Assembly (NCBI GenBank): GCA_030526245.1 | Contig: JAUNDD010000005.1 | Location: forward strand, 23,782-75,152 | Length of the DNA: 51,371 nucleotides | From: Lachnospiraceae bacterium | Lineage (GTDB): Bacteria > Bacillota > Clostridia > Lachnospirales > Lachnospiraceae | Reading direction: 5' to 3' | In this document: positions 1 through 51,371 of the stretch, in pieces | Numbering within the stretch: position 1 is the first letter of the stretch | Layout: each line of letters opens with the position of its first letter | Made by a program: the position numbers and the translations under genes | The notes under the pieces: model-generated | The model's input: the letters and a program-made list of their open reading frames with translations, nothing else | What the model was told of the DNA's origin: nothing | Databases searched by the model: none

Positions 1-52
1 CCGCGACCTCCACCTTGGCAAGGTGGCGTACTACCAACTGTACTACTGTCGC
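1..52 (-). tRNA. tRNA-Gly(GCC), 3' part cut by window edge
   Basis: This is the 5' portion of a tRNA whose 3' end lies off the left edge of the window. Read on the minus strand it matches the complete tRNA-Gly at 82-153 base for base over 52 positions, including the anticodon loop TTGCCAA. The pair forms a tandem duplication with a 29-bp spacer. Confidence 0.9.
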
Positions 53-81
53 ATTTTTCTTTTGTCTCTCTTTCGAGAAGA

Positions 82-153
82 GCGACAGACGGGACTCGAA
101 CCCGCGACCTCCACCTTGGCAAGGTGGCGTACTACCAACTGTACTACTGTCGC
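82..153 (-). tRNA. tRNA-Gly(GCC)
   Basis: A complete 72-nt cloverleaf on the minus strand. The acceptor stem pairs GCGACAG with CTGTCGC, the anticodon stem CCACC/GGTGG closes the loop TTGCCAA (anticodon GCC, plus-strand 118-120), and the T-arm carries GGTTCGAGTCC. CCA is not encoded. It is the upstream member of a tandem pair with the partial copy at 1-52. Confidence 0.97.
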
Positions 154-376
154 ATTCATCCATCTCAGAGGTGTTATCTCTGACGGACGCTGATTATAAT
201 ACCGCAGGCCGAGCCGAATGTCAAGCATGAATTTCCCGAATTTCCTGCATGTTTTTTCTCATGCATATTCCGCGGTTTCCCGCCGTTTTTTCGTCCAGGC
301 CAGGAAGGCAGGATAGCCCTGAATGACTGCCCTGCCTTCTGCGCACATACGGTCACGCCGTCAGGCAGACCGTTTA

Positions 377-1555
377 TTAATGATGGAACAGACGGATTCC
401 GGTAAAGATCATGGCCATACCATACTGATCGGCACACTCGATCACCAGATCATCACGAACACTTCCGCCCGGCTGTGCAATATACTTCACACCGCTCTTG
501 CGGGCTCTTTCGATGTTATCCGGGAACGGGAAGAATGCATCCGAACCAACCGTTACATCGGTGTTGCCCTCCAGCCAGGCCTTCTTCTCCTCACGGGTGA
601 ATACCGGCGGCTGTACCTTAAAGCGCTTCTGCCATTCGCCGTCACGCAGTACATCCTCGTACTCGTCTCCCAGATATACATCGATGGTATTATCTCTGTC
701 CGCACGGCCAATTCCGTCAATGAACGGCAGGTTCAGCACCTGGGGAGCCTGACGAAGATACCAGTTATCTGCCTTCTGACCAGCCAGTCTGGTACAGTGG
801 ATACGGGACTGCTGTCCTGCGCCAATACCGATGGCCTGTCCGTTCTTTACGTAGCAGACCGAATTGGACTGGGTGTACTTCAGGGTGATCAGAGCAATGC
901 GGATATCGATCAGAGCGCTTTCCGGAATATCCTTGTTTTTGGTCACGATATTGGAAAGCAGCTCATCGTCGATGACCAGCTCGTTTCGGCCCTGCTCGAA
1001 GGTAACGCCGTACACCTGCTTGCGCTCGATGGGCGCCGGCTTGTAGGACGGATCGATCTGGATCACATTGTAGTTGCCGTTCTTTTTCTGCTTCAGGATC
1101 TCCAGTGCTTCCTCGGTGTAGCCCGGTGCGATCACACCATCGGACACCTCTCTCTTGATCAGGCGGGCGGTATCCGCATCACACACATCGGACAGCGAGA
1201 TGAAATCGCCAAAGGAGGACATACGGTCCGCGCCGCGGGCTCTGGCATACGCACTGGCGATGGGGGAAAGTTCTCCCATATCCTCAACCCAGTAGATCTT
1301 CTTTTCAATGTCCGTCAGCGGAAGGCCTACGGCCGCACCCGCCGGTGATACATGCTTGAAGGATGTAGCTGCCGGAAGACCGGTGGCTGCCTTCAGCTCG
1401 CTGACCAGCTGCCAGCCATTAAAAGCATCCAGAAAGTTAATATAGCCCGGACGGCCGCTCAGCACGACGGCCGGCAGTTCGCTTCCGTCTTCCATGTAGA
1501 TTCTGGAAGGCTTCTGATTCGGGTTGCATCCATATTTCAGCTGAATTTCGTTCAT
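377..1555 (-). CDS. purH: Stand-alone AICAR transformylase (PurH C-terminal type)
   Basis: This 392-residue protein corresponds to the formyltransferase half of bifunctional PurH and should transfer a formyl group from 10-formyl-THF to AICAR, giving FAICAR, the penultimate step of IMP synthesis. The catalytic Lys-His pair of the family is visible at residues 67-68 (SFKHVSPAG), and the C-terminus GIRLFHH is typical. The N-terminal MGS-like IMP cyclohydrolase domain of ordinary bacterial PurH is absent; that activity is supplied by the separate PurO-like gene immediately upstream (1655-2368), 99 bp away on the same strand. The start at 1555 is backed by AAGGAG about 10 bases upstream. The symbol purH is used loosely because only one of the two usual activities is present. 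Confidence 0.92.
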   Translation of the reverse strand: MNEIQLKYGCNPNQKPSRIYMEDGSELPAVVLSGRPGYINFLDAFNGWQLVSELKAATGLPAATSFKHVSPAGAAVGLPLTDIEKKIYWVEDMGELSPIASAYARARGADRMSSFGDFISLSDVCDADTARLIKREVSDGVIAPGYTEEALEILKQKKNGNYNVIQIDPSYKPAPIERKQVYGVTFEQGRNELVIDDELLSNIVTKNKDIPESALIDIRIALITLKYTQSNSVCYVKNGQAIGIGAGQQSRIHCTRLAGQKADNWYLRQAPQVLNLPFIDGIGRADRDNTIDVYLGDEYEDVLRDGEWQKRFKVQPPVFTREEKKAWLEGNTDVTVGSDAFFPFPDNIERARKSGVKYIAQPGGSVRDDLVIECADQYGMAMIFTGIRLFHH

Positions 1556-1654
1556 AATCCCTGTTCTCCTTTTATCCTATGACCTGTAGGTGTTAAATAC
1601 AGGCGCTTCAGTCGCTCCGCTCTCCGGTCCGGCTTCATGCGCCGGGGCAACATC

Positions 1655-2368
1655 TTACCGATTCTTATTCACGATTCTGGTCTGGGTCTCGCCGGTTGCG
1701 ATATCGATGTATCGAACGAACAGAGACACCTTGTTTTCCTCATTCAGGTTCTCCCAGATCATGCTGGTAAACTGATCGATATCACCCTTCATACCGATCA
1801 CCTCCGGCTCACCGGAAAAACTCGGCAGCGGATTGCCGTCACCGGCATAGGTGTGGATGAAATGTCCCTGGCCGGCCTTGGGATTATCATAGTAAAAATT
1901 GTAACGCAGGCACTGGTCCGGATCTCCCTGATTGGATTTCAGAATGGACATCTCGTAGGTATATTCGCCATTTTCCACATTCATCAGACCGGAAATACGC
2001 GGTGTGTAGTTCGGTGCATCCGGCTCAAATTTCCGGATACGCAGAGCCTGCTCGAAGCTCTTGCCGGCCTTCAGGCCGTCATAGGCCGTGTCAGTCTGAT
2101 CTCCGTTGGTGACGATCGTCTGATGTCCTAGCACGCGTACCGGTGCATAGATGATCAGGCTCGGATCCTCCATCTTGGACGGATCGAATGCCTGGGTACG
2201 GATGCCTTCTCCTTCTGTCACAAACACGCGATTACGGCTGTTGGCGCTTCTGCCCATGATGAAATAAGCAGTGACTGCATACTTTCCATCCTCACTGCGG
2301 CCGATCATGATACCGCGACCCGGATAGGAATTTTCTTTCAGAAGTGTTGCTGCGCATAATTCGTTCAT
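1655..2368 (-). CDS. purO: IMP cyclohydrolase, archaeal PurO type
   Basis: A 237-residue cytosolic protein that I recognise as the PurO-like IMP cyclohydrolase family (IMP_cyclohyd), which closes FAICAR to IMP. Family-like stretches include the N-terminal NSYPGRGI, RSANSRNRVF and the C-terminal segment SLFVRYIDIATGETQTRIVN. It sits directly upstream of the AICAR transformylase, so together they replace bifunctional PurH. The start chosen is ATG at 2368, with a strong AGGAGG 6-7 bases upstream; an upstream in-frame start at 2407 would add 13 residues but has no such site. This family was first described from archaea and also occurs in some Clostridia; the assignment rests on recognised sequence style and on context. 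Confidence 0.85.
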   Translation of the reverse strand: MNELCAATLLKENSYPGRGIMIGRSEDGKYAVTAYFIMGRSANSRNRVFVTEGEGIRTQAFDPSKMEDPSLIIYAPVRVLGHQTIVTNGDQTDTAYDGLKAGKSFEQALRIRKFEPDAPNYTPRISGLMNVENGEYTYEMSILKSNQGDPDQCLRYNFYYDNPKAGQGHFIHTYAGDGNPLPSFSGEPEVIGMKGDIDQFTSMIWENLNEENKVSLFVRYIDIATGETQTRIVNKNR

Positions 2369-2401
2369 GTTTTTCCTCCTGTTCTCACCTTTGAGATTAC
2401 G

Positions 2402-2452
2402 GGACAAAGCGTAGCGTGCACGCTTGCCGCTTTGCGGCGCTTGTCCGGATAC
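2402..2452. repeat. Repeat R4, copy 1 (compound hairpin)
   Basis: A stretch of about 50 bp holding GACAAAGCG, an inner GCCGC-ttt-GCGGC hairpin and CTTGTCCGGATA. The GACAA and TTGTC ends pair with each other. The same arrangement recurs at 40293-40341. It lies just upstream of the purO ribosome-binding site, in the 5' leader if transcription starts further up. Confidence 0.6.
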
Positions 2453-2508
2453 CTGCCCTTGTTTTCATCCGACCCACCGAAAATCCCTTTTCAGAATTTT
2501 CCATGAAT

Positions 2509-2548
2509 CAAAAAAGTCCGGGCACACCTGTTACGTGTGTGCCCAGAC
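2509..2548 (-). terminator. Intrinsic terminator after methyltransferase gene
   Basis: On the minus strand a stem GTCTGGGCACAC / GTGTGCCCGGAC closes a short loop and is followed by TTTTTT. It lies downstream of the minus-strand methyltransferase gene ending at 2855 and upstream of purO. Confidence 0.85.
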
Positions 2549-2854
2549 GGTCGGCTCTTTCTAAGGATCCGCGTCCAGCTGCATCGCTCACAGCTTCCTC
2601 ACGCGATCCGATATGCTCCCCTGCAGTTCTCTGCCTTGACCAATACCTTCCTCTTCTCCCGGGCACGTCAATTTCCGTCAGTCGCATATCTGTTTTCTAT
2701 CATACTGTCCCATCCGGGAAAAAGCAAGGGTCATTCGTCACAAATCAGATTTGTTCAGACCGGCCTTTCCTGTTCAGCCCGCACAATTCCTGTCATTCCA
2801 TCCCGGAGCTTTGAACTCTGCACGGTCTTAAAATCGCCACACCGGCCACGCTCT
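2549..2854. other. Intergenic stretch with no gene seen
   Basis: About 300 bp between the terminator and the stop codon of the methyltransferase gene. Plus-strand reading frames here start without ribosome-binding sites and resemble nothing I recognise. I see no RNA gene or clear repeat. Confidence 0.5.
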
Positions 2855-4354
2855 CTACACGGTCTGCAAAACCACCACACTGGCCCCGTTCTTTTCGCTC
2901 AGCACAGCCTTCTTCAGCAGGCGATAGCCCTCCTGATCCTTCAGGCAGGACTCCAGCAGCTCAGGCTCCATGGTATAGATCACCAGAACCGCTCCTGACT
3001 TCAGCAGCTCCCGGGACCGGATCAGAAAACGCTCATACAGACGTTTTGTCCCGCCCTGCTCCGGTGCGATATCTCTGGGCATATCTGTTACGATCTCATC
3101 AAACAGATGCTCATGCCGGAAGTCGAAGAAGTCACGATGGATATAGTGGATCGGCATCCGGGCTGTATCCGCATTGATCCTGGCCTTTTCAATGGCCTCC
3201 GCCGAAATGTCCAGTCCATAGGCCGTCCCCGTTGTTTTAAAATAGTTGCGCTCGATCAGCATGGTACCCGTTCCGCAGAAGGGATCCAGCACCCGGGCTC
3301 CCTGCGTCAGATACGGCGCCGCGATCTGCATGGCCAGGGCTGCGTTGGTGGGTGCGATCGAAGAAGCAATAACCTCCCGGCGATAATCAAACCGGTGATC
3401 CGGCATGGTACACACCTTCAGAAGCGGGACCATATCTCCCTCCTTCGTGCGGAGCAGACGGATCTCACACTCGTAATCCTGCGCACTGTTTCGCATTCTG
3501 CCCCGGCTGTTCTCATCCAGGGCTGCGCAGATCCGGCGGACCGTACGCCCTGCTTCCCGGCCGGTCAACGCCGGACGGATGTCCAACCGGTAACGATAAA
3601 CAGCTTCCCCGGTGTTCCGGCCCGTTTCATGCATGCCATCCAGCATGGACGGCAGATCCACTCGGGCCAGCTGCCGACCGATCTCCTCTTCGGAACCCGC
3701 CGCAATCTTCCCGCCCGGAACCGGAAACAGCAGCTCCGTATAGGTTCGGATGCGTCCGATCTCCTCCGGATCACCCTGCCGTACCCGGACGCCCATCCGC
3801 AGAAGAGACCGGGCGCCTGTCGTGATCTGCCGGGCTGTGATCTCCCGCTGGCAGCTGTTGGTCAGCAGGATCACATCGGCCCCCTCCCAGGAGCTGAAAC
3901 GTTTTTTTACCGTTTTTCGACAGCCATCCAGAAGCTGATCCAGCTGTGTGCGTTCGGTGCGGATATGCTTGAGCTTCTCCGGTTCACTGCTCCCCGCCAG
4001 AGAAGCCAGCTGCTCTCTGCGCGCTTCCAGCACCCGGACATACCCGCTCACATCCAGCTTGCGCATGGCCTTCAGGTAGTCTGCCCGGACAAAGAGGGTC
4101 TTCTCCCTATGCCATGCATCAAAAAGAAACGGAAGAACATCTTCCGTTTCCATTTCCCCCAGCAGCAGGGCTGCGTTTTTGCGAACCTTGGGATCCTCAT
4201 GCTTCAACAGATCCGTCAGCACGGAAAAATCCCCGTTCATGCAAACAGCCAGTGCCCGCCGTGCAGATTCCTCCTTGACCAGTTCTCTTAAATGTATCAG
4301 GTTACTGCGAACCTCTTCTCCCCTTGCGATCTTCGCATAACAGGTACCCGGCAT
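2855..4354 (-). CDS. HEAT-repeat / RNA (guanine or adenine) methyltransferase-like fusion
   Basis: A 499-residue protein in two parts. Residues about 30-115 are helical and HEAT-like (ARRALAVCMNGDFSVLTDLL, DPKVRKNAALLLGEM), and the C-terminal third is a SAM-dependent methyltransferase of the UPF0020/THUMP-associated type: motif I is DPFCGTGT (357-364), preceded by the conserved IAPTNAALAMQIA helix. The catalytic motif position reads TDMPR (423-427) instead of the NPPY/DPPY of aminomethyltransferases; TDMPxG-like variants occur in tRNA guanine methyltransferases of the Trm11/Trm14 group. The expected substrate is therefore RNA, probably tRNA or rRNA, but neither base nor site can be read from the sequence. 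ATG at 4354 is preceded by GGAGGAAAGG. The gene stands alone with a terminator at 2509-2548. Confidence 0.75.
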   Translation of the reverse strand: MPGTCYAKIARGEEVRSNLIHLRELVKEESARRALAVCMNGDFSVLTDLLKHEDPKVRKNAALLLGEMETEDVLPFLFDAWHREKTLFVRADYLKAMRKLDVSGYVRVLEARREQLASLAGSSEPEKLKHIRTERTQLDQLLDGCRKTVKKRFSSWEGADVILLTNSCQREITARQITTGARSLLRMGVRVRQGDPEEIGRIRTYTELLFPVPGGKIAAGSEEEIGRQLARVDLPSMLDGMHETGRNTGEAVYRYRLDIRPALTGREAGRTVRRICAALDENSRGRMRNSAQDYECEIRLLRTKEGDMVPLLKVCTMPDHRFDYRREVIASSIAPTNAALAMQIAAPYLTQGARVLDPFCGTGTMLIERNYFKTTGTAYGLDISAEAIEKARINADTARMPIHYIHRDFFDFRHEHLFDEIVTDMPRDIAPEQGGTKRLYERFLIRSRELLKSGAVLVIYTMEPELLESCLKDQEGYRLLKKAVLSEKNGASVVVLQTV

Positions 4355-4482
4355 ATATCTACCCTTTCCTCCTGCTCACGCTCGAGCTCCTTTGTCACCT
4401 TGCTGTGTTCGCCGCTCAAGCCGCAGCGTCCTTCGTTACCGTTCACCTGGTAAACTGTAACCGGCCACCAGCACCGTAACCG

Positions 4483-5313
4483 TCATTCTTCACTCAGAAA
4501 CGCCGCCAGCTCCGAATCCTTTTCGAGCTCCATGGCCTTTTTCTGTGCCTGCGCCTCCTGTTCCCAGGATGCACGGTAAGCCATCACCTCATCCTTAAAC
4601 CGCTCCCAGGCATCCTCATGCTCCACAAAGAATTTCGGACAGTTCTTTCCTTCGTACTTTGCCGTTTTGGTTGCATCATAATGCCGGATGATATGATCCC
4701 GGTCCAGATCGTACTGATCCGTCAGATAAGCTGTGAGCTTCACCAGCGACTGATAGGTCTCTTCCGTAAAGCGTCCGGTCTCATCCTTATGACAGTTTTC
4801 AATGGAAAGTGAAAACTCGTTGTATTTATTGGAAGCATACGCCACCTCATCATCCGGCACACAGTGGATGATCTCTCCATCGATGCCGATGACATAATTG
4901 GCGGACATGGATACATTCTGAAGATCCTTCAGACTCTCAAAATAGTCGTGATTCTCCTGGGCCGTCGTGTTCGGGTTTCCCAGATAATGGATCACCACAT
5001 ATTTCACACCCCGAAGCTTCTTGCCCGGTCTGGACCATTCGTTGACCGTCAGCAGCTGTTCACTGATCTCCGGAGCCGGAACCACCGGCACGCGGCCCTC
5101 CGCTTCCGTCTCCTCGATATACTCCAGGCTGACCTGCTCCTGGGGATCCGACTGATTTTCCATCACCCGGTTTTCCATCATATGAATGCAAAGGATCCCG
5201 ATTCCGGCTGCCGCAACAAGGACCTCGAGCATAATGATCCATGCCAGAAAACGTCCCTTACGTTTTCTGCGCGGATGCTTTCCCGGTTTGTTTCCCCTGT
5301 TTCTGTAAGCCAT
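4483..5313 (-). CDS. Membrane-anchored N-acetylmuramoyl-L-alanine amidase (Amidase_2)
   Basis: A 276-residue protein with a very basic cytoplasmic N-terminus (residues 1-21), one transmembrane segment (about 22-44), an acidic linker and an extracellular Amidase_2 (PGRP-like) domain from about 100. The zinc site is visible as His109 (VVIHYLG), His211 (IIRHYD) and Cys225 (GKNCPK), with Glu172 in SLSIENC. It should cleave the amide bond between N-acetylmuramic acid and the stem peptide. Residues after 235 form a charged helical tail that ends ELAAFLSEE. The gene lies 29 bp downstream of guaB on the same strand and may be read from the guaB promoter. A role in division, sporulation or turnover cannot be told apart from the sequence. 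Confidence 0.88.
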   Translation of the reverse strand: MAYRNRGNKPGKHPRRKRKGRFLAWIIMLEVLVAAAGIGILCIHMMENRVMENQSDPQEQVSLEYIEETEAEGRVPVVPAPEISEQLLTVNEWSRPGKKLRGVKYVVIHYLGNPNTTAQENHDYFESLKDLQNVSMSANYVIGIDGEIIHCVPDDEVAYASNKYNEFSLSIENCHKDETGRFTEETYQSLVKLTAYLTDQYDLDRDHIIRHYDATKTAKYEGKNCPKFFVEHEDAWERFKDEVMAYRASWEQEAQAQKKAMELEKDSELAAFLSEE

Positions 5314-5342
5314 GAATACGGGACCCTCCCATTAATTCTTTA

Positions 5343-6863
<1,521 letters not shown>

Positions 6864-6901
6864 TCACCTGCTGCAGTTTCTGTTTTTTTCTGTATGTGGA
6901 A

Positions 6902-6924
6902 AAGCGGACAGTATCTGTCCGCTT
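6902..6924 (-). promoter_or_regulatory. Hairpin in guaB leader
   Basis: A perfect 10-bp inverted repeat, AAGCGGACAG-ata-CTGTCCGCTT on the minus strand, followed by TTTTCC. It lies about 15-35 nt after the predicted guaB start site, so it could act as a weak attenuator or a transcript-stabilising hairpin. No known riboswitch fold was recognised around it. Confidence 0.55.
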
Positions 6925-6943
6925 CTCGTTCACATCTTTTGCA

Positions 6944-6972
6944 AGTCTAGCAAATCAGCATATCTCTGTCAA
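6944..6972 (-). promoter_or_regulatory. Sigma-A promoter of guaB
   Basis: On the minus strand a perfect -35 box TTGACA (6967-6972), a 17-bp spacer and -10 box TAGACT (6944-6949). It points toward guaB, whose start codon lies about 135 bp downstream. Confidence 0.8.
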
Positions 6973-7068
6973 GGTTAAAAAAGTTGCCGCTGCAGTTCAG
7001 ACTTTGAACCGCAGCAGCCCTCGCAGCTGCAACGCTGCTGTCCGGCCTGCCCTGCAGGCACCGGAAGC

Positions 7069-7095
7069 GTTACAGTTCACGCAGTGAACTGTAAT
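7069..7095. repeat. 27-bp palindrome, copy 1
   Basis: The hairpin TTACAGTTCAC-gca-GTGAACTGTAA, identical to the element at 15809-15835 apart from the last base. Half of it also resembles the GAACTGTAAC end of repeat R1. It lies 16 bp past the 3' end of the small membrane protein gene. Confidence 0.8.
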
Positions 7096-7110
7096 CCGGA
7101 AGCCTCCCTG

Positions 7111-7623
7111 TTACAGGCAATCCCGGCTGATCTTACGCGGCTGATGCCGGCGCATATCCCGGATAATTTCCTCGTCCAGCTCCAGCCAGGCCAGTACCCG
7201 GCCCTTTTCCTGGGCATACACCGCACCATACACCCGGGCTCCCTTCGGATCCGAGGTATAATCCACCTGGCGGACACCCTTGTCATTTTTGAAGGAGTCC
7301 AGATCATGGGATGCGGCCGGGGCCAGCATCTCCAGATCGGCTATGTCATAGGAAGCTGCCTTTTTTCTTTTCTGACGGTTGATGATCCGGTCGATATCGA
7401 TATCACCGTTCACATAAAGATACTCATATTCGCAGGCTGCATTGGAAAAGGCCCACCAGGCCCCCGCTCCCAGCAGGGTTGCCAGCAGGAAAAACAGCGA
7501 ATTGAGCAGCAGGAAACCTGCCGCTGCGGCTGCCACTGCGGCTGCGATCAGTCCAAACCGCAGTGCTTTGCTGCCCGTCGACTCAGGTTTTTCGATCAGC
7601 AGCTCTTTATACATATCGTTCAT
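7111..7623 (-). CDS. Small membrane protein, DUF6106-like
   Basis: A 170-residue protein with two adjacent hydrophobic segments (roughly residues 22-60: FGLIAAAVAAAAAGFLLL and LFFLLATLLGAGAWW) followed by a soluble part with the motif EYEYLYVNGDIDIDRIINRQKRKK. This pattern matches, as far as I recall, the DUF6106 family common in Lachnospiraceae; no function is known to me. ATG at 7623 (MNDMYKELL) is preferred because GGGAGG precedes it; the earlier in-frame start at 7644 lacks a site. It follows groEL on the same strand after a hairpin terminator (7646-7677), and the guaB promoter begins beyond it. Confidence 0.75.
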   Translation of the reverse strand: MNDMYKELLIEKPESTGSKALRFGLIAAAVAAAAAGFLLLNSLFFLLATLLGAGAWWAFSNAACEYEYLYVNGDIDIDRIINRQKRKKAASYDIADLEMLAPAASHDLDSFKNDKGVRQVDYTSDPKGARVYGAVYAQEKGRVLAWLELDEEIIRDMRRHQPRKISRDCL

Positions 7624-7645
7624 ACTGTAACCTCCCGGATACAAC

Positions 7646-7677
7646 TAAGAGGCGGTCCCTTCCCGAACCGCCTCTTA
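7646..7677 (-). terminator. Hairpin terminator after groEL
   Basis: An 11-bp perfect inverted repeat, TAAGAGGCGGT / ACCGCCTCTTA, sits 12 bp beyond the groEL stop codon. The T-run on the minus strand is weak, so termination may be partial. Confidence 0.7.
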
Positions 7678-7688
7678 AGATTTTCAAA

Positions 7689-9347
<1,659 letters not shown>

Positions 9348-9368
9348 TCATGTCAGGCAAAACCGGGA

Positions 9369-9653
9369 TTAAACCAGCACTGCCAGGATGTCACTCTGCT
9401 TTACGATCACGTATTCCTCACCGTCCAGCTTTACCTCGGTGCCGGCATACTTGGAATAGAATACCTGGTCGCCAACCTTGACTTCCATCTTTACTTCCTT
9501 GCCGTCGACCATTCCACCCGGTCCAACAGCAACCACTTCAGCCTGCTGCGGCTTCTCCTGAGACTTGGTCGTAAGGATGATACCGCCCTTTGTGGTCTCT
9601 TCTGCCTCTACCTGCTTTAATACAACTCTGTCTCCCAAAGGTGCTAATTTCAT
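9369..9653 (-). CDS. groES: Co-chaperonin GroES (Hsp10)
   Basis: A 94-residue protein with the family start [28 protein letters not shown] and the C-terminal [34 protein letters not shown]. It forms the heptameric lid of GroEL. The gene is first in a two-gene operon with groEL. ATG at 9653 has AGGAGGAACAGA upstream, and the CIRCE operator lies about 75 bp further up. Confidence 0.99.
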
Positions 9654-9729
9654 AATCTGTTCCTCCTGAATAAACCATATCTGGTCTGAAAAACCGGCCC
9701 ATCCTTCGACGGCCTGACTTTCGGGTTTA

Positions 9730-9756
9730 TTAGCACTCGCTTCACCCGAGTGCTAA
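9730..9756 (-). promoter_or_regulatory. CIRCE operator (HrcA binding site)
   Basis: A perfect consensus: TTAGCACTC, nine bases, GAGTGCTAA. It lies immediately after the -10 box of the groES promoter, the usual position for HrcA repression. hrcA itself is not in the window. Confidence 0.97.
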
Positions 9757-9766
9757 CCATGCACAT

Positions 9767-9795
9767 ATCATAGTGTTACTGCCCCGATTGTGCAA
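9767..9795 (-). promoter_or_regulatory. Sigma-A promoter of groES-groEL
   Basis: On the minus strand TTGCAC (9790-9795), a 17-bp spacer and TATGAT (9767-9772), followed by CIRCE at the start of the transcript. Confidence 0.88.
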
Positions 9796-9874
9796 CTTGA
9801 TATTCCCGCCAAAATCGCTCCGTTAGCGTGATTATCTCTGCATTTCTCTTCTTTTCTCTGATTTTCTCTATTTT

Positions 9875-9927
9875 TTAAAAAACCAAAGAATTCGCACTGT
9901 CACCCGACGGTGACAATGCGAATTCTT
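9875..9927 (-). terminator. Long hairpin terminator downstream of codY
   Basis: On the minus strand, arms of 18-19 bp with one mismatch (AAGAATTCGCA, then TGTCACC, and their complements) at 9886-9927 are followed by TGGTTTTTT. A second hairpin (AGTCC...GGACT, 9928-9961) precedes it. It can stop transcripts arriving from codY. Confidence 0.8.
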
Positions 9928-9970
9928 AGTCCGGTACCGGGCGAAGTCCCGGTATCGGACTTGGTGCGAA

Positions 9971-10066
9971 GCACCGTTTTTTAGCGAGCAAAGCACCTTG
10001 TGCTTCGCGAGCTAAAGTGCACCGTTTTTTAGTGAGCAAAGCACTTTGTGCTTCGCGAGCAAAAAT
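9971..10066. repeat. 48-bp tandem repeat, two units
   Basis: Two units (9971-10018 and 10019-10066), each beginning GCACCGTTTTTTAG, then GAGCAAAGCAC, TTGTGCTTCGCGAGC. Each unit can fold into a GCAC/GTGC hairpin. Part of the motif continues at 10100-10112 (AGTGCAAAGCACTTTT). It lies between codY and its distal terminator. Confidence 0.8.
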
Positions 10067-10130
10067 TTTTCCAATACACCAACTTGCCACGGACTAAGTG
10101 CAAAGCACTTTTCCTGTGATCCTGATCCTT

Positions 10131-10913
10131 TTATCGGAAATTTTCTTCCCTCACGCGCTGCAGCTCCTCAAACACGGCATCATTGAGCACCTTCAGATAG
10201 GTTCCCTTCATGCCCGAGGATCTGGATTCGATCACGCCTGCGCTCTCAAACTTGCGCAGTGCATTTACGATCACCGAACGGGTAATGCCCACACGGTCCG
10301 CGATCTTGCTGGCGACCAGGATCCCCTCGTCTCCCTCCAGCTCTTCAAAAATATGAAGGATGGCAACCAGCTCGGTGTAGGACAGGGTGCTGATGGCCGA
10401 ACGTACCACCGCTACCTTCCGAACCTCCTCAGCACTCTCCTCATTGACCGAGCGCATCATCTCCAGGCCCACCACCGTCGTTCCGTACTCGCTGAGGATA
10501 ATGTCATCGATCTCATAACGACCGCCGGTCTTGTACATAAACAGGGTTCCCAGACGCTCTCCCGCGATAATGATCGGATTGATCATCACCTGGAAATTCA
10601 TCGGATCGTCCTGATCAAAGCCCAGAGTCTCCAGATTTACATTCTCCTTGGTGGACAGAATGTTCATCAGCCGGTCATTCAGCTGGGCATCCAGGAATTC
10701 TCCCACCTTCACACCAGCCAGCTCAGCGATCTCCTCCACCGCCTCGCAGCTGCTGCTTCCCAGCACCTTTCCCTTGCGGCTGAACACCAGCACGTTGGAA
10801 TGCATGATCCCGGTCAGAATACTGCAGATATCATTGAATACGACCTTGCCGTTATTGTTATTGTGCAGAAGCTGATTGATCTTTCGAGTATTGTCCAATA
10901 ACTGTACACTCAT
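10131..10913 (-). CDS. codY: GTP-sensing global regulator CodY
   Basis: A 260-residue DNA-binding repressor of low-GC Gram-positive bacteria that responds to GTP and branched-chain amino acids. Residues 1-155 form the GAF-type ligand domain (LLDNTRKINQLL, DDPMNFQVMINPIIIAGERLGTL), and the winged helix-turn-helix spans about 201-240 with the family-signature ADRVGITRSVIVNALRKFES and SRSSGMKGTYLKVLN. It follows topA on the same strand with a terminator between them (10991-11031), so it probably has its own promoter in the AT-rich leader 10914-10990, which I could not pin down. In many Firmicutes codY follows topA, xerC and hslUV; here only topA is adjacent. guaB, rel and apt in the same window affect its GTP signal. 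Confidence 0.97.
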   Translation of the reverse strand: MSVQLLDNTRKINQLLHNNNNGKVVFNDICSILTGIMHSNVLVFSRKGKVLGSSSCEAVEEIAELAGVKVGEFLDAQLNDRLMNILSTKENVNLETLGFDQDDPMNFQVMINPIIIAGERLGTLFMYKTGGRYEIDDIILSEYGTTVVGLEMMRSVNEESAEEVRKVAVVRSAISTLSYTELVAILHIFEELEGDEGILVASKIADRVGITRSVIVNALRKFESAGVIESRSSGMKGTYLKVLNDAVFEELQRVREENFR

Positions 10914-10990
10914 TTTGTTCTATCTCCCTGATTATTCATCTTTTTGCGTATAACTCTTCTTTTTTCACACGCAATCCACATATTAACACA

Positions 10991-11031
10991 CAAAAAAGCG
11001 GACTTCAACAAACTATCTGTCAAAATCCGCT
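10991..11031 (-). terminator. Terminator of topA
   Basis: On the minus strand AGCGGA...TCCGCT is followed directly by TTTTTTG. The loop is long (23 nt), so the hairpin is modest, but the T-run is good and the site is about 90 bp past the topA stop codon. Confidence 0.6.
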
Positions 11032-11117
11032 GTTTTCTGTTTTTTCTGCATTAATTTTTAAAAACCACGCATCTGCCGGCTGTCCGTTGTCGAGAACCGC
11101 CGACGCGATCCGCCAGC

Positions 11118-13196
11118 TTAATTCTCTTCCGCTTCTTTAGGCAACGCACAGACATAGCCGCACTCCGCATTGGCACACTGCAGCTTGTTGCCGCGCTCCA
11201 TCATCCAGCTGCCGCAGTGCTCGCATTTCTGAGCCGATGGCTTCTGCCAGGACATAAAGTCACATTCAGCATTTTCACAGCCATAGAAACGACGTCCCTT
11301 CCGGCTGCGCCGGATGATCACCTCGCCGCCGCACTTCGGACATTTCACGCCGGTCTTTTCCAGGAAGGGCTTGGTATTCCGGCACTCCGGGAAACCGGGG
11401 CAGGCCAGGAACTTTCCGTGCGGGCCATATTTGATCACCATATTCCGGCCGCACTCCTCACAGATGATATCCGTGACCTCATCCTCGATCTTCACCTTCT
11501 CCAGCTGCTCCTCCGCTTCTTTCACGGCCGCATCCAGATCCGGGTAGAAATTGCGGATGATGCTCTTCCATTCCAGGGAACCCTCACTGACCGAGTCGAG
11601 CAGGGATTCCATGTTGGCCGTAAACTGCACATCCACGATGGACGGGAAGGCCTTCTTCATCATGCCGTTTACCGCATCACCCAGCTCGGTCACAAAGAGG
11701 TTTTTCTGCTCCTTGGTCACATAATGGCGGCCAAGCAGCGTCGTAATGGTGGGCGCATAGGTACTGGGGCGTCCAATGCCCTGCTCTTCCAGCGCACGCA
11801 CCAGCGAAGCCTCGGTGTAATGGGCCGGCGGCTGGGTAAAGTGCTGTTTGGCATCCAGATCCTGCAAAGTCAGCACGCTGTCCCTGCCCAGGCGGCCGGT
11901 CAGTACATTTCCCTTTTCCTCCTCTTCGCCATCCGAATATACATTCAGGAAGCCGTCAAACAGCTGACGCGATGCGGATACGCTGAACATATACTCACCG
12001 GCTCCGATGGATACCGAGGTGGTCTCATACCGGGCCGGACGCATCCGGCTGGCGGTAAATCGTCTCCAGATCAGCTGGTACAGACGGAACAGATCACGGC
12101 TCATGGCCTCCTTCACCAGCACCGGCGAGCGGGAGATATCCGACGGGCGGATAGCCTCATGAGCATCCTGGATCTTCTGTCCCGATTTGGAACCGCCTTC
12201 CACCACCTCAGCCACATACTGCTCTCCGTACTGTGCCTCGATGTAGCTGCGTGCGCTGGCATCTGCCTCCTCCGATACACGGGTGGAGTCCGTTCTCAGG
12301 TAGGTGATCAGACCCACCATGCCCTGTCCGGGAATATCGATTCCTTCATACAGCTGCTGGGCCAGACGCATGGTCTTCTGGGTGGAATAGTTCAGCACCT
12401 TGGCAGCCTCCTGCTGCAGGGTACTGGTGGTAAAGGGCAGCGGCGCCCGGCGGATCCGCTCGGACTTGCGCACATCCTGCACCTCAAACTTCTGATCCCG
12501 CACCGCTTCCTCGATCTCACGAAGCTGTGCCTCCGAGGAGATGGCCATCTTCTTCGGATTGCCTACAAAGTGCGCCGTCACCGGCTTCTTTTCACCCTCC
12601 ACAGAAAGCTGGGCATCCAGGGTCCAGTATTCCTCCGGAATAAAGCGGCTGATCTCATCCTCACGATCTGCGATGATACGAAGCGCCACCGACTGTACAC
12701 GCCCCGCCGAGAGGCCACGCTTGATCTTCCCCCAAAGCAGGGGGCTGATGCGGTATCCCACCATGCGGTCCAGCATACGTCTGGTCTGCTGGGCATCCAC
12801 CATGTCCATGTCGATCTTACGGGGATGCTTCAGAGCATCCTTCACCGCCGTTTTGGTGATCTCATTAAAGGTGATCCGGCTCGTCTTCTTCGGATCCAGC
12901 TTCAGAGCCGCCAGAAGATGCCAGGAAATCGCTTCTCCCTCGCGGTCCGGGTCCGTTGCCAGAAAGACTTTGTCTGCCTTCTTCGCCGCCTTGCGCAGCT
13001 CCGCCAGAATCTCTCCCTTTCCTCGAATGGTTATATATTTCGGTTCGTAATCATGCTCCGGATCAAAGCCAAGCTGACTCTTGGGAAGGTCTCGAAGATG
13101 ACCATTGGAAGCCATTACTTCATAGTTTGATCCGAGAAACTTCCGGATCGTTTTCACCTTAGTGGGCGACTCTACAATGACTAAATATTTCGCCAT
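11118..13196 (-). CDS. topA: DNA topoisomerase I (type IA)
   Basis: A 692-residue enzyme that relaxes negative supercoils through a covalent 5'-phosphotyrosine link. The Toprim domain begins AKYLVIVESPTK and has TDPDREGEAI (81-90); the catalytic Tyr299 lies in GLITYLRTDSTR. Three C-terminal four-Cys zinc ribbons follow (CEECGRN...CPGFPEC, CPKCGGE...CENAEC, CEHCGSW...CANAEC). ATG at 13196 has TAGGAGTGATACGC upstream, while the longer reading frame from 13250 would overlap the promoter. A strong promoter is at 13239-13267, giving a leader of about 35 nt. Length and domain order are normal for Firmicutes. Confidence 0.98.
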   Translation of the reverse strand: MAKYLVIVESPTKVKTIRKFLGSNYEVMASNGHLRDLPKSQLGFDPEHDYEPKYITIRGKGEILAELRKAAKKADKVFLATDPDREGEAISWHLLAALKLDPKKTSRITFNEITKTAVKDALKHPRKIDMDMVDAQQTRRMLDRMVGYRISPLLWGKIKRGLSAGRVQSVALRIIADREDEISRFIPEEYWTLDAQLSVEGEKKPVTAHFVGNPKKMAISSEAQLREIEEAVRDQKFEVQDVRKSERIRRAPLPFTTSTLQQEAAKVLNYSTQKTMRLAQQLYEGIDIPGQGMVGLITYLRTDSTRVSEEADASARSYIEAQYGEQYVAEVVEGGSKSGQKIQDAHEAIRPSDISRSPVLVKEAMSRDLFRLYQLIWRRFTASRMRPARYETTSVSIGAGEYMFSVSASRQLFDGFLNVYSDGEEEEKGNVLTGRLGRDSVLTLQDLDAKQHFTQPPAHYTEASLVRALEEQGIGRPSTYAPTITTLLGRHYVTKEQKNLFVTELGDAVNGMMKKAFPSIVDVQFTANMESLLDSVSEGSLEWKSIIRNFYPDLDAAVKEAEEQLEKVKIEDEVTDIICEECGRNMVIKYGPHGKFLACPGFPECRNTKPFLEKTGVKCPKCGGEVIIRRSRKGRRFYGCENAECDFMSWQKPSAQKCEHCGSWMMERGNKLQCANAECGYVCALPKEAEEN

Positions 13197-13238
13197 GCGT
13201 ATCACTCCTATTGTTAAATCAAAGTCAAAATCGTCCAT

Positions 13239-13267
13239 ACTATACACCAAAAGTTTTTGACTGGCAA
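13239..13267 (-). promoter_or_regulatory. Sigma-A promoter of topA
   Basis: On the minus strand TTGCCA (13262-13267), a 17-bp spacer and TATAGT (13239-13244), five of six matches in each box, about 43 bp before the topA start codon. Confidence 0.8.
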
Positions 13268-13316
13268 GGATTACTTCGAAAAGCTGAACGAAAGTTTAAT
13301 AATCATCGTAAAAATC

Positions 13317-13380
13317 GTTGTATTTCAGGCTGTTCGGTTCCGCAAGGCATTTTGCTGCACAGGCGGCAGGATGCCTTGGG
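13317..13380 (-). repeat. Repeat R1, degenerate copy
   Basis: Read on the minus strand this stretch follows the R1 order CCnnGGG, TGCCGC...GC, AAAA, CCTnGCGGAA, CGAAC, GCCTGAA, with many substitutions. It lies just upstream of the topA promoter. Intact copies are at 15888, 21684 and 24213. Confidence 0.6.
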
Positions 13381-13513
13381 CTGCAGCCCCCATTGCTGCA
13401 GAACGCATGGATTGTCACGTCTGCACCAGCAGTAGAATCAAGCGGCTACCGGTCTCCCATTACTGCAGATCGTATGCGCGAAGCAAACAGCATGAACCGA
13501 ATGTATTTCTTCT

Positions 13514-13602
13514 ATATATAGATTAAAGTGTCAAAAGTCACTCTCCACTTCATGCTTGCACGAAAGTGGAGATGTGACTTAATGACACTTTAATCATATA
13601 TA
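13514..13602. repeat. Large inverted repeat containing R3 hairpin copy 1
   Basis: Outer arms of about 20 bp (TATATA, ATTAAAGTGTCA and their complement) enclose an inner hairpin, GTCAC...CCACTT...AAGTGG...GTGAC (13537-13578), that recurs at 31669-31709. It lies 17 bp past the stop codon of the pseudouridine synthase gene, where it may end transcription, although no T-run follows. Confidence 0.75.
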
Positions 13603-13618
13603 AAAATACCGCCCTGCT

Positions 13619-14545
13619 TCAGACCTGTTCCAGCCGTTTCAGATCCTCCGGCAGTTCACTGGTCAGCTCGATCCAGTCCCCCGTAAAAGGCTGCTGCAGC
13701 CGAAGATACCCGCAGTGCAGCGCCGCCCGATCCGGCTCCTGGTCCAGTCTTGGCCAGACCCTGCCGTCAAAATCCTCTGCCGCGTAGATCGGATCCCCCA
13801 GCAGCGGATGCCCGCTCAGAGCCAGGTGCACCCGGATCTGATGGGTCCGTCCCGTCTCCAGGGTCACCTGCAGCCTTGTAGCCTGCTTCCCCGGCCAGGT
13901 CTGCCGTACATGGGTCACCGCCCGGAGCCCTCCCGGGTCATGACGCATCCGGTTCAGGCAGGCCGGATCCCGGGACAGCGGCAGATCCACCGTAAAGCTC
14001 TCCCGCCGGATCAGCCCATGGGCAAAGGCCGTATATTCCTTGTGGATCCGCCCCGAGAGCCGGGCTGCTGCCGGGGCACTGCGCGCGAACACCACCAGCC
14101 CGCTGGTATCCTTATCCAGCCGCCCCACCGGGCGGGCCGGACTCTTTTCCAGGTTTGGTTTTTCCGACTGCAGATAGGCCAGAACCTGATCTGCCAGCGT
14201 ATCTCCGTAGTGTCCATGGCCCGGGTGAAGGGATATCCCGGCCGGCTTATCCACCACCAGCAGATCCTGATCCTCATACAGGATCCGCTCCGACGCCAGC
14301 GGCGGCACCTTCAAGACCCGTTCCGGCACATTTTCCCGGGCATTGTCCCGGAAACAGACCCGCAGCCACTCGCCCTCCCGGACGCACCGGGTGACCCGTA
14401 CATGCTCTCCCTCCAGCTCAATGCCTCCCGGCTGATATTTCAGATGCCGGATCTCCCGCTCGGTCAGCTTCAGCTGTTTTTTCAGAATCTCGCCTACGCT
14501 CCGGCCGCTTTCTTCCCCCGTGATCCGATACTCCAGCTTTCTCAA
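13619..14545 (-). CDS. RNA pseudouridine synthase, RluA/RluD family
   Basis: A 308-residue protein with an S4-like N-terminal domain (residues 1-70: GEILKKQLKLTEREIRHLKYQPGGI) and the RluA catalytic domain. The catalytic Asp144 lies in the family motif GRLDKDTSGLVVFA, with LLVVDKPAGISLHPG before it and ETGRTHQIRVHLALSGHPLLGDPIY after it. It isomerises uridine in rRNA or tRNA; which position cannot be read. The start at 14545 is 12 bp past the stop of the cation transporter upstream, so the two are probably co-transcribed. Confidence 0.93.
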   Translation of the reverse strand: MRKLEYRITGEESGRSVGEILKKQLKLTEREIRHLKYQPGGIELEGEHVRVTRCVREGEWLRVCFRDNARENVPERVLKVPPLASERILYEDQDLLVVDKPAGISLHPGHGHYGDTLADQVLAYLQSEKPNLEKSPARPVGRLDKDTSGLVVFARSAPAAARLSGRIHKEYTAFAHGLIRRESFTVDLPLSRDPACLNRMRHDPGGLRAVTHVRQTWPGKQATRLQVTLETGRTHQIRVHLALSGHPLLGDPIYAAEDFDGRVWPRLDQEPDRAALHCGYLRLQQPFTGDWIELTSELPEDLKRLEQV

Positions 14546-14557
14546 GACATTCCTCCC

Positions 14558-15481
14558 TCAAAACGGATTGACATGGATCATAATATGCTTGATATCGGCA
14601 AAGCTCTCCTCCACCACCGTGTGTACCCGCTCTGCGATCTGATGCGCCTCATACAGACGCATATTTCCATCTACGGCGATCTCCGCATCGATGTAGATCC
14701 GGTTGCCGAACCGTCTCGTCTGCAGAAGATCCAGCCGCTGCACTCCGGCCTGCTGCTCGATCACGCCGCGCACCTGTTCTTCAAACTCCTCTCCGCAGGA
14801 GGTGTCCAGCATATTGTTCACAGCGCTGTTGATGATATCGTAACCGGCCTTCAGGATGCACAGACAGATCACCACGCTGGCCACTGGCTCCATCACCGGA
14901 AATCCCAGCAGTGCCCCGCCGATACCGATCAGGGAACCGATGGAGGAAAAGGCGTCGGACCGGTGATGCCAGGCATCTGCCATAAAGGCATCCGACCGAA
15001 GGATCCGGGCGATCCGCACAGTATACCGGTACATGCCCTCTTTCACCACGATGGACACAAAAGCAGCCAGCAGGGCGATCCGCCCCGGCATCGTCATCAC
15101 CTTATACTGTCCGGACAGGATCGTCTGCAGTGCCTGATAGCCAATTCCGACACCCGTCGCCATCAGAATAACAGCCAGAAGCATGGAGGCTACACACTCC
15201 AGCCGTTCATGCCCGTAGGGGTGATTGCGGTCCGCCTCCTTCTTCGATATGCCCACGCCGATCACAGCGATCACTGTGGTCATGACATCCGACAGCGAAT
15301 GCACGGCATCCGATACCATGGCCCCCGAGTGGCCCACCACGCCGGCCACCATTTTAAAACCCGTCAGCACCACATTGCCAACGATGCTGACACCAGACAC
15401 CTGTCCGATCAGCTGTTTTTCCCGTTCCGGCGTCACCCGCTGGTTCATGGTCGTGTCTTGTCTTTTTTCACTCGGTTTCAT
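14558..15481 (-). CDS. Cation diffusion facilitator (CDF) transporter
   Basis: A 307-residue membrane protein of the CDF family, which exports divalent metals (Zn, Fe, Mn or Co) in exchange for protons. Six transmembrane helices are expected. The metal site in helix 2 reads SDAVHSLSD (Asp58, His61, Asp65) and the one in helix 5 reads DAWHHRSD (Asp169, His172-173, Asp176). The C-terminal cytoplasmic domain from about 205 carries VQRLDLLQTRRFGNRIYIDAEIAVD and HIMIHVNPF. The start at 15481 has AAAAGGAGAG at a good distance, whereas the internal Met12 has none. Substrate metal is not decidable from the sequence. Confidence 0.93.
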   Translation of the reverse strand: MKPSEKRQDTTMNQRVTPEREKQLIGQVSGVSIVGNVVLTGFKMVAGVVGHSGAMVSDAVHSLSDVMTTVIAVIGVGISKKEADRNHPYGHERLECVASMLLAVILMATGVGIGYQALQTILSGQYKVMTMPGRIALLAAFVSIVVKEGMYRYTVRIARILRSDAFMADAWHHRSDAFSSIGSLIGIGGALLGFPVMEPVASVVICLCILKAGYDIINSAVNNMLDTSCGEEFEEQVRGVIEQQAGVQRLDLLQTRRFGNRIYIDAEIAVDGNMRLYEAHQIAERVHTVVEESFADIKHIMIHVNPF

Positions 15482-15543
15482 CTGGCTCTCCTTTTCCTGT
15501 ATGTGGTTGATCCGGGCAAGCTCGCAAAGCTCTCCGCTCTTTG

Positions 15544-15604
15544 CTCGCTATTTTTTAATCGCAGCACACCCTTCCGGTTGAGCTGCGATTAAAAAAATAG
15601 CGAG
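15544..15604. repeat. Long perfect inverted repeat, about 22-bp arms
   Basis: Arms beginning CTCGCTATTTTTTAATC and ending GCAGC pair with their complement across a 16-nt loop; the right arm carries one extra A. It lies in the 540-bp space upstream of the CDF transporter and could end transcription in either direction. A small GACAGTA/TACTGTC hairpin follows (15604-15620). Confidence 0.75.
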
Positions 15605-15808
15605 ACAGTACACTTACTGTCCCGCAGATCTTTCTGCTGTTGAATATCAACCCGGTTCGCATCACCTTTTTCATTTGCCGGTGTGCGATCCTGCTCAGCT
15701 TTTTCTTTAATTTACAACATCCTGTGTTCGATGTTGCCAAAGTATAGCATTCGCCACAAAAGCTAGTCAAGCCTAACATGGATTGGTCGCATGCACCCCT
15801 GGTTCTAC

Positions 15809-15881
15809 GTTACAGTTCACGCAGTGAACTGTAACGGGCCAAAATCCATTCCAAATTGCCTTCGGCAATGGGATTTTGGCC
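15809..15881. repeat. 27-bp palindrome copy 2 plus adjacent hairpin
   Basis: A perfect 12-bp-arm hairpin GTTACAGTTCAC-gca-GTGAACTGTAAC (15809-15835), nearly identical to 7069-7095, is followed at once by a second hairpin with GGCCAAAATCC / GGATTTTGGCC ends and an inner TTGCC-ttc-GGCAA stem (15837-15881). An R1 copy comes next, making three hairpins in a row. Confidence 0.8.
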
Positions 15882-15887
15882 TACAAC

Positions 15888-15950
15888 CCTCGGGATTTTG
15901 CCGCATACGCGGCAAAACGCCTCGCGGAATCGAACTGCCTGAACTGTAAC
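15888..15950 (+). repeat. Repeat R1, intact copy
   Basis: A 63-bp element that begins CCTCGGG, holds the perfect hairpin TTTTGCCGC-atac-GCGGCAAAA, then CGCCTCGCGGAATCGAAC, and ends TGCCTGAACTGTAAC. The copies at 21684-21746 and 24213-24275 have the same length and differ at only a few positions. Confidence 0.85.
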
Positions 15951-16021
15951 GGTTCTACAACTGCAGACCGCTCCGTGAACTGGAGCATTCTGCGATCCAC
16001 TGCGCTGTCCTCCCTACCAGA

Positions 16022-16363
16022 CTATCGTACTACGCCGGTCGTCGACTCCGTCTCGGTCTGCAGTGTTGTCGCCGGCCGGGCTGCCTGCTCCTTTGCCGCC
16101 TCGGAGGCTGCATGGCGCATCACAAAACTGCCCATGAACACGATCAGTCCCATCATGACTACCGCTGCCAGCACCGTCACCAAAAAGGACTTATAATCCG
16201 TTTTTTCCCGGGCGATCTCATCCTTTAAGGTCGGATGGTTCTTGCCGCTTGGATTATAGATGTCCCGAATGTCTCCCGGGGCCATCTGCTTGTCCAGCTC
16301 GCTCTCTCCTCCCAGCTTTTCGTTGGAATTGATCGCATCCTTGATCTCCTGTAAGCTTCTCAT
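16022..16363 (-). CDS. Small single-pass membrane protein, function unknown
   Basis: A 113-residue protein: a soluble N-terminus (MRSLQEIKDAINSNEKLGGE, then a KNHPTLKDEIAREKTDY segment), one transmembrane helix at about residues 60-82 (FLVTVLAAVVMMGLIVFMGSFV) and a short Ala/Thr-rich tail likely outside. I do not recognise a family. The start at 16363 is supported by AGGGAGAGATAAG; an upstream in-frame start at 16459 has no site. It lies about 150 bp downstream of the Dus gene on the same strand and may be the last gene of the envelope/Dus group. Confidence 0.6.
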   Translation of the reverse strand: MRSLQEIKDAINSNEKLGGESELDKQMAPGDIRDIYNPSGKNHPTLKDEIAREKTDYKSFLVTVLAAVVMMGLIVFMGSFVMRHAASEAAKEQAARPATTLQTETESTTGVVR

Positions 16364-16516
16364 CTTATCTCTCCCTGTTCTGCGAACCATCCGTCCCTGC
16401 GTCTTAATGCCAACCATGTAGACGGGCCTGTCCTTTCCATTCCTGCCATGCCTGTCCACGCCATGTTTTCACACGATCCGACGCATTCCGGCCTCAACGT
16501 CCTTCCAGCGATCCCT

Positions 16517-17488
16517 TTATCCAAAAAAGCGTGCGACGGCCTGCACATAGTCTTCCCTGGTCTTTGCCCGGCAGATCTTTGAGACCTCCCGCTCCTTTTC
16601 CGGGAAACGCCGTCCCACATGGAACCACAGCTCCTTGATGTGCGAGATCACTTCCTTATCCCGCATGACATATTCCTTATAACCGAAATACTGCCGCTCC
16701 ATGTACTCCCGCAGCCGTTCCAGGTCCTCCAGGCTTCCTGCTGCCGGCACCTCCTGCCCGCAGATCCTCTCTCCCAGCGCCGGGTCCGACATAAGACCGC
16801 GGCCGATCATAATGGCATGAAGATCGGGGAACTGCTCCAGAAGCTTCCGGGCATCCTCCGCCGTCCGGATATCCCCGTTATAGCTTACCGGCATCTTCGC
16901 CGCGGCCGCTGCCCGGGCAAACACATCCATGTACGGCGTTCCCTGATACATCTGCTTTTGCAGACGCGGATGGATGATCAGCTCACAGATGGGGTACCTG
17001 TTGTAGATCTCCAGGATACCGTCCATCTCCTCCGGATCACGAATACCGATGCGCGTCTTCACCGAGAGTTTCAACGGATCTGTCGGGCGGTTCGCATTGA
17101 TCCGCTCCAGACCTTCAAACACCGCATCAAAAAAGGCGTCCATCACCCAGCCATCCTCCAGGAAACCGGCTCCCTTGTGCCTTGTCACCACCGTGGGATA
17201 GGGACAGCCCAGGTTCAGATTGATCTCCCGGTAGCCGTAGGAAGCGATCTCCTCCATGGCCCAGAGCATCTGATCCGCTTTGTTGGTCATCACCTGGGGA
17301 ATCAGGCAGATCCCTTCGTTATTTTCCGGCAGGATCTCCCGGATCTCCTTTTTCTGAAAGTGCAGATTCTGATTTGCCGTCAGGAACGGGGTGAAATACC
17401 GATCCACCCCGTTGTATAAGCTGCTGTGATTACGCCGGAAGGAATAGACCGTCAGTCCTTCCATCGGCGCACAGTCGATCAATGCCAT
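16517..17488 (-). CDS. tRNA-dihydrouridine synthase
   Basis: A 323-residue flavoenzyme that reduces uridine in tRNA D-loops. The TIM barrel starts LIDCAPMEGLTVYSFRRN. The catalytic Cys95 is in EINLNLGCPYP, with SVKTRIGI, ELIIHPRLQKQMY, VSYNGDI and AIMIGRGLMSDPAL as FMN- and RNA-binding segments further on. The family resembles the shorter, DusB/DusC-like group in Clostridia; the exact target position is not known. The gene lies 77 bp downstream of the L,D-transpeptidase gene on the same strand. Confidence 0.92.
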   Translation of the reverse strand: MALIDCAPMEGLTVYSFRRNHSSLYNGVDRYFTPFLTANQNLHFQKKEIREILPENNEGICLIPQVMTNKADQMLWAMEEIASYGYREINLNLGCPYPTVVTRHKGAGFLEDGWVMDAFFDAVFEGLERINANRPTDPLKLSVKTRIGIRDPEEMDGILEIYNRYPICELIIHPRLQKQMYQGTPYMDVFARAAAAAKMPVSYNGDIRTAEDARKLLEQFPDLHAIMIGRGLMSDPALGERICGQEVPAAGSLEDLERLREYMERQYFGYKEYVMRDKEVISHIKELWFHVGRRFPEKEREVSKICRAKTREDYVQAVARFFG

Positions 17489-17565
17489 GTACTGCTCCTT
17501 ATTTATCTTTCGTCGTAATTCTTTTCTGTCTTTTTATGCCATGTCCGGACAGCCGGCCGGACCTT

Positions 17566-19080
17566 TTACAGAATAACCACCGGCGTCCCGATCTCCACCG
17601 CATCAAAAATGGTTGCCGCTGCCACCGGAGGCAGATTGACGCAGCCGTGGGACCCCTGGGTCTGGTAGATCTCTCCGCCAAACCACTGCCGCCAGCTGGC
17701 ATCGTGCAGTCCATACCGGTCGCAGAAGGGCATCCAGTAGTTTACGTAGGACGAATACTCCGGCTGACCGGTATCCTCCTCCACGGTGCCCTCCAGTGTA
17801 CGGTTGGTCTCTTTGTCATACAGGGCATACACACCGCGGGGTGTGACCCGCTCCCAGTCCGTGGCCAGGCCGCTGACACAGTCCGAGCTGTAAAACAGCG
17901 TTCCACCCTTATACAGATACACCTTCTGGGCCAGCAGATCCACCTCGATGTAGGTGTCACCGATGCCGCCGCTTAAAGAAGTGGCTACACTGTAGACCGG
18001 CACCCTGGTTTCCGTCACGGAACCGATGATATCCTTAAACAGGGCTTCCGTTTCCGCCTCCTGGTTCATGCGGTAGCCATAGCTGCCCACATTCACCGGC
18101 AGGTTCACCAGCCCCTGATTGGTCGAAGCAAAATCGTAGGACTCATATGTGATATCCGTACGCGCAGAAAGATCGGCCACATAAGTCCGAATCGACTCCA
18201 TCAGAGATTCGGTGGTCAGATCAAACCAGCCCGCATGCGTCTCGCTTTCCTTCAGCCAGCCGGCGATCCGGCTGCCGTCCACGCTTTCCGTACTTCCATC
18301 CGGCAGCGAATAGGTCACATTGGTGGCCAGGAAGAAATTCAGACGATTGATCTCCCTGCTCAGCCCCTCATCGCCCAACAGCACCTGGGCTTTCGCATAG
18401 GCCCCCGGCACCTGATCCAGATCAAGCTCCGGTTCACCGCCAGCCACGGCATTTTCCACCGCATCCTTCACCACATCGGCATTCAGCCAGCAGCCCTCCT
18501 CCTCGGATACCGCCTCAATCAGACCATCCTCACCGATCTGCATATGGGCATCCACCGGTGCCTGCATATTTTCAGCCTGCAGCTGCGGCAGTCCCATTGT
18601 CCAGGAAGCCAGCTTTTTCAGGTCGTACAAACGAAGTCCGCCAATGGTTTCCTCCACTTTTCCACGGCCGAAAAGTCGGGGCAGCCAGGTCAGCGAATCC
18701 TGCTCATCCAGCACATTTTCCACTTCATCCCGGAAGCTTACCGTCAGATCGATGGATGAGCCGGTCAGCACCTGTGTCTCCCCGCCCCGGAACTTCACCG
18801 TCAGTGTATAGTTTTCCTGGGCGTCCCGGATCAGCAGCTCCTCGGCCTTCTTCAGGCTCTTCCCACTCAGCTTTACGCCGTTGAGCACCGTCCCCGGCAT
18901 AAACCGGTGCAGATACCGGGTCGATATGATCATATACATAGCTCCCAGCACCACCAGCACGCCGCATACCGTCAGCCCGCGACGGATCATTCGATGGGTC
19001 CGAAGGGCCTTTCTGCGCTTCTGTTCCCGAATCCGCTGCCCTGCGGTGGGTTCTCTATGTTCTTCTGCCTGTCTTCCCAT
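17566..19080 (-). CDS. L,D-transpeptidase (YkuD) with peptidoglycan-binding domain
   Basis: A 504-residue cell-wall enzyme. A basic cytoplasmic N-terminus (MGRQAEEHREPTAGQRIREQ) precedes one transmembrane helix at about 33-53. The central extracellular region resembles the PG_binding_4 type (GTVLNGVKLSGKSLKKAEELL and a second such stretch). The C-terminal YkuD domain carries QGSHGCVNLP, with catalytic Cys480 and His478. It should form 3-3 crosslinks or anchor proteins to the wall. ATG at 19080 follows AAGGGAAGGAGCG; the in-frame start at 19128 lacks a site. Neighbours are a 55-residue acidic protein and a transglutaminase-like surface protein upstream. Confidence 0.92.
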   Translation of the reverse strand: MGRQAEEHREPTAGQRIREQKRRKALRTHRMIRRGLTVCGVLVVLGAMYMIISTRYLHRFMPGTVLNGVKLSGKSLKKAEELLIRDAQENYTLTVKFRGGETQVLTGSSIDLTVSFRDEVENVLDEQDSLTWLPRLFGRGKVEETIGGLRLYDLKKLASWTMGLPQLQAENMQAPVDAHMQIGEDGLIEAVSEEEGCWLNADVVKDAVENAVAGGEPELDLDQVPGAYAKAQVLLGDEGLSREINRLNFFLATNVTYSLPDGSTESVDGSRIAGWLKESETHAGWFDLTTESLMESIRTYVADLSARTDITYESYDFASTNQGLVNLPVNVGSYGYRMNQEAETEALFKDIIGSVTETRVPVYSVATSLSGGIGDTYIEVDLLAQKVYLYKGGTLFYSSDCVSGLATDWERVTPRGVYALYDKETNRTLEGTVEEDTGQPEYSSYVNYWMPFCDRYGLHDASWRQWFGGEIYQTQGSHGCVNLPPVAAATIFDAVEIGTPVVIL

Positions 19081-19195
19081 GCACGCTCCTTCCCTTTGCT
19101 GCAGCTGTTTCTTCACCGTTCCGGGCACTGCATCTGCGTGACATGCAATGCCTCTAAATCATACCAGACTCTCTCCGGCCGTGCTCCTTCGGCCA

Positions 19196-19363
19196 TTACT
19201 GACGAAGATAGATGCCCTGAGATTCAATAAAATCATCCAGATCCTCGATCACATCCTGGGCCCAGGTCTCACTGACCGGACCATTCTGTCCTTCCGTTTT
19301 CTGTGTATCCTTTACTTCCAGATCTTCATTTTCAGTCAGGTTCATTTTGTCTTTTTCCATCAT
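19196..19363 (-). CDS. Small acidic protein, function unknown
   Basis: A 55-residue hydrophilic, acidic protein, MMEKDKMNLTENEDLEVKD at the start and DVIEDLDDFIESQGIYLRQ at the end, with no membrane segment. I do not recognise it. The start is chosen by TTGGGAGG seven bases upstream of ATG 19363; ATG 19369 is too close to that site. It lies between the transglutaminase-like gene and the L,D-transpeptidase gene, all on the minus strand. Confidence 0.5.
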   Translation of the reverse strand: MMEKDKMNLTENEDLEVKDTQKTEGQNGPVSETWAQDVIEDLDDFIESQGIYLRQ

Positions 19364-19492
19364 GTCCATACCTCCCAATCGAGTTACATCTCCATCATAG
19401 TCCCTGCGTAAACTGCAGCGCACTACCTTTTCAGCTGCATATTCAAACTGCAGCACATCTTCTATCCATCTCCGCCTGCAAACCGCAGCATC

Positions 19493-21586
19493 TTATTTCT
19501 TCACCCGCACCTTGCATTTGGCCGTATAGACACCGGCCTTCACAGTGATCACCGCCGTCCCCTTACGTCTGGCCCGGATCACGCCTTTGGAAGAAACCGA
19601 AGCCACCGCCGGATTCGACGAGGTGTACTTTACCTTCTTCTTTGTCCCGTATACCGCCGGGGTAAGCCGTAACTTCTTTCCCTTTTTCAGGGAAACCGAA
19701 GAACGGACACCTGCAATGCCCGGTACCGTCACCGTACAGGCAGCTCGTCCGTTTCCGGCCAGCACCGTGATCACCGTTTTTCCCGGCCGCAAAGCCGTCA
19801 CCACGCCCCGGTTGCTGACTTTAGCTACCTTTGCGTCAGAGGAAGTATAACGAATCTTCCCGGCCGGCACGACCGGCGATACCCTGGGCTTCAGCGCGTA
19901 TGTCTTTTTCCTGGCCAGCGTCAGGGCTGCTTTGATCCCGGTGATCTTCGTTTTAACCACCGGCGTATTCCCGGAATTTGACGTACCGCTTCCGGTTCCT
20001 CCCGGTTTCTGATCCGCTCCACCTGTTCCAGGCTTGTCTCCGGTACCGTCACCTTCCGGATCTCCCGGCTGCGGCGGCTGATCCGAAAGGGACTGTACGC
20101 TAAAGGAAAACTGTGCCGCATCTCCGGTCACCGCCAGCCTGAGTCCGGAATCTCCCAGCCCCCAGTCCATTTGAGACAGCGCATAAGCCGTCACTCCGTT
20201 GAGTATTCCGGCCATGCCATCGGGTGTTTTGCCATTATCTGCCGGAAGCACAAATTCCTTCTCTCCCACCTTCAGTTTTTCCCGGATCTGCTGCGCATAG
20301 GTCTGGGCCCAGGCCGCCGCATCCCCGGAACGGACAAAGTACTGATGCTCCAGCGTCGTGGATCTGGTAGTATACCCCGCCGCAGAATAGATGCCCGCGT
20401 GCCCCGGATGGGCAATCGCCATCAGCTCATCCGTCAGGCCGAAATACAGATGCCGCACATCAAAGCTGTAGTACTTCGGATCCGCATCATCCCAGGTGCA
20501 GTCGATCTGCACCCACTTTCCATCCAGCTTTGCCGCATTCCAGGTATGATAATCGGCATCATCCCGGATATCCGTATTGGCAATGCCGGCCGCTGACAGC
20601 AGCTTCATATAGGCATTGGTGTAAGCCTGGCAGGTGCCGAGCCCCCTGGTCAGTGCGCTCTCTGCCGAGGACCAGACGAACGTGCCGTCATACTCCAGCT
20701 GATCCAGCAGCCAGTCATGTAGCCACAGTGCCATCTGATAATCTGAGCCGTCCGTCTGCTCTCTGGCGGTCTTCACCGCCGCAACCGCCCGGTCATTCAC
20801 GCTGGGATAGGCCGGGTCCTCCACCTCGATCTCCATGTCCGCATTGAAGACCTGGTTGACTCCTGTCTCCGTAAATTCCATCACCGAAAAACGGCAGGTG
20901 TAGGTTCCCGAAGCCATCATCGTGAAATCAAAATCAAAGGCTTCACATTTCTGTGTATAGTCCTTCCACTTCCATTTCCGAACGTCCGCCACGGATTCGC
21001 TCCACTTTTCCCCGGGGCTGGAATACATCGGCATCCACATATAAAATTTATAGACTCCGGTTCCGTTTTCCGCCGAAACATGAAAGGTGGTGGGCTGTCC
21101 CAAAACCGGTTCCTCCCATTCCACCACCAGCGTCACGCCCTTCTGGGTGCTGGTGGCCCGATGCGGATACGAGGATGCACTTAGCTGTGTCCCCGCCTGT
21201 TCCGCTCCGGACTCCTCTTCCGTGATCAGATCCGTTAGCTCCCCGTCCCAAAACGGCTCTTCCCGGATCAGATCCGTCAGATCCCCGTCCAAATGCGGCT
21301 CTTCCCGGGTCAGATCCAGCAACTCTCCATCTGAGGCGGTATACTCCTCGATTCCTTCGTCATCAGCCGGATCAATCAGCCGTTCTTCCTCGCAAAGCAC
21401 CTCTTTCAAACTTCCGGACGAATGAACAGCATCCATTTCCTCCGTCATCGCCGACAAAGCCAGTGTCTCTTCTTTTTCCAGGACCTCGTACTCCGCACGG
21501 TCGATCTGAGTCCGCTCTTCTCCGCCAACGCTCATCCCCATCATCAGGATTCCGGCCATCAGGCCAAACCAGGCTCTTTTCTTCAT
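19493..21586 (-). CDS. Secreted transglutaminase-like protein with two Ig-like (Big_2) domains
   Basis: A 697-residue surface protein with a signal peptide (MKKRAWFGLMAGILMMGMSVG), an acidic linker of three related units (about 86-125: ELLDLTREEPHLDGD, DLTDLIREEPFWDGE, ELTDLITEEE), a transglutaminase-like core with Cys319 (GLGTCQAYTNAY), His347 (DYHTWNAAK) and Asp366 (DCTWDD), a Pro/Gly-rich linker, and two C-terminal Big_2 repeats (about 545-615 and 620-697, each with KIRYTSSDAKVAKVS- or KVKYTSSNPAVASVS-like strands). Such proteins are usually proteases or cell-wall enzymes rather than true crosslinkers; the substrate is unknown. A perfect -10 box TATAAT lies at 21642-21647, about 55 bp upstream, without a clear -35. 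Confidence 0.88.
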   Translation of the reverse strand: MKKRAWFGLMAGILMMGMSVGGEERTQIDRAEYEVLEKEETLALSAMTEEMDAVHSSGSLKEVLCEEERLIDPADDEGIEEYTASDGELLDLTREEPHLDGDLTDLIREEPFWDGELTDLITEEESGAEQAGTQLSASSYPHRATSTQKGVTLVVEWEEPVLGQPTTFHVSAENGTGVYKFYMWMPMYSSPGEKWSESVADVRKWKWKDYTQKCEAFDFDFTMMASGTYTCRFSVMEFTETGVNQVFNADMEIEVEDPAYPSVNDRAVAAVKTAREQTDGSDYQMALWLHDWLLDQLEYDGTFVWSSAESALTRGLGTCQAYTNAYMKLLSAAGIANTDIRDDADYHTWNAAKLDGKWVQIDCTWDDADPKYYSFDVRHLYFGLTDELMAIAHPGHAGIYSAAGYTTRSTTLEHQYFVRSGDAAAWAQTYAQQIREKLKVGEKEFVLPADNGKTPDGMAGILNGVTAYALSQMDWGLGDSGLRLAVTGDAAQFSFSVQSLSDQPPQPGDPEGDGTGDKPGTGGADQKPGGTGSGTSNSGNTPVVKTKITGIKAALTLARKKTYALKPRVSPVVPAGKIRYTSSDAKVAKVSNRGVVTALRPGKTVITVLAGNGRAACTVTVPGIAGVRSSVSLKKGKKLRLTPAVYGTKKKVKYTSSNPAVASVSSKGVIRARRKGTAVITVKAGVYTAKCKVRVKK

Positions 21587-21683
21587 ATACCTCTCCCAAT
21601 CATGATCTGCTCTTACGCTGCTTCACAACCATTTTCTGTCTATTATAGCCTGTTCGGTCCGGGAAATCCACTTTTCTTGTAAG

Positions 21684-21746
21684 CCTCGGGATTTTGCCGC
21701 ATACGCGGCCAAACGTCTCGCGGAATCGAACCGCCTGAACTGTAAC
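21684..21746 (+). repeat. Repeat R1, intact copy
   Basis: A 63-bp copy from CCTCGGG to CTGTAAC with hairpin TTTGCCGC-atac-GCGGCCAAA. It lies in the 322-bp space between the tsf terminator and the transglutaminase-like gene, next to a direct 15-bp duplication GCGCAGCCATATGA (21805-21832). Confidence 0.85.
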
Positions 21747-21836
21747 CTTTTCTTACGGAGCATGTCCAAAGCCATCTCCAACGAGCGTTCCTCTGGTGGC
21801 TCGGCGCAGCCATATGAGGCGCAGCCATATGAATCG

Positions 21837-21860
21837 AAAAGGAGAGCGTTTCCGCTCTCC
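21837..21860 (-). terminator. Terminator of rpsB-tsf
   Basis: On the minus strand a perfect GGAGAGCG-gaaa-CGCTCTCC stem-loop is followed by TTTTC, about 50 bp past the tsf stop codon. Confidence 0.9.
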
Positions 21861-21908
21861 CTTTCATTAAACCCGAAACACTTCCGGGAATGGTTCTGTT
21901 TGGAAAAA

Positions 21909-23024
21909 TTACTTTCCAGCCATCTGTGCAGCAACCTCTGCAGCGAAGTCTTCCTGCTTCTTCTCGATACCTTCACCGGTCTCGAAACGAACGAAGCCCT
22001 TGATGGTGATGTTAGCGCCGTTTGCCTTAGCAACCTGTGCAACATACTGACCAACGGTGGTCTTGCTGTCCTCAGCTCTTACGTACGGCTGGCTCAGCAG
22101 GCAAACTTCCTTCATCTGCTTCTTGATACGTCCGTCTACAGCGCCCATGAAGATCTTGTTGCCTTCGATGTTTGCTCTGTCAGCAACAGCAAGCTGTGCC
22201 AGCTGCGGCTTTGCTTCCTTGGACAGGAAGTTGAATACGAACTGGAAGTTGCTCTTCTTCTCTTCGAACATAGCGATGTCTTCGTCGCTCCAAACCTTCT
22301 CGTTGATAGCGGTCTCGATCAGCTTGTTCAGGATCGGCTTCGGAAGGGTATCCGGGCTGTTCAGGCTGGAGGAGATGATGATCTCCTTCTCCTTTGCGAT
22401 GTACTCGTCGCTGATCTCTGCCTCAGAGGTGTACTCCGGCTTCATAGCTGCAACCTGCATAGCAATGTTCTTAGCCATGTCCTTGATCTCATCGTTCACA
22501 ACGTCGGTTACAACGTCAAGCAGAACGCCGATCTTGCCGCCCATATGGGTGTAGCATGCAACAAAACCGTTGTCTTCCTGCAGCTGAGTGAAACGACGGA
22601 TGTTCATGTTCTCGCCGATCACAGCTACCATGCCAGCCAGAGCTTCCTTAACGGTCACGCTGGTATCGAACTTCCACGGCTCAGCCAGGAATGCATCGAT
22701 ATCTGCTGCGCCGGTCTCCATAGCCTGCTCAGCAACCTGTGCAACGTAGTTCTGGAACTTTTCGTTCTTAGCAACGAAGTCAGTCTCCGCATTAACCTCT
22801 ACAGCGACAGCCTTCTTGCCATCCTCAGAAACGAGAACCTTAGCCAGACCTTCAGCTGCGATACGGCTTGCCTTCTTCTGAGCGGTAGCCAGACCCTTTT
22901 CTCTCAGCCATTCAACGGCCTTGTCCATATCACCCTCGGTAGCGGTCAGGGCCTTCTTGCAGTCCATCATACCGGAACCGGTAACTTCTCTTAACTCTTT
23001 TACCATTGCTGCTGTAATTGCCAT
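21909..23024 (-). CDS. tsf: Elongation factor Ts, with C-terminal-domain insertion
   Basis: A 371-residue guanine-nucleotide exchange factor for EF-Tu. The N-terminal module (MAITAAMVKELREVTGSGMMDCKKAL), the core VNAETDFVAKNEKF and the C-terminal GFVRFETGEGIEKKQEDFAAEV are all standard. Most bacterial EF-Ts proteins are about 280-310 residues. The extra length here is an insertion of roughly 60 residues between the EIIISSSLN and GRIKKQMKEVCLL segments, containing NKLIETAINEKVWSDEDIA and FVFNFLSKEAKPQLAQL. The start at 23024 is backed by TAGGAGATAGAA; the upstream extension from 23153 is not coding. It follows rpsB in the usual order, 223 bp apart. Confidence 0.95.
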   Translation of the reverse strand: MAITAAMVKELREVTGSGMMDCKKALTATEGDMDKAVEWLREKGLATAQKKASRIAAEGLAKVLVSEDGKKAVAVEVNAETDFVAKNEKFQNYVAQVAEQAMETGAADIDAFLAEPWKFDTSVTVKEALAGMVAVIGENMNIRRFTQLQEDNGFVACYTHMGGKIGVLLDVVTDVVNDEIKDMAKNIAMQVAAMKPEYTSEAEISDEYIAKEKEIIISSSLNSPDTLPKPILNKLIETAINEKVWSDEDIAMFEEKKSNFQFVFNFLSKEAKPQLAQLAVADRANIEGNKIFMGAVDGRIKKQMKEVCLLSQPYVRAEDSKTTVGQYVAQVAKANGANITIKGFVRFETGEGIEKKQEDFAAEVAAQMAGK

Positions 23025-23173
23025 GATTCTATCTCCTATCTTGTCCGCTTCATGCGGACGGATCATTGCAGTCCGGCTTAAAAGGATCCGGCCCTGCAGA
23101 CAATACGTTGCGCCGCCCCGTCCCGCTCCGTCAAAAAGCAAGGGAACGATCACAACAACAACACTTATGTGAA

Positions 23174-23235
23174 TGAGGCCCCATCTTCATGCGGCCTCAC
23201 TCAATACCAGCCCTGCAAGGCAATGCATGCCTTGC
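23174..23235 (-). promoter_or_regulatory. Two hairpins between rpsB and tsf
   Basis: GCAAGGC / GCCTTGC (23215-23235) and TGAGGCC / GGCCTCA (23174-23199) lie in the transcript between the rpsB stop and the tsf start. No T-run follows, so they look like processing or stability elements rather than terminators. Confidence 0.5.
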
Positions 23236-23247
23236 AAGCCGGAATAA

Positions 23248-24003
23248 TTACTCAGCGTCGATGACAGCCTCTACCGGAACCTCGTCAACGAACTCGCCCG
23301 GAACAGCCTGTGCAGCCTCAAGGCCCTGCTTAGCTTCGATAACAGCGTCAGCCATCTTGGAAACGATCAGCTTAACAGCACGGATCGCATCGTCGTTACC
23401 CGGGATTACGTAATCCAGCTCTTCCGGATCGCAGTTGGTGTCGCAGATACCGATCAGCTTGATGCCCAGAGCATGTGCTTCCTGAACGCAGATCTTTTCC
23501 TTCTTCGGGTCGATTACGAAGATAGCATCCGGGATCTTCTTCATTTCCTTGATACCGCCAAGGTTCTTCTGCAGCTTCTCCAGCTCCTTCTTCAGAGCGA
23601 TAACTTCCTTCTTCGGAAGTACAGCGAAGGTTCCGTCTTCCTGCATGGTCTCGATCTCTTTCAGTCTCTTGATACGGGACTGGATGGTCTTGAAGTTGGT
23701 CAGCATACCACCAAGCCATCTCTCGTTTACGAAGTACATGCCGCAACGCTCTGCCTCAGCAGCAACAGCGTCCTGAGCCTGCTTCTTGGTACCAACGAAC
23801 AGGATGGTGCCGCCGTCAGCTACGATATCAGCTACAGCCTTGTAAGCATCGTCTACCATGCCAACAGACTTCTGCAGGTCGATGATGTAGATACCGTTTC
23901 TCTCGGTGTAGATGTACGGCTTCATTTTCGGGTTCCATCTTCTGGTCTGATGTCCGAAATGAACACCTGCTTCAAGTAACTGCTTCATTGAAATAACGCT
24001 CAT
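23248..24003 (-). CDS. rpsB: 30S ribosomal protein S2
   Basis: A 251-residue ribosomal protein with the family start [31 protein letters not shown] and the signature [16 protein letters not shown] near the C-terminus. It is the first gene of the conserved rpsB-tsf operon. The leader upstream is about 135 nt long and starts at a promoter at 24144-24173; S2 is known in other bacteria to control its own operon through the leader, which would fit but is not shown here. Confidence 0.99.
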
Positions 24004-24143
24004 GTCTTTTCTCCTTTTGGTTTTTTCTTACGTAAACCGCCGTCTCCTCCGACCTGCGCCGATCCGGTCTAAACCTGCTCTGACCACAGGCACCGTGGCG
24101 GAAACACATGAGTTTACGCGATAATGTAATTTACAACTCGTAA

Positions 24144-24173
24144 AATATAACACAAGGGCCTGCGATAACGCAA
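24144..24173 (-). promoter_or_regulatory. Probable rpsB promoter overlapping a terminator hairpin
   Basis: On the minus strand TTGCGT (24168-24173), an 18-bp spacer and an extended -10 TGTTATATT (core 24144-24149). The -35 box sits inside a GGGC..TGCG / CGCA..GCCC hairpin (24156-24177), which could also end transcripts of the ABC operon and, with TTTTTT on the plus strand, plus-strand transcripts. Confidence 0.5.
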
Positions 24174-24212
24174 GCCCTTTTTTCATCTCATAAAAAATCT
24201 TCGGTTACAGCT

Positions 24213-24275
24213 GTTACAGTTCAGGCAGTTCGATTCCGCGAGGTGTTTTTCCGCGTATGCGGCAAAATCCCGAGG
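24213..24275 (-). repeat. Repeat R1, intact copy (reverse orientation)
   Basis: A 63-bp copy in opposite orientation to those at 15888 and 21684. On the minus strand it runs from CCTCGGG through TTTTGCCGC-atac-GCGGAAAAA and CCTCGCGGAATCGAAC to CTGAACTGTAAC. It lies 60 bp past the 3' end of the ABC permease gene. Confidence 0.85.
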
Positions 24276-24335
24276 GCTGCAGGCCGCCCGCTGCTATCCA
24301 CCAGGCGAACGGTCAGATCCGGCTCTGCATTCTCC

Positions 24336-25586
24336 TTATTCTCTGCGCAGCGCCTCAATGGGATCCAGGTTGGCCGCCTGCACCGAAGGCAGGAAACCGA
24401 AGACGATGCCGATGATCATGGAAAAGACCACTGCGATCACCGCCGCCGGCACATTGATGCCCACCGGCAGTCCCGTAATGGAATGGATCACATTGGCCGC
24501 CCCGATGCCGCAGGCCACTCCCAAAAAGCCTCCCAGAGAGGTCAGCACCGCCGCCTCCGTCAGGAACTGGGCCAGAATGGTCTTCTTCCGGGCGCCGATG
24601 GCCTTTTTCAGACCGATCTCCGCCGTTCTCTCGGTGACGGATACCAGCATGATGTTCATGACACCGATACCGCCTACCAGCAGGGAGATGCCGGCGATCC
24701 AGATCAGCTGCTGATTGGTGGCATTCTTGGCCTTCTGCAGCTGCTTGGCCTGCTGTACCAGGTCCTGGGCCTCATATTTGATGTCACTGCTCTGCGGCAC
24801 CATCTCATTGAGCAGGTCCGCCGTCTTCTTACCGGCCTTGATCATGGTGTCCGTACTGGTCGCCCGCACCGTCACATTCTCCGGCTCGTCGTAGTTGTAG
24901 ATGACCGGCCAGGTGGCTTTCGGCACAAAGATCAGGCCGTTGCTGGTATCCTGATAGATACTGTAATCCTCGATGCTCTCGATCATGACCTCCGAGGACT
25001 GTTTGGTTACGATCCCCACGACGGTAAACGGAGCCTTCGAGATCTCCACGGTCTTACCCAGCGGGTTCTCATCCTTGAACAGTGTCAGCGCCGCCACATC
25101 GTCCAGGATCAGCACCGGCCGGAAATTCTCATAGTCCATGGGCAGAAAGCTCCGGCCGGACTTGAGGGTCAGGCCGCAGGTGGAAAAGTAATTCTCATCC
25201 ACACCGCTGATATGCAGGTCCTGAATGCCCTGGTTCTTATAGTAGACACCTTCGGAGATATTGCGGGTGGTGTAGGCCGTCACCGACTCCACCTCGTCCA
25301 GATCAGCGATCTTTTTCAGAACGGCATCACTGACCTGGGGAATCCCCGCCGGGATCGAGGAGGAATCGTAGATCGTATACTCGTAGCCACCCTCACTGAG
25401 CCGCACCTTGACGGTGTTGTTACCGGCACCGATCAGATTGGCCTGGATCTTATCATTACTGCCCTGGATCGTAGAGACAATGGCGATGATAGCGGCGATA
25501 CCGATGATAATGCCCAGCATCGTCAGAAACGAGCGCATCTTATGGGACCAGATGCCCTTAAATGCCTGCCTTATATTTTCAAGCAA
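24336..25586 (-). CDS. MacB/FtsX-type ABC transporter permease
   Basis: A 416-residue membrane protein with the MacB architecture: a first transmembrane helix at about 18-40 (SFLTMLGIIIGIAAIIAIVS), a long extracytoplasmic MacB_PCD domain (about 45-275), and three C-terminal helices in the FtsX domain (IWIAGISLLVGGIGVMNIMLVSV, then ERTAEIGLKKAIGARKKTIL, and the end FGFLPSVQAANLDPIEALRRE). Such permeases work as mechanotransmission pumps rather than classic channels and typically export peptides or lipids. It is the last gene of a four-gene minus-strand operon (adaptor, ATPase, large adaptor, permease), 17 bp after the large adaptor. Substrate unknown. Confidence 0.93.
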   Translation of the reverse strand: MLENIRQAFKGIWSHKMRSFLTMLGIIIGIAAIIAIVSTIQGSNDKIQANLIGAGNNTVKVRLSEGGYEYTIYDSSSIPAGIPQVSDAVLKKIADLDEVESVTAYTTRNISEGVYYKNQGIQDLHISGVDENYFSTCGLTLKSGRSFLPMDYENFRPVLILDDVAALTLFKDENPLGKTVEISKAPFTVVGIVTKQSSEVMIESIEDYSIYQDTSNGLIFVPKATWPVIYNYDEPENVTVRATSTDTMIKAGKKTADLLNEMVPQSSDIKYEAQDLVQQAKQLQKAKNATNQQLIWIAGISLLVGGIGVMNIMLVSVTERTAEIGLKKAIGARKKTILAQFLTEAAVLTSLGGFLGVACGIGAANVIHSITGLPVGINVPAAVIAVVFSMIIGIVFGFLPSVQAANLDPIEALRRE

Positions 25587-25603
25587 TGCTCTTTCCCCTT
25601 TCT

Positions 25604-28600
25604 CTATTCGTAATACTCTTCATACAGACTGTCCGCATCCACGGTTCTGGCTCCCTCCACCACAGCCGTGCCGTAGGGGAAGGCGATCATGGCATTCTGG
25701 CTCAGTCCGCCCAGGATCTCGATGCTTCCGTAGGATTTCGATCCGGTCCTGACGTACTGCTGTGTCAGCAGACCGTCCTTGCCCTTGACAAACACATAGG
25801 GGCGTCCGGACACATCCGTCCGCACCATCATATCCGAAATGTAAAAGCCCTTGCTCTGATCGGATTTCTGGATCTTCATGGACGCGGAGCTTTCAATGAT
25901 ATCCTCCGAATCCTCGATATAGGCATAGAACGGATACTTGGACACATTCGAATTACCGGCATCCATGCCCCAGCCCCAGAAGCCGAAGCTGTCATCGCTG
26001 CCGTCCTTGGGGTACTCGGAGATCTCCGTGATCTTTGCCGTAAAGCTGACGCCGTTGTCATCACAGGTTCCCGTGACCACATCGCCCACCTTGACGGTAT
26101 CCAGCTCCAGCTCACCGACGCTGCCCACGGCATACATGCCGGCATCACCGGTCACCGTGATAAAGGCATCATCCAGTCCACCTTCATTCTCCGATCCGGC
26201 CTCCTTGACCACGCCGGCGATGGTGGCCTTCACGGTCTCCTTCTCCAGCTTGCGGTCATACTGCCGAAGCTTCAGCTCGCTCTCCCGCAGCTGCAGCTTG
26301 TATTCCGCAATGGCCTCCTCAGCCACACGGATCGCTGCCTCATATTCCTCTTTCGAGAAGCCGCTGCCGGCATCCCCGTCATCACCATCGTAGCCGTCAC
26401 CGCCATCCGGGTTTGGCTCCGTGGGCCGCTCGGTCTCGTCCTCGATCAGAAGCTCCTGCAGAAGCTGACGGACGAGCCGGGACAGGGATCCTTCCGGGAC
26501 CAGAGACGCTGCATCCTTTTCCAGATTCGCATCGGAGCCCGCATAGGGCGCCAGTGCTTTCACATAGTCTGCGGACAGCTGTCCCATCGCCTCGGAAGAC
26601 ATATAGGCACTCAGCCTGTCCTTCAGGCTTACACCGCCGGCTCCGTTCCAGTTGACATCAAATTTATAATAGGCGTCCACCGCGTCCCCGATCTGACCCT
26701 GCAGATTTTTCAGTGCAACTCCGCTCAGCACCCCACCGCCGGCGTCTGTCGCCGCCTGCACGCAGGCCTGCAGCGTATTCATGCGGCTTACCACATTGTA
26801 AAAGCAGACATTCGCATAGCCCCGGTACAGGGAGGTGATCATCTCCGATGCCGTCACCGGATCACCGGTATCCCGGGTGGATTCCTCCATGCTTTCCACC
26901 TCGCGAACCACTTCGTCACGGAGGAGGTAGATTCCCTCCAGGCGTTCGTTTTTCAGCACATCCTCCGCAAAACGCACCGCTGTGCCGTTCTCCTCGGAAG
27001 GAAGGCCCGCCAGACTCGTCTGATAAATGCTCAGCGCCGTATCGATGTCCGCCTGCTTCAGCTGGGACGGATCCTCCGAATAGCCGGAGCGCAGGTAAGA
27101 TTCCATCAGCAGGAACTTGTAGATCTCCCGCTGCAGACTCGTCTCGGCTCCGCTTTCACCGGGATTCTCCCCCGGAAGCGGCAGTGTTTCCTCGACGCTC
27201 GGATCCTCGATCAGATCCTCTGTCTCCCCGGGCCATTCGTCTCCCGAATCCACGATCTCGCCGCCGGGCACCTCTGTATCCGATCCGTTTCCGCCATTAT
27301 CGGGATCGATCAGGTCTTCACCGCCGATGTCCTCACCGGGCTCCGTCCCCTGATCCGGGTCAGCTTCACCCTTCCCATCCGCCGGGGACCGGGACGGATC
27401 TGCTCCCGGGATATCTCCGGTTTCTGCCTGGGGATCCGTCCCGTCACCCGCCATATTCTGAGGTGCCAGGTCATCACCCGCCGGCTCCGATCCGCTCTCA
27501 GCTTCCGCCGACTCCTGATACCGCGTCCACGCGTTCTCTTCTTCGGATGAGTTCGGCAGCTTCGTGCTTTCGATCTGCAGCACGCGCCGCAGTCCCTTCG
27601 TGATGCTCTCTTCCTCTTCCAGTTCAAGAGCCTTTTCGATGGCTTCCTGGTAGGACGCATCCATCCGGTCGATCTGTGCACGGACCGCTTCCTTTCGCTC
27701 CGCCTTGTCCTCACCGCTGACCAGCAGCATCCGTTTTTCCAACACCTGCTGAATACGGAACCAGTTGACCTTGAAACGGTAATAGGAATCCAGCAACGCC
27801 GCCGCAGCCTCTTCCGACACCGCCCCTTCGTCGTTGGCCGCTTCTTCCTTCACTCTTTCGATCTGCTCCAGCAGATCATAATAGCAGACATTGGCAAAGG
27901 CCCGGTACAGCGTGATCTGGGTCTCTGCCGAAGAGACACCGTCCGTCCGGCCTTCCTCCCGGGCCTGGTTTTCCAGACGGGACAGCAGCCCAAGCACAGC
28001 CGGGGACAGCATATAGTCCGGTTCCCGGCGCTCCTGCCCCGTCAGATCCCCGAACACCTCCAGGGTCCCCTCCGCCTCCAGCGGAGTCGCCGCCAGCGTC
28101 TGCGTAAACAGGCCCAGTGCCTCCTCCAGCAGCTTCGGCTCCATGGCCGTTTCCTGCCTGCGGGCTGCCGCGATATCTCGTTCCAGCTGCATAAACCGGG
28201 TCATGGCATCCAGCAGCACCTGGTCATCCACCCCATCGGCATTGCCTGCAGCTTCCGCCCTCTGACTGCCTTCGCCCCGGTAGCTGTCATATTTTTCCAG
28301 CTCCTCGACCCCGGCCATCTCAGCCGCTGCCTCATCGTCCTCCTCTTCGATCAGCCCATCCCCGGACATCTCGTCCGTAATCAGACCATCCGCCGCCTCT
28401 TCACTGCCGGGATCCTCGATCAGTTCTTCGGCCTCCAGCGGCAGGTCCGCGCTTCCGGTCAGCTCTGCATCGTCATCCTCCGCCTCATCCACCTGAGCCG
28501 GTTCCTCATAGGCGGCATTGGGATTGCTTTTCAGCTTGGCCAGCGCCTTTTCCTGTTTTTTCAGATTGATCTCCAGCTGCTGCCGCCGCAGATCCTCCCG

Positions 28601-28933
28601 CTCCCGCTGCAGTTTCAGCAGCGTCATGTCGTATTTCATCAGCGGATCGCCGACCTTTACCACATCACCCGGATTCACATAGACCTTTTCCACAGTCAGG
28701 TCATTGTCCAGCTGCACCCTCTGAATGCTGCGGGACTCGATGCTGCCGTAGATCAGACCTTCATATTCATCATCATAGGCCATCCATTCATCTACCACCG
28801 AACTCACCGGCACTACCTTGACGGCGCGCATCGTTCCGATGGAGGAGGGGGCCAGCTTTCGAACGGCTACGATGGAGGCCGTGGTCAGACCGCCCACCAC
28901 CAGCACCGTGATCACAACTGTCTTTGCCTTCAC
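25604..28933 (-). CDS. Giant membrane-fusion (HlyD-like) adaptor with duplicated unknown domain
   Basis: An 1109-residue protein. One transmembrane helix (about 5-25) is followed by the first half of a lipoyl-like hairpin (VEKVYVNPGDVVKVGDPLMKYD, 81-102), a coiled coil (105-137), an enormous insertion (about 140-860), a second coiled coil (860-900), the matching half-hairpin (VKATIAGVVKEAG, 901-913) and barrel strands to the end. The insertion holds two copies of a helical domain I do not recognise, at about 240-455 and 600-830. Each has the motif LYR-[AG]-[FY]-ANVC-[YF]-Y (342-352; 702-712) and, about 40-50 residues later, [SA]YY-[RK]-F-x-VNW. The copies are separated by an acidic, Gly/Pro-rich linker (470-600). 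Ordinary adaptors are 350-500 residues. The start at 28933 overlaps the upstream ATPase stop by 4 bp. Confidence 0.85.
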   Translation of the reverse strand: MKAKTVVITVLVVGGLTTASIVAVRKLAPSSIGTMRAVKVVPVSSVVDEWMAYDDEYEGLIYGSIESRSIQRVQLDNDLTVEKVYVNPGDVVKVGDPLMKYDMTLLKLQREREDLRRQQLEINLKKQEKALAKLKSNPNAAYEEPAQVDEAEDDDAELTGSADLPLEAEELIEDPGSEEAADGLITDEMSGDGLIEEEDDEAAAEMAGVEELEKYDSYRGEGSQRAEAAGNADGVDDQVLLDAMTRFMQLERDIAAARRQETAMEPKLLEEALGLFTQTLAATPLEAEGTLEVFGDLTGQERREPDYMLSPAVLGLLSRLENQAREEGRTDGVSSAETQITLYRAFANVCYYDLLEQIERVKEEAANDEGAVSEEAAAALLDSYYRFKVNWFRIQQVLEKRMLLVSGEDKAERKEAVRAQIDRMDASYQEAIEKALELEEEESITKGLRRVLQIESTKLPNSSEEENAWTRYQESAEAESGSEPAGDDLAPQNMAGDGTDPQAETGDIPGADPSRSPADGKGEADPDQGTEPGEDIGGEDLIDPDNGGNGSDTEVPGGEIVDSGDEWPGETEDLIEDPSVEETLPLPGENPGESGAETSLQREIYKFLLMESYLRSGYSEDPSQLKQADIDTALSIYQTSLAGLPSEENGTAVRFAEDVLKNERLEGIYLLRDEVVREVESMEESTRDTGDPVTASEMITSLYRGYANVCFYNVVSRMNTLQACVQAATDAGGGVLSGVALKNLQGQIGDAVDAYYKFDVNWNGAGGVSLKDRLSAYMSSEAMGQLSADYVKALAPYAGSDANLEKDAASLVPEGSLSRLVRQLLQELLIEDETERPTEPNPDGGDGYDGDDGDAGSGFSKEEYEAAIRVAEEAIAEYKLQLRESELKLRQYDRKLEKETVKATIAGVVKEAGSENEGGLDDAFITVTGDAGMYAVGSVGELELDTVKVGDVVTGTCDDNGVSFTAKITEISEYPKDGSDDSFGFWGWGMDAGNSNVSKYPFYAYIEDSEDIIESSASMKIQKSDQSKGFYISDMMVRTDVSGRPYVFVKGKDGLLTQQYVRTGSKSYGSIEILGGLSQNAMIAFPYGTAVVEGARTVDADSLYEEYYE

Positions 28934-29610
28934 GTGCTCACCGTCCTTTCCGAGATCTCACCATCAAAGATGTCCACAATGCGCCTGGCATATGCCGCCA
29001 TCTCCGGCGCATGGGTGATCATGATGATGGTTACTCCGTTTTCATTCAATTCATCAAACAGCTCCATCAGCTGCTTACTGGACTTGGAATCCAGCGCACC
29101 CGTGGGCTCATCCGCCAGCAGGATCTTCGGGTTGTTCACCATCGCCCGGGCGATGGCCACGCGCTGCTTCTGTCCACCGGAGAGCTGGGTCGGCTTGAAG
29201 CTGCATCGCTCTCCCAGTCCCACCATCTCCAGCGCCGCTCTGGCCCGTTTGATCCGCTCACTCTTGCGGACGCCGGCATACACCAGCGGCAGCGCCACAT
29301 TTTCCAGGGCACTGACCCGGGGCAGCAGCTGGAAGTTCTGGAAAACAAAGCCCAGGTTATTCAGCCGCAGATCCGCCATTTCTTTTTCATTCAGGCCCAT
29401 CACGTTGCGGCCGTTCAGTTCATAGACACCGGATGTGGGCTTGTCCAGGAAACCGATGATATTCATCAGTGTGGACTTTCCGGAGCCGGAGGGTCCCATG
29501 ATCGCCACATACTCCCCTTCTTCCACGTGGAGCGTCACATCCTTCAGAGCCGGAACCACCAGCTTGCCCGTCACATAGTCTTTATTAATATGGTCAAGTT
29601 TAAGAAGCAT
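28930..29610 (-). CDS. ABC transporter ATP-binding protein, MacB/LolD type
   Basis: A 226-residue ATPase with Walker A GPSGSGKST (39-47), the Q-loop region FQNFQLLPRVSALENV, signature LSGGQKQRVAIARA, Walker B/D-loop ILLADEPTGALD and a switch His in IIMITHAPEMA. It powers the MacB-type permease encoded two genes downstream. It lies between two membrane-fusion protein genes, 2 bp after the first adaptor's stop codon and overlapping the second by 4 bp, so translation is likely coupled. Confidence 0.96.
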   Translation of the reverse strand: MLLKLDHINKDYVTGKLVVPALKDVTLHVEEGEYVAIMGPSGSGKSTLMNIIGFLDKPTSGVYELNGRNVMGLNEKEMADLRLNNLGFVFQNFQLLPRVSALENVALPLVYAGVRKSERIKRARAALEMVGLGERCSFKPTQLSGGQKQRVAIARAMVNNPKILLADEPTGALDSKSSKQLMELFDELNENGVTIIMITHAPEMAAYARRIVDIFDGEISERTVST

Positions 29611-29612
29611 GC

Positions 29613-31133
29613 TTACTCATCATCCTCATCGCTGTACTCATCATCCGAGTATTCATCGTCAAACTGTGTATATTCGTCGTCCCCGAAATCGGATCGAGCC
29701 GAAAGACCGGTCATCGTGGTAAAGTCCACTTCTTCTCCGTCCTCGTCGCTCCATTCTTCGTCGTCCCATTCTTCATCGTCCCAACCGGCATCATCCCAGT
29801 CACCGTCCTCCCAGGAGCCGCCGTAATCCCAGTCTTCCCAGGAACCGCCGAAATCGCCGCCCCATTCCTCGAAGGAGCCGCCTTCCATCTCCCAGTAGGC
29901 AGATTCGTCGCCCTGCATCACGCCAGCGCCATAATCCACATAGATCACCGGTGCCCCGACCTCCAGCATATCCTGGGGTGCGCAGATATAATCCGAGGCC
30001 TCCAGCCCTTCCAGAATCTGGTACCGGTCCATTTCCTCATCATAATCGCCCAGCTGTACGCTGCGCTTTTCCAGAAGATTCTTTCCATCCGCAGCCCAGA
30101 CCCAGACACTGTCCGTATCCAGATCATTGAAATAGTAGCTTTCCAGCCAGATTCCATCCCGCTGGCTGGTCTGGCCCACATCCGGCTCCAGATACAGATG
30201 CTGCCCCAGCATCAGTCCTTCCGAAGACTCCAGCTGCACATAGAACGGGTATACCGTGGAATTGGTTCCGTTGTCCGAGCTGTCCCCGAAGCCGCTGCTG
30301 TCCGACTGATTGGTCTCACTGTTGTCCGTCTTGATCTGGGTGATCTGTCCGCGCCAGTACTGCTCCGGATCCACCCGGGAGAAGGCCAGCACATCCATGC
30401 CCTCCTCGATGGATCGGAAATTCTGCTCATTGACCGATCCCTTGATTCGGAAATCCCCCACCGCCATGATGGTGATATAGGCATCGCTGCCGCCGTCAAA
30501 GCCCGCATTGCTCTTATTCGTGTCATTGATGCTCTTGACCACACCGTCCAGTTCGCTCTTCACATCCGCCGATGCGATGGCATCCTGCAGATTTTTCATC
30601 TCCACATCCCGCTGCTTGTTTTCATACTCATTCTGTTTGATGGAGTTTTCCAGGGTTGCGATCTGTACCGTATATTCAAGCTGCGCATCCGCCGATGCCT
30701 TTTCCTTCTCCTTTTTGGCCTGCTCCAGCTCCACCCTGGTGGTGTCGATGTCGTTGGTGGCCCGCTCCTTGTCGATCTGCGTCTGCACCAGCTTATCCTC
30801 ATCCTCCGAGGTATCGTAGGCAAACAGCTTATCCCCTTTTTTGACGGTATCCCCCACCTTGACAAAGGTCTCGGCAATGGTCTTGTCACTGCCGGTCTTC
30901 GCAGACCAGGTCTCCTGGGGCTCCACCACACCGGCATAGCGCTGGATCGTCGTATCCGCGCTCATCAGCCCGGCCAGCATCTCCACCGAATTGACATAGA
31001 CCGCATCCTCGCTCTGGGAGGATACACGCCCGGTCCCATTCGCTGCCTTCTTATATACAAAATGATAATACGAACCGCCGCCTGCTGCGCAGGCCAGCAG
31101 GGCCGCCGTCACAATAATTCCAGTTTTCTTCAT
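29613..31133 (-). CDS. Membrane-fusion (HlyD-like) adaptor with acidic Trp-rich tail
   Basis: A 506-residue protein: N-terminal transmembrane helix (MKKTGIIVTAALLACAAGGG), lipoyl half-motif (TFVKVGDTVKKGDKLFAYD), a coiled coil of about 70 residues (KERATNDIDTTRVELEQAKK onward), second half-motif (VKSELDGVVKSIND) and barrel domains. From about residue 405 to the end it is strikingly acidic and Trp-rich (repeated GSWEDGDWDD- and DDEEWDDEEW-like units, ending EYSDEDDE). Ordinary adaptors lack this. It is the first gene of the ABC operon. The tail should lie on the outer face of the membrane and could bind metal or a cationic ligand, which is inference. Confidence 0.88.
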   Translation of the reverse strand: MKKTGIIVTAALLACAAGGGSYYHFVYKKAANGTGRVSSQSEDAVYVNSVEMLAGLMSADTTIQRYAGVVEPQETWSAKTGSDKTIAETFVKVGDTVKKGDKLFAYDTSEDEDKLVQTQIDKERATNDIDTTRVELEQAKKEKEKASADAQLEYTVQIATLENSIKQNEYENKQRDVEMKNLQDAIASADVKSELDGVVKSINDTNKSNAGFDGGSDAYITIMAVGDFRIKGSVNEQNFRSIEEGMDVLAFSRVDPEQYWRGQITQIKTDNSETNQSDSSGFGDSSDNGTNSTVYPFYVQLESSEGLMLGQHLYLEPDVGQTSQRDGIWLESYYFNDLDTDSVWVWAADGKNLLEKRSVQLGDYDEEMDRYQILEGLEASDYICAPQDMLEVGAPVIYVDYGAGVMQGDESAYWEMEGGSFEEWGGDFGGSWEDWDYGGSWEDGDWDDAGWDDEEWDDEEWSDEDGEEVDFTTMTGLSARSDFGDDEYTQFDDEYSDDEYSDEDDE

Positions 31134-31227
31134 AAACCTTCCAATCCTTCTGCCGCCGGACCGGCGACATCTTTAACAGCTGAAAGCAAATTTTTTTCGA
31201 GTTTATCCTACCATCTACACCTTTAAA

Positions 31228-31254
31228 AGTATAGGAAGAAAATGTGAATTCTTC
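31228..31254 (-). promoter_or_regulatory. Possible promoter and operator of the ABC operon
   Basis: On the minus strand a -10-like TATACT (31228-31233) is preceded, where a -35 would be, by an inverted repeat GAAGAA-N8-TTCTTC (31235-31254). The absent -35 and the dyad suggest an activator-dependent promoter. The start codon lies about 95 bp downstream. Confidence 0.35.
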
Positions 31255-31280
31255 TTGAACGTTTCGTGAGTATTTTCACA

Positions 31281-31309
31281 TTGACATCTCCCGTCCAATC
31301 GATTAGCTT
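31281..31309 (+). promoter_or_regulatory. Possible promoter of the DUF1294 gene
   Basis: TTGACA (31281-31286), a 17-bp spacer and a poor -10, TAGCTT (31304-31309). The start codon follows 20 bp later, giving a very short leader. Confidence 0.45.
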
Positions 31310-31329
31310 GGCAACAGGAGGATATCACT

Positions 31330-31599
31330 ATGAAGCATTTAATAACATACCTGCTGATCGCCAATGTGATCGGTCTGCTTTCCATGTGCATCGACAAAAG
31401 CAAAGCCCGGCGCGGTGCCTGGCGCATTCCGGAGAAGACCCTGTTTCTGATTGCCGCCTGCGGCGGTGCCTTCGGCAGTCTGGCCGGCATGTATCTGGTG
31501 CGGCACAAGACCCGTCACCAGTCCTTTGTCATCGGTATGCCGGCCCTGTGTCTGCTCTGGGTTGGAATCCTGGTGTATCTGTGCAGAAGATTTCTATAG
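31330..31599 (+). CDS. DUF1294 family small membrane protein
   Basis: An 89-residue protein with three hydrophobic segments (LITYLLIANVIGLLSM, LFLIAACGGAFGSLAGMYL, ALCLLWVGILVYLC) and the DUF1294 signature: DKSKARRGAWRIPEKTL followed by GGAFGSLAGMYLVRHKTRHQSF. Function is unknown; in other bacteria the domain can be fused to a cold-shock domain. ATG at 31330 has ACAGGAGGATATCACT upstream. It is divergent from the ABC operon and convergent with aspS, with a terminator at 31735-31797. Confidence 0.92.
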   Translation: MKHLITYLLIANVIGLLSMCIDKSKARRGAWRIPEKTLFLIAACGGAFGSLAGMYLVRHKTRHQSFVIGMPALCLLWVGILVYLCRRFL

Positions 31600-31668
31600 A
31601 CCGAACCATTTTCGCTCGAACGTTCCTGTAAAGCTCAGGATATCAAACGCCGAATCATGTGGCCCTAT

Positions 31669-31709
31669 GTCACACCCCACTTTCACACAAGCACGAAGTG
31701 AAATGTGAC
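31669..31709. repeat. Repeat R3 hairpin, copy 2
   Basis: A 41-bp hairpin GTCACA...CACTT...GCACGAAGTG...TGTGAC matching the inner part of 13537-13578 (GTCAC, CCACTT, GCACGAA, GTG, ATGTGAC in the same order). The outer AT-rich arms of copy 1 are missing here. Confidence 0.65.
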
Positions 31710-31734
31710 TTTTGCCCCTTTGATCACGCAAACG

Positions 31735-31797
31735 AAAAGCTGCCGCCGGCATGCTCTGCTTTCATGCAAAGCATCTGCCGGTCGGCAGCTTTATTTT
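31735..31797 (+). terminator. Terminator between convergent DUF1294 and aspS
   Basis: A long hairpin with AAAGCTGCC / GGCAGCTTT and CGGCA / TGCCG arms, followed on the plus strand by ATTTTTA. On the minus strand the stem ends in CTTTTCG, so it may also act on transcripts running through from aspS. Confidence 0.75.
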
Positions 31798-31887
31798 TAT
31801 GTGGATCCGTCACTTGTCGCATTCTATATGAAATGGATACTGCGGCTGCATGACACGTCCGGATACCGGACGTTTATCCTCTGTTAC

Positions 31888-31949
31888 CCTCGGGAATTTC
31901 CGCGGATACAGAAAAACACTTCGCGGTTTCAAACCATCCGAACTGTGAC
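31888..31949 (+). repeat. Repeat R1, degenerate copy at aspS stop codon
   Basis: A 62-bp stretch that keeps CCTCGGG, CCGCGGATAC, AAAACAC, TTCGCGG, CGAACTGTGAC in R1 order but has lost the perfect hairpin. Its last base is the last base of the aspS coding region, whose stop codon falls at 31949-31951. Confidence 0.6.
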
Positions 31950-33754
31950 TATTCTTTATCTTCCGTATCTGCGATGACCTCGATATTCAGCCCCAGTTCT
32001 TCCAGCTGCTTCGGTGCAACCGTTCCCGGTGCCTGGGTCATCAGGCAGGAGGAATCCTTCACCTTCGGGAAGGCAATAACATCGCGGATGCTGTCCAGAC
32101 CGAGCATCAGCATTACGATACGATCCAGACCGTAGGCCAGACCTGCGTGAGGCGGAACACCGTACTTGAAGGCATCCAGCAGGAAGCTGAACTGCTCGTA
32201 GGCCGCCTCCTTTGTGAAGCCGAGGCACTCGAACATCTTCTCCTGAATATCGTTCTGGTGGATACGCACACTGCCGCCACCGATCTCGCAGCCGTTCAGC
32301 ACGATATCGTAAGCCTTGGCGCGAACCGCACCCGGATCGGAGTCGATCAGAGGCAGATCCTCCTCCATGGGCATGGTAAACGGATGATGCATGGCGCTGA
32401 AGCGCTGCTCTTCCTCATCCCACTCCAGAAGCGGGAACTCCACTACCCAGAGGAATTCGAATTTTGACTTGTCGATCAGCTCCAGGCGACGGGCCAGCTC
32501 GCAGCGCAGAGCGCCCATGGTCTCACAGGCCAGCTTCGTCTTATCTGCTGCAAACAGAAGCAGATCTCCCGGCTCCGCATCCATGGCCTTCACCAGTGCC
32601 TCCAGCTCCTCCGGCTGCATGAATTTAGCAAAGGAGGACTTGTAGATGCCATCCGTCTGTACAGCCAGATAAGCCAGACCCTTCAGGCCATAGCCCTTGA
32701 CGAAATCCGTCAGCGCATCGATCTTCTTACGCGGCATGCCGGCTTCGCCCTTGACGCAGATACCGCGCACGCTGCCGCCGTTTGCAACAGCTCCGGAGAA
32801 TACCGAGAAGCCACAGTCCTTTACCACATCCGAAACATCATGCAGCTCCATGCCAAAACGCAGATCCGGCTTGTCGGAACCGAAACGGTCCATGGCCTCG
32901 CGATAGGTCATGCGGCGGAACGGTGTCTGCAGGTCGATTCCCAGCACTTCCTTCCACAGATGCTTCAGCAGTCTCTCGTTGACCTCGATGACATCGTCCA
33001 CATCCACGAAGCTCAGCTCCATGTCCATCTGGGTGAACTCCGGCTGACGGTCTGCACGCAGATCCTCATCACGGAAGCAGCGGGCGATCTGGAAATAGCG
33101 ATCGTAGCCCGCTACCATGAGCAGCTGCTTGAACAGCTGCGGAGACTGCGGCAGTGCGAAAAAACGGCCCGGATAGATACGGCTCGGTACCAGATAGTCA
33201 CGGGCACCCTCCGGGGTACTCTTGCCAAGAATCGGAGTTTCCACCTCCAGGAAGCCTTCATTGGCCATGAAGGAACGGGACAGGGTCATTACCTGGCTCT
33301 TGACCATGATGCCGTGCTGGATATCCGGACGGCGCAGATCCAGAAAACGATATTTCAGACGCAGATCCTCTCTGGTCTGGCTGTTCTCCTCAATGGGGAA
33401 GGGCGGAGTTTCCGACTCAGCCAGAATGCGCAGTGCCTTGGCACGGATCTCCAGCGTACCGGTCTTCAGCTTTTCATTCACAGCGCCGGCTCTTCGCTCA
33501 ACGATACCGGTCACCGCCAGTACGAACTCATTACGAATGGTACCCGCCTTCTCAAAGGCTTCCTCTCCGATGTCGTTGACGTCAAAGACGATCTGCATCA
33601 GACCGGTTCGGTCGCGCAGATCCACAAAGATCATGCCGCCCAGGTTTCTTCTCTTCTGCGTCCAGCCCATCAGCACCACTTCTTCGCCGATGTTCGCCTC
33701 CGTCACTTCTGTACATCTGTGGGTCCGTTTCAGACCCTTCATGCTCTCAGCCAT
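31949..33754 (-). CDS. aspS: Aspartyl-tRNA synthetase
   Basis: A 601-residue class II synthetase of the bacterial type. It has an N-terminal OB-fold anticodon domain (VVLMGWTQKRRNLGGMIFVDLRDR), motif 1 near FLEVETPILGKSTPEGARDYLVPSR, motif 2 FRDEDLRADRQPEFTQMDMELSF, a GAD insertion domain, and motif 3 GLAYGLDRIVMLMLG. It charges tRNA-Asp, and whether it also charges tRNA-Asn depends on gatCAB, not in the window. The start at 33754 (MAESMKGLKRTHRC) has GGAATGGAGAAATACT; the upstream in-frame start at 33814 lacks a site. The gene is last in a minus-strand run rel, MBL hydrolase, hemZ, aspS; no T-box leader was seen. Confidence 0.98.
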   Translation of the reverse strand: MAESMKGLKRTHRCTEVTEANIGEEVVLMGWTQKRRNLGGMIFVDLRDRTGLMQIVFDVNDIGEEAFEKAGTIRNEFVLAVTGIVERRAGAVNEKLKTGTLEIRAKALRILAESETPPFPIEENSQTREDLRLKYRFLDLRRPDIQHGIMVKSQVMTLSRSFMANEGFLEVETPILGKSTPEGARDYLVPSRIYPGRFFALPQSPQLFKQLLMVAGYDRYFQIARCFRDEDLRADRQPEFTQMDMELSFVDVDDVIEVNERLLKHLWKEVLGIDLQTPFRRMTYREAMDRFGSDKPDLRFGMELHDVSDVVKDCGFSVFSGAVANGGSVRGICVKGEAGMPRKKIDALTDFVKGYGLKGLAYLAVQTDGIYKSSFAKFMQPEELEALVKAMDAEPGDLLLFAADKTKLACETMGALRCELARRLELIDKSKFEFLWVVEFPLLEWDEEEQRFSAMHHPFTMPMEEDLPLIDSDPGAVRAKAYDIVLNGCEIGGGSVRIHQNDIQEKMFECLGFTKEAAYEQFSFLLDAFKYGVPPHAGLAYGLDRIVMLMLGLDSIRDVIAFPKVKDSSCLMTQAPGTVAPKQLEELGLNIEVIADTEDKE

Positions 33755-33840
33755 AGTATTTCTCCATTCCAACACGCCCTGCTGCTCCGACTCCGTACAA
33801 ACCTCTGCCTGCACGGGGACCGCAGCGGATCCAAAATCTG

Positions 33841-35331
33841 TCAGTTCTTTTTCCAGGTCCCGGCGATCATCGACGGGATCACGCTCTTGCGGGCGATCAT
33901 CTCATCCGTTCGCTCCAGATAACTGCGGATATCCTTCACATTCTCCACCCGCTCAATGTGCTCATCCGGGAAGATGATCTTGGTGGACGCTCCGGCGCCC
34001 AGCGCAAGTATACTCTGAACCTCTTCCATTATCAAGATATTGTAAAGGCACTCCTGTCCCGGCAGGGCATAGCCCACATTTTCAAAGTTGCCGGCCATAT
34101 TCTTCTGCCGATACAGGTAGTAGGGAACCAGCCCCATCTGGGCACAGACCTCACCGGTGTGCTCCATGATCCGGTCACTGCTCATAAAGGAGATCTCGCC
34201 ATATTCAGCCCACATCTGCGAAAGACGGGCCGCCCGCTTCAGGGCCAGGGAATGCACCGTCACACTCTCCGGCGCCAGGGCACGAATCTCCTCCATGGTA
34301 TGAGCCACCTCATCCATTCCCTCTCCCGGCAGACCCACGATCAGGTCGGCATTGATGTTCGTAAAGCCCAACGACCGGGCCATGGAAAAGCATTCCCTGA
34401 TCTCCTCCACCGTATGATGACGCCCGATCAGATCCAGCGTCTTCTGGTTCATGGTCTGGGGATTGATGGAGATCCGGTCAATGCCATGCCGGCGCAGGAC
34501 CTCCAGCTTCTCCTTCGTGATGCTGTCCGGGCGTCCGGCTTCCACGGTAAACTCCCGCACACCGGACAGGTCAAACCGGTCCTCCACATGGGTCAGCACC
34601 CGGTCCATCTGCTCCGGCGACAGCGTCGTCGGCGTGCCGCCGCCCATATAGATGGTCTGCAGCTGCAAAGGCTCCATCAGCGGGACCGTCTGGTCGATCT
34701 CCCGGCAAAGAGCCGTCACATAATCATCCACCCGATCCTTCCACACATGCAGCGGGCTGGAGCTGAAGGAGCAGTACAGGCAGATGGACGGGCAGAAGGG
34801 AATGCCGATATACAGGCTGTAGCCCTTCCGGTAATCCAGATCGTCCAGCAGACGTTTTTCCCGCCGGGCAATATCCAGCGCCAGCTCCGTCTTCCGGTCA
34901 CTGACAAAATAGTTTTCCTTCATCTTCCGGCGGATCTGATCCTCGCTCAGTCCCTCCCGGAGCCACTGCATCGGGATCTTGGTGGGACGAATACCGGTGA
35001 GATCTCCCCAGGGCTGTTCCCTGCCGCTCAGATCGGTCAGCAGCTCATAGAGAATCTTCTTCAGCGCACTCTTGGTGTCCGGGCGACTCCGGTCATACTC
35101 CACCGCGATGCGACGGGTTCGCTGCTCCGGCGTAAGCTTTTCGAGCTCCTCCCATTCTCCCGCGGCTGTCAGTGAGATCTCCTGTTCCCCATAGACCACC
35201 GTAATGCGAAGGCTTGCCTCCTCCGGAAAGGGGGCTGTATCCACACGGATCTCTTCCCGGGGATAAAACTCCTTGATCAAAGAGTAAATATCGTATTCAA
35301 AATCGGTTTTGTTGTACTGTACAGCTATCAT
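33841..35331 (-). CDS. hemZ: Radical SAM coproporphyrinogen dehydrogenase-like protein HemZ
   Basis: A 496-residue protein of the HemN/HemZ group. The N-terminal third is the HemZ-specific extension (QYNKTDFEYDIYSLIKEFYP..., WGDLTGIRPTKI). The radical SAM CX3CX2C cluster site is FCPSICLYCSF (Cys180, 184, 187), followed by TIYMGGGTPTTL and the C-terminal region with NFENVGYALPG. It resembles oxygen-independent coproporphyrinogen III oxidase, but HemZ proteins occur in heme-deficient Clostridia, so the real substrate is uncertain. ATG at 35331 with GGGGAT upstream is preferred; a TTG at 35343 is possible. The gene lies about 100 bp downstream of the MBL hydrolase. Confidence 0.85.
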   Translation of the reverse strand: MIAVQYNKTDFEYDIYSLIKEFYPREEIRVDTAPFPEEASLRITVVYGEQEISLTAAGEWEELEKLTPEQRTRRIAVEYDRSRPDTKSALKKILYELLTDLSGREQPWGDLTGIRPTKIPMQWLREGLSEDQIRRKMKENYFVSDRKTELALDIARREKRLLDDLDYRKGYSLYIGIPFCPSICLYCSFSSSPLHVWKDRVDDYVTALCREIDQTVPLMEPLQLQTIYMGGGTPTTLSPEQMDRVLTHVEDRFDLSGVREFTVEAGRPDSITKEKLEVLRRHGIDRISINPQTMNQKTLDLIGRHHTVEEIRECFSMARSLGFTNINADLIVGLPGEGMDEVAHTMEEIRALAPESVTVHSLALKRAARLSQMWAEYGEISFMSSDRIMEHTGEVCAQMGLVPYYLYRQKNMAGNFENVGYALPGQECLYNILIMEEVQSILALGAGASTKIIFPDEHIERVENVKDIRSYLERTDEMIARKSVIPSMIAGTWKKN

Positions 35332-35432
35332 CTGTATCCCCAATCTATCCCTGTCGTCTTTGTCTGCCGCCCCCCCCGCACAGCCCTCCAGCCGTGATAT
35401 CCGGCAGATACGGCAGCTCGCTCCGGGGCCTG

Positions 35433-36059
35433 TTACAGAAACGGATTATGCCGCTGTTCCCATTCAATGCTGGTAGCCGGCCCGTGTCCCGGAAGCACTC
35501 TGGTATCTCCGGGCAGCGTCAGCAGCTTTTCCCGGACAGAACGCACCAGCTGCCCCATGGATCCGGTGGGGAAATCTGTTCGTCCCACGGATTCCTGAAA
35601 CAGCGTATCGCCGGCAAATAAAACCGCTGCCTCCTCCACGTAGTAGCAGGCTCCGCCCGCCGTATGACCGGGGGTATGCAGTACGCGGATCGAAAGTCCC
35701 GCCAGCGCCAGTTCCTGACCGTCCTCCAGCAGTGTATCCGCCTCCATGGTATAAGCCCGTCCGCCCATCCCGGTAAGGTTGATCTGGGGATCTCTCAGTG
35801 TGTCGAGCTCCTGCCGCATACAGCAGACCGGAATCTGATAATGTTCCTTCAAAGCCGATGCCGCACCGATGTGATCAAAATGACCATGTGTCAGCAGGAT
35901 CGCCGCCGGAACGGCTCCCGTCTGTTCGATCTTCTGCATGATCCGCTGCGGGTCGTCCGCCGGATCGATGATCACCAGCTGGCCGGCCGCTTCATTCACC
36001 GCCAGGTAACAGTTGGTTCCAACCATCCCCAGCACCATCTGCTCAATTCGCATACTCAA
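35433..36059 (-). CDS. MBL-fold metallohydrolase (glyoxalase II-like)
   Basis: A 208-residue protein of the metallo-beta-lactamase fold with the metal-binding motif THGHFDHIG (His58, His60, Asp62, His63), a further His in LHTPGHTAGGACYY, Asp in LFAGDTLF and His in VLPGHGPAT. This pattern matches hydroxyacylglutathione hydrolase-like proteins (YcbL type) common in Firmicutes, cleaving thioesters; the physiological substrate is unknown. Its start overlaps the rel stop codon by four bases (36056-36059), so translation is probably coupled to rel. Confidence 0.9.
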   Translation of the reverse strand: MSMRIEQMVLGMVGTNCYLAVNEAAGQLVIIDPADDPQRIMQKIEQTGAVPAAILLTHGHFDHIGAASALKEHYQIPVCCMRQELDTLRDPQINLTGMGGRAYTMEADTLLEDGQELALAGLSIRVLHTPGHTAGGACYYVEEAAVLFAGDTLFQESVGRTDFPTGSMGQLVRSVREKLLTLPGDTRVLPGHGPATSIEWEQRHNPFL

Positions 36060-38353
36060 CCTGTCTTTCTCTGAATGTCGATCACGCTCTCCACCTGCCG
36101 TATCTTCTCGATCAGGACCCGCAGCTCCTCGGTGCTCCGGATCTCAAACTCCACCTCCACTGTGGCCTGTCCGTGACGGTTGGCCCGGCAGTTGACCGAG
36201 TTCATGTCGATCTTTCTTTCGGTGAAGATCTTTGTAATATCCACCAGCAGGCCCGTTCGATTGGTGGCATAGATCATAATATCCGCCGTGTATACGCTCT
36301 GCTGCTCGCTGCCATGCTGCCAGTCCGCATCAATGAGCCGGGCTCTCTCGATCTCCGGCATACCGATGATGTTGACGCAGTCCGTCCGATGGATGGTCAC
36401 GCCGCGTCCTCTGGTCACAAAGCCCACGATCTCATCCCCGGGCACCGGGCTGCAGCACTTGGCAAACCGCACCGCCACGTCATCGATACCCTTGACGATG
36501 ATACCGCTGCTGGAGCGGGACTTTCTGGGCTTATCCTTATTGGCCTGTGCCTCCGCCAGTACCTGGGCATCCGTCACCTTGGACTTCTTGTCCCGCTCAT
36601 AAGCCTCCATCAGCTTGTTGACGATCTGGCCTTCCTTCAGGCCGCCGTGTCCCACTGCTGCCAGCACGGAATCCCAGTCCCGGAAACCGTATTTACGCAA
36701 CACCGTTTCCTGGTACTCGGGCTTCGTCAGGTCGGAAAGCAGGATCATGTGGGAGCGGCAGTAGGCATGCAGCGAATCACGTCCCCGCACGATATTCTCT
36801 TCCTTCAGCTCCTGTTTGAACCACTGGGAGATCTTGTTCTTCGCCTGGGTACTCTTAACGATCTTCAGCCAGTCCCGGCTGGGGCCCCGGCTGTTCTGGG
36901 AGGTGATGACCTCGATCCGGTCACCGTTCTGGATCACATAATCGATGGGTACCAGCCGTCCGTTGACCCGGGCTCCCACCATGCGGTTGCCCACGGCACT
37001 GTGGATACTGTAGGCAAAATCCACCGGTGTCGATCCGGCCGGCAGATTCTTGACATCACCCGCCGGTGTAAAGCAGTAAACACTGTCATTGAACAGATCC
37101 AGGTCGTTCTTGAGCAGGCTCATGAACTCGCGGTTGTCCGACATATCCTGCTGCCACTCCAGGATCTGACGCAGCCAGGTCAGCTTCTCCTCCTGCTTGT
37201 CGGTGGATACCTTCTTGCCGGCCGACTCCTCTTTATACTTCCAGTGCGCTGCAATACCATACTCCGCCACACGGTGCATCTCCGCCGTGCGGATCTGGAT
37301 CTCAAAGGGGGTACCATGAGGTCCGATCAGCGTGGTATGCAGAGACTGGTACATGTTCTGCTTGGGCATGGCGATGTAATCCTTGAAACGTCCCGGAATG
37401 GGCTTATACATCTCATGGATCACACCCAGAGCCGCATAGCAGTCCTTGACGCTGTCCACGATGATGCGCACCGCGAACAGGTCGTAGATCTGATCCAGCG
37501 ACTTCTGCTGATTGACCATCTTTTTATAGATGCTGAAGAAATGCTTGGCACGTCCGTAGATATGCGCCTTAATGCCGGCGGCTTCGATGTGGCCGCTGAC
37601 CTCCGTCACGATCTCATTGACAAAGCGCAGGCGGGCATCCTTTTTCAGAGCCACCTTCTCCACCAGATCGTAGTAGGCCTCCGGCTCGAGATACTTCAGA
37701 CACAGATCGTCCAGCTCCACCTTCACACGGGAAATACCCAGACGCTGGGCAATGGGCGAATAAATGTCCATGGTCTCCCGGGCCTTTTCGATGCGCTTCT
37801 TTTCCGGCATATACTGCAGGGTACGCATGTTGTGCAGACGGTCCGCCAGCTTGATCAGAATGACCCGGATATCCTTGGCCATGGCCAGGAACATCTTTCG
37901 CAGGTTCTCCGCCTGCACCTCCAGCTTGTCCGCATCGTAGCTGAGCTGACCGAGCTTGGTAACGCCATCCACCAGAAGCTCCACCTCTTCGCCGAACTCC
38001 TGCCGCAGCTCCTCTCCGGTCATCACCGTATCCTCCACCACATCGTGAAGGATACCGGCCACGATGGTCTCCTTATCCAGCTCCAGATCCGCCAGAATGA
38101 TACCCACGCACAGCGGGTGGATGATATACGGCTCACCGGACTTTCGCAGCTGTCCCTTATGTGCATTGTAAGCAATCTGATAGGCCTTCTCGATTTGGGA
38201 CAGATCGTCCGACGGATGATACTTACGCACACTGCTGATCAGTTCCTGATATAAAATCTCCGGACTGGTAAAATCCTGCATGGTCTTTACAGCAGCCTCA
38301 TCGTTTGCAACGGTCAGGCCGTTTGTTTTCTCATTTTTGATTCCATCTGCCAT
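36056..38353 (-). CDS. rel: Bifunctional (p)ppGpp synthetase/hydrolase Rel
   Basis: A 765-residue stringent-response enzyme with the full long-RSH layout. The N-terminal HD hydrolase domain contains HDVVEDT (103-109) and KLADRLHNMRTL. The synthetase domain follows (YDLFAVRIIVDSVKDCYAALGVIHEMYKP, then HTTLIGPHGTPFEIQIRT). A TGS domain (VYCFTPAGDVKNLPAGSTPVDFAYSIH) and a C-terminal ACT domain (ADIMIYATNRTGLLVDITKIF) complete it. Intact HD and synthetase motifs suggest both activities. It lies between apt (upstream) and the MBL hydrolase gene (4-bp overlap downstream), a known Firmicutes arrangement. ppGpp lowers GTP, which links it to guaB and codY in this window. Confidence 0.97.
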   Translation of the reverse strand: MADGIKNEKTNGLTVANDEAAVKTMQDFTSPEILYQELISSVRKYHPSDDLSQIEKAYQIAYNAHKGQLRKSGEPYIIHPLCVGIILADLELDKETIVAGILHDVVEDTVMTGEELRQEFGEEVELLVDGVTKLGQLSYDADKLEVQAENLRKMFLAMAKDIRVILIKLADRLHNMRTLQYMPEKKRIEKARETMDIYSPIAQRLGISRVKVELDDLCLKYLEPEAYYDLVEKVALKKDARLRFVNEIVTEVSGHIEAAGIKAHIYGRAKHFFSIYKKMVNQQKSLDQIYDLFAVRIIVDSVKDCYAALGVIHEMYKPIPGRFKDYIAMPKQNMYQSLHTTLIGPHGTPFEIQIRTAEMHRVAEYGIAAHWKYKEESAGKKVSTDKQEEKLTWLRQILEWQQDMSDNREFMSLLKNDLDLFNDSVYCFTPAGDVKNLPAGSTPVDFAYSIHSAVGNRMVGARVNGRLVPIDYVIQNGDRIEVITSQNSRGPSRDWLKIVKSTQAKNKISQWFKQELKEENIVRGRDSLHAYCRSHMILLSDLTKPEYQETVLRKYGFRDWDSVLAAVGHGGLKEGQIVNKLMEAYERDKKSKVTDAQVLAEAQANKDKPRKSRSSSGIIVKGIDDVAVRFAKCCSPVPGDEIVGFVTRGRGVTIHRTDCVNIIGMPEIERARLIDADWQHGSEQQSVYTADIMIYATNRTGLLVDITKIFTERKIDMNSVNCRANRHGQATVEVEFEIRSTEELRVLIEKIRQVESVIDIQRKTG

Positions 38354-38460
38354 AGAACTTCTCAGCTCCTTTTACTGCATATCTATTCTCGCGTCTGCCG
38401 CTGCCGGCCAAACAGGCTGGCGCCCCCTGCATCAGTTACTACCGTTCAAACAGCAACTCA

Positions 38461-38988
38461 TCATTTTCCTTCATAACAGATCACCGACTCCACGTCGTAG
38501 CCTGCCAGCTTTTCCCGTCCGTTGAGTCCGGCCAGTTCCATCAGGAACAGAATCTTCACGACCTTGCCTCCCAGCTCCTCCACCATCCTGACCGCTGCCT
38601 CGATGGTGCCGCCAGTGGCGATCAGATCATCCACGATGACCACTCTCTGTCCCGGCTTGATGGCATCCTTATGCATCTCGATGGTAGCACTGCCATACTC
38701 CAGATCATAGCTGCGGGAGATGGTCTCACAGGGCAGCTTTCCCTTCTTGCGCACCAGCACAAAGGGCTTGTGCAGATTGTAGGCCAGGGGCATACCGAAG
38801 ATAAAGCCGCGGGACTCGGCACCCACGATCACATCCACCTCATCCGGATTCCCGATCTTTGCCTGCAGGCTGTCGATGGCCAGCTGAAGACCGTCCGCAT
38901 CCTGAAGAATGCTGGTGACATCCCGGAACATAATGCCCGGCTCCGGATAATCCGGAATGGTTCTTACATATTCTTTCAGATCTTTCAT
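38461..38988 (-). CDS. apt: Adenine phosphoribosyltransferase
   Basis: A 175-residue purine salvage enzyme making AMP from adenine and PRPP. It has IPDYPEPGIMFRDVTSIL at the N-terminus, the flexible-loop stretch VLVRKKGKLPCETISRSYDLEYGS, and the PRPP-binding motif VVIVDDLIATGGT. The start is ATG 38988 with AAAGGA eight bases upstream; a TTG at 38994 is also in frame. It lies 107 bp upstream of rel and 34 bp downstream of the malic enzyme gene, so the three may share transcripts. Confidence 0.97.
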   Translation of the reverse strand: MKDLKEYVRTIPDYPEPGIMFRDVTSILQDADGLQLAIDSLQAKIGNPDEVDVIVGAESRGFIFGMPLAYNLHKPFVLVRKKGKLPCETISRSYDLEYGSATIEMHKDAIKPGQRVVIVDDLIATGGTIEAAVRMVEELGGKVVKILFLMELAGLNGREKLAGYDVESVICYEGK

Positions 38989-39022
38989 TTTCAAAATCCT
39001 TTCGGAGTCAAAATCCAGCAGC

Positions 39023-40195
39023 TTAAATACGTGCTACTCCGCTCTCTCTGGCTGCCTGGGCGGTTGCACCGGCCACGGCAGCCTTTACGCGGGGATCGAA
39101 GGCCTTGGGCAGGATGTAATCACTGCAGAGTTCTTCATCGCTGACCAGCGAAGCAATCGCCTTGGCTGCGGCGATCTTCATGGCATCGTTGATCTCACTG
39201 GCACGTACATCCAGCGCCCCTCTGAAGATGCCCGGGAAGCACAGCACATTGTTGATCTGGTTCGGGAAGTCACTGCGGCCGGTGGATACCACGGCGGCGC
39301 CGGCTGCCTTGGCCTCATCCGGGAAGATCTCCGGTGTCGGGTTGGCACAGGCAAATACGATGGGATCCTTCGCCATGGAGCGGACCATATCCTGGGTCAG
39401 CGTGCCCGGTGCGGAAACACCGATGAATACGTCAGCACCCCTGATCACCTCAGCCAGGCTTCCTTTGATCTTCTGACGGTTGGTGATCTTGGCCATCTGT
39501 TCCTTGATCGGATTGAGACCCTCACGGCCCTCATAGATAGCGCCGGTACGGTCTGTCATGATCACGTCCTTCAGACCCATGCTGATCAGCAGACGGATGA
39601 TCGCAATGCCGGCTGCACCTGCACCCGAGGTCACGATCCGTACATCCTCGATCTTCTTGCCCACCAGCTTCAGTGCATTCATCAGACCGGCCAGAGTAAT
39701 GACCGCCGTGCCGTGCTGGTCGTCGTGGAAGATCGGAATATCCGTGCAGGCCTTCAGCTTCTCTTCAATTTCAAAGCAGCGCGGAGCGGAAATATCCTCC
39801 AGGTTAACACCGCCGAAGGAGCCGGCCAGCAAAGAGATGGTCTTCACGATCTCATCCGGATCCTTGGAACGCACGCAGAGCGGGAACGCATCCACATCAC
39901 CGAAGGCCTTAAACAGCACACACTTTCCTTCCATAACGGGCATACCTGCTTCCGGACCGATATCACCCAGTCCCAGAACCGCGGTACCATCTGTCACCAC
40001 CGCAACCGTGTTCCAGCGGCGGGTCAGCTCATAGCTCTTGGACGGATCCTTCTGGATCTCCAGGCAGGGAGTCGCAACACCCGGGGTATAAGCCAGGCTC
40101 AGCGCTTCCGAGCTGTCGACCTGAGCACGAAGACCGGTTTCGATCTTTCCTTTCCATTCATAGTGCTTTTTCAGTGACTCTGATGCGTAATCCAT
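39023..40195 (-). CDS. NAD(P)-dependent malic enzyme
   Basis: A 390-residue short-form malic enzyme decarboxylating malate to pyruvate. Visible features are SLAYTPGVATPCLEI, the catalytic region VTDGTAVLGLGDIGPEAGMPVMEGK, the metal-binding DIPIFHDDQHGTA and the nucleotide-binding TSGAGAAGIAIIRLL. The length matches the bacterial single-domain class without a C-terminal phosphotransacetylase-like domain. Cofactor preference cannot be read with confidence. The gene has a strong promoter (40237-40265) and an AAGGAGGAAGTAAA site before ATG 40195. Confidence 0.95.
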   Translation of the reverse strand: MDYASESLKKHYEWKGKIETGLRAQVDSSEALSLAYTPGVATPCLEIQKDPSKSYELTRRWNTVAVVTDGTAVLGLGDIGPEAGMPVMEGKCVLFKAFGDVDAFPLCVRSKDPDEIVKTISLLAGSFGGVNLEDISAPRCFEIEEKLKACTDIPIFHDDQHGTAVITLAGLMNALKLVGKKIEDVRIVTSGAGAAGIAIIRLLISMGLKDVIMTDRTGAIYEGREGLNPIKEQMAKITNRQKIKGSLAEVIRGADVFIGVSAPGTLTQDMVRSMAKDPIVFACANPTPEIFPDEAKAAGAAVVSTGRSDFPNQINNVLCFPGIFRGALDVRASEINDAMKIAAAKAIASLVSDEELCSDYILPKAFDPRVKAAVAGATAQAARESGVARI

Positions 40196-40236
40196 TTTAC
40201 TTCCTCCTTAGCTGCTTAACATCATCATAATGCTAC

Positions 40237-40265
40237 ATCATAGCACATCCTTTTTCGTGTGTCTA
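40237..40265 (-). promoter_or_regulatory. Sigma-A promoter of malic enzyme gene
   Basis: On the minus strand TAGACA (40260-40265), a 17-bp spacer and TATGAT (40237-40242), about 42 bp upstream of the start codon. Confidence 0.75.
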
Positions 40266-40292
40266 ATGGAAGTGTTGGAGGCTTAATAAAAG

Positions 40293-40341
40293 AACAAAGC
40301 GTGCTTCACACGCCAGCCGCTTCGCGGCGGTTGTCCGGATA
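40293..40341. repeat. Repeat R4, copy 2 (compound hairpin)
   Basis: AACAAAGCGTG...CACACGCCAGCCGC-ttc-GCGGCGGTTGTCCGGATA, the same order of blocks as 2402-2452. After it both copies continue with TGCCC...TTTT and a CGG/CGGG-rich stretch, suggesting the element extends to about 80 bp. Confidence 0.6.
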
Positions 40342-40365
40342 TTTGCCCGATTTTATATCGGGTCC

Positions 40366-40393
40366 GTAGGAAATTCCAGACGGAATTTCCTAC
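40366..40393. repeat. 12-bp-arm perfect hairpin
   Basis: GTAGGAAATTCC-agac-GGAATTTCCTAC. It lies directly past the tRNA-Arg terminator and directly before R4 copy 2. Confidence 0.75.
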
Positions 40394-40395
40394 GA

Positions 40396-40427
40396 AACAA
40401 AAAAAGGGAATGCTTTCGCATTCCCTT
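40396..40427 (-). terminator. Terminator of tRNA-Arg
   Basis: On the minus strand AAGGGAATGC-gaaa-GCATTCCC is followed by TTTTTTTG, five bases past the tRNA 3' end. Confidence 0.92.
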
Positions 40428-40432
40428 AATAC

Positions 40433-40505
40433 GTGAGCTAGAGGATTCGAACCCCCGACCTTTTGGTCCGTAGCCAAACGCTCTATCCAGCTGAGCTAAG
40501 CTCAC
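40433..40505 (-). tRNA. tRNA-Arg(ACG)
   Basis: A 73-nt cloverleaf on the minus strand. Acceptor GTGAGCT/AGCTCAC, D-stem GCTC/GAGC, anticodon stem TTTGG/CCAAA with loop CTACGGA (anticodon ACG, read as ICG) and T-loop GGTTCGAATCC. CCA is not encoded. It stands alone with its own terminator. Confidence 0.97.
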
Positions 40506-40651
40506 ATCTGCTGTCGAGAAACCTCAACAGCAAGGCATATGATATACCAGGTAAATCTGTATGTCAAGTACTATTTTGTCATTATGTTTCTGAAACTGTC
40601 CTGAAGCTGCTGAGAAAATCTGTCATTTGTTACGCCAGTGCATCTGCCCGA

Positions 40652-40897
40652 TCACTCGAATAATCCGGTGATGGCCCGAATGGCTTCCGACTCATCGGTT
40701 CCATCGGCACTGATATTGATGTTTGTAATTTCCTGACTGGCCAGTGCCATCACACCCATGATGCTCTTGGCATTGACATGTCTGCTTCCGACCTCCAGCG
40801 TAATCGAACTCTTGAATGCGCAGGCTGTCTGAACAATGTGAGGAATGATCTCGCCAATATTGCTGCGGCTTCCTCTGTTTACGGATTTGTTTACCAT
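40652..40897 (-). CDS. HPr-like protein lacking the catalytic histidine (Crh-like)
   Basis: An 81-residue protein with the HPr fold. The regulatory segment VNAKSIMGVMALAS is intact, with Ser45 in the place of HPr Ser46, the target of HPr kinase. The active-site loop that normally reads GLHARPA is replaced: aligning on VQTA (22-25) puts Ile14 where His15 should be and Glu16 in the place of Arg17. It therefore cannot carry phosphate in the PTS but could act as a CcpA co-repressor, like Bacillus Crh. The start at 40897 has CAGGAGTTAGGAAA upstream; an upstream in-frame start at 40999 would lie above the promoter. The promoter is at 40967-40995 with a palindrome over its -35 box. Confidence 0.88.
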   Translation of the reverse strand: MVNKSVNRGSRSNIGEIIPHIVQTACAFKSSITLEVGSRHVNAKSIMGVMALASQEITNINISADGTDESEAIRAITGLFE

Positions 40898-40966
40898 TTT
40901 CCTAACTCCTGAAACGATGCTTGTGCATAAAAATACACACATTATATATTGTGAAAAAACACTGGG

Positions 40967-40995
40967 ATAATACCACAGTTTTCGACCGCGGTCAA
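40967..40995 (-). promoter_or_regulatory. Promoter of the HPr-like gene with palindrome at -35
   Basis: On the minus strand TTGACC (40990-40995), a 17-bp spacer and TATTAT (40967-40972). The perfect palindrome GACCGCGGTC (40985-40994) overlaps the -35 box and is a candidate operator. Confidence 0.75.
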
Positions 40996-41117
40996 CCAAC
41001 CGTCCTGGTGCCTCTCCTCTTTCAGTAATTTTACACAGTTTTTACATCTCCTGTTTATACAAGAGTGCTGAGGAGCCTGCCTCCTGAACCATTTCTAAGC
41101 GATAAAGTTCAGGCACT

Positions 41118-41338
41118 GCTCCCGTCCAGATCCAACGCTCGCTGAGTTGGTTGCGCCCCCTCGCTTTAGCTCGGCGGCAAGACGTCGGAGCCATTAGAGT
41201 CACGAACTGCGTTCGTGAGGGCTCCTCCTGTCAACGCTGCGTCGAGCTAACGCCAACTACGACCATATATAAAATGCTCGGGGTGAGGCCCTCGCATTTT
41301 GGTCTCCGTAGGCGTGGATCTCTCCTCCGCTAAAAGCG
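41118..41338 (+). repeat. Repeat R2, copy A (221-bp structured element)
   Basis: A 221-bp stretch aligning without gaps to 51151-51371 with seven mismatches (97% identity by hand count). It is rich in nested pairing: CCAAC/GTTGG; GGAGCC (41187-41192) with GGCTCC (41220-41225) enclosing CACGAAC-tgc-GTTCGTG; and a long final arm pairing ACGC, CTACG, ACC and AAATGC (41250-41277) with GCATTT, GGT, CGTAG and GCGT (41294-41315). It lies upstream of the Gx-apbE-rnf block and outside its leader. Short reading frames inside are not conserved as protein. Confidence 0.9.
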
Positions 41339-41444
41339 CCTCTGAAATGCGAGCTTTTGGATACTGGAGCAGTTCGCTGCCAGCTTCCTCCACCCGCTTC
41401 TTGCATGGTTTCCCAAATCATGTTACAGTAATAGACATGTTAGA

Positions 41445-41472
41445 TTGCCATATTGTTTCCTATTTGTATAGT
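41445..41472 (+). promoter_or_regulatory. Promoter of the Gx-apbE genes
   Basis: TTGCCA (41445-41450), a 16-bp spacer and TATAGT (41467-41472), about 60 bp upstream of ATG 41532. A GTTTCC...GGAAAC and ATAGTG...CACTAT dyad overlaps the -10 and early transcript. Confidence 0.7.
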
Positions 41473-41531
41473 GAAGTACCCTGTTTGAATATGGAAACAC
41501 TATTTTTGTTTTACAAGGAACCATCATAATA

Positions 41532-42023
41532 ATGAAATTATCCACTCAAAAGCTGGCCAGCCTCGGTCTGTTCACCGCGGTGGCCATTATCTTCGGTTAC
41601 ATCGAGGCCATGATCCCGATCTCCACGATTCCGGGAATCAAGCTCGGTCTGGCCAATCTTTCCGTATTGTACATTCTGCAGCGTTACTCACTGAAGGAAG
41701 CTGTGTGTGTATCCGCGATCCGTATTTTTGTGATTGGATTCATGTTCGGAAACATGTTCAGCATCCTTTACTCCCTCAGCGGAGCTCTGCTCTCCCTGGG
41801 CGTGATGACGCTGATGAAGCGCTGCCATGCCTCTTTGCTGGCAACGAGTATGGCCGGCGGCCTGACCCACAATGTCGGTCAGCTGATCATCGCCATGCTG
41901 ATCGTAGAAAACCGGGCTCTTCTGTGGTATGCCCCGGTACTCCTGATCGCCGGACTGGCGACCGGACTGGTCATCGGCATCGTGACAAACGAGGTGTTGA
42001 AGCGTACCGTGATCCGTCCCTGA
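41532..42023 (+). CDS. Gx transporter family / heptaprenyl diphosphate synthase component I-like membrane protein
   Basis: A 163-residue protein with five or six hydrophobic segments and the family pattern KLASLGLFTAVAIIFGYIEAMIP, GIKLGLANLSVLYIL, SLSGALLSLGVMTLMK, GGLTHNVGQLIIAMLIV. It belongs to the Hpre_diP_synt_I family, also named Gx transporter family, which resembles ECF-type S components. In Firmicutes it often sits beside ApbE, NusG-like domain II proteins or rnf genes, as here. Its substrate is not established; flavin or quinone-precursor uptake would be guesses. AAGGAA precedes the ATG by 11 bases. apbE follows after 22 bp. Confidence 0.85.
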   Translation: MKLSTQKLASLGLFTAVAIIFGYIEAMIPISTIPGIKLGLANLSVLYILQRYSLKEAVCVSAIRIFVIGFMFGNMFSILYSLSGALLSLGVMTLMKRCHASLLATSMAGGLTHNVGQLIIAMLIVENRALLWYAPVLLIAGLATGLVIGIVTNEVLKRTVIRP

Positions 42024-42045
42024 TGACCTGATGAAAGGAAATATT

Positions 42046-43071
42046 ATGACCCGTACTGCTTTATTCAGCCGTCTGCTGCCTGTGTTGACGGCTTTTTCCT
42101 GTGTAATTTCCGCCGCTCCTGCCTGTGCCGCCTCGCCGCTTGCAGACAGAACAGGCTTTTTTTTCGACACGGTGATCTCCATCGCGCTGTACGACACCGC
42201 GGATGAAAGCATTCTGGATGCCTGCTTCGAAGAGCTGGCCGGCTATGAGCAGAAGTTCAGCCGGACGCTGGAGGGCAGCGAGATCTGGCAGGTCAATCAC
42301 AGCGGCGGTCAGCCCGTGACGGTGTCCGAAGACACCTACGCACTGATTGAGGATGCCCTCTCCTACTGTGCCTTATCCGACGGCTGGTTTGATATCACCA
42401 TTGCTTCCGTGGTAGACCTGTGGGACTTTTCCAGTGCGGAAAGTGCCCTGGATCCGGTGGTGCCGGACGCGGATGCTCTGGCAGAAGCCCTCGCCCACGT
42501 GGACTGGCACTGCATCGAACTGGATCCCGCTTCCATGAGTGTTACCCTCACGGATCCGGAGGCAAAGATCGACCTGGGCGGCATTGCCAAGGGCTGGATC
42601 TCCGGACGGATGCACGACCGGCTTCTGGAGCTGGGCTGCGAAAGCGCCATGATCAATCTGGGCGGCAACGTGGTGTCGGTGGGCACCAAGCCGGACGGTT
42701 CCTCCTGGAACATCGGCATCCGCAAACCCTTTGCCGAGGTACAGAGCGATCTGATCGCCGTGGTCCCCCTCAACGACCAGGCCGTCATCACCTCCGGTAC
42801 CTATGAGCGCTATTTCACGCTGGATGGACAGCTATACCATCACATTCTGGATCCCCATACCGGCCTGAGCGTGGACAACGGACTTACCAGCGTCAGCATC
42901 CTGACCCCGGATCCTACCGCCGGCGATGCCCTCAGTACCATCTGCTTCATGCTGGGCATTGAGGATGGACTGGCCCTCATCGAAAGTCTGGACGATACCG
43001 AAGCCCTTCTTATCGATGAGGATATGAATTTTTACCCATCCTCCGGATGGACCGGACGGGCTTATCCGTGA
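42046..43071 (+). CDS. apbE: FAD:protein FMN transferase ApbE
   Basis: A 341-residue exported enzyme that attaches FMN to Thr (or Ser) of target proteins through a phosphoester. Signal peptide MTRTALFSRLLPVLTAFSCV...ACAA (1-29). Family segments: FFFDTVISIALYD, DGWFDITIASVVDLWDF, KIDLGGIAKGWISGRM, INLGGNVVSVG, VITSGTYERYF, HHILDPHTG and the Mg-site DALSTICFMLG. The start at 42046 follows AAAGGAAATATT; an in-frame ATG at 42031 has no site. Likely targets are encoded next door: the small FMN-binding protein, RnfD Thr152 and the RnfG part of the fusion. Confidence 0.95.
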   Translation: MTRTALFSRLLPVLTAFSCVISAAPACAASPLADRTGFFFDTVISIALYDTADESILDACFEELAGYEQKFSRTLEGSEIWQVNHSGGQPVTVSEDTYALIEDALSYCALSDGWFDITIASVVDLWDFSSAESALDPVVPDADALAEALAHVDWHCIELDPASMSVTLTDPEAKIDLGGIAKGWISGRMHDRLLELGCESAMINLGGNVVSVGTKPDGSSWNIGIRKPFAEVQSDLIAVVPLNDQAVITSGTYERYFTLDGQLYHHILDPHTGLSVDNGLTSVSILTPDPTAGDALSTICFMLGIEDGLALIESLDDTEALLIDEDMNFYPSSGWTGRAYP

Positions 43072-43111
43072 TCCGGTTCCGGGGCAATTCAGCTCCAGAT
43101 CCGGCCATGAT

Positions 43112-43165
43112 CCCATCCTGCCGCATAGGCAGCAAATCACCGTCGCGGAATGGCATGATCTGAGC
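43112..43165 (+). repeat. Repeat R1, degenerate copy upstream of rnf
   Basis: ATCCTGCCGCATAGGCAGC, then AAATCACC, GTCGCGGAAT, and a CTGAGC end follow the R1 order with substitutions. The hairpin is shortened to TGCCGC/GGCAGC. It ends about 40 bp before the rnf promoter. Confidence 0.5.
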
Positions 43166-43202
43166 CCAGCGTCAAAACACTGGATAACTGCAAAATTTTC
43201 CG

Positions 43203-43231
43203 CTGACATTTATACATCTTTTTGTTAAAAT
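43203..43231 (+). promoter_or_regulatory. Promoter of the FMN-binding protein and rnf genes
   Basis: CTGACA (43203-43208), a 17-bp spacer and TAAAAT (43226-43231), five of six matches in each box. The first start codon is 72 bp downstream. Confidence 0.7.
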
Positions 43232-43302
43232 ATACCTAACTGTATATTAGCCGAAATGGCATAATATAAATATGAAACAGGAAAGGAAAGGTTCTGAATA
43301 CT

Positions 43303-43689
43303 ATGAGCAGAGAAGCTGTTTCCACAACTACACTGATCAAAGGTCTCGCAGCCTGCGCTGTTGTTGCCGCCAGTCTGGGTACCCTGTGCTTCACGGAATA
43401 TCCCCGGAAGGAAGCATTGGCCTTCACTCCCGGCTCCTATACCGGCAGCGCTCAGGGCATGGAAAGCGAAGTCACGGTGACCATCACCGTGGATGAAGCG
43501 GCCATTACCGAGGTTTCCCTGGATGTTTCCGGCGAAACGCAGGGTCTGGGTGCTGCCACCGGTGACGAGCTTGCCGCACAGATTCTGGCTGCCCAGTGCG
43601 ACCAGATCGATGGTGTCGCCGGCTGTACCGTTACATCCGACGCTGCCAAAGCTGCTTTGAACGCTGCACTCGAAGAAGCTGCCATGTAA
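43303..43689 (+). CDS. Small membrane-anchored FMN-binding domain protein
   Basis: A 128-residue protein: a hydrophobic N-terminal segment (residues 11-30, LIKGLAACAVVAASLGTLCF) followed by an FMN_bind-type domain facing outward (GSYTGSAQGMESEVTVTITVDEAAITEVSLDV, ETQGLGA). The flavinylation motif Dxx(S/T)GAT is present in altered form as D103-GVAGC-T109-VTS, with Ala for the Ser/Thr and Cys for the Ala. ApbE is encoded 230 bp upstream, and rnfC follows 26 bp downstream. It resembles the extracytosolic flavin domains of RnfG but is too short to be RnfG, which is present in the fusion further down. It may be an extra electron carrier attached to the Rnf complex, which is inference. Confidence 0.8.
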   Translation: MSREAVSTTTLIKGLAACAVVAASLGTLCFTEYPRKEALAFTPGSYTGSAQGMESEVTVTITVDEAAITEVSLDVSGETQGLGAATGDELAAQILAAQCDQIDGVAGCTVTSDAAKAALNAALEEAAM

Positions 43690-43715
43690 CTACAATTCAA
43701 GAAAGAGGAAATGAT

Positions 43716-45059
43716 ATGAACATCAAAACATTCAAAGGAGGTATCCATCCGGAGGAATGTAAGGAAATGTCCTTAGGCACCCCGGTTGAGCGGTATCTTC
43801 CTCAGGGAGATCTGATCTTCCCTCTTAATCAGCATATCGGCAAGCCGGCACGTCCGGTAGTTGCGGTGGGTGACAAGGTTCTGGCCGGTCAGCTCATCGC
43901 GGAGGCAGATGGCTTTATTTCCGCCAACATCGTTTCGTCCTGCTCCGGTACCGTTAAGGCCATCGAGCCGCGCAATACCGCTGCCGGTCCGAGAGTCCAG
44001 TGTATCGTCATCGAGAACGACGGCGAATACACCCTGGCAGAAGGTGTCGGTCAGGAAAAGTCTCCCCAGGAGCTTTCTAATAATGAGATCATTGCTGCCG
44101 TTAAAAATGCCGGCGTTGTCGGCATGGGCGGTGCAGGCTTCCCCACCAACGTCAAGCTGATGCCCAAGGATGCCGAAGCCATCGACTACATCATCGCCAA
44201 CGGCTGTGAGTGTGAACCCTACATCACCTGTGACGATCGCCTGATGCAGGAAGAAAACCGCGCGATCATCGAAGGTATGAAGCTGCTGCTTCGTCTCTTC
44301 CCCAACGCCAAGGGTGTGATCGCCATCGAAGACAACAAGCCGGAGGCCATCAAGGCCATGGAGGCTATGTGCATCGGCGAGAGCCAGCTGTATGTGCAGC
44401 CGGTCATGACCAAGTATCCCCAGGGCGGTGAGCGTAACCTGATCTCGGTAGTAACCGGACGCGACATCAAGGCTGGTCAGCTTCCGGCTGAGGTCGGCAC
44501 CATCGTCTGCAACGTGGCTTCTCTGTATGCGATCTATCAGGCCGCCTGCAAGAACACCCCGCTGATGGAGCGCTTCTTCACCGTGACCGGTGATGCTGTC
44601 AAGAACCCCCGCACGCTGATCGTTAAGCTGGGCACACAGACCCAGGAGCTTCTGGATGCCTGCGGCGGTGTCAAGGAAGGCTGCACCATCAGGAAGGCCC
44701 TCTTCGGCGGTCCCATGATGGGTACTCCTCTCACTGGCCTGGATGTACCGGTATGCAAAAACAACAATGCGCTGACCCTGCTGGCCGTAGATCCGGTGGA
44801 AGAGGCTGAAAAGCAGATGACCGCCTGCATCCGCTGCGGACGCTGTGCCAATGTCTGCCCGGTCCATCTGGTTCCGCAGATGCTGGCCGATGCGGCTGAA
44901 CGCGGCGATTACAAAAAGTGGGAAGCCCTGTACGGCATGGACTGCTTCCAGTGCGGTACCTGTACATGGGTCTGCCCGGCTAAGCGTCCGCTGATGCAGA
45001 TGTTCAAGCAGACCAAGGCTGTTGTTATGGCTATGAAACGCGCTCAGGCAGCGAAATGA
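43716..45059 (+). CDS. rnfC: Rnf complex subunit C
   Basis: A 447-residue subunit that carries the NADH/FMN site and two 4Fe-4S clusters. RnfC segments include TFKGGIHPEECKEMS, the Gly-rich NAGVVGMGGAGFPTNVK, NGCECEPYITCDDRLM and GGPMMGTPL. The cluster motifs are CIRCGRCANVCP and CFQCGTCTWVCP. The start at 43716 has AAGAGGAAATGAT at the right distance; the longer frame from 43596 overlaps the preceding gene and is not used. Its stop overlaps an ATG at 45056, but the next gene's real start is 45074. Confidence 0.97.
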   Translation: MNIKTFKGGIHPEECKEMSLGTPVERYLPQGDLIFPLNQHIGKPARPVVAVGDKVLAGQLIAEADGFISANIVSSCSGTVKAIEPRNTAAGPRVQCIVIENDGEYTLAEGVGQEKSPQELSNNEIIAAVKNAGVVGMGGAGFPTNVKLMPKDAEAIDYIIANGCECEPYITCDDRLMQEENRAIIEGMKLLLRLFPNAKGVIAIEDNKPEAIKAMEAMCIGESQLYVQPVMTKYPQGGERNLISVVTGRDIKAGQLPAEVGTIVCNVASLYAIYQAACKNTPLMERFFTVTGDAVKNPRTLIVKLGTQTQELLDACGGVKEGCTIRKALFGGPMMGTPLTGLDVPVCKNNNALTLLAVDPVEEAEKQMTACIRCGRCANVCPVHLVPQMLADAAERGDYKKWEALYGMDCFQCGTCTWVCPAKRPLMQMFKQTKAVVMAMKRAQAAK

Positions 45060-45073
45060 GGGGAGAGAGTTAC

Positions 45074-46618
45074 ATGAACGAAAATCTTTTTAACATATCC
45101 TCGAATCCTCACTTCAGATCGAGGTTAACCACCGGCAGCGTCATGGGTAATGTGATCATTTCCCTGCTTCCTGCCACTGCATTCGGCATTTACAAATTCG
45201 GCATCCACGCATTCCTGGTCATCGCCCTGTCGATCCTGGCCTGCGAGCTGTCCGAGCTGCTCTTTAATGTCATTGCAAAGAAACCGAACACCCTGACCGA
45301 CGGCAGTGCTGCCGTGACCGGTCTTTTACTGGCACTGTCCCTGTCGCCTTCCGTACCGCTCTACATTCCGGTCATCGGCGGCATCTTCGCCATCCTCGTC
45401 GTTAAGTGCTTCTTCGGCGGTCTTGGCAAGAACTTCATGAACCCGGCTCTGGCAGCCCGCTGCTTCCTGCTGATCTCCTTCGGTACGCAGATGACCAGCT
45501 TTGCCGTTGACGGTGTCAGCTCCGCTACTCCGCTGGCCGCCGCTGCAGCCGGTGAGACCGTAAACGTAGCAGCCATTTATCTTGGCTTCTCCAACAGCGT
45601 CATCGGCGGCAGCGCTCTCGCTCTGCTGATCGGCGGCCTGTATCTGTGGGTGACCGACGGTATCTCTCTGCGGATCCCGGTTTCCACCATTGCTGCCTTC
45701 ACCCTGTTTATGGCTCTGTTCGGCGGTCACGGCTTCGATCCGTCCTACCTGCTGCTGCAGATCTGTGCCGGCGGTATCCTGATGGGTGCTTTCTTCATGG
45801 CAACGGATCCGGTAACCAGCCCGGTTCTGGCAAAGACCCAGATCTTCTACGGTATCATCATCGGTCTTCTGGCCGGTCTGTTCCGTGTGAAGGGCGCTTC
45901 TGCCGACTCCGTCAGCTACTCCATCATCATTGCCAACATGCTGGTACCGTTCCTGGATAAGATCCGGATCCACAAACCGCTTGGCTACTACAATGGTGAA
46001 TATAAGGAAAAGAAATTCCCGACTCAGGCCATCAACCTGCTGGTGATCACCCTGGCTGCCGGCCTGGCACTCAGCGGTGTCTATGCTCTGACCAAGACCA
46101 AGATCGAGGATCAGCAGCTGGCTGCCAATGCCGCTTCCTATCAGGAAGTACTTCCGGAAGCAGCTTCCTTTACTGCTTCGGATGAAGCCAAGGCTGCCAT
46201 CGAAGAGCTGGCCGGTGCTGCTTATAACGAAGCCTCCTTCGGCAAGACCTATGTCAATGCCGCTGTGACCGGTATGGATGAGGCAGACGCTGTTGTCGGT
46301 TACGTCATGTCTGTAACCTCTGCCGATGCATTCGACGGAACGCTTACCGTTTCTGTTGGTATCGACACCGAAGGTACCGTTACCGCCATCGCCTTCACCG
46401 AGCTGAACGAGACCGCCGGCATGGGTATGAATGCCGATAAGCCGGAATTCAAGGAACAGTTCAATGGCCGCAAGGCAGATGAGTTCATTCTCGACAAGGG
46501 CGGCAATGCTTCTGCTGAAAACGAGATCAACTCTGTAACCGGTGCATCCAGAACCTCTGGTGCCGTTGTCAACGCTGTTAACACAGCTCTGGCATTCTAC
46601 CGGGATCATATCGCTTAA
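45074..46618 (+). CDS. rnfDG: RnfD-RnfG fusion protein
   Basis: A 514-residue protein that joins two Rnf subunits usually encoded separately. Residues 1-308 are RnfD: hydrophobic helices, NTLTDGSAAVTGLLLALSL, GKNFMNPALAARCFLL, and the covalent-flavin motif D146-GVSSA-T152. From about 310 (YKEKKFPTQAINLLV) a new transmembrane helix (319-340) and an extracytosolic FMN_bind domain follow, which is RnfG. Its flavinylation motif reads TGASRTS (Ser492 where Thr is usual). A single open frame runs through the junction with no stop or ribosome-binding site. The start at 45074 follows AGGGGAGAGAG. Order rnfC, DG, E, A, B matches the standard C-D-G-E-A-B. Confidence 0.93.
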   Translation: MNENLFNISSNPHFRSRLTTGSVMGNVIISLLPATAFGIYKFGIHAFLVIALSILACELSELLFNVIAKKPNTLTDGSAAVTGLLLALSLSPSVPLYIPVIGGIFAILVVKCFFGGLGKNFMNPALAARCFLLISFGTQMTSFAVDGVSSATPLAAAAAGETVNVAAIYLGFSNSVIGGSALALLIGGLYLWVTDGISLRIPVSTIAAFTLFMALFGGHGFDPSYLLLQICAGGILMGAFFMATDPVTSPVLAKTQIFYGIIIGLLAGLFRVKGASADSVSYSIIIANMLVPFLDKIRIHKPLGYYNGEYKEKKFPTQAINLLVITLAAGLALSGVYALTKTKIEDQQLAANAASYQEVLPEAASFTASDEAKAAIEELAGAAYNEASFGKTYVNAAVTGMDEADAVVGYVMSVTSADAFDGTLTVSVGIDTEGTVTAIAFTELNETAGMGMNADKPEFKEQFNGRKADEFILDKGGNASAENEINSVTGASRTSGAVVNAVNTALAFYRDHIA

Positions 46619-46633
46619 AGGAGGTGCGTATCG

Positions 46634-47329
46634 ATGAATAACAAAAGAACAAATCCCTATTCTGAGCGTATCTTTAACGGTCTGATCAAGGAAAATCCGT
46701 GTCTGATCCTCATGCTCGGCATGTGTCCGACTCTGGCGGTTACCACAACCGCCTCCAACGGTCTGGGCATGGGTCTTTCCACTCTGGCTGTACTGATTCT
46801 CTCCAACCTGATCATCTCGCTGATGCGTAAGGTGATCCCGGATGCAGTCCGCCTGCCGGCCTACATCGTCATCGTTGCAACACTGGTTACCGTTGTTCAG
46901 CTTCTGATCCAGGCCTACATCCCGGCGCTGTATGCTTCTCTGGGCATCTACATCCCGCTGATCGTAGTAAACTGCATCATTCTGGGCCGTGCGGAAGCCT
47001 ATGCCAACAAGAACACCCCGGTACTCGCCTTAATGGACGGTCTGGGCATGGGCCTTGGCTTTACCGCTGCGCTGGTACTCATCGGTATTCTCCGTGAATT
47101 CTTCGGCGCTGGTACCTTCTTCGGAAACGAGCTTCCGCTTCCGATCCCGCCCATCGGCATCTTCGTCAAGGCTCCGGGTGCTTTCCTGGTCATGGCCTTC
47201 ATCGTTGCCGTTATGAACGCTGTCAACATCAAGACCGAAGCCAACAAAAAAGTCGAGGGCTGTGACGGCTGCTGTGCAAGCTGCTCTTCTTCCTCTGACT
47301 GTGGAACCAAAAAGGAGGATAAAGAATAA
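46634..47329 (+). CDS. rnfE: Rnf complex subunit E, with Cys-rich tail
   Basis: A 231-residue integral membrane subunit with about six helices and the RnfA/E family pattern NPCLILMLGMCPTLAVTTTASNGLGMG and SLGIYIPLIVVNCIILGRAEAYA. RnfA and RnfE face each other in the membrane and hold a shared iron centre between their conserved Cys residues. After the last helix the protein ends in a Cys/Ser-rich tail (Cys210, 213, 214, 217, 223), not part of the core family. AAAGGAGGTG precedes the start. Its stop codon overlaps the rnfA start by one base. Confidence 0.96.
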   Translation: MNNKRTNPYSERIFNGLIKENPCLILMLGMCPTLAVTTTASNGLGMGLSTLAVLILSNLIISLMRKVIPDAVRLPAYIVIVATLVTVVQLLIQAYIPALYASLGIYIPLIVVNCIILGRAEAYANKNTPVLALMDGLGMGLGFTAALVLIGILREFFGAGTFFGNELPLPIPPIGIFVKAPGAFLVMAFIVAVMNAVNIKTEANKKVEGCDGCCASCSSSSDCGTKKEDKE

Positions 47330-47913
47330 TGTCGAATACATCACTGCTCTTTATCATCATTACGACTGCACTGGTCAGCAACGTTGTTCTGAGCCAGTTC
47401 CTGGGTATCTGCTCTTTCCTGGGCGTATCCCAGTCCATTAAAAACTCTGCCGCACTGGGCGTAGCGGTTATGTTCGTTATGACCATCGCCTCTGCTGTCG
47501 CCTGGATGCTGTACACCTGGCTGCTGGTTCCCCTGGGACTGGAATACATGCAGACCATCGTATTCATTCTGGTTATCGCCGCTCTGGTTCAGATCGTTGA
47601 GATGTTCCTGAAGAAATCTTCTCCGGCACTCTACAATGCCCTGGGCATTTACCTGCCGCTGATCACCACCAACTGCGCGGTTCTCGGTGTGGCTCTGACC
47701 AACGTACAGAATGAGTACAACTTCTCCCAGAGCGTTGTGGCCGGCTTCGGTACCGCTGCCGGTTATACCATCGCCATCGTCATTCTGGCAGGTATCCGTG
47801 AACGCATTTATCTTCCGGACGTTCCCAAGCCCTTCCGCGGTGCTCCGATCGTCCTGCTTTCCGCAGCCCTGATGTCCATTGCTTTCTTCGGATTTTCCGG
47901 ACTGTCACTGTAA
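47329..47913 (+). CDS. rnfA: Rnf complex subunit A
   Basis: A 194-residue membrane subunit, partner of RnfE. Family segments: LVSNVVLSQFLGICSFLGVSQSIKNSAALG, ALGIYLPLITTNCAVLGVALTN and GIRERIYLPDVPKPFRG. The start is coupled to rnfE (TAATG overlap), with AAAAAGGAGGATAAA inside the end of rnfE. Length and topology are normal. Confidence 0.98.
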   Translation: MSNTSLLFIIITTALVSNVVLSQFLGICSFLGVSQSIKNSAALGVAVMFVMTIASAVAWMLYTWLLVPLGLEYMQTIVFILVIAALVQIVEMFLKKSSPALYNALGIYLPLITTNCAVLGVALTNVQNEYNFSQSVVAGFGTAAGYTIAIVILAGIRERIYLPDVPKPFRGAPIVLLSAALMSIAFFGFSGLSL

Positions 47914-47925
47914 AGGAGGAGTCAC

Positions 47926-48717
47926 ATGTCACCAATCATTACTGCAACTTTAAGTGTTGGTATCATTGGTCTGATCATCGGTGTTCTTCTGGTTCTTCTC
48001 GGAAGAAAATTCGCCGTTGAAGTCAACGAATATCAGGCAGCCGTTCGCGACTGCCTGCCCGGCAACAACTGCGGCGGCTGCGGCTACGCAGGCTGCGATG
48101 CTCTCGCTGCTGCCATCGCAAATGGTGAGGCTCCGGCCAATGCCTGCCCGGTGGGCGGCGCTCCGGTAGCTGAAAAGATCAGCCACATCATGGGTGTTGA
48201 GATCTCAGAGACCGAAAAGACCGTTGCTTTTGTTAAATGCTCCGGCGACTGCGACCATGCTGTTAACCGTGCAAACTATGTGGGCCTCTCCGACTGTCAG
48301 GCAGCAGTCAACGCCGGCCTTTCCCCGAAGGGCTGTGCAGACGGTTGTCTCGGACTCGGCAGCTGCGTAAGCGCCTGCCCCTTCGATGCGATCCATGTGG
48401 TCAACGGTGTAGCCCATGTCAACCGCAGCCTGTGCAAGTCCTGCGCCAAGTGTGTAGCTGCCTGCCCGAAGCATCTGATCGAGATCGTTCCGGACAGCGC
48501 TCAGTACGCTGTCAAGTGTGCCAACACCGACCGCGGACCGGTGGTCAAAAAGGTCTGCTCCGCCGGCTGTCTGGCCTGCAAGGTCTGCGAAAAGCAGTGT
48601 GAAAACGATGCGATCCATGTTGAAAATAACGTGGCTCACATCGATTACAGCAAATGTACCAAGTGCGGCAAGTGCGCTGAAAAGTGTAAGCCGCAGGTTA
48701 TCTCCAAGCGCTTCTAA
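47926..48717 (+). CDS. rnfB: Rnf complex subunit B
   Basis: A 263-residue iron-sulfur subunit and entry point for electrons from ferredoxin. One N-terminal transmembrane helix (6-26) is followed by the 4Fe-4S domain with Cys43, 49, 52, 57 (CLPGNNCGGCGYAGCDAL) and by four ferredoxin-type cubane motifs (CLGLGSCVSACP, CKSCAKCVAACP, CLACKVCEKQCE, CTKCGKCAEKCK). It is the last gene of the operon, with the terminator 34 bp downstream. The number of clusters is at the larger end for RnfB, as is common in Clostridia. Confidence 0.98.
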   Translation: MSPIITATLSVGIIGLIIGVLLVLLGRKFAVEVNEYQAAVRDCLPGNNCGGCGYAGCDALAAAIANGEAPANACPVGGAPVAEKISHIMGVEISETEKTVAFVKCSGDCDHAVNRANYVGLSDCQAAVNAGLSPKGCADGCLGLGSCVSACPFDAIHVVNGVAHVNRSLCKSCAKCVAACPKHLIEIVPDSAQYAVKCANTDRGPVVKKVCSAGCLACKVCEKQCENDAIHVENNVAHIDYSKCTKCGKCAEKCKPQVISKRF

Positions 48718-48750
48718 GATAAAGCAAACGGAGCTAAAACAAGCAAAGGA

Positions 48751-48776
48751 AAAGGCTGCCGGTCGGCAGCCTTTTT
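48751..48776 (+). terminator. Terminator of the rnf operon
   Basis: AAAGGCTGCC-ggtc-GGCAGCC followed by TTTTT, 34 bp past the rnfB stop codon. Confidence 0.93.
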
Positions 48777-48842
48777 CTCATCTCGGCGCTTGAATAACCA
48801 GGGCTTCCCCAAGCGGATTTTGATTATTCAGCAACAGTCAAC

Positions 48843-48903
48843 AAAAGGTGCCTGCAGGTCCATGTCATCCCTAAGGGATCACACAGCCTCGCAGGCACCT
48901 TTT
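48843..48903. terminator. Nested hairpin between rnfB and deacetylase genes
   Basis: Arms AAAAGGTGCCTGC / GCAGGCACCTTTT enclose an inner ATCCC-taa-GGGAT hairpin. T-rich sequence follows on both strands (TTTTTTCG on plus, TTTTGTTG on minus), fitting a terminator shared by the convergent genes. A weaker TGAATAA/TTATTCA dyad (48791-48830) precedes it. Confidence 0.75.
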
Positions 48904-48909
48904 TTTCGA

Positions 48910-50250
48910 TCAATAGAAGTTATAGTAGGTTCGTCCGCTTTGCAGCGTTGTCTTGCCGCGATACTTCGCCAGCTCGCTGACCGTCACCATCTGGAAGCCT
49001 CTGCGGGCCAGCTCCGGAATAATGGTTTCCGCGGCCGTCACCGTGGCACCGTGAACATCATGCATCAAAACGATATCTCCGTCCCGCACGCTTGCCAGCA
49101 CAGCATTCACCGTTGCCGAGGAGTCACCGGTATGCCGCCAGTCGTTGGTATCCACCGACCAGTAGATGGACGGATAGCCCATGGAACCGAGCACCCGGCT
49201 GTTGTCATGTCCGGCTCCGTAGGGAAGCCGTGCCACCGTCGGCGATTTTCCGGTAAGATTTCGGATCGCCGATGCCGTACGTGAAAACTGGGAGGCGATC
49301 CCCTCATTGCTCAGGCTGGTCATATTAGAATGGTCATAGGAATGACATCCCAGTTCACAGCCCTGCTTCGCCATCTGCCGGACGGTATCCGGATAGGAAT
49401 TCACGCTGTTTCCCACCATGAAGAAGGTAGCTCTGGCCCTGTTGCGCTGCAGACAGGCCAGCAGTCTGGCGGTGTAGGGACCGGGACCGTCATCAAAGGT
49501 CAGTGCCACCAGCTTTTTCTTCGGATCCACTTCACTGGTCACCTTTACGGACGGATCATACATCCCGTTCTTTTTGAAGTAGTACCATTTCCCGTCGATA
49601 TACTGCTCGCCGGTGACCCGGACTCCCAGCTCATCCACGTAATACTTCTTATCCCCCAGTATCACCCAACTGCTTTTGACCATGGCTCCGTTTCCGCCAA
49701 GATACCGGTACTTTCCATCCTTCTTGACCCATTTTCCTGTCGCCATCATGCCGGTCTTTTTATTGAAGTAGTACTGCTTGTTCTTGATCGATACCCAGCC
49801 GGTCACCTTCTTGCCCGTGGTGGAGCTGAAGTAATAATACGCGCCGTCGATCTTATACTTACCGCTCACGCGTTTTCCGTTCTTTTTGAAATAATAGGTA
49901 TTGTTCAGCCAGCCGCTGACCAGCTTGCCCGCCTCATCCAGGTAGTAGGTGGCATTGCGATATTTGACCCAGCCCGAAGTACGACGTCCGTACTTGTTCA
50001 GATAGTAGATCTCACCGCCATTGCTGATCCACATGGATTTGGCATACTTTCCTGTTTTCAGCCGGAATTTCGGTCCCTTACTGAAATTTTTCCATTCCCC
50101 TTCCACTTTCGGTGCCTTCCGCACATTGGCAAGCACCTGTTTCGTCTTTGCCGTGGTAGTCTTGATCTTCTCCGCAGCGGCCGTCGGCACACTGCAGGCC
50201 AACACCACCAGCGCCAGCCATACGGCCGCTCTCTTCATTAGCCTCTTCAT
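48910..50250 (-). CDS. Cell-wall-bound polysaccharide deacetylase
   Basis: A 446-residue exported protein. A signal peptide (MKRLMKRAAVWLALVVLACSVPTAAA) precedes about seven CW-binding (choline-binding-type) repeats of roughly 20 residues (such as GWVKYRNATYYLDEAGKLVS, GKYKIDGAYYYFSS, GWVSIKNKQYYFNKKTGMMA) and a C-terminal NodB domain. The NodB motifs are TFDDGP (251-256), HSYDH (303-307), RLPYGA, SVDTNDW and DIVLMHDVHG. It should remove acetyl groups from N-acetylglucosamine in peptidoglycan or another surface glycan. ATG at 50250 is preferred because GCGGGGGAT lies at a proper distance; the ATG at 50259 is too close to it. A promoter is at 50383-50410. Confidence 0.94.
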   Translation of the reverse strand: MKRLMKRAAVWLALVVLACSVPTAAAEKIKTTTAKTKQVLANVRKAPKVEGEWKNFSKGPKFRLKTGKYAKSMWISNGGEIYYLNKYGRRTSGWVKYRNATYYLDEAGKLVSGWLNNTYYFKKNGKRVSGKYKIDGAYYYFSSTTGKKVTGWVSIKNKQYYFNKKTGMMATGKWVKKDGKYRYLGGNGAMVKSSWVILGDKKYYVDELGVRVTGEQYIDGKWYYFKKNGMYDPSVKVTSEVDPKKKLVALTFDDGPGPYTARLLACLQRNRARATFFMVGNSVNSYPDTVRQMAKQGCELGCHSYDHSNMTSLSNEGIASQFSRTASAIRNLTGKSPTVARLPYGAGHDNSRVLGSMGYPSIYWSVDTNDWRHTGDSSATVNAVLASVRDGDIVLMHDVHGATVTAAETIIPELARRGFQMVTVSELAKYRGKTTLQSGRTYYNFY

Positions 50251-50382
50251 TTGTTTCATCCCCCGCTCTTCTGTCCGTACAGCCAGCGGGATATCTCCAT
50301 GTCTGGCAGATCGTTTCTTAAATACCTCGACCGTATACTTGCCTGAAATGAATCCCCCCTGCTGCCTTGCTATTTATCTTCC

Positions 50383-50410
50383 ATTATAACGGCACCCCTG
50401 CCAAAAACAA
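50383..50410 (-). promoter_or_regulatory. Promoter of the deacetylase gene
   Basis: On the minus strand a perfect -10 TATAAT (50383-50388), a 16-bp spacer and a weak -35 TTGTTT (50405-50410). The leader would be about 125 nt. Confidence 0.6.
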
Positions 50411-50539
50411 GGGTTGCCCGGGGGCTGTATTCTAACCTTTTTCTAAAGATTTCTTACAGAAAATTACGAAGCCGTTACGAAGTCTGGCACGGGTCGATTT
50501 CACCTTTTCTACGCCGGATAAAATGCCTCTCCCCATAGC

Positions 50540-51100
50540 CTACCGCGAGGATCGCTCATCTGCCTCCGCCCCGGGCTCCTGTTTTTCCGGCACCATAATG
50601 CCCCTTGTCGCCTGCATGGCAAACAAAAGATCTGTGAACTGCTCATACACCGGAATCATCTCTCCACTCCGAAGAAGTTCTCTCACCCTGTCTGCATCGG
50701 CCCAGCATACGGCGCTGACTTCTCCGCTCTGCAGAGTCAGCTCCTGCGTTTCCACCGGATGCACAGCCGCATAAAAGTCATGGGTGTAGCCGTCATAATA
50801 CACTGACATTGTTTTGACCAGACATCCCTCCGGAAGACGGAGCCCCAGCTCCTCCTCCAGCTCGCGCCTGGCCGCCTGCTCGCTGCTTTCTCCGGCCTGA
50901 ACGCCCCCGGCCGCCGCCACATCCCACAGTCCGCCCCAGCTCTTGGCCGGATGCCGCTGCGCCAGGAGCATCCTTCCCTGCGCATCAAAAATGCAGACAA
51001 ACACGATCAGAGCCGTCTCTCCCTCCGGGATGCGCTCGCCCCGGATGATCCTCGTTCCTGTCTTTTCAAAGCTCTGTGTGTACAGATCCAGTAATTCCAT
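50540..51100 (-). CDS. NUDIX hydrolase
   Basis: A 186-residue protein with a complete Nudix box, GGVQAGESSEQAARRELEEELGL, and the preceding LLAQRHPAKSWGGLWDVAAAGG, which resembles the isopentenyl-diphosphate isomerase-like / YfcD-type Nudix group. It hydrolyses a nucleoside diphosphate linked to some other moiety; the substrate cannot be told. The start at 51100 has AAAAAAGGAGCAC upstream; an in-frame start at 51121 is less likely. It stands alone, about 290 bp upstream of the deacetylase start, with repeat R2 copy B just upstream. Confidence 0.9.
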   Translation of the reverse strand: MELLDLYTQSFEKTGTRIIRGERIPEGETALIVFVCIFDAQGRMLLAQRHPAKSWGGLWDVAAAGGVQAGESSEQAARRELEEELGLRLPEGCLVKTMSVYYDGYTHDFYAAVHPVETQELTLQSGEVSAVCWADADRVRELLRSGEMIPVYEQFTDLLFAMQATRGIMVPEKQEPGAEADERSSR

Positions 51101-51150
51101 CGTGTGCTCCTTTTTTATCATCGTATACTTTTTGAAACAATTCAGATGCA

Positions 51151-51371
51151 GCTCCTGTCCAGATCCAACGCTCGCTGAGTTGGTTGCGCCCCCTCGCTCT
51201 AGCTCGGCGGCAGGACGTCGGAGCCATTAGAGTCACGAACTGCGTTCGTGAGGGCTCCTCCTGTCAACGCTCCGTCAAGCTAACGCCAACTACGACCATA
51301 TATAAAATGCTCGGGATGTGGCCCTCGCATTTTGGTCTCCGTAGGCGTGGATCTCTCCTCCGCTAAAAGCG
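51151..51371 (+). repeat. Repeat R2, copy B (cut by window edge)
   Basis: Direct repeat of 41118-41338: 221 aligned bases, no gaps, seven mismatches. The paired segments described for copy A are all kept. The element runs off the right edge, so its full length is unknown; in copy A a further arm (CTCGCATTT at 41291 with AAATGCGAG at 41345) suggests it extends to at least about 41353. Confidence 0.9.

What the first reader, a model, noticed from the sequence alone, without database searches (positions are those of the whole stretch)
41118..41338. 221-bp highly structured repeat (R2) present twice, 10 kb apart, on either side of the Rnf block
Two gapless copies (41118-41338 and 51151-51371+) share 214 of 221 bases. 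All major stems are kept: GGAGCC/GGCTCC around CACGAAC-tgc-GTTCGTG, and a multi-part final arm. The seven differences fall mainly outside those stems. The two reading frames inside change amino acids freely, so selection seems to act on structure, not protein. No transposase lies near either copy. It could be a non-coding RNA family, a miniature mobile element or a recombination site that moved the Gx-apbE-rnf block.
Basis: partly seen in the sequence, partly recalled or inferred. Interest (0 to 1): 0.75.

Follow-up and report, generated by a model that had tools for sequence, protein, structure and literature searches.

The report
Jumping DNA repeat carrying RNA cassette
The repeated stretch is the inner part of a small jumping-type DNA element scattered through this gut bacterium's genome, and its most structured third is a folded RNA element, listed in Rfam as a small RNA, that looks like a cassette slotted into several unrelated repeats and in front of genes.

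Summary
The repeat is real: 214 of 221 bases match. Its limits and its tie to the Rnf block are not: copy 2 is where the contig ends in a dispersed repeat.

The host MAG holds 6 long and 7 short copies plus 6 fragments. They belong to mosaic elements, four of which have both ends TATACTTTTTGAAAC/GTTTCAAAAAGTATA within one mismatch: a modular, MITE-like family. No DDE_3 (IS630-type) transposase was found in this 60%-complete MAG, and no empty site of the outer element was read.

Long and short copies differ by one 85-bp cassette, Rfam RF02987 'GA-cis', on the minus strand. GA-cis is a genuine fold: 19 of 20 pairs change on both sides; covariation 0.580 against 0.139 in shuffles. It is also present or absent at one position of an unrelated repeat in two related species, nested inside another GA-cis, and elsewhere usually lies just before a Shine-Dalgarno and start codon (22 of 27).

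The element class is known. GA-cis as a cassette was not found in the papers searched. What moves GA-cis is unknown.

The parts
41106..41397 (+). Copy 1 of the dispersed element (R2 core plus remnants of both arms); no recognisable terminal inverted repeat on either side
   Evidence: Other copies of the MAG align to query positions 6-297 of 41101-41410; flanks printed
41126..41146 (+). Module R2a of copy 1
   Evidence: Module map
41147..41231 (-). GA-cis cassette of copy 1: the 85 bp that 7 short copies replace by one base; Rfam RF02987 match is 41145-41232
   Evidence: 81.3 bits, gathering score 34.7; presence/absence
41232..41385 (+). Module R2b of copy 1 (shared by long and short copies)
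   Evidence: Module map; 13 copies compared
51124..51138 (+). Left terminal inverted repeat TATACTTTTTGAAAC of copy 2
   Evidence: G000:C7:74905-74919, exact match
51124..51157 (+). Left arm TL of copy 2, continuous with its R2 core
   Evidence: Module map of L006
51159..51179 (+). Module R2a of copy 2
   Evidence: Module map of L006
51180..51264 (-). GA-cis cassette of copy 2; Rfam RF02987 match is 51178-51265. On the same strand the NUDIX start codon lies 79 nt beyond the model-match end
   Evidence: 78.2 bits; distance
51265..51371 (+). Module R2b of copy 2, cut by the end of the contig

Best explanation
R2 is the core of a modular, non-autonomous mobile element (MITE-like) seen only in this species among the genomes searched. 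Its outer ends are the inverted repeat TATACTTTTTGAAAC ... GTTTCAAAAAGTATA. Most likely, and inferred rather than shown, a TA-targeting transposase acting in trans moved the whole unit as DNA into intergenic sites. The interior is a mosaic: base arms (B1, B2), the R2a/R2b core, a second hairpin insert (INS2) and, inside R2 on the minus strand, an 85-bp GA-cis cassette. GA-cis is itself a conserved two-hairpin element found as a discrete unit in unrelated backgrounds in Lachnospiraceae: in at least two unrelated repeats, inside another GA-cis, and most often directly 5' of a Shine-Dalgarno and start codon, where it would be transcribed as part of a leader. Shown: dispersal, inverted ends, module presence/absence, GA-cis covariation, GA-cis position. 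Inferred: the transposase type, and insertion rather than deletion of GA-cis in R2. Unknown: what moves GA-cis and what it does when transcribed.
For: 13 copies plus 6 fragments in the MAG. The 15-nt end sequence with up to 1 mismatch occurs 10 times on each strand of the MAG, against 0 and 2 for the reversed control. Four elements have both ends within one mismatch, TA outermost on both sides and unrelated flanks. Module map: base element with and without R2, R2 with and without GA-cis, base with INS2 in 4 copies. GA-cis covariation 0.580 against 0.139 +/- 0.014 in shuffles, 0 of 500 as high, 0.037-0.126 for slid partners. GA-cis present in 11, partial in 3, absent in 15 of 30 loci of an unrelated repeat in G010/G012, at one position. 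Nested GA-cis in L196. 22 of 27 copies outside these repeats lie within 80 nt 5' of an SD-led start codon, 0 of 27 on the other strand.
Against: No empty site of the outer element was read, so TA duplication is unproven. No DDE_3 gene in the MAG and only 2 of 13 genomes of the genus have one; neither of those loci carries the end sequence within 2 mismatches. Most R2 copies, window copy 1 included, lack one or both ends. In R2 the filled and empty forms differ by an 85-bp for 1-bp exchange without a clear duplication, so deletion is as possible as insertion. In the second repeat the 4-bp flank duplication is exact in only 2 of 11 full copies.
Confidence: 0.7

Rival explanations
1. GA-cis is an ordinary cis-acting leader element (translation, coupling or mRNA stability) without mobility of its own; R2 and the second repeat each captured one by chance and multiplied it.
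For: Strong same-strand position before SD and start codon (22 of 27) is what a cis element shows. In each repeat all filled copies share one site, i.e. one event plus amplification. No enzyme could be linked to GA-cis.
Against: Downstream genes look unrelated by eye (45 outputs). A whole GA-cis interrupts another (L196). At one ABC-exporter junction G010 has GA-cis while the 93%-identical G012 locus, G004, G007 and G011 do not. Capture happened at least twice.
Confidence: 0.4
2. GA-cis hairpins are REP-like units moved by a Y1 (RAYT/IS200-type) transposase.
For: Imperfect hairpin with GGAG at its 5' foot; that REPs have such a foot is recalled, not looked up.
Against: Y1_Tnp occurs in 5 of 8 GA-cis carriers and 10 of 12 non-carriers; G010, with 10 GA-cis matches at 94% completeness, has none. 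No fixed tetranucleotide precedes the copies.
Confidence: 0.06
3. R2 as a whole is a family of non-coding RNA genes kept by selection on structure.
For: Folds somewhat better than shuffles (z -2.49); one third is an Rfam family.
Against: Outside GA-cis no Rfam match; copies are near-identical, private to one of 61 genomes apart from weak partial hits in G012 and G017, truncated at many points and shuffled in modules.
Confidence: 0.05
4. R2 is a recombination site that moved the Gx-apbE-rnf block.
For: Two direct copies 10,033 bp apart around the block.
Against: 13 copies and 6 fragments elsewhere and a contig end at copy 2 make the pair unremarkable.
Confidence: 0.03

Closest known systems
BOX elements of Streptococcus pneumoniae (PMC3049150; abstract and passages read)
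   Same: Modular interspersed repeats with inverted ends and optional inner modules, strong predicted RNA structure, found inserted into one another
   Different: Sequence not compared. Here one optional module is a separately distributed Rfam element with its own typical place before genes
RUP of S. pneumoniae, an IS630-type MITE (PMC2229807, one passage read; also PMC3049150)
   Same: Short non-autonomous repeat, insertions at TA
   Different: RUP ends resemble a resident IS630; no such partner was found here, and TA duplication is unproven
Correia elements (recalled; only search listings seen)
   Same: Long and short forms differing by an internal segment (recalled)
   Different: The segment here is a structured element present in other genera
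Rfam RF02987 GA-cis (Rfam 15; one table line read in PMC11701678)
   Same: 88 bases of each window copy match the full model (81.3 and 78.2 bits)
   Different: Rfam types it 'Gene; sRNA'; here it is an optional cassette in dispersed DNA repeats, and elsewhere mostly a leader before genes

Membership tests
MITE | Short, without a transposase gene of its own | tested here: met
   Complete TIR pairs span 117, 268, 323 and 546 bp; the longest ORFs inside window copy 1 are of about 60-76 codons
MITE | Terminal inverted repeats | tested here: met
   Four elements with both 15-nt ends within one mismatch; most R2 copies have lost one or both ends
MITE | Many dispersed copies with unrelated flanks | tested here: met
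MITE | Target-site duplication | tested here: inconclusive
   TA outermost on both sides in the four complete elements, but TA also belongs to the inverted repeat and no empty site was read
IS630-derived MITE | Related transposon with the same ends in the genome | tested here: not met
   No DDE_3 match in the MAG, which is 60% complete; 2 of 13 genus genomes have one, without these ends
Rfam RF02987 GA-cis | Covariance-model score above the curated threshold | tested here: met
   81.3 and 78.2 bits, threshold 34.7
Rfam RF02987 GA-cis | Conserved two-hairpin structure with compensatory changes | tested here: met
   19 of 20 pairs with changes on both sides in 34 distinct rows; the alignment was fitted to the structure and leans towards it
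REP/RAYT system | Co-occurrence with a Y1 transposase | tested here: not met
   5 of 8 carriers, 10 of 12 non-carriers
BOX element | Sequence of boxA, boxB, boxC | not tested
   No comparison with BOX sequences was run

The most novel reading that the evidence does not exclude
GA-cis is a new class of miniature mobile structured-RNA cassette (about 80-85 nt, beginning AGGAGG and ending near GATAC) that spreads by itself through Lachnospiraceae, lands directly 5' of Shine-Dalgarno sequences so that one stands on each side and the operon stays translatable, and also lands in MITEs and in itself, which then multiply it.
Probability: 0.3. Interest if true: 0.85.

Novelty: new variant of a known kind. 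Interest (0 to 1): 0.52.

Why it matters
It makes an orphan Rfam family testable: a structured element present or absent at single positions in two unrelated repeat families and in front of genes. If GA-cis is mobile, bacteria can receive ready-made 5' leaders by insertion with the Shine-Dalgarno repeated rather than destroyed, and some predicted structured RNAs may be passengers of mobile repeats. It also explains assembly breaks: 8 of the 70 contig ends of this MAG lie in the family or within 18 bp of it (C7, C12, C16, C18, C30 and C34 ends, C31 and C34 starts).

Tried and rejected
Phage or plasmid origin: no match to R2 in the phage or plasmid collections. In viral contigs the R2 and GA-cis patterns gave 0 and the end-repeat pattern gave 1, which shares only 21 bases with an otherwise unrelated virus.

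Spread of R2: of 61 genomes, 3 match at E up to 0.01: the own genome and weak partial hits in G012 (a piece of GA-cis) and G017, E 0.003-0.01.

Transposases: DDE_3 not in the MAG; Y1_Tnp not associated with GA-cis. Other transposase families were not searched.

Target-copying by stem 1 of GA-cis: four loci (L108, L109, L112, L121) repeat the cassette's first 10-16 bases at the next SD, L109 with a one-base gap; most others share little more than AGGAGG. Left unexplained.

A small reading frame AGGAGG-N-ATG occurs in many copies but stops early in L132, L194 and L230 and is absent in R2 (by eye); dropped.

The first alignment gave a model with 5 pairs because variable stems were misplaced; replaced by A3 with a structure written from single-sequence folds. 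A2 was also misaligned and not used for counts.

Twelve had G+C below 58%; I kept 11, all from Lachnospiraceae, Eubacterium, Clostridium or Roseburia records, and dropped L206 (cyanobacterium). The covariance search used 49 chosen sources of those held.

Literature: for GA-cis two searches found one paper, a table line in Rfam 15; the discovery paper is not held. MITE with Lachnospiraceae gave 3 listings, none on such an element by title and abstract start. Searches were listings; a review of prokaryotic MITEs was only searched for terms.

Full report
What is in the window. The two copies align without gaps at 214 of 221 positions and belong to a dispersed family. In the host MAG (1,508,271 bases, 35 contigs, 60% complete) a 245-bp query finds 27 places: 6 long copies (L001-L006); 7 short copies, each as two rows (right parts L007-L013, left parts in 7 further rows); 2 pieces at contig starts (L014, L015); 4 fragments with the left module only (L017, L021, L023, L026); and one weak hit (E 0.09) not counted. 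Eight of 70 contig ends lie in the family or within 18 bp of it, so the true copy number is likely higher, and copy 2 is simply where the assembly stopped. With 13 copies at random about 1.1 neighbouring pairs within 10 kb are expected, so bracketing of the rnf block needs no explanation. The eight neighbouring proteins that I scanned are ordinary: HPr, heptaprenyl diphosphate synthase component I, ApbE, FMN-binding, RnfD-type, an Fe-S (RnfB-type) protein, polysaccharide deacetylase, NUDIX.

The outer element. Left flanks of many copies share TATACTTTTTGAAACAGTTCAGGTGCAGCTCCTG, and right flanks of some run to GTTTCAAAAAGTATA. The 15-mer with at most one mismatch occurs 10 times forward and 10 times reverse in the MAG, against 0 and 2 for the reversed control; in the other 12 genomes of the genus together it occurs 5 times, against 8 for the control. 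Four elements have both ends within one mismatch: C11:18412-18679, C11:27165-27710, C12:44079-44195 and C23:47507-47829. All have TA outermost on both sides and unrelated flanks. A 77-bp element on C10 has 2 and 1 mismatches. Window copy 1 has neither end. TA fits an IS630-type partner as reported for RUP (PMC2229807, one passage), but no empty site was read and no DDE_3 gene was found in the MAG, so that step is inferred.

Modules. Blast of 8 modules onto 39 loci of the MAG gives the order TL - (R2a - [GA] - R2b) - B1 - [INS2] - B2 - TR. The base element exists without R2, with R2, with INS2 (4 copies, one of them also with R2) and in shortened forms. A 268-bp base query has 39 matching stretches. 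INS2 holds a nested hairpin with a CGTAG loop that resembles hairpin 1 of GA-cis by eye; kinship was not tested.

GA-cis in R2. Rfam places GA-cis on the minus strand at 41145-41232 (81.3 bits) and 51178-51265 (78.2 bits), gathering score 34.7. Long copies differ from short ones by this stretch: 85 bp (41147-41231) stand where short copies have one base. In the own genome 9 matches pass the threshold, 6 in R2 and 3 elsewhere. GA-cis presence and R2b variants show all four combinations at 5 sites among 13 copies, so copies have recombined, or the cassette came or went more than once. Which form is ancestral is not settled.

GA-cis elsewhere. In 145 genomes (own plus relatives) 8 match at E up to 1e-4 and 7 pass the threshold, with 10 and 12 matches in two related species, G010 and G012. 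A model built from 9 sequences (7 from named records, 2 from relatives) found 43 matches in 49 chosen sources at E up to 0.01. On that alignment 34 distinct rows give 95.8% paired cells, 19 of 20 pairs with changes on both sides, and a covariation score of 0.580 against 0.139 (sd 0.014; 0 of 500 shuffles) and 0.037-0.126 for slid partners. The alignment leans towards the structure it was fitted to, but single sequences fold the same way unaided: of 10, 8 have z of -3 or below and 2 about -1 (L109, L107). The architecture is AGGAGG, stem 1, stem 2 with a mostly CGNAG loop, a bulge on the 3' side, CGACGA, a second hairpin, then GATAC. G-U cells outnumber A-C cells only 13 to 7, so the strand is argued from position, not from wobble pairs.

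Position. Of 42 distinct copies (weak ones included), 24 have a start codon with an SD-like sequence within 80 nt downstream on the same strand, 1 on the opposite strand. Without the 6 R2 copies (2 and 0) and the 9 copies in the second repeat (0 and 1) it is 22 of 27 against 0 of 27; 19 of the 22 lie at 12-31 nt and three at 42, 65 and 68. The five misses are L137, L108 (first of a tandem pair), L121, L132:2-83 and L034. The two species G010 and G012 share one site (L114, L115), counted twice. In 8 of the 27 a stop codon of an upstream frame of at least 80 codons lies within 20 nt before the cassette. At one ABC-exporter junction G010 reads AAGGT AGGAGG [GA-cis] AGGAGGAAGCGGT ATG; G004 (55% identical protein) reads AAGGT AGGAGG TGCATTATC ATG; G012 (93%), G007 and G011 also lack GA-cis there by eye and by the model. 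A paralogous operon of G010 (L337, 70%) lacks GA-cis where L334 and L335 have it.

A second repeat. In G010 and G012 a different repeat (ends near GTTTTCTGA ... TCAGAAAAC) has 46 and 30 matching stretches, and none in G000 or G006. I read 30 loci of those 76 rows: 11 with full GA-cis, 3 with partial GA-cis (L309, L316, L322), 15 empty at the same position, 1 with another deletion (L332) (a strict pattern counts 13 distinct empty and 5 distinct filled). Empty reads CCAACG|TATGATGAGG; filled reads CCAACG|AGGAGG...GATACAAAACG|TATGATGAGG. AACG stands exactly on both sides in 2 of 11 full copies (L304, L311). All filled copies share one site, so this is one event plus amplification. In L196 a whole GA-cis interrupts the hairpin-2 loop of another, at GAACG|TATGTGAGG, a site much like that of the second repeat.

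Reading. The outer repeat is MITE-like, a known kind; BOX and RUP are the nearest I could check. In the library searched I found no report of GA-cis as a cassette in repeats. Whether GA-cis moves by itself or was captured by each repeat is open: 0.3 for own mobility with SD-proximal landing, 0.4 for capture of a plain cis element. The Y1 idea fails on co-occurrence.

Noticed in passing
window 15885-15950, 21681-21746, 24206-24285 (minus), 31884-31949: Another dispersed hairpin-rich repeat family (CCTCGGGATTTTGCCGC ... CGGAATCGAACTGCCTGAACTGTAAC), two copies 94% alike, an inverted one about 91%, a fourth at 61%.
   Followed up: no
window 9971-10064: Tandem pair of 46-nt hairpin units (GCACCGTTTTTTAGCGAGCAAAGCACC...), 93% alike.
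   Followed up: no
window 1-156: A 55-nt stretch of a tRNA-Gly gene occurs twice, identical, 101 bp apart at the window start.
   Followed up: no
window 2534-2695 and 15615-15708, both minus strand: ZTP riboswitch (43.3 bits) and NiCo riboswitch (43.4 bits) matches in Rfam.
   Followed up: no
window 45056-46618: One open frame joins an RnfD-type membrane domain and an FMN-binding (RnfG-type) domain, a likely RnfD-RnfG fusion.
   Followed up: no
L047:1607-1692, L068:1610-1695, L258:1654-1738, L009:1739-1757: INS2, an 86-bp insert with two hairpins (one with a CGTAG loop like GA-cis hairpin 1) in four copies of the base element, at one position.
   Followed up: partly
L304-L333 (G010, G012): A separate repeat family with inverted ends, 46 and 30 matching stretches in two related species, with and without GA-cis.
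   Followed up: yes
L108, L109, L112, L121: The first 10-16 bases of GA-cis recur at the Shine-Dalgarno of the next gene; unexplained (tandem remnant, duplication or borrowed leader).
   Followed up: partly
L041:32-331 (minus): A T-box leader-like match (74.9 bits, below the gathering score of 93) in the same genome, 1.2 kb from a base element.
   Followed up: no
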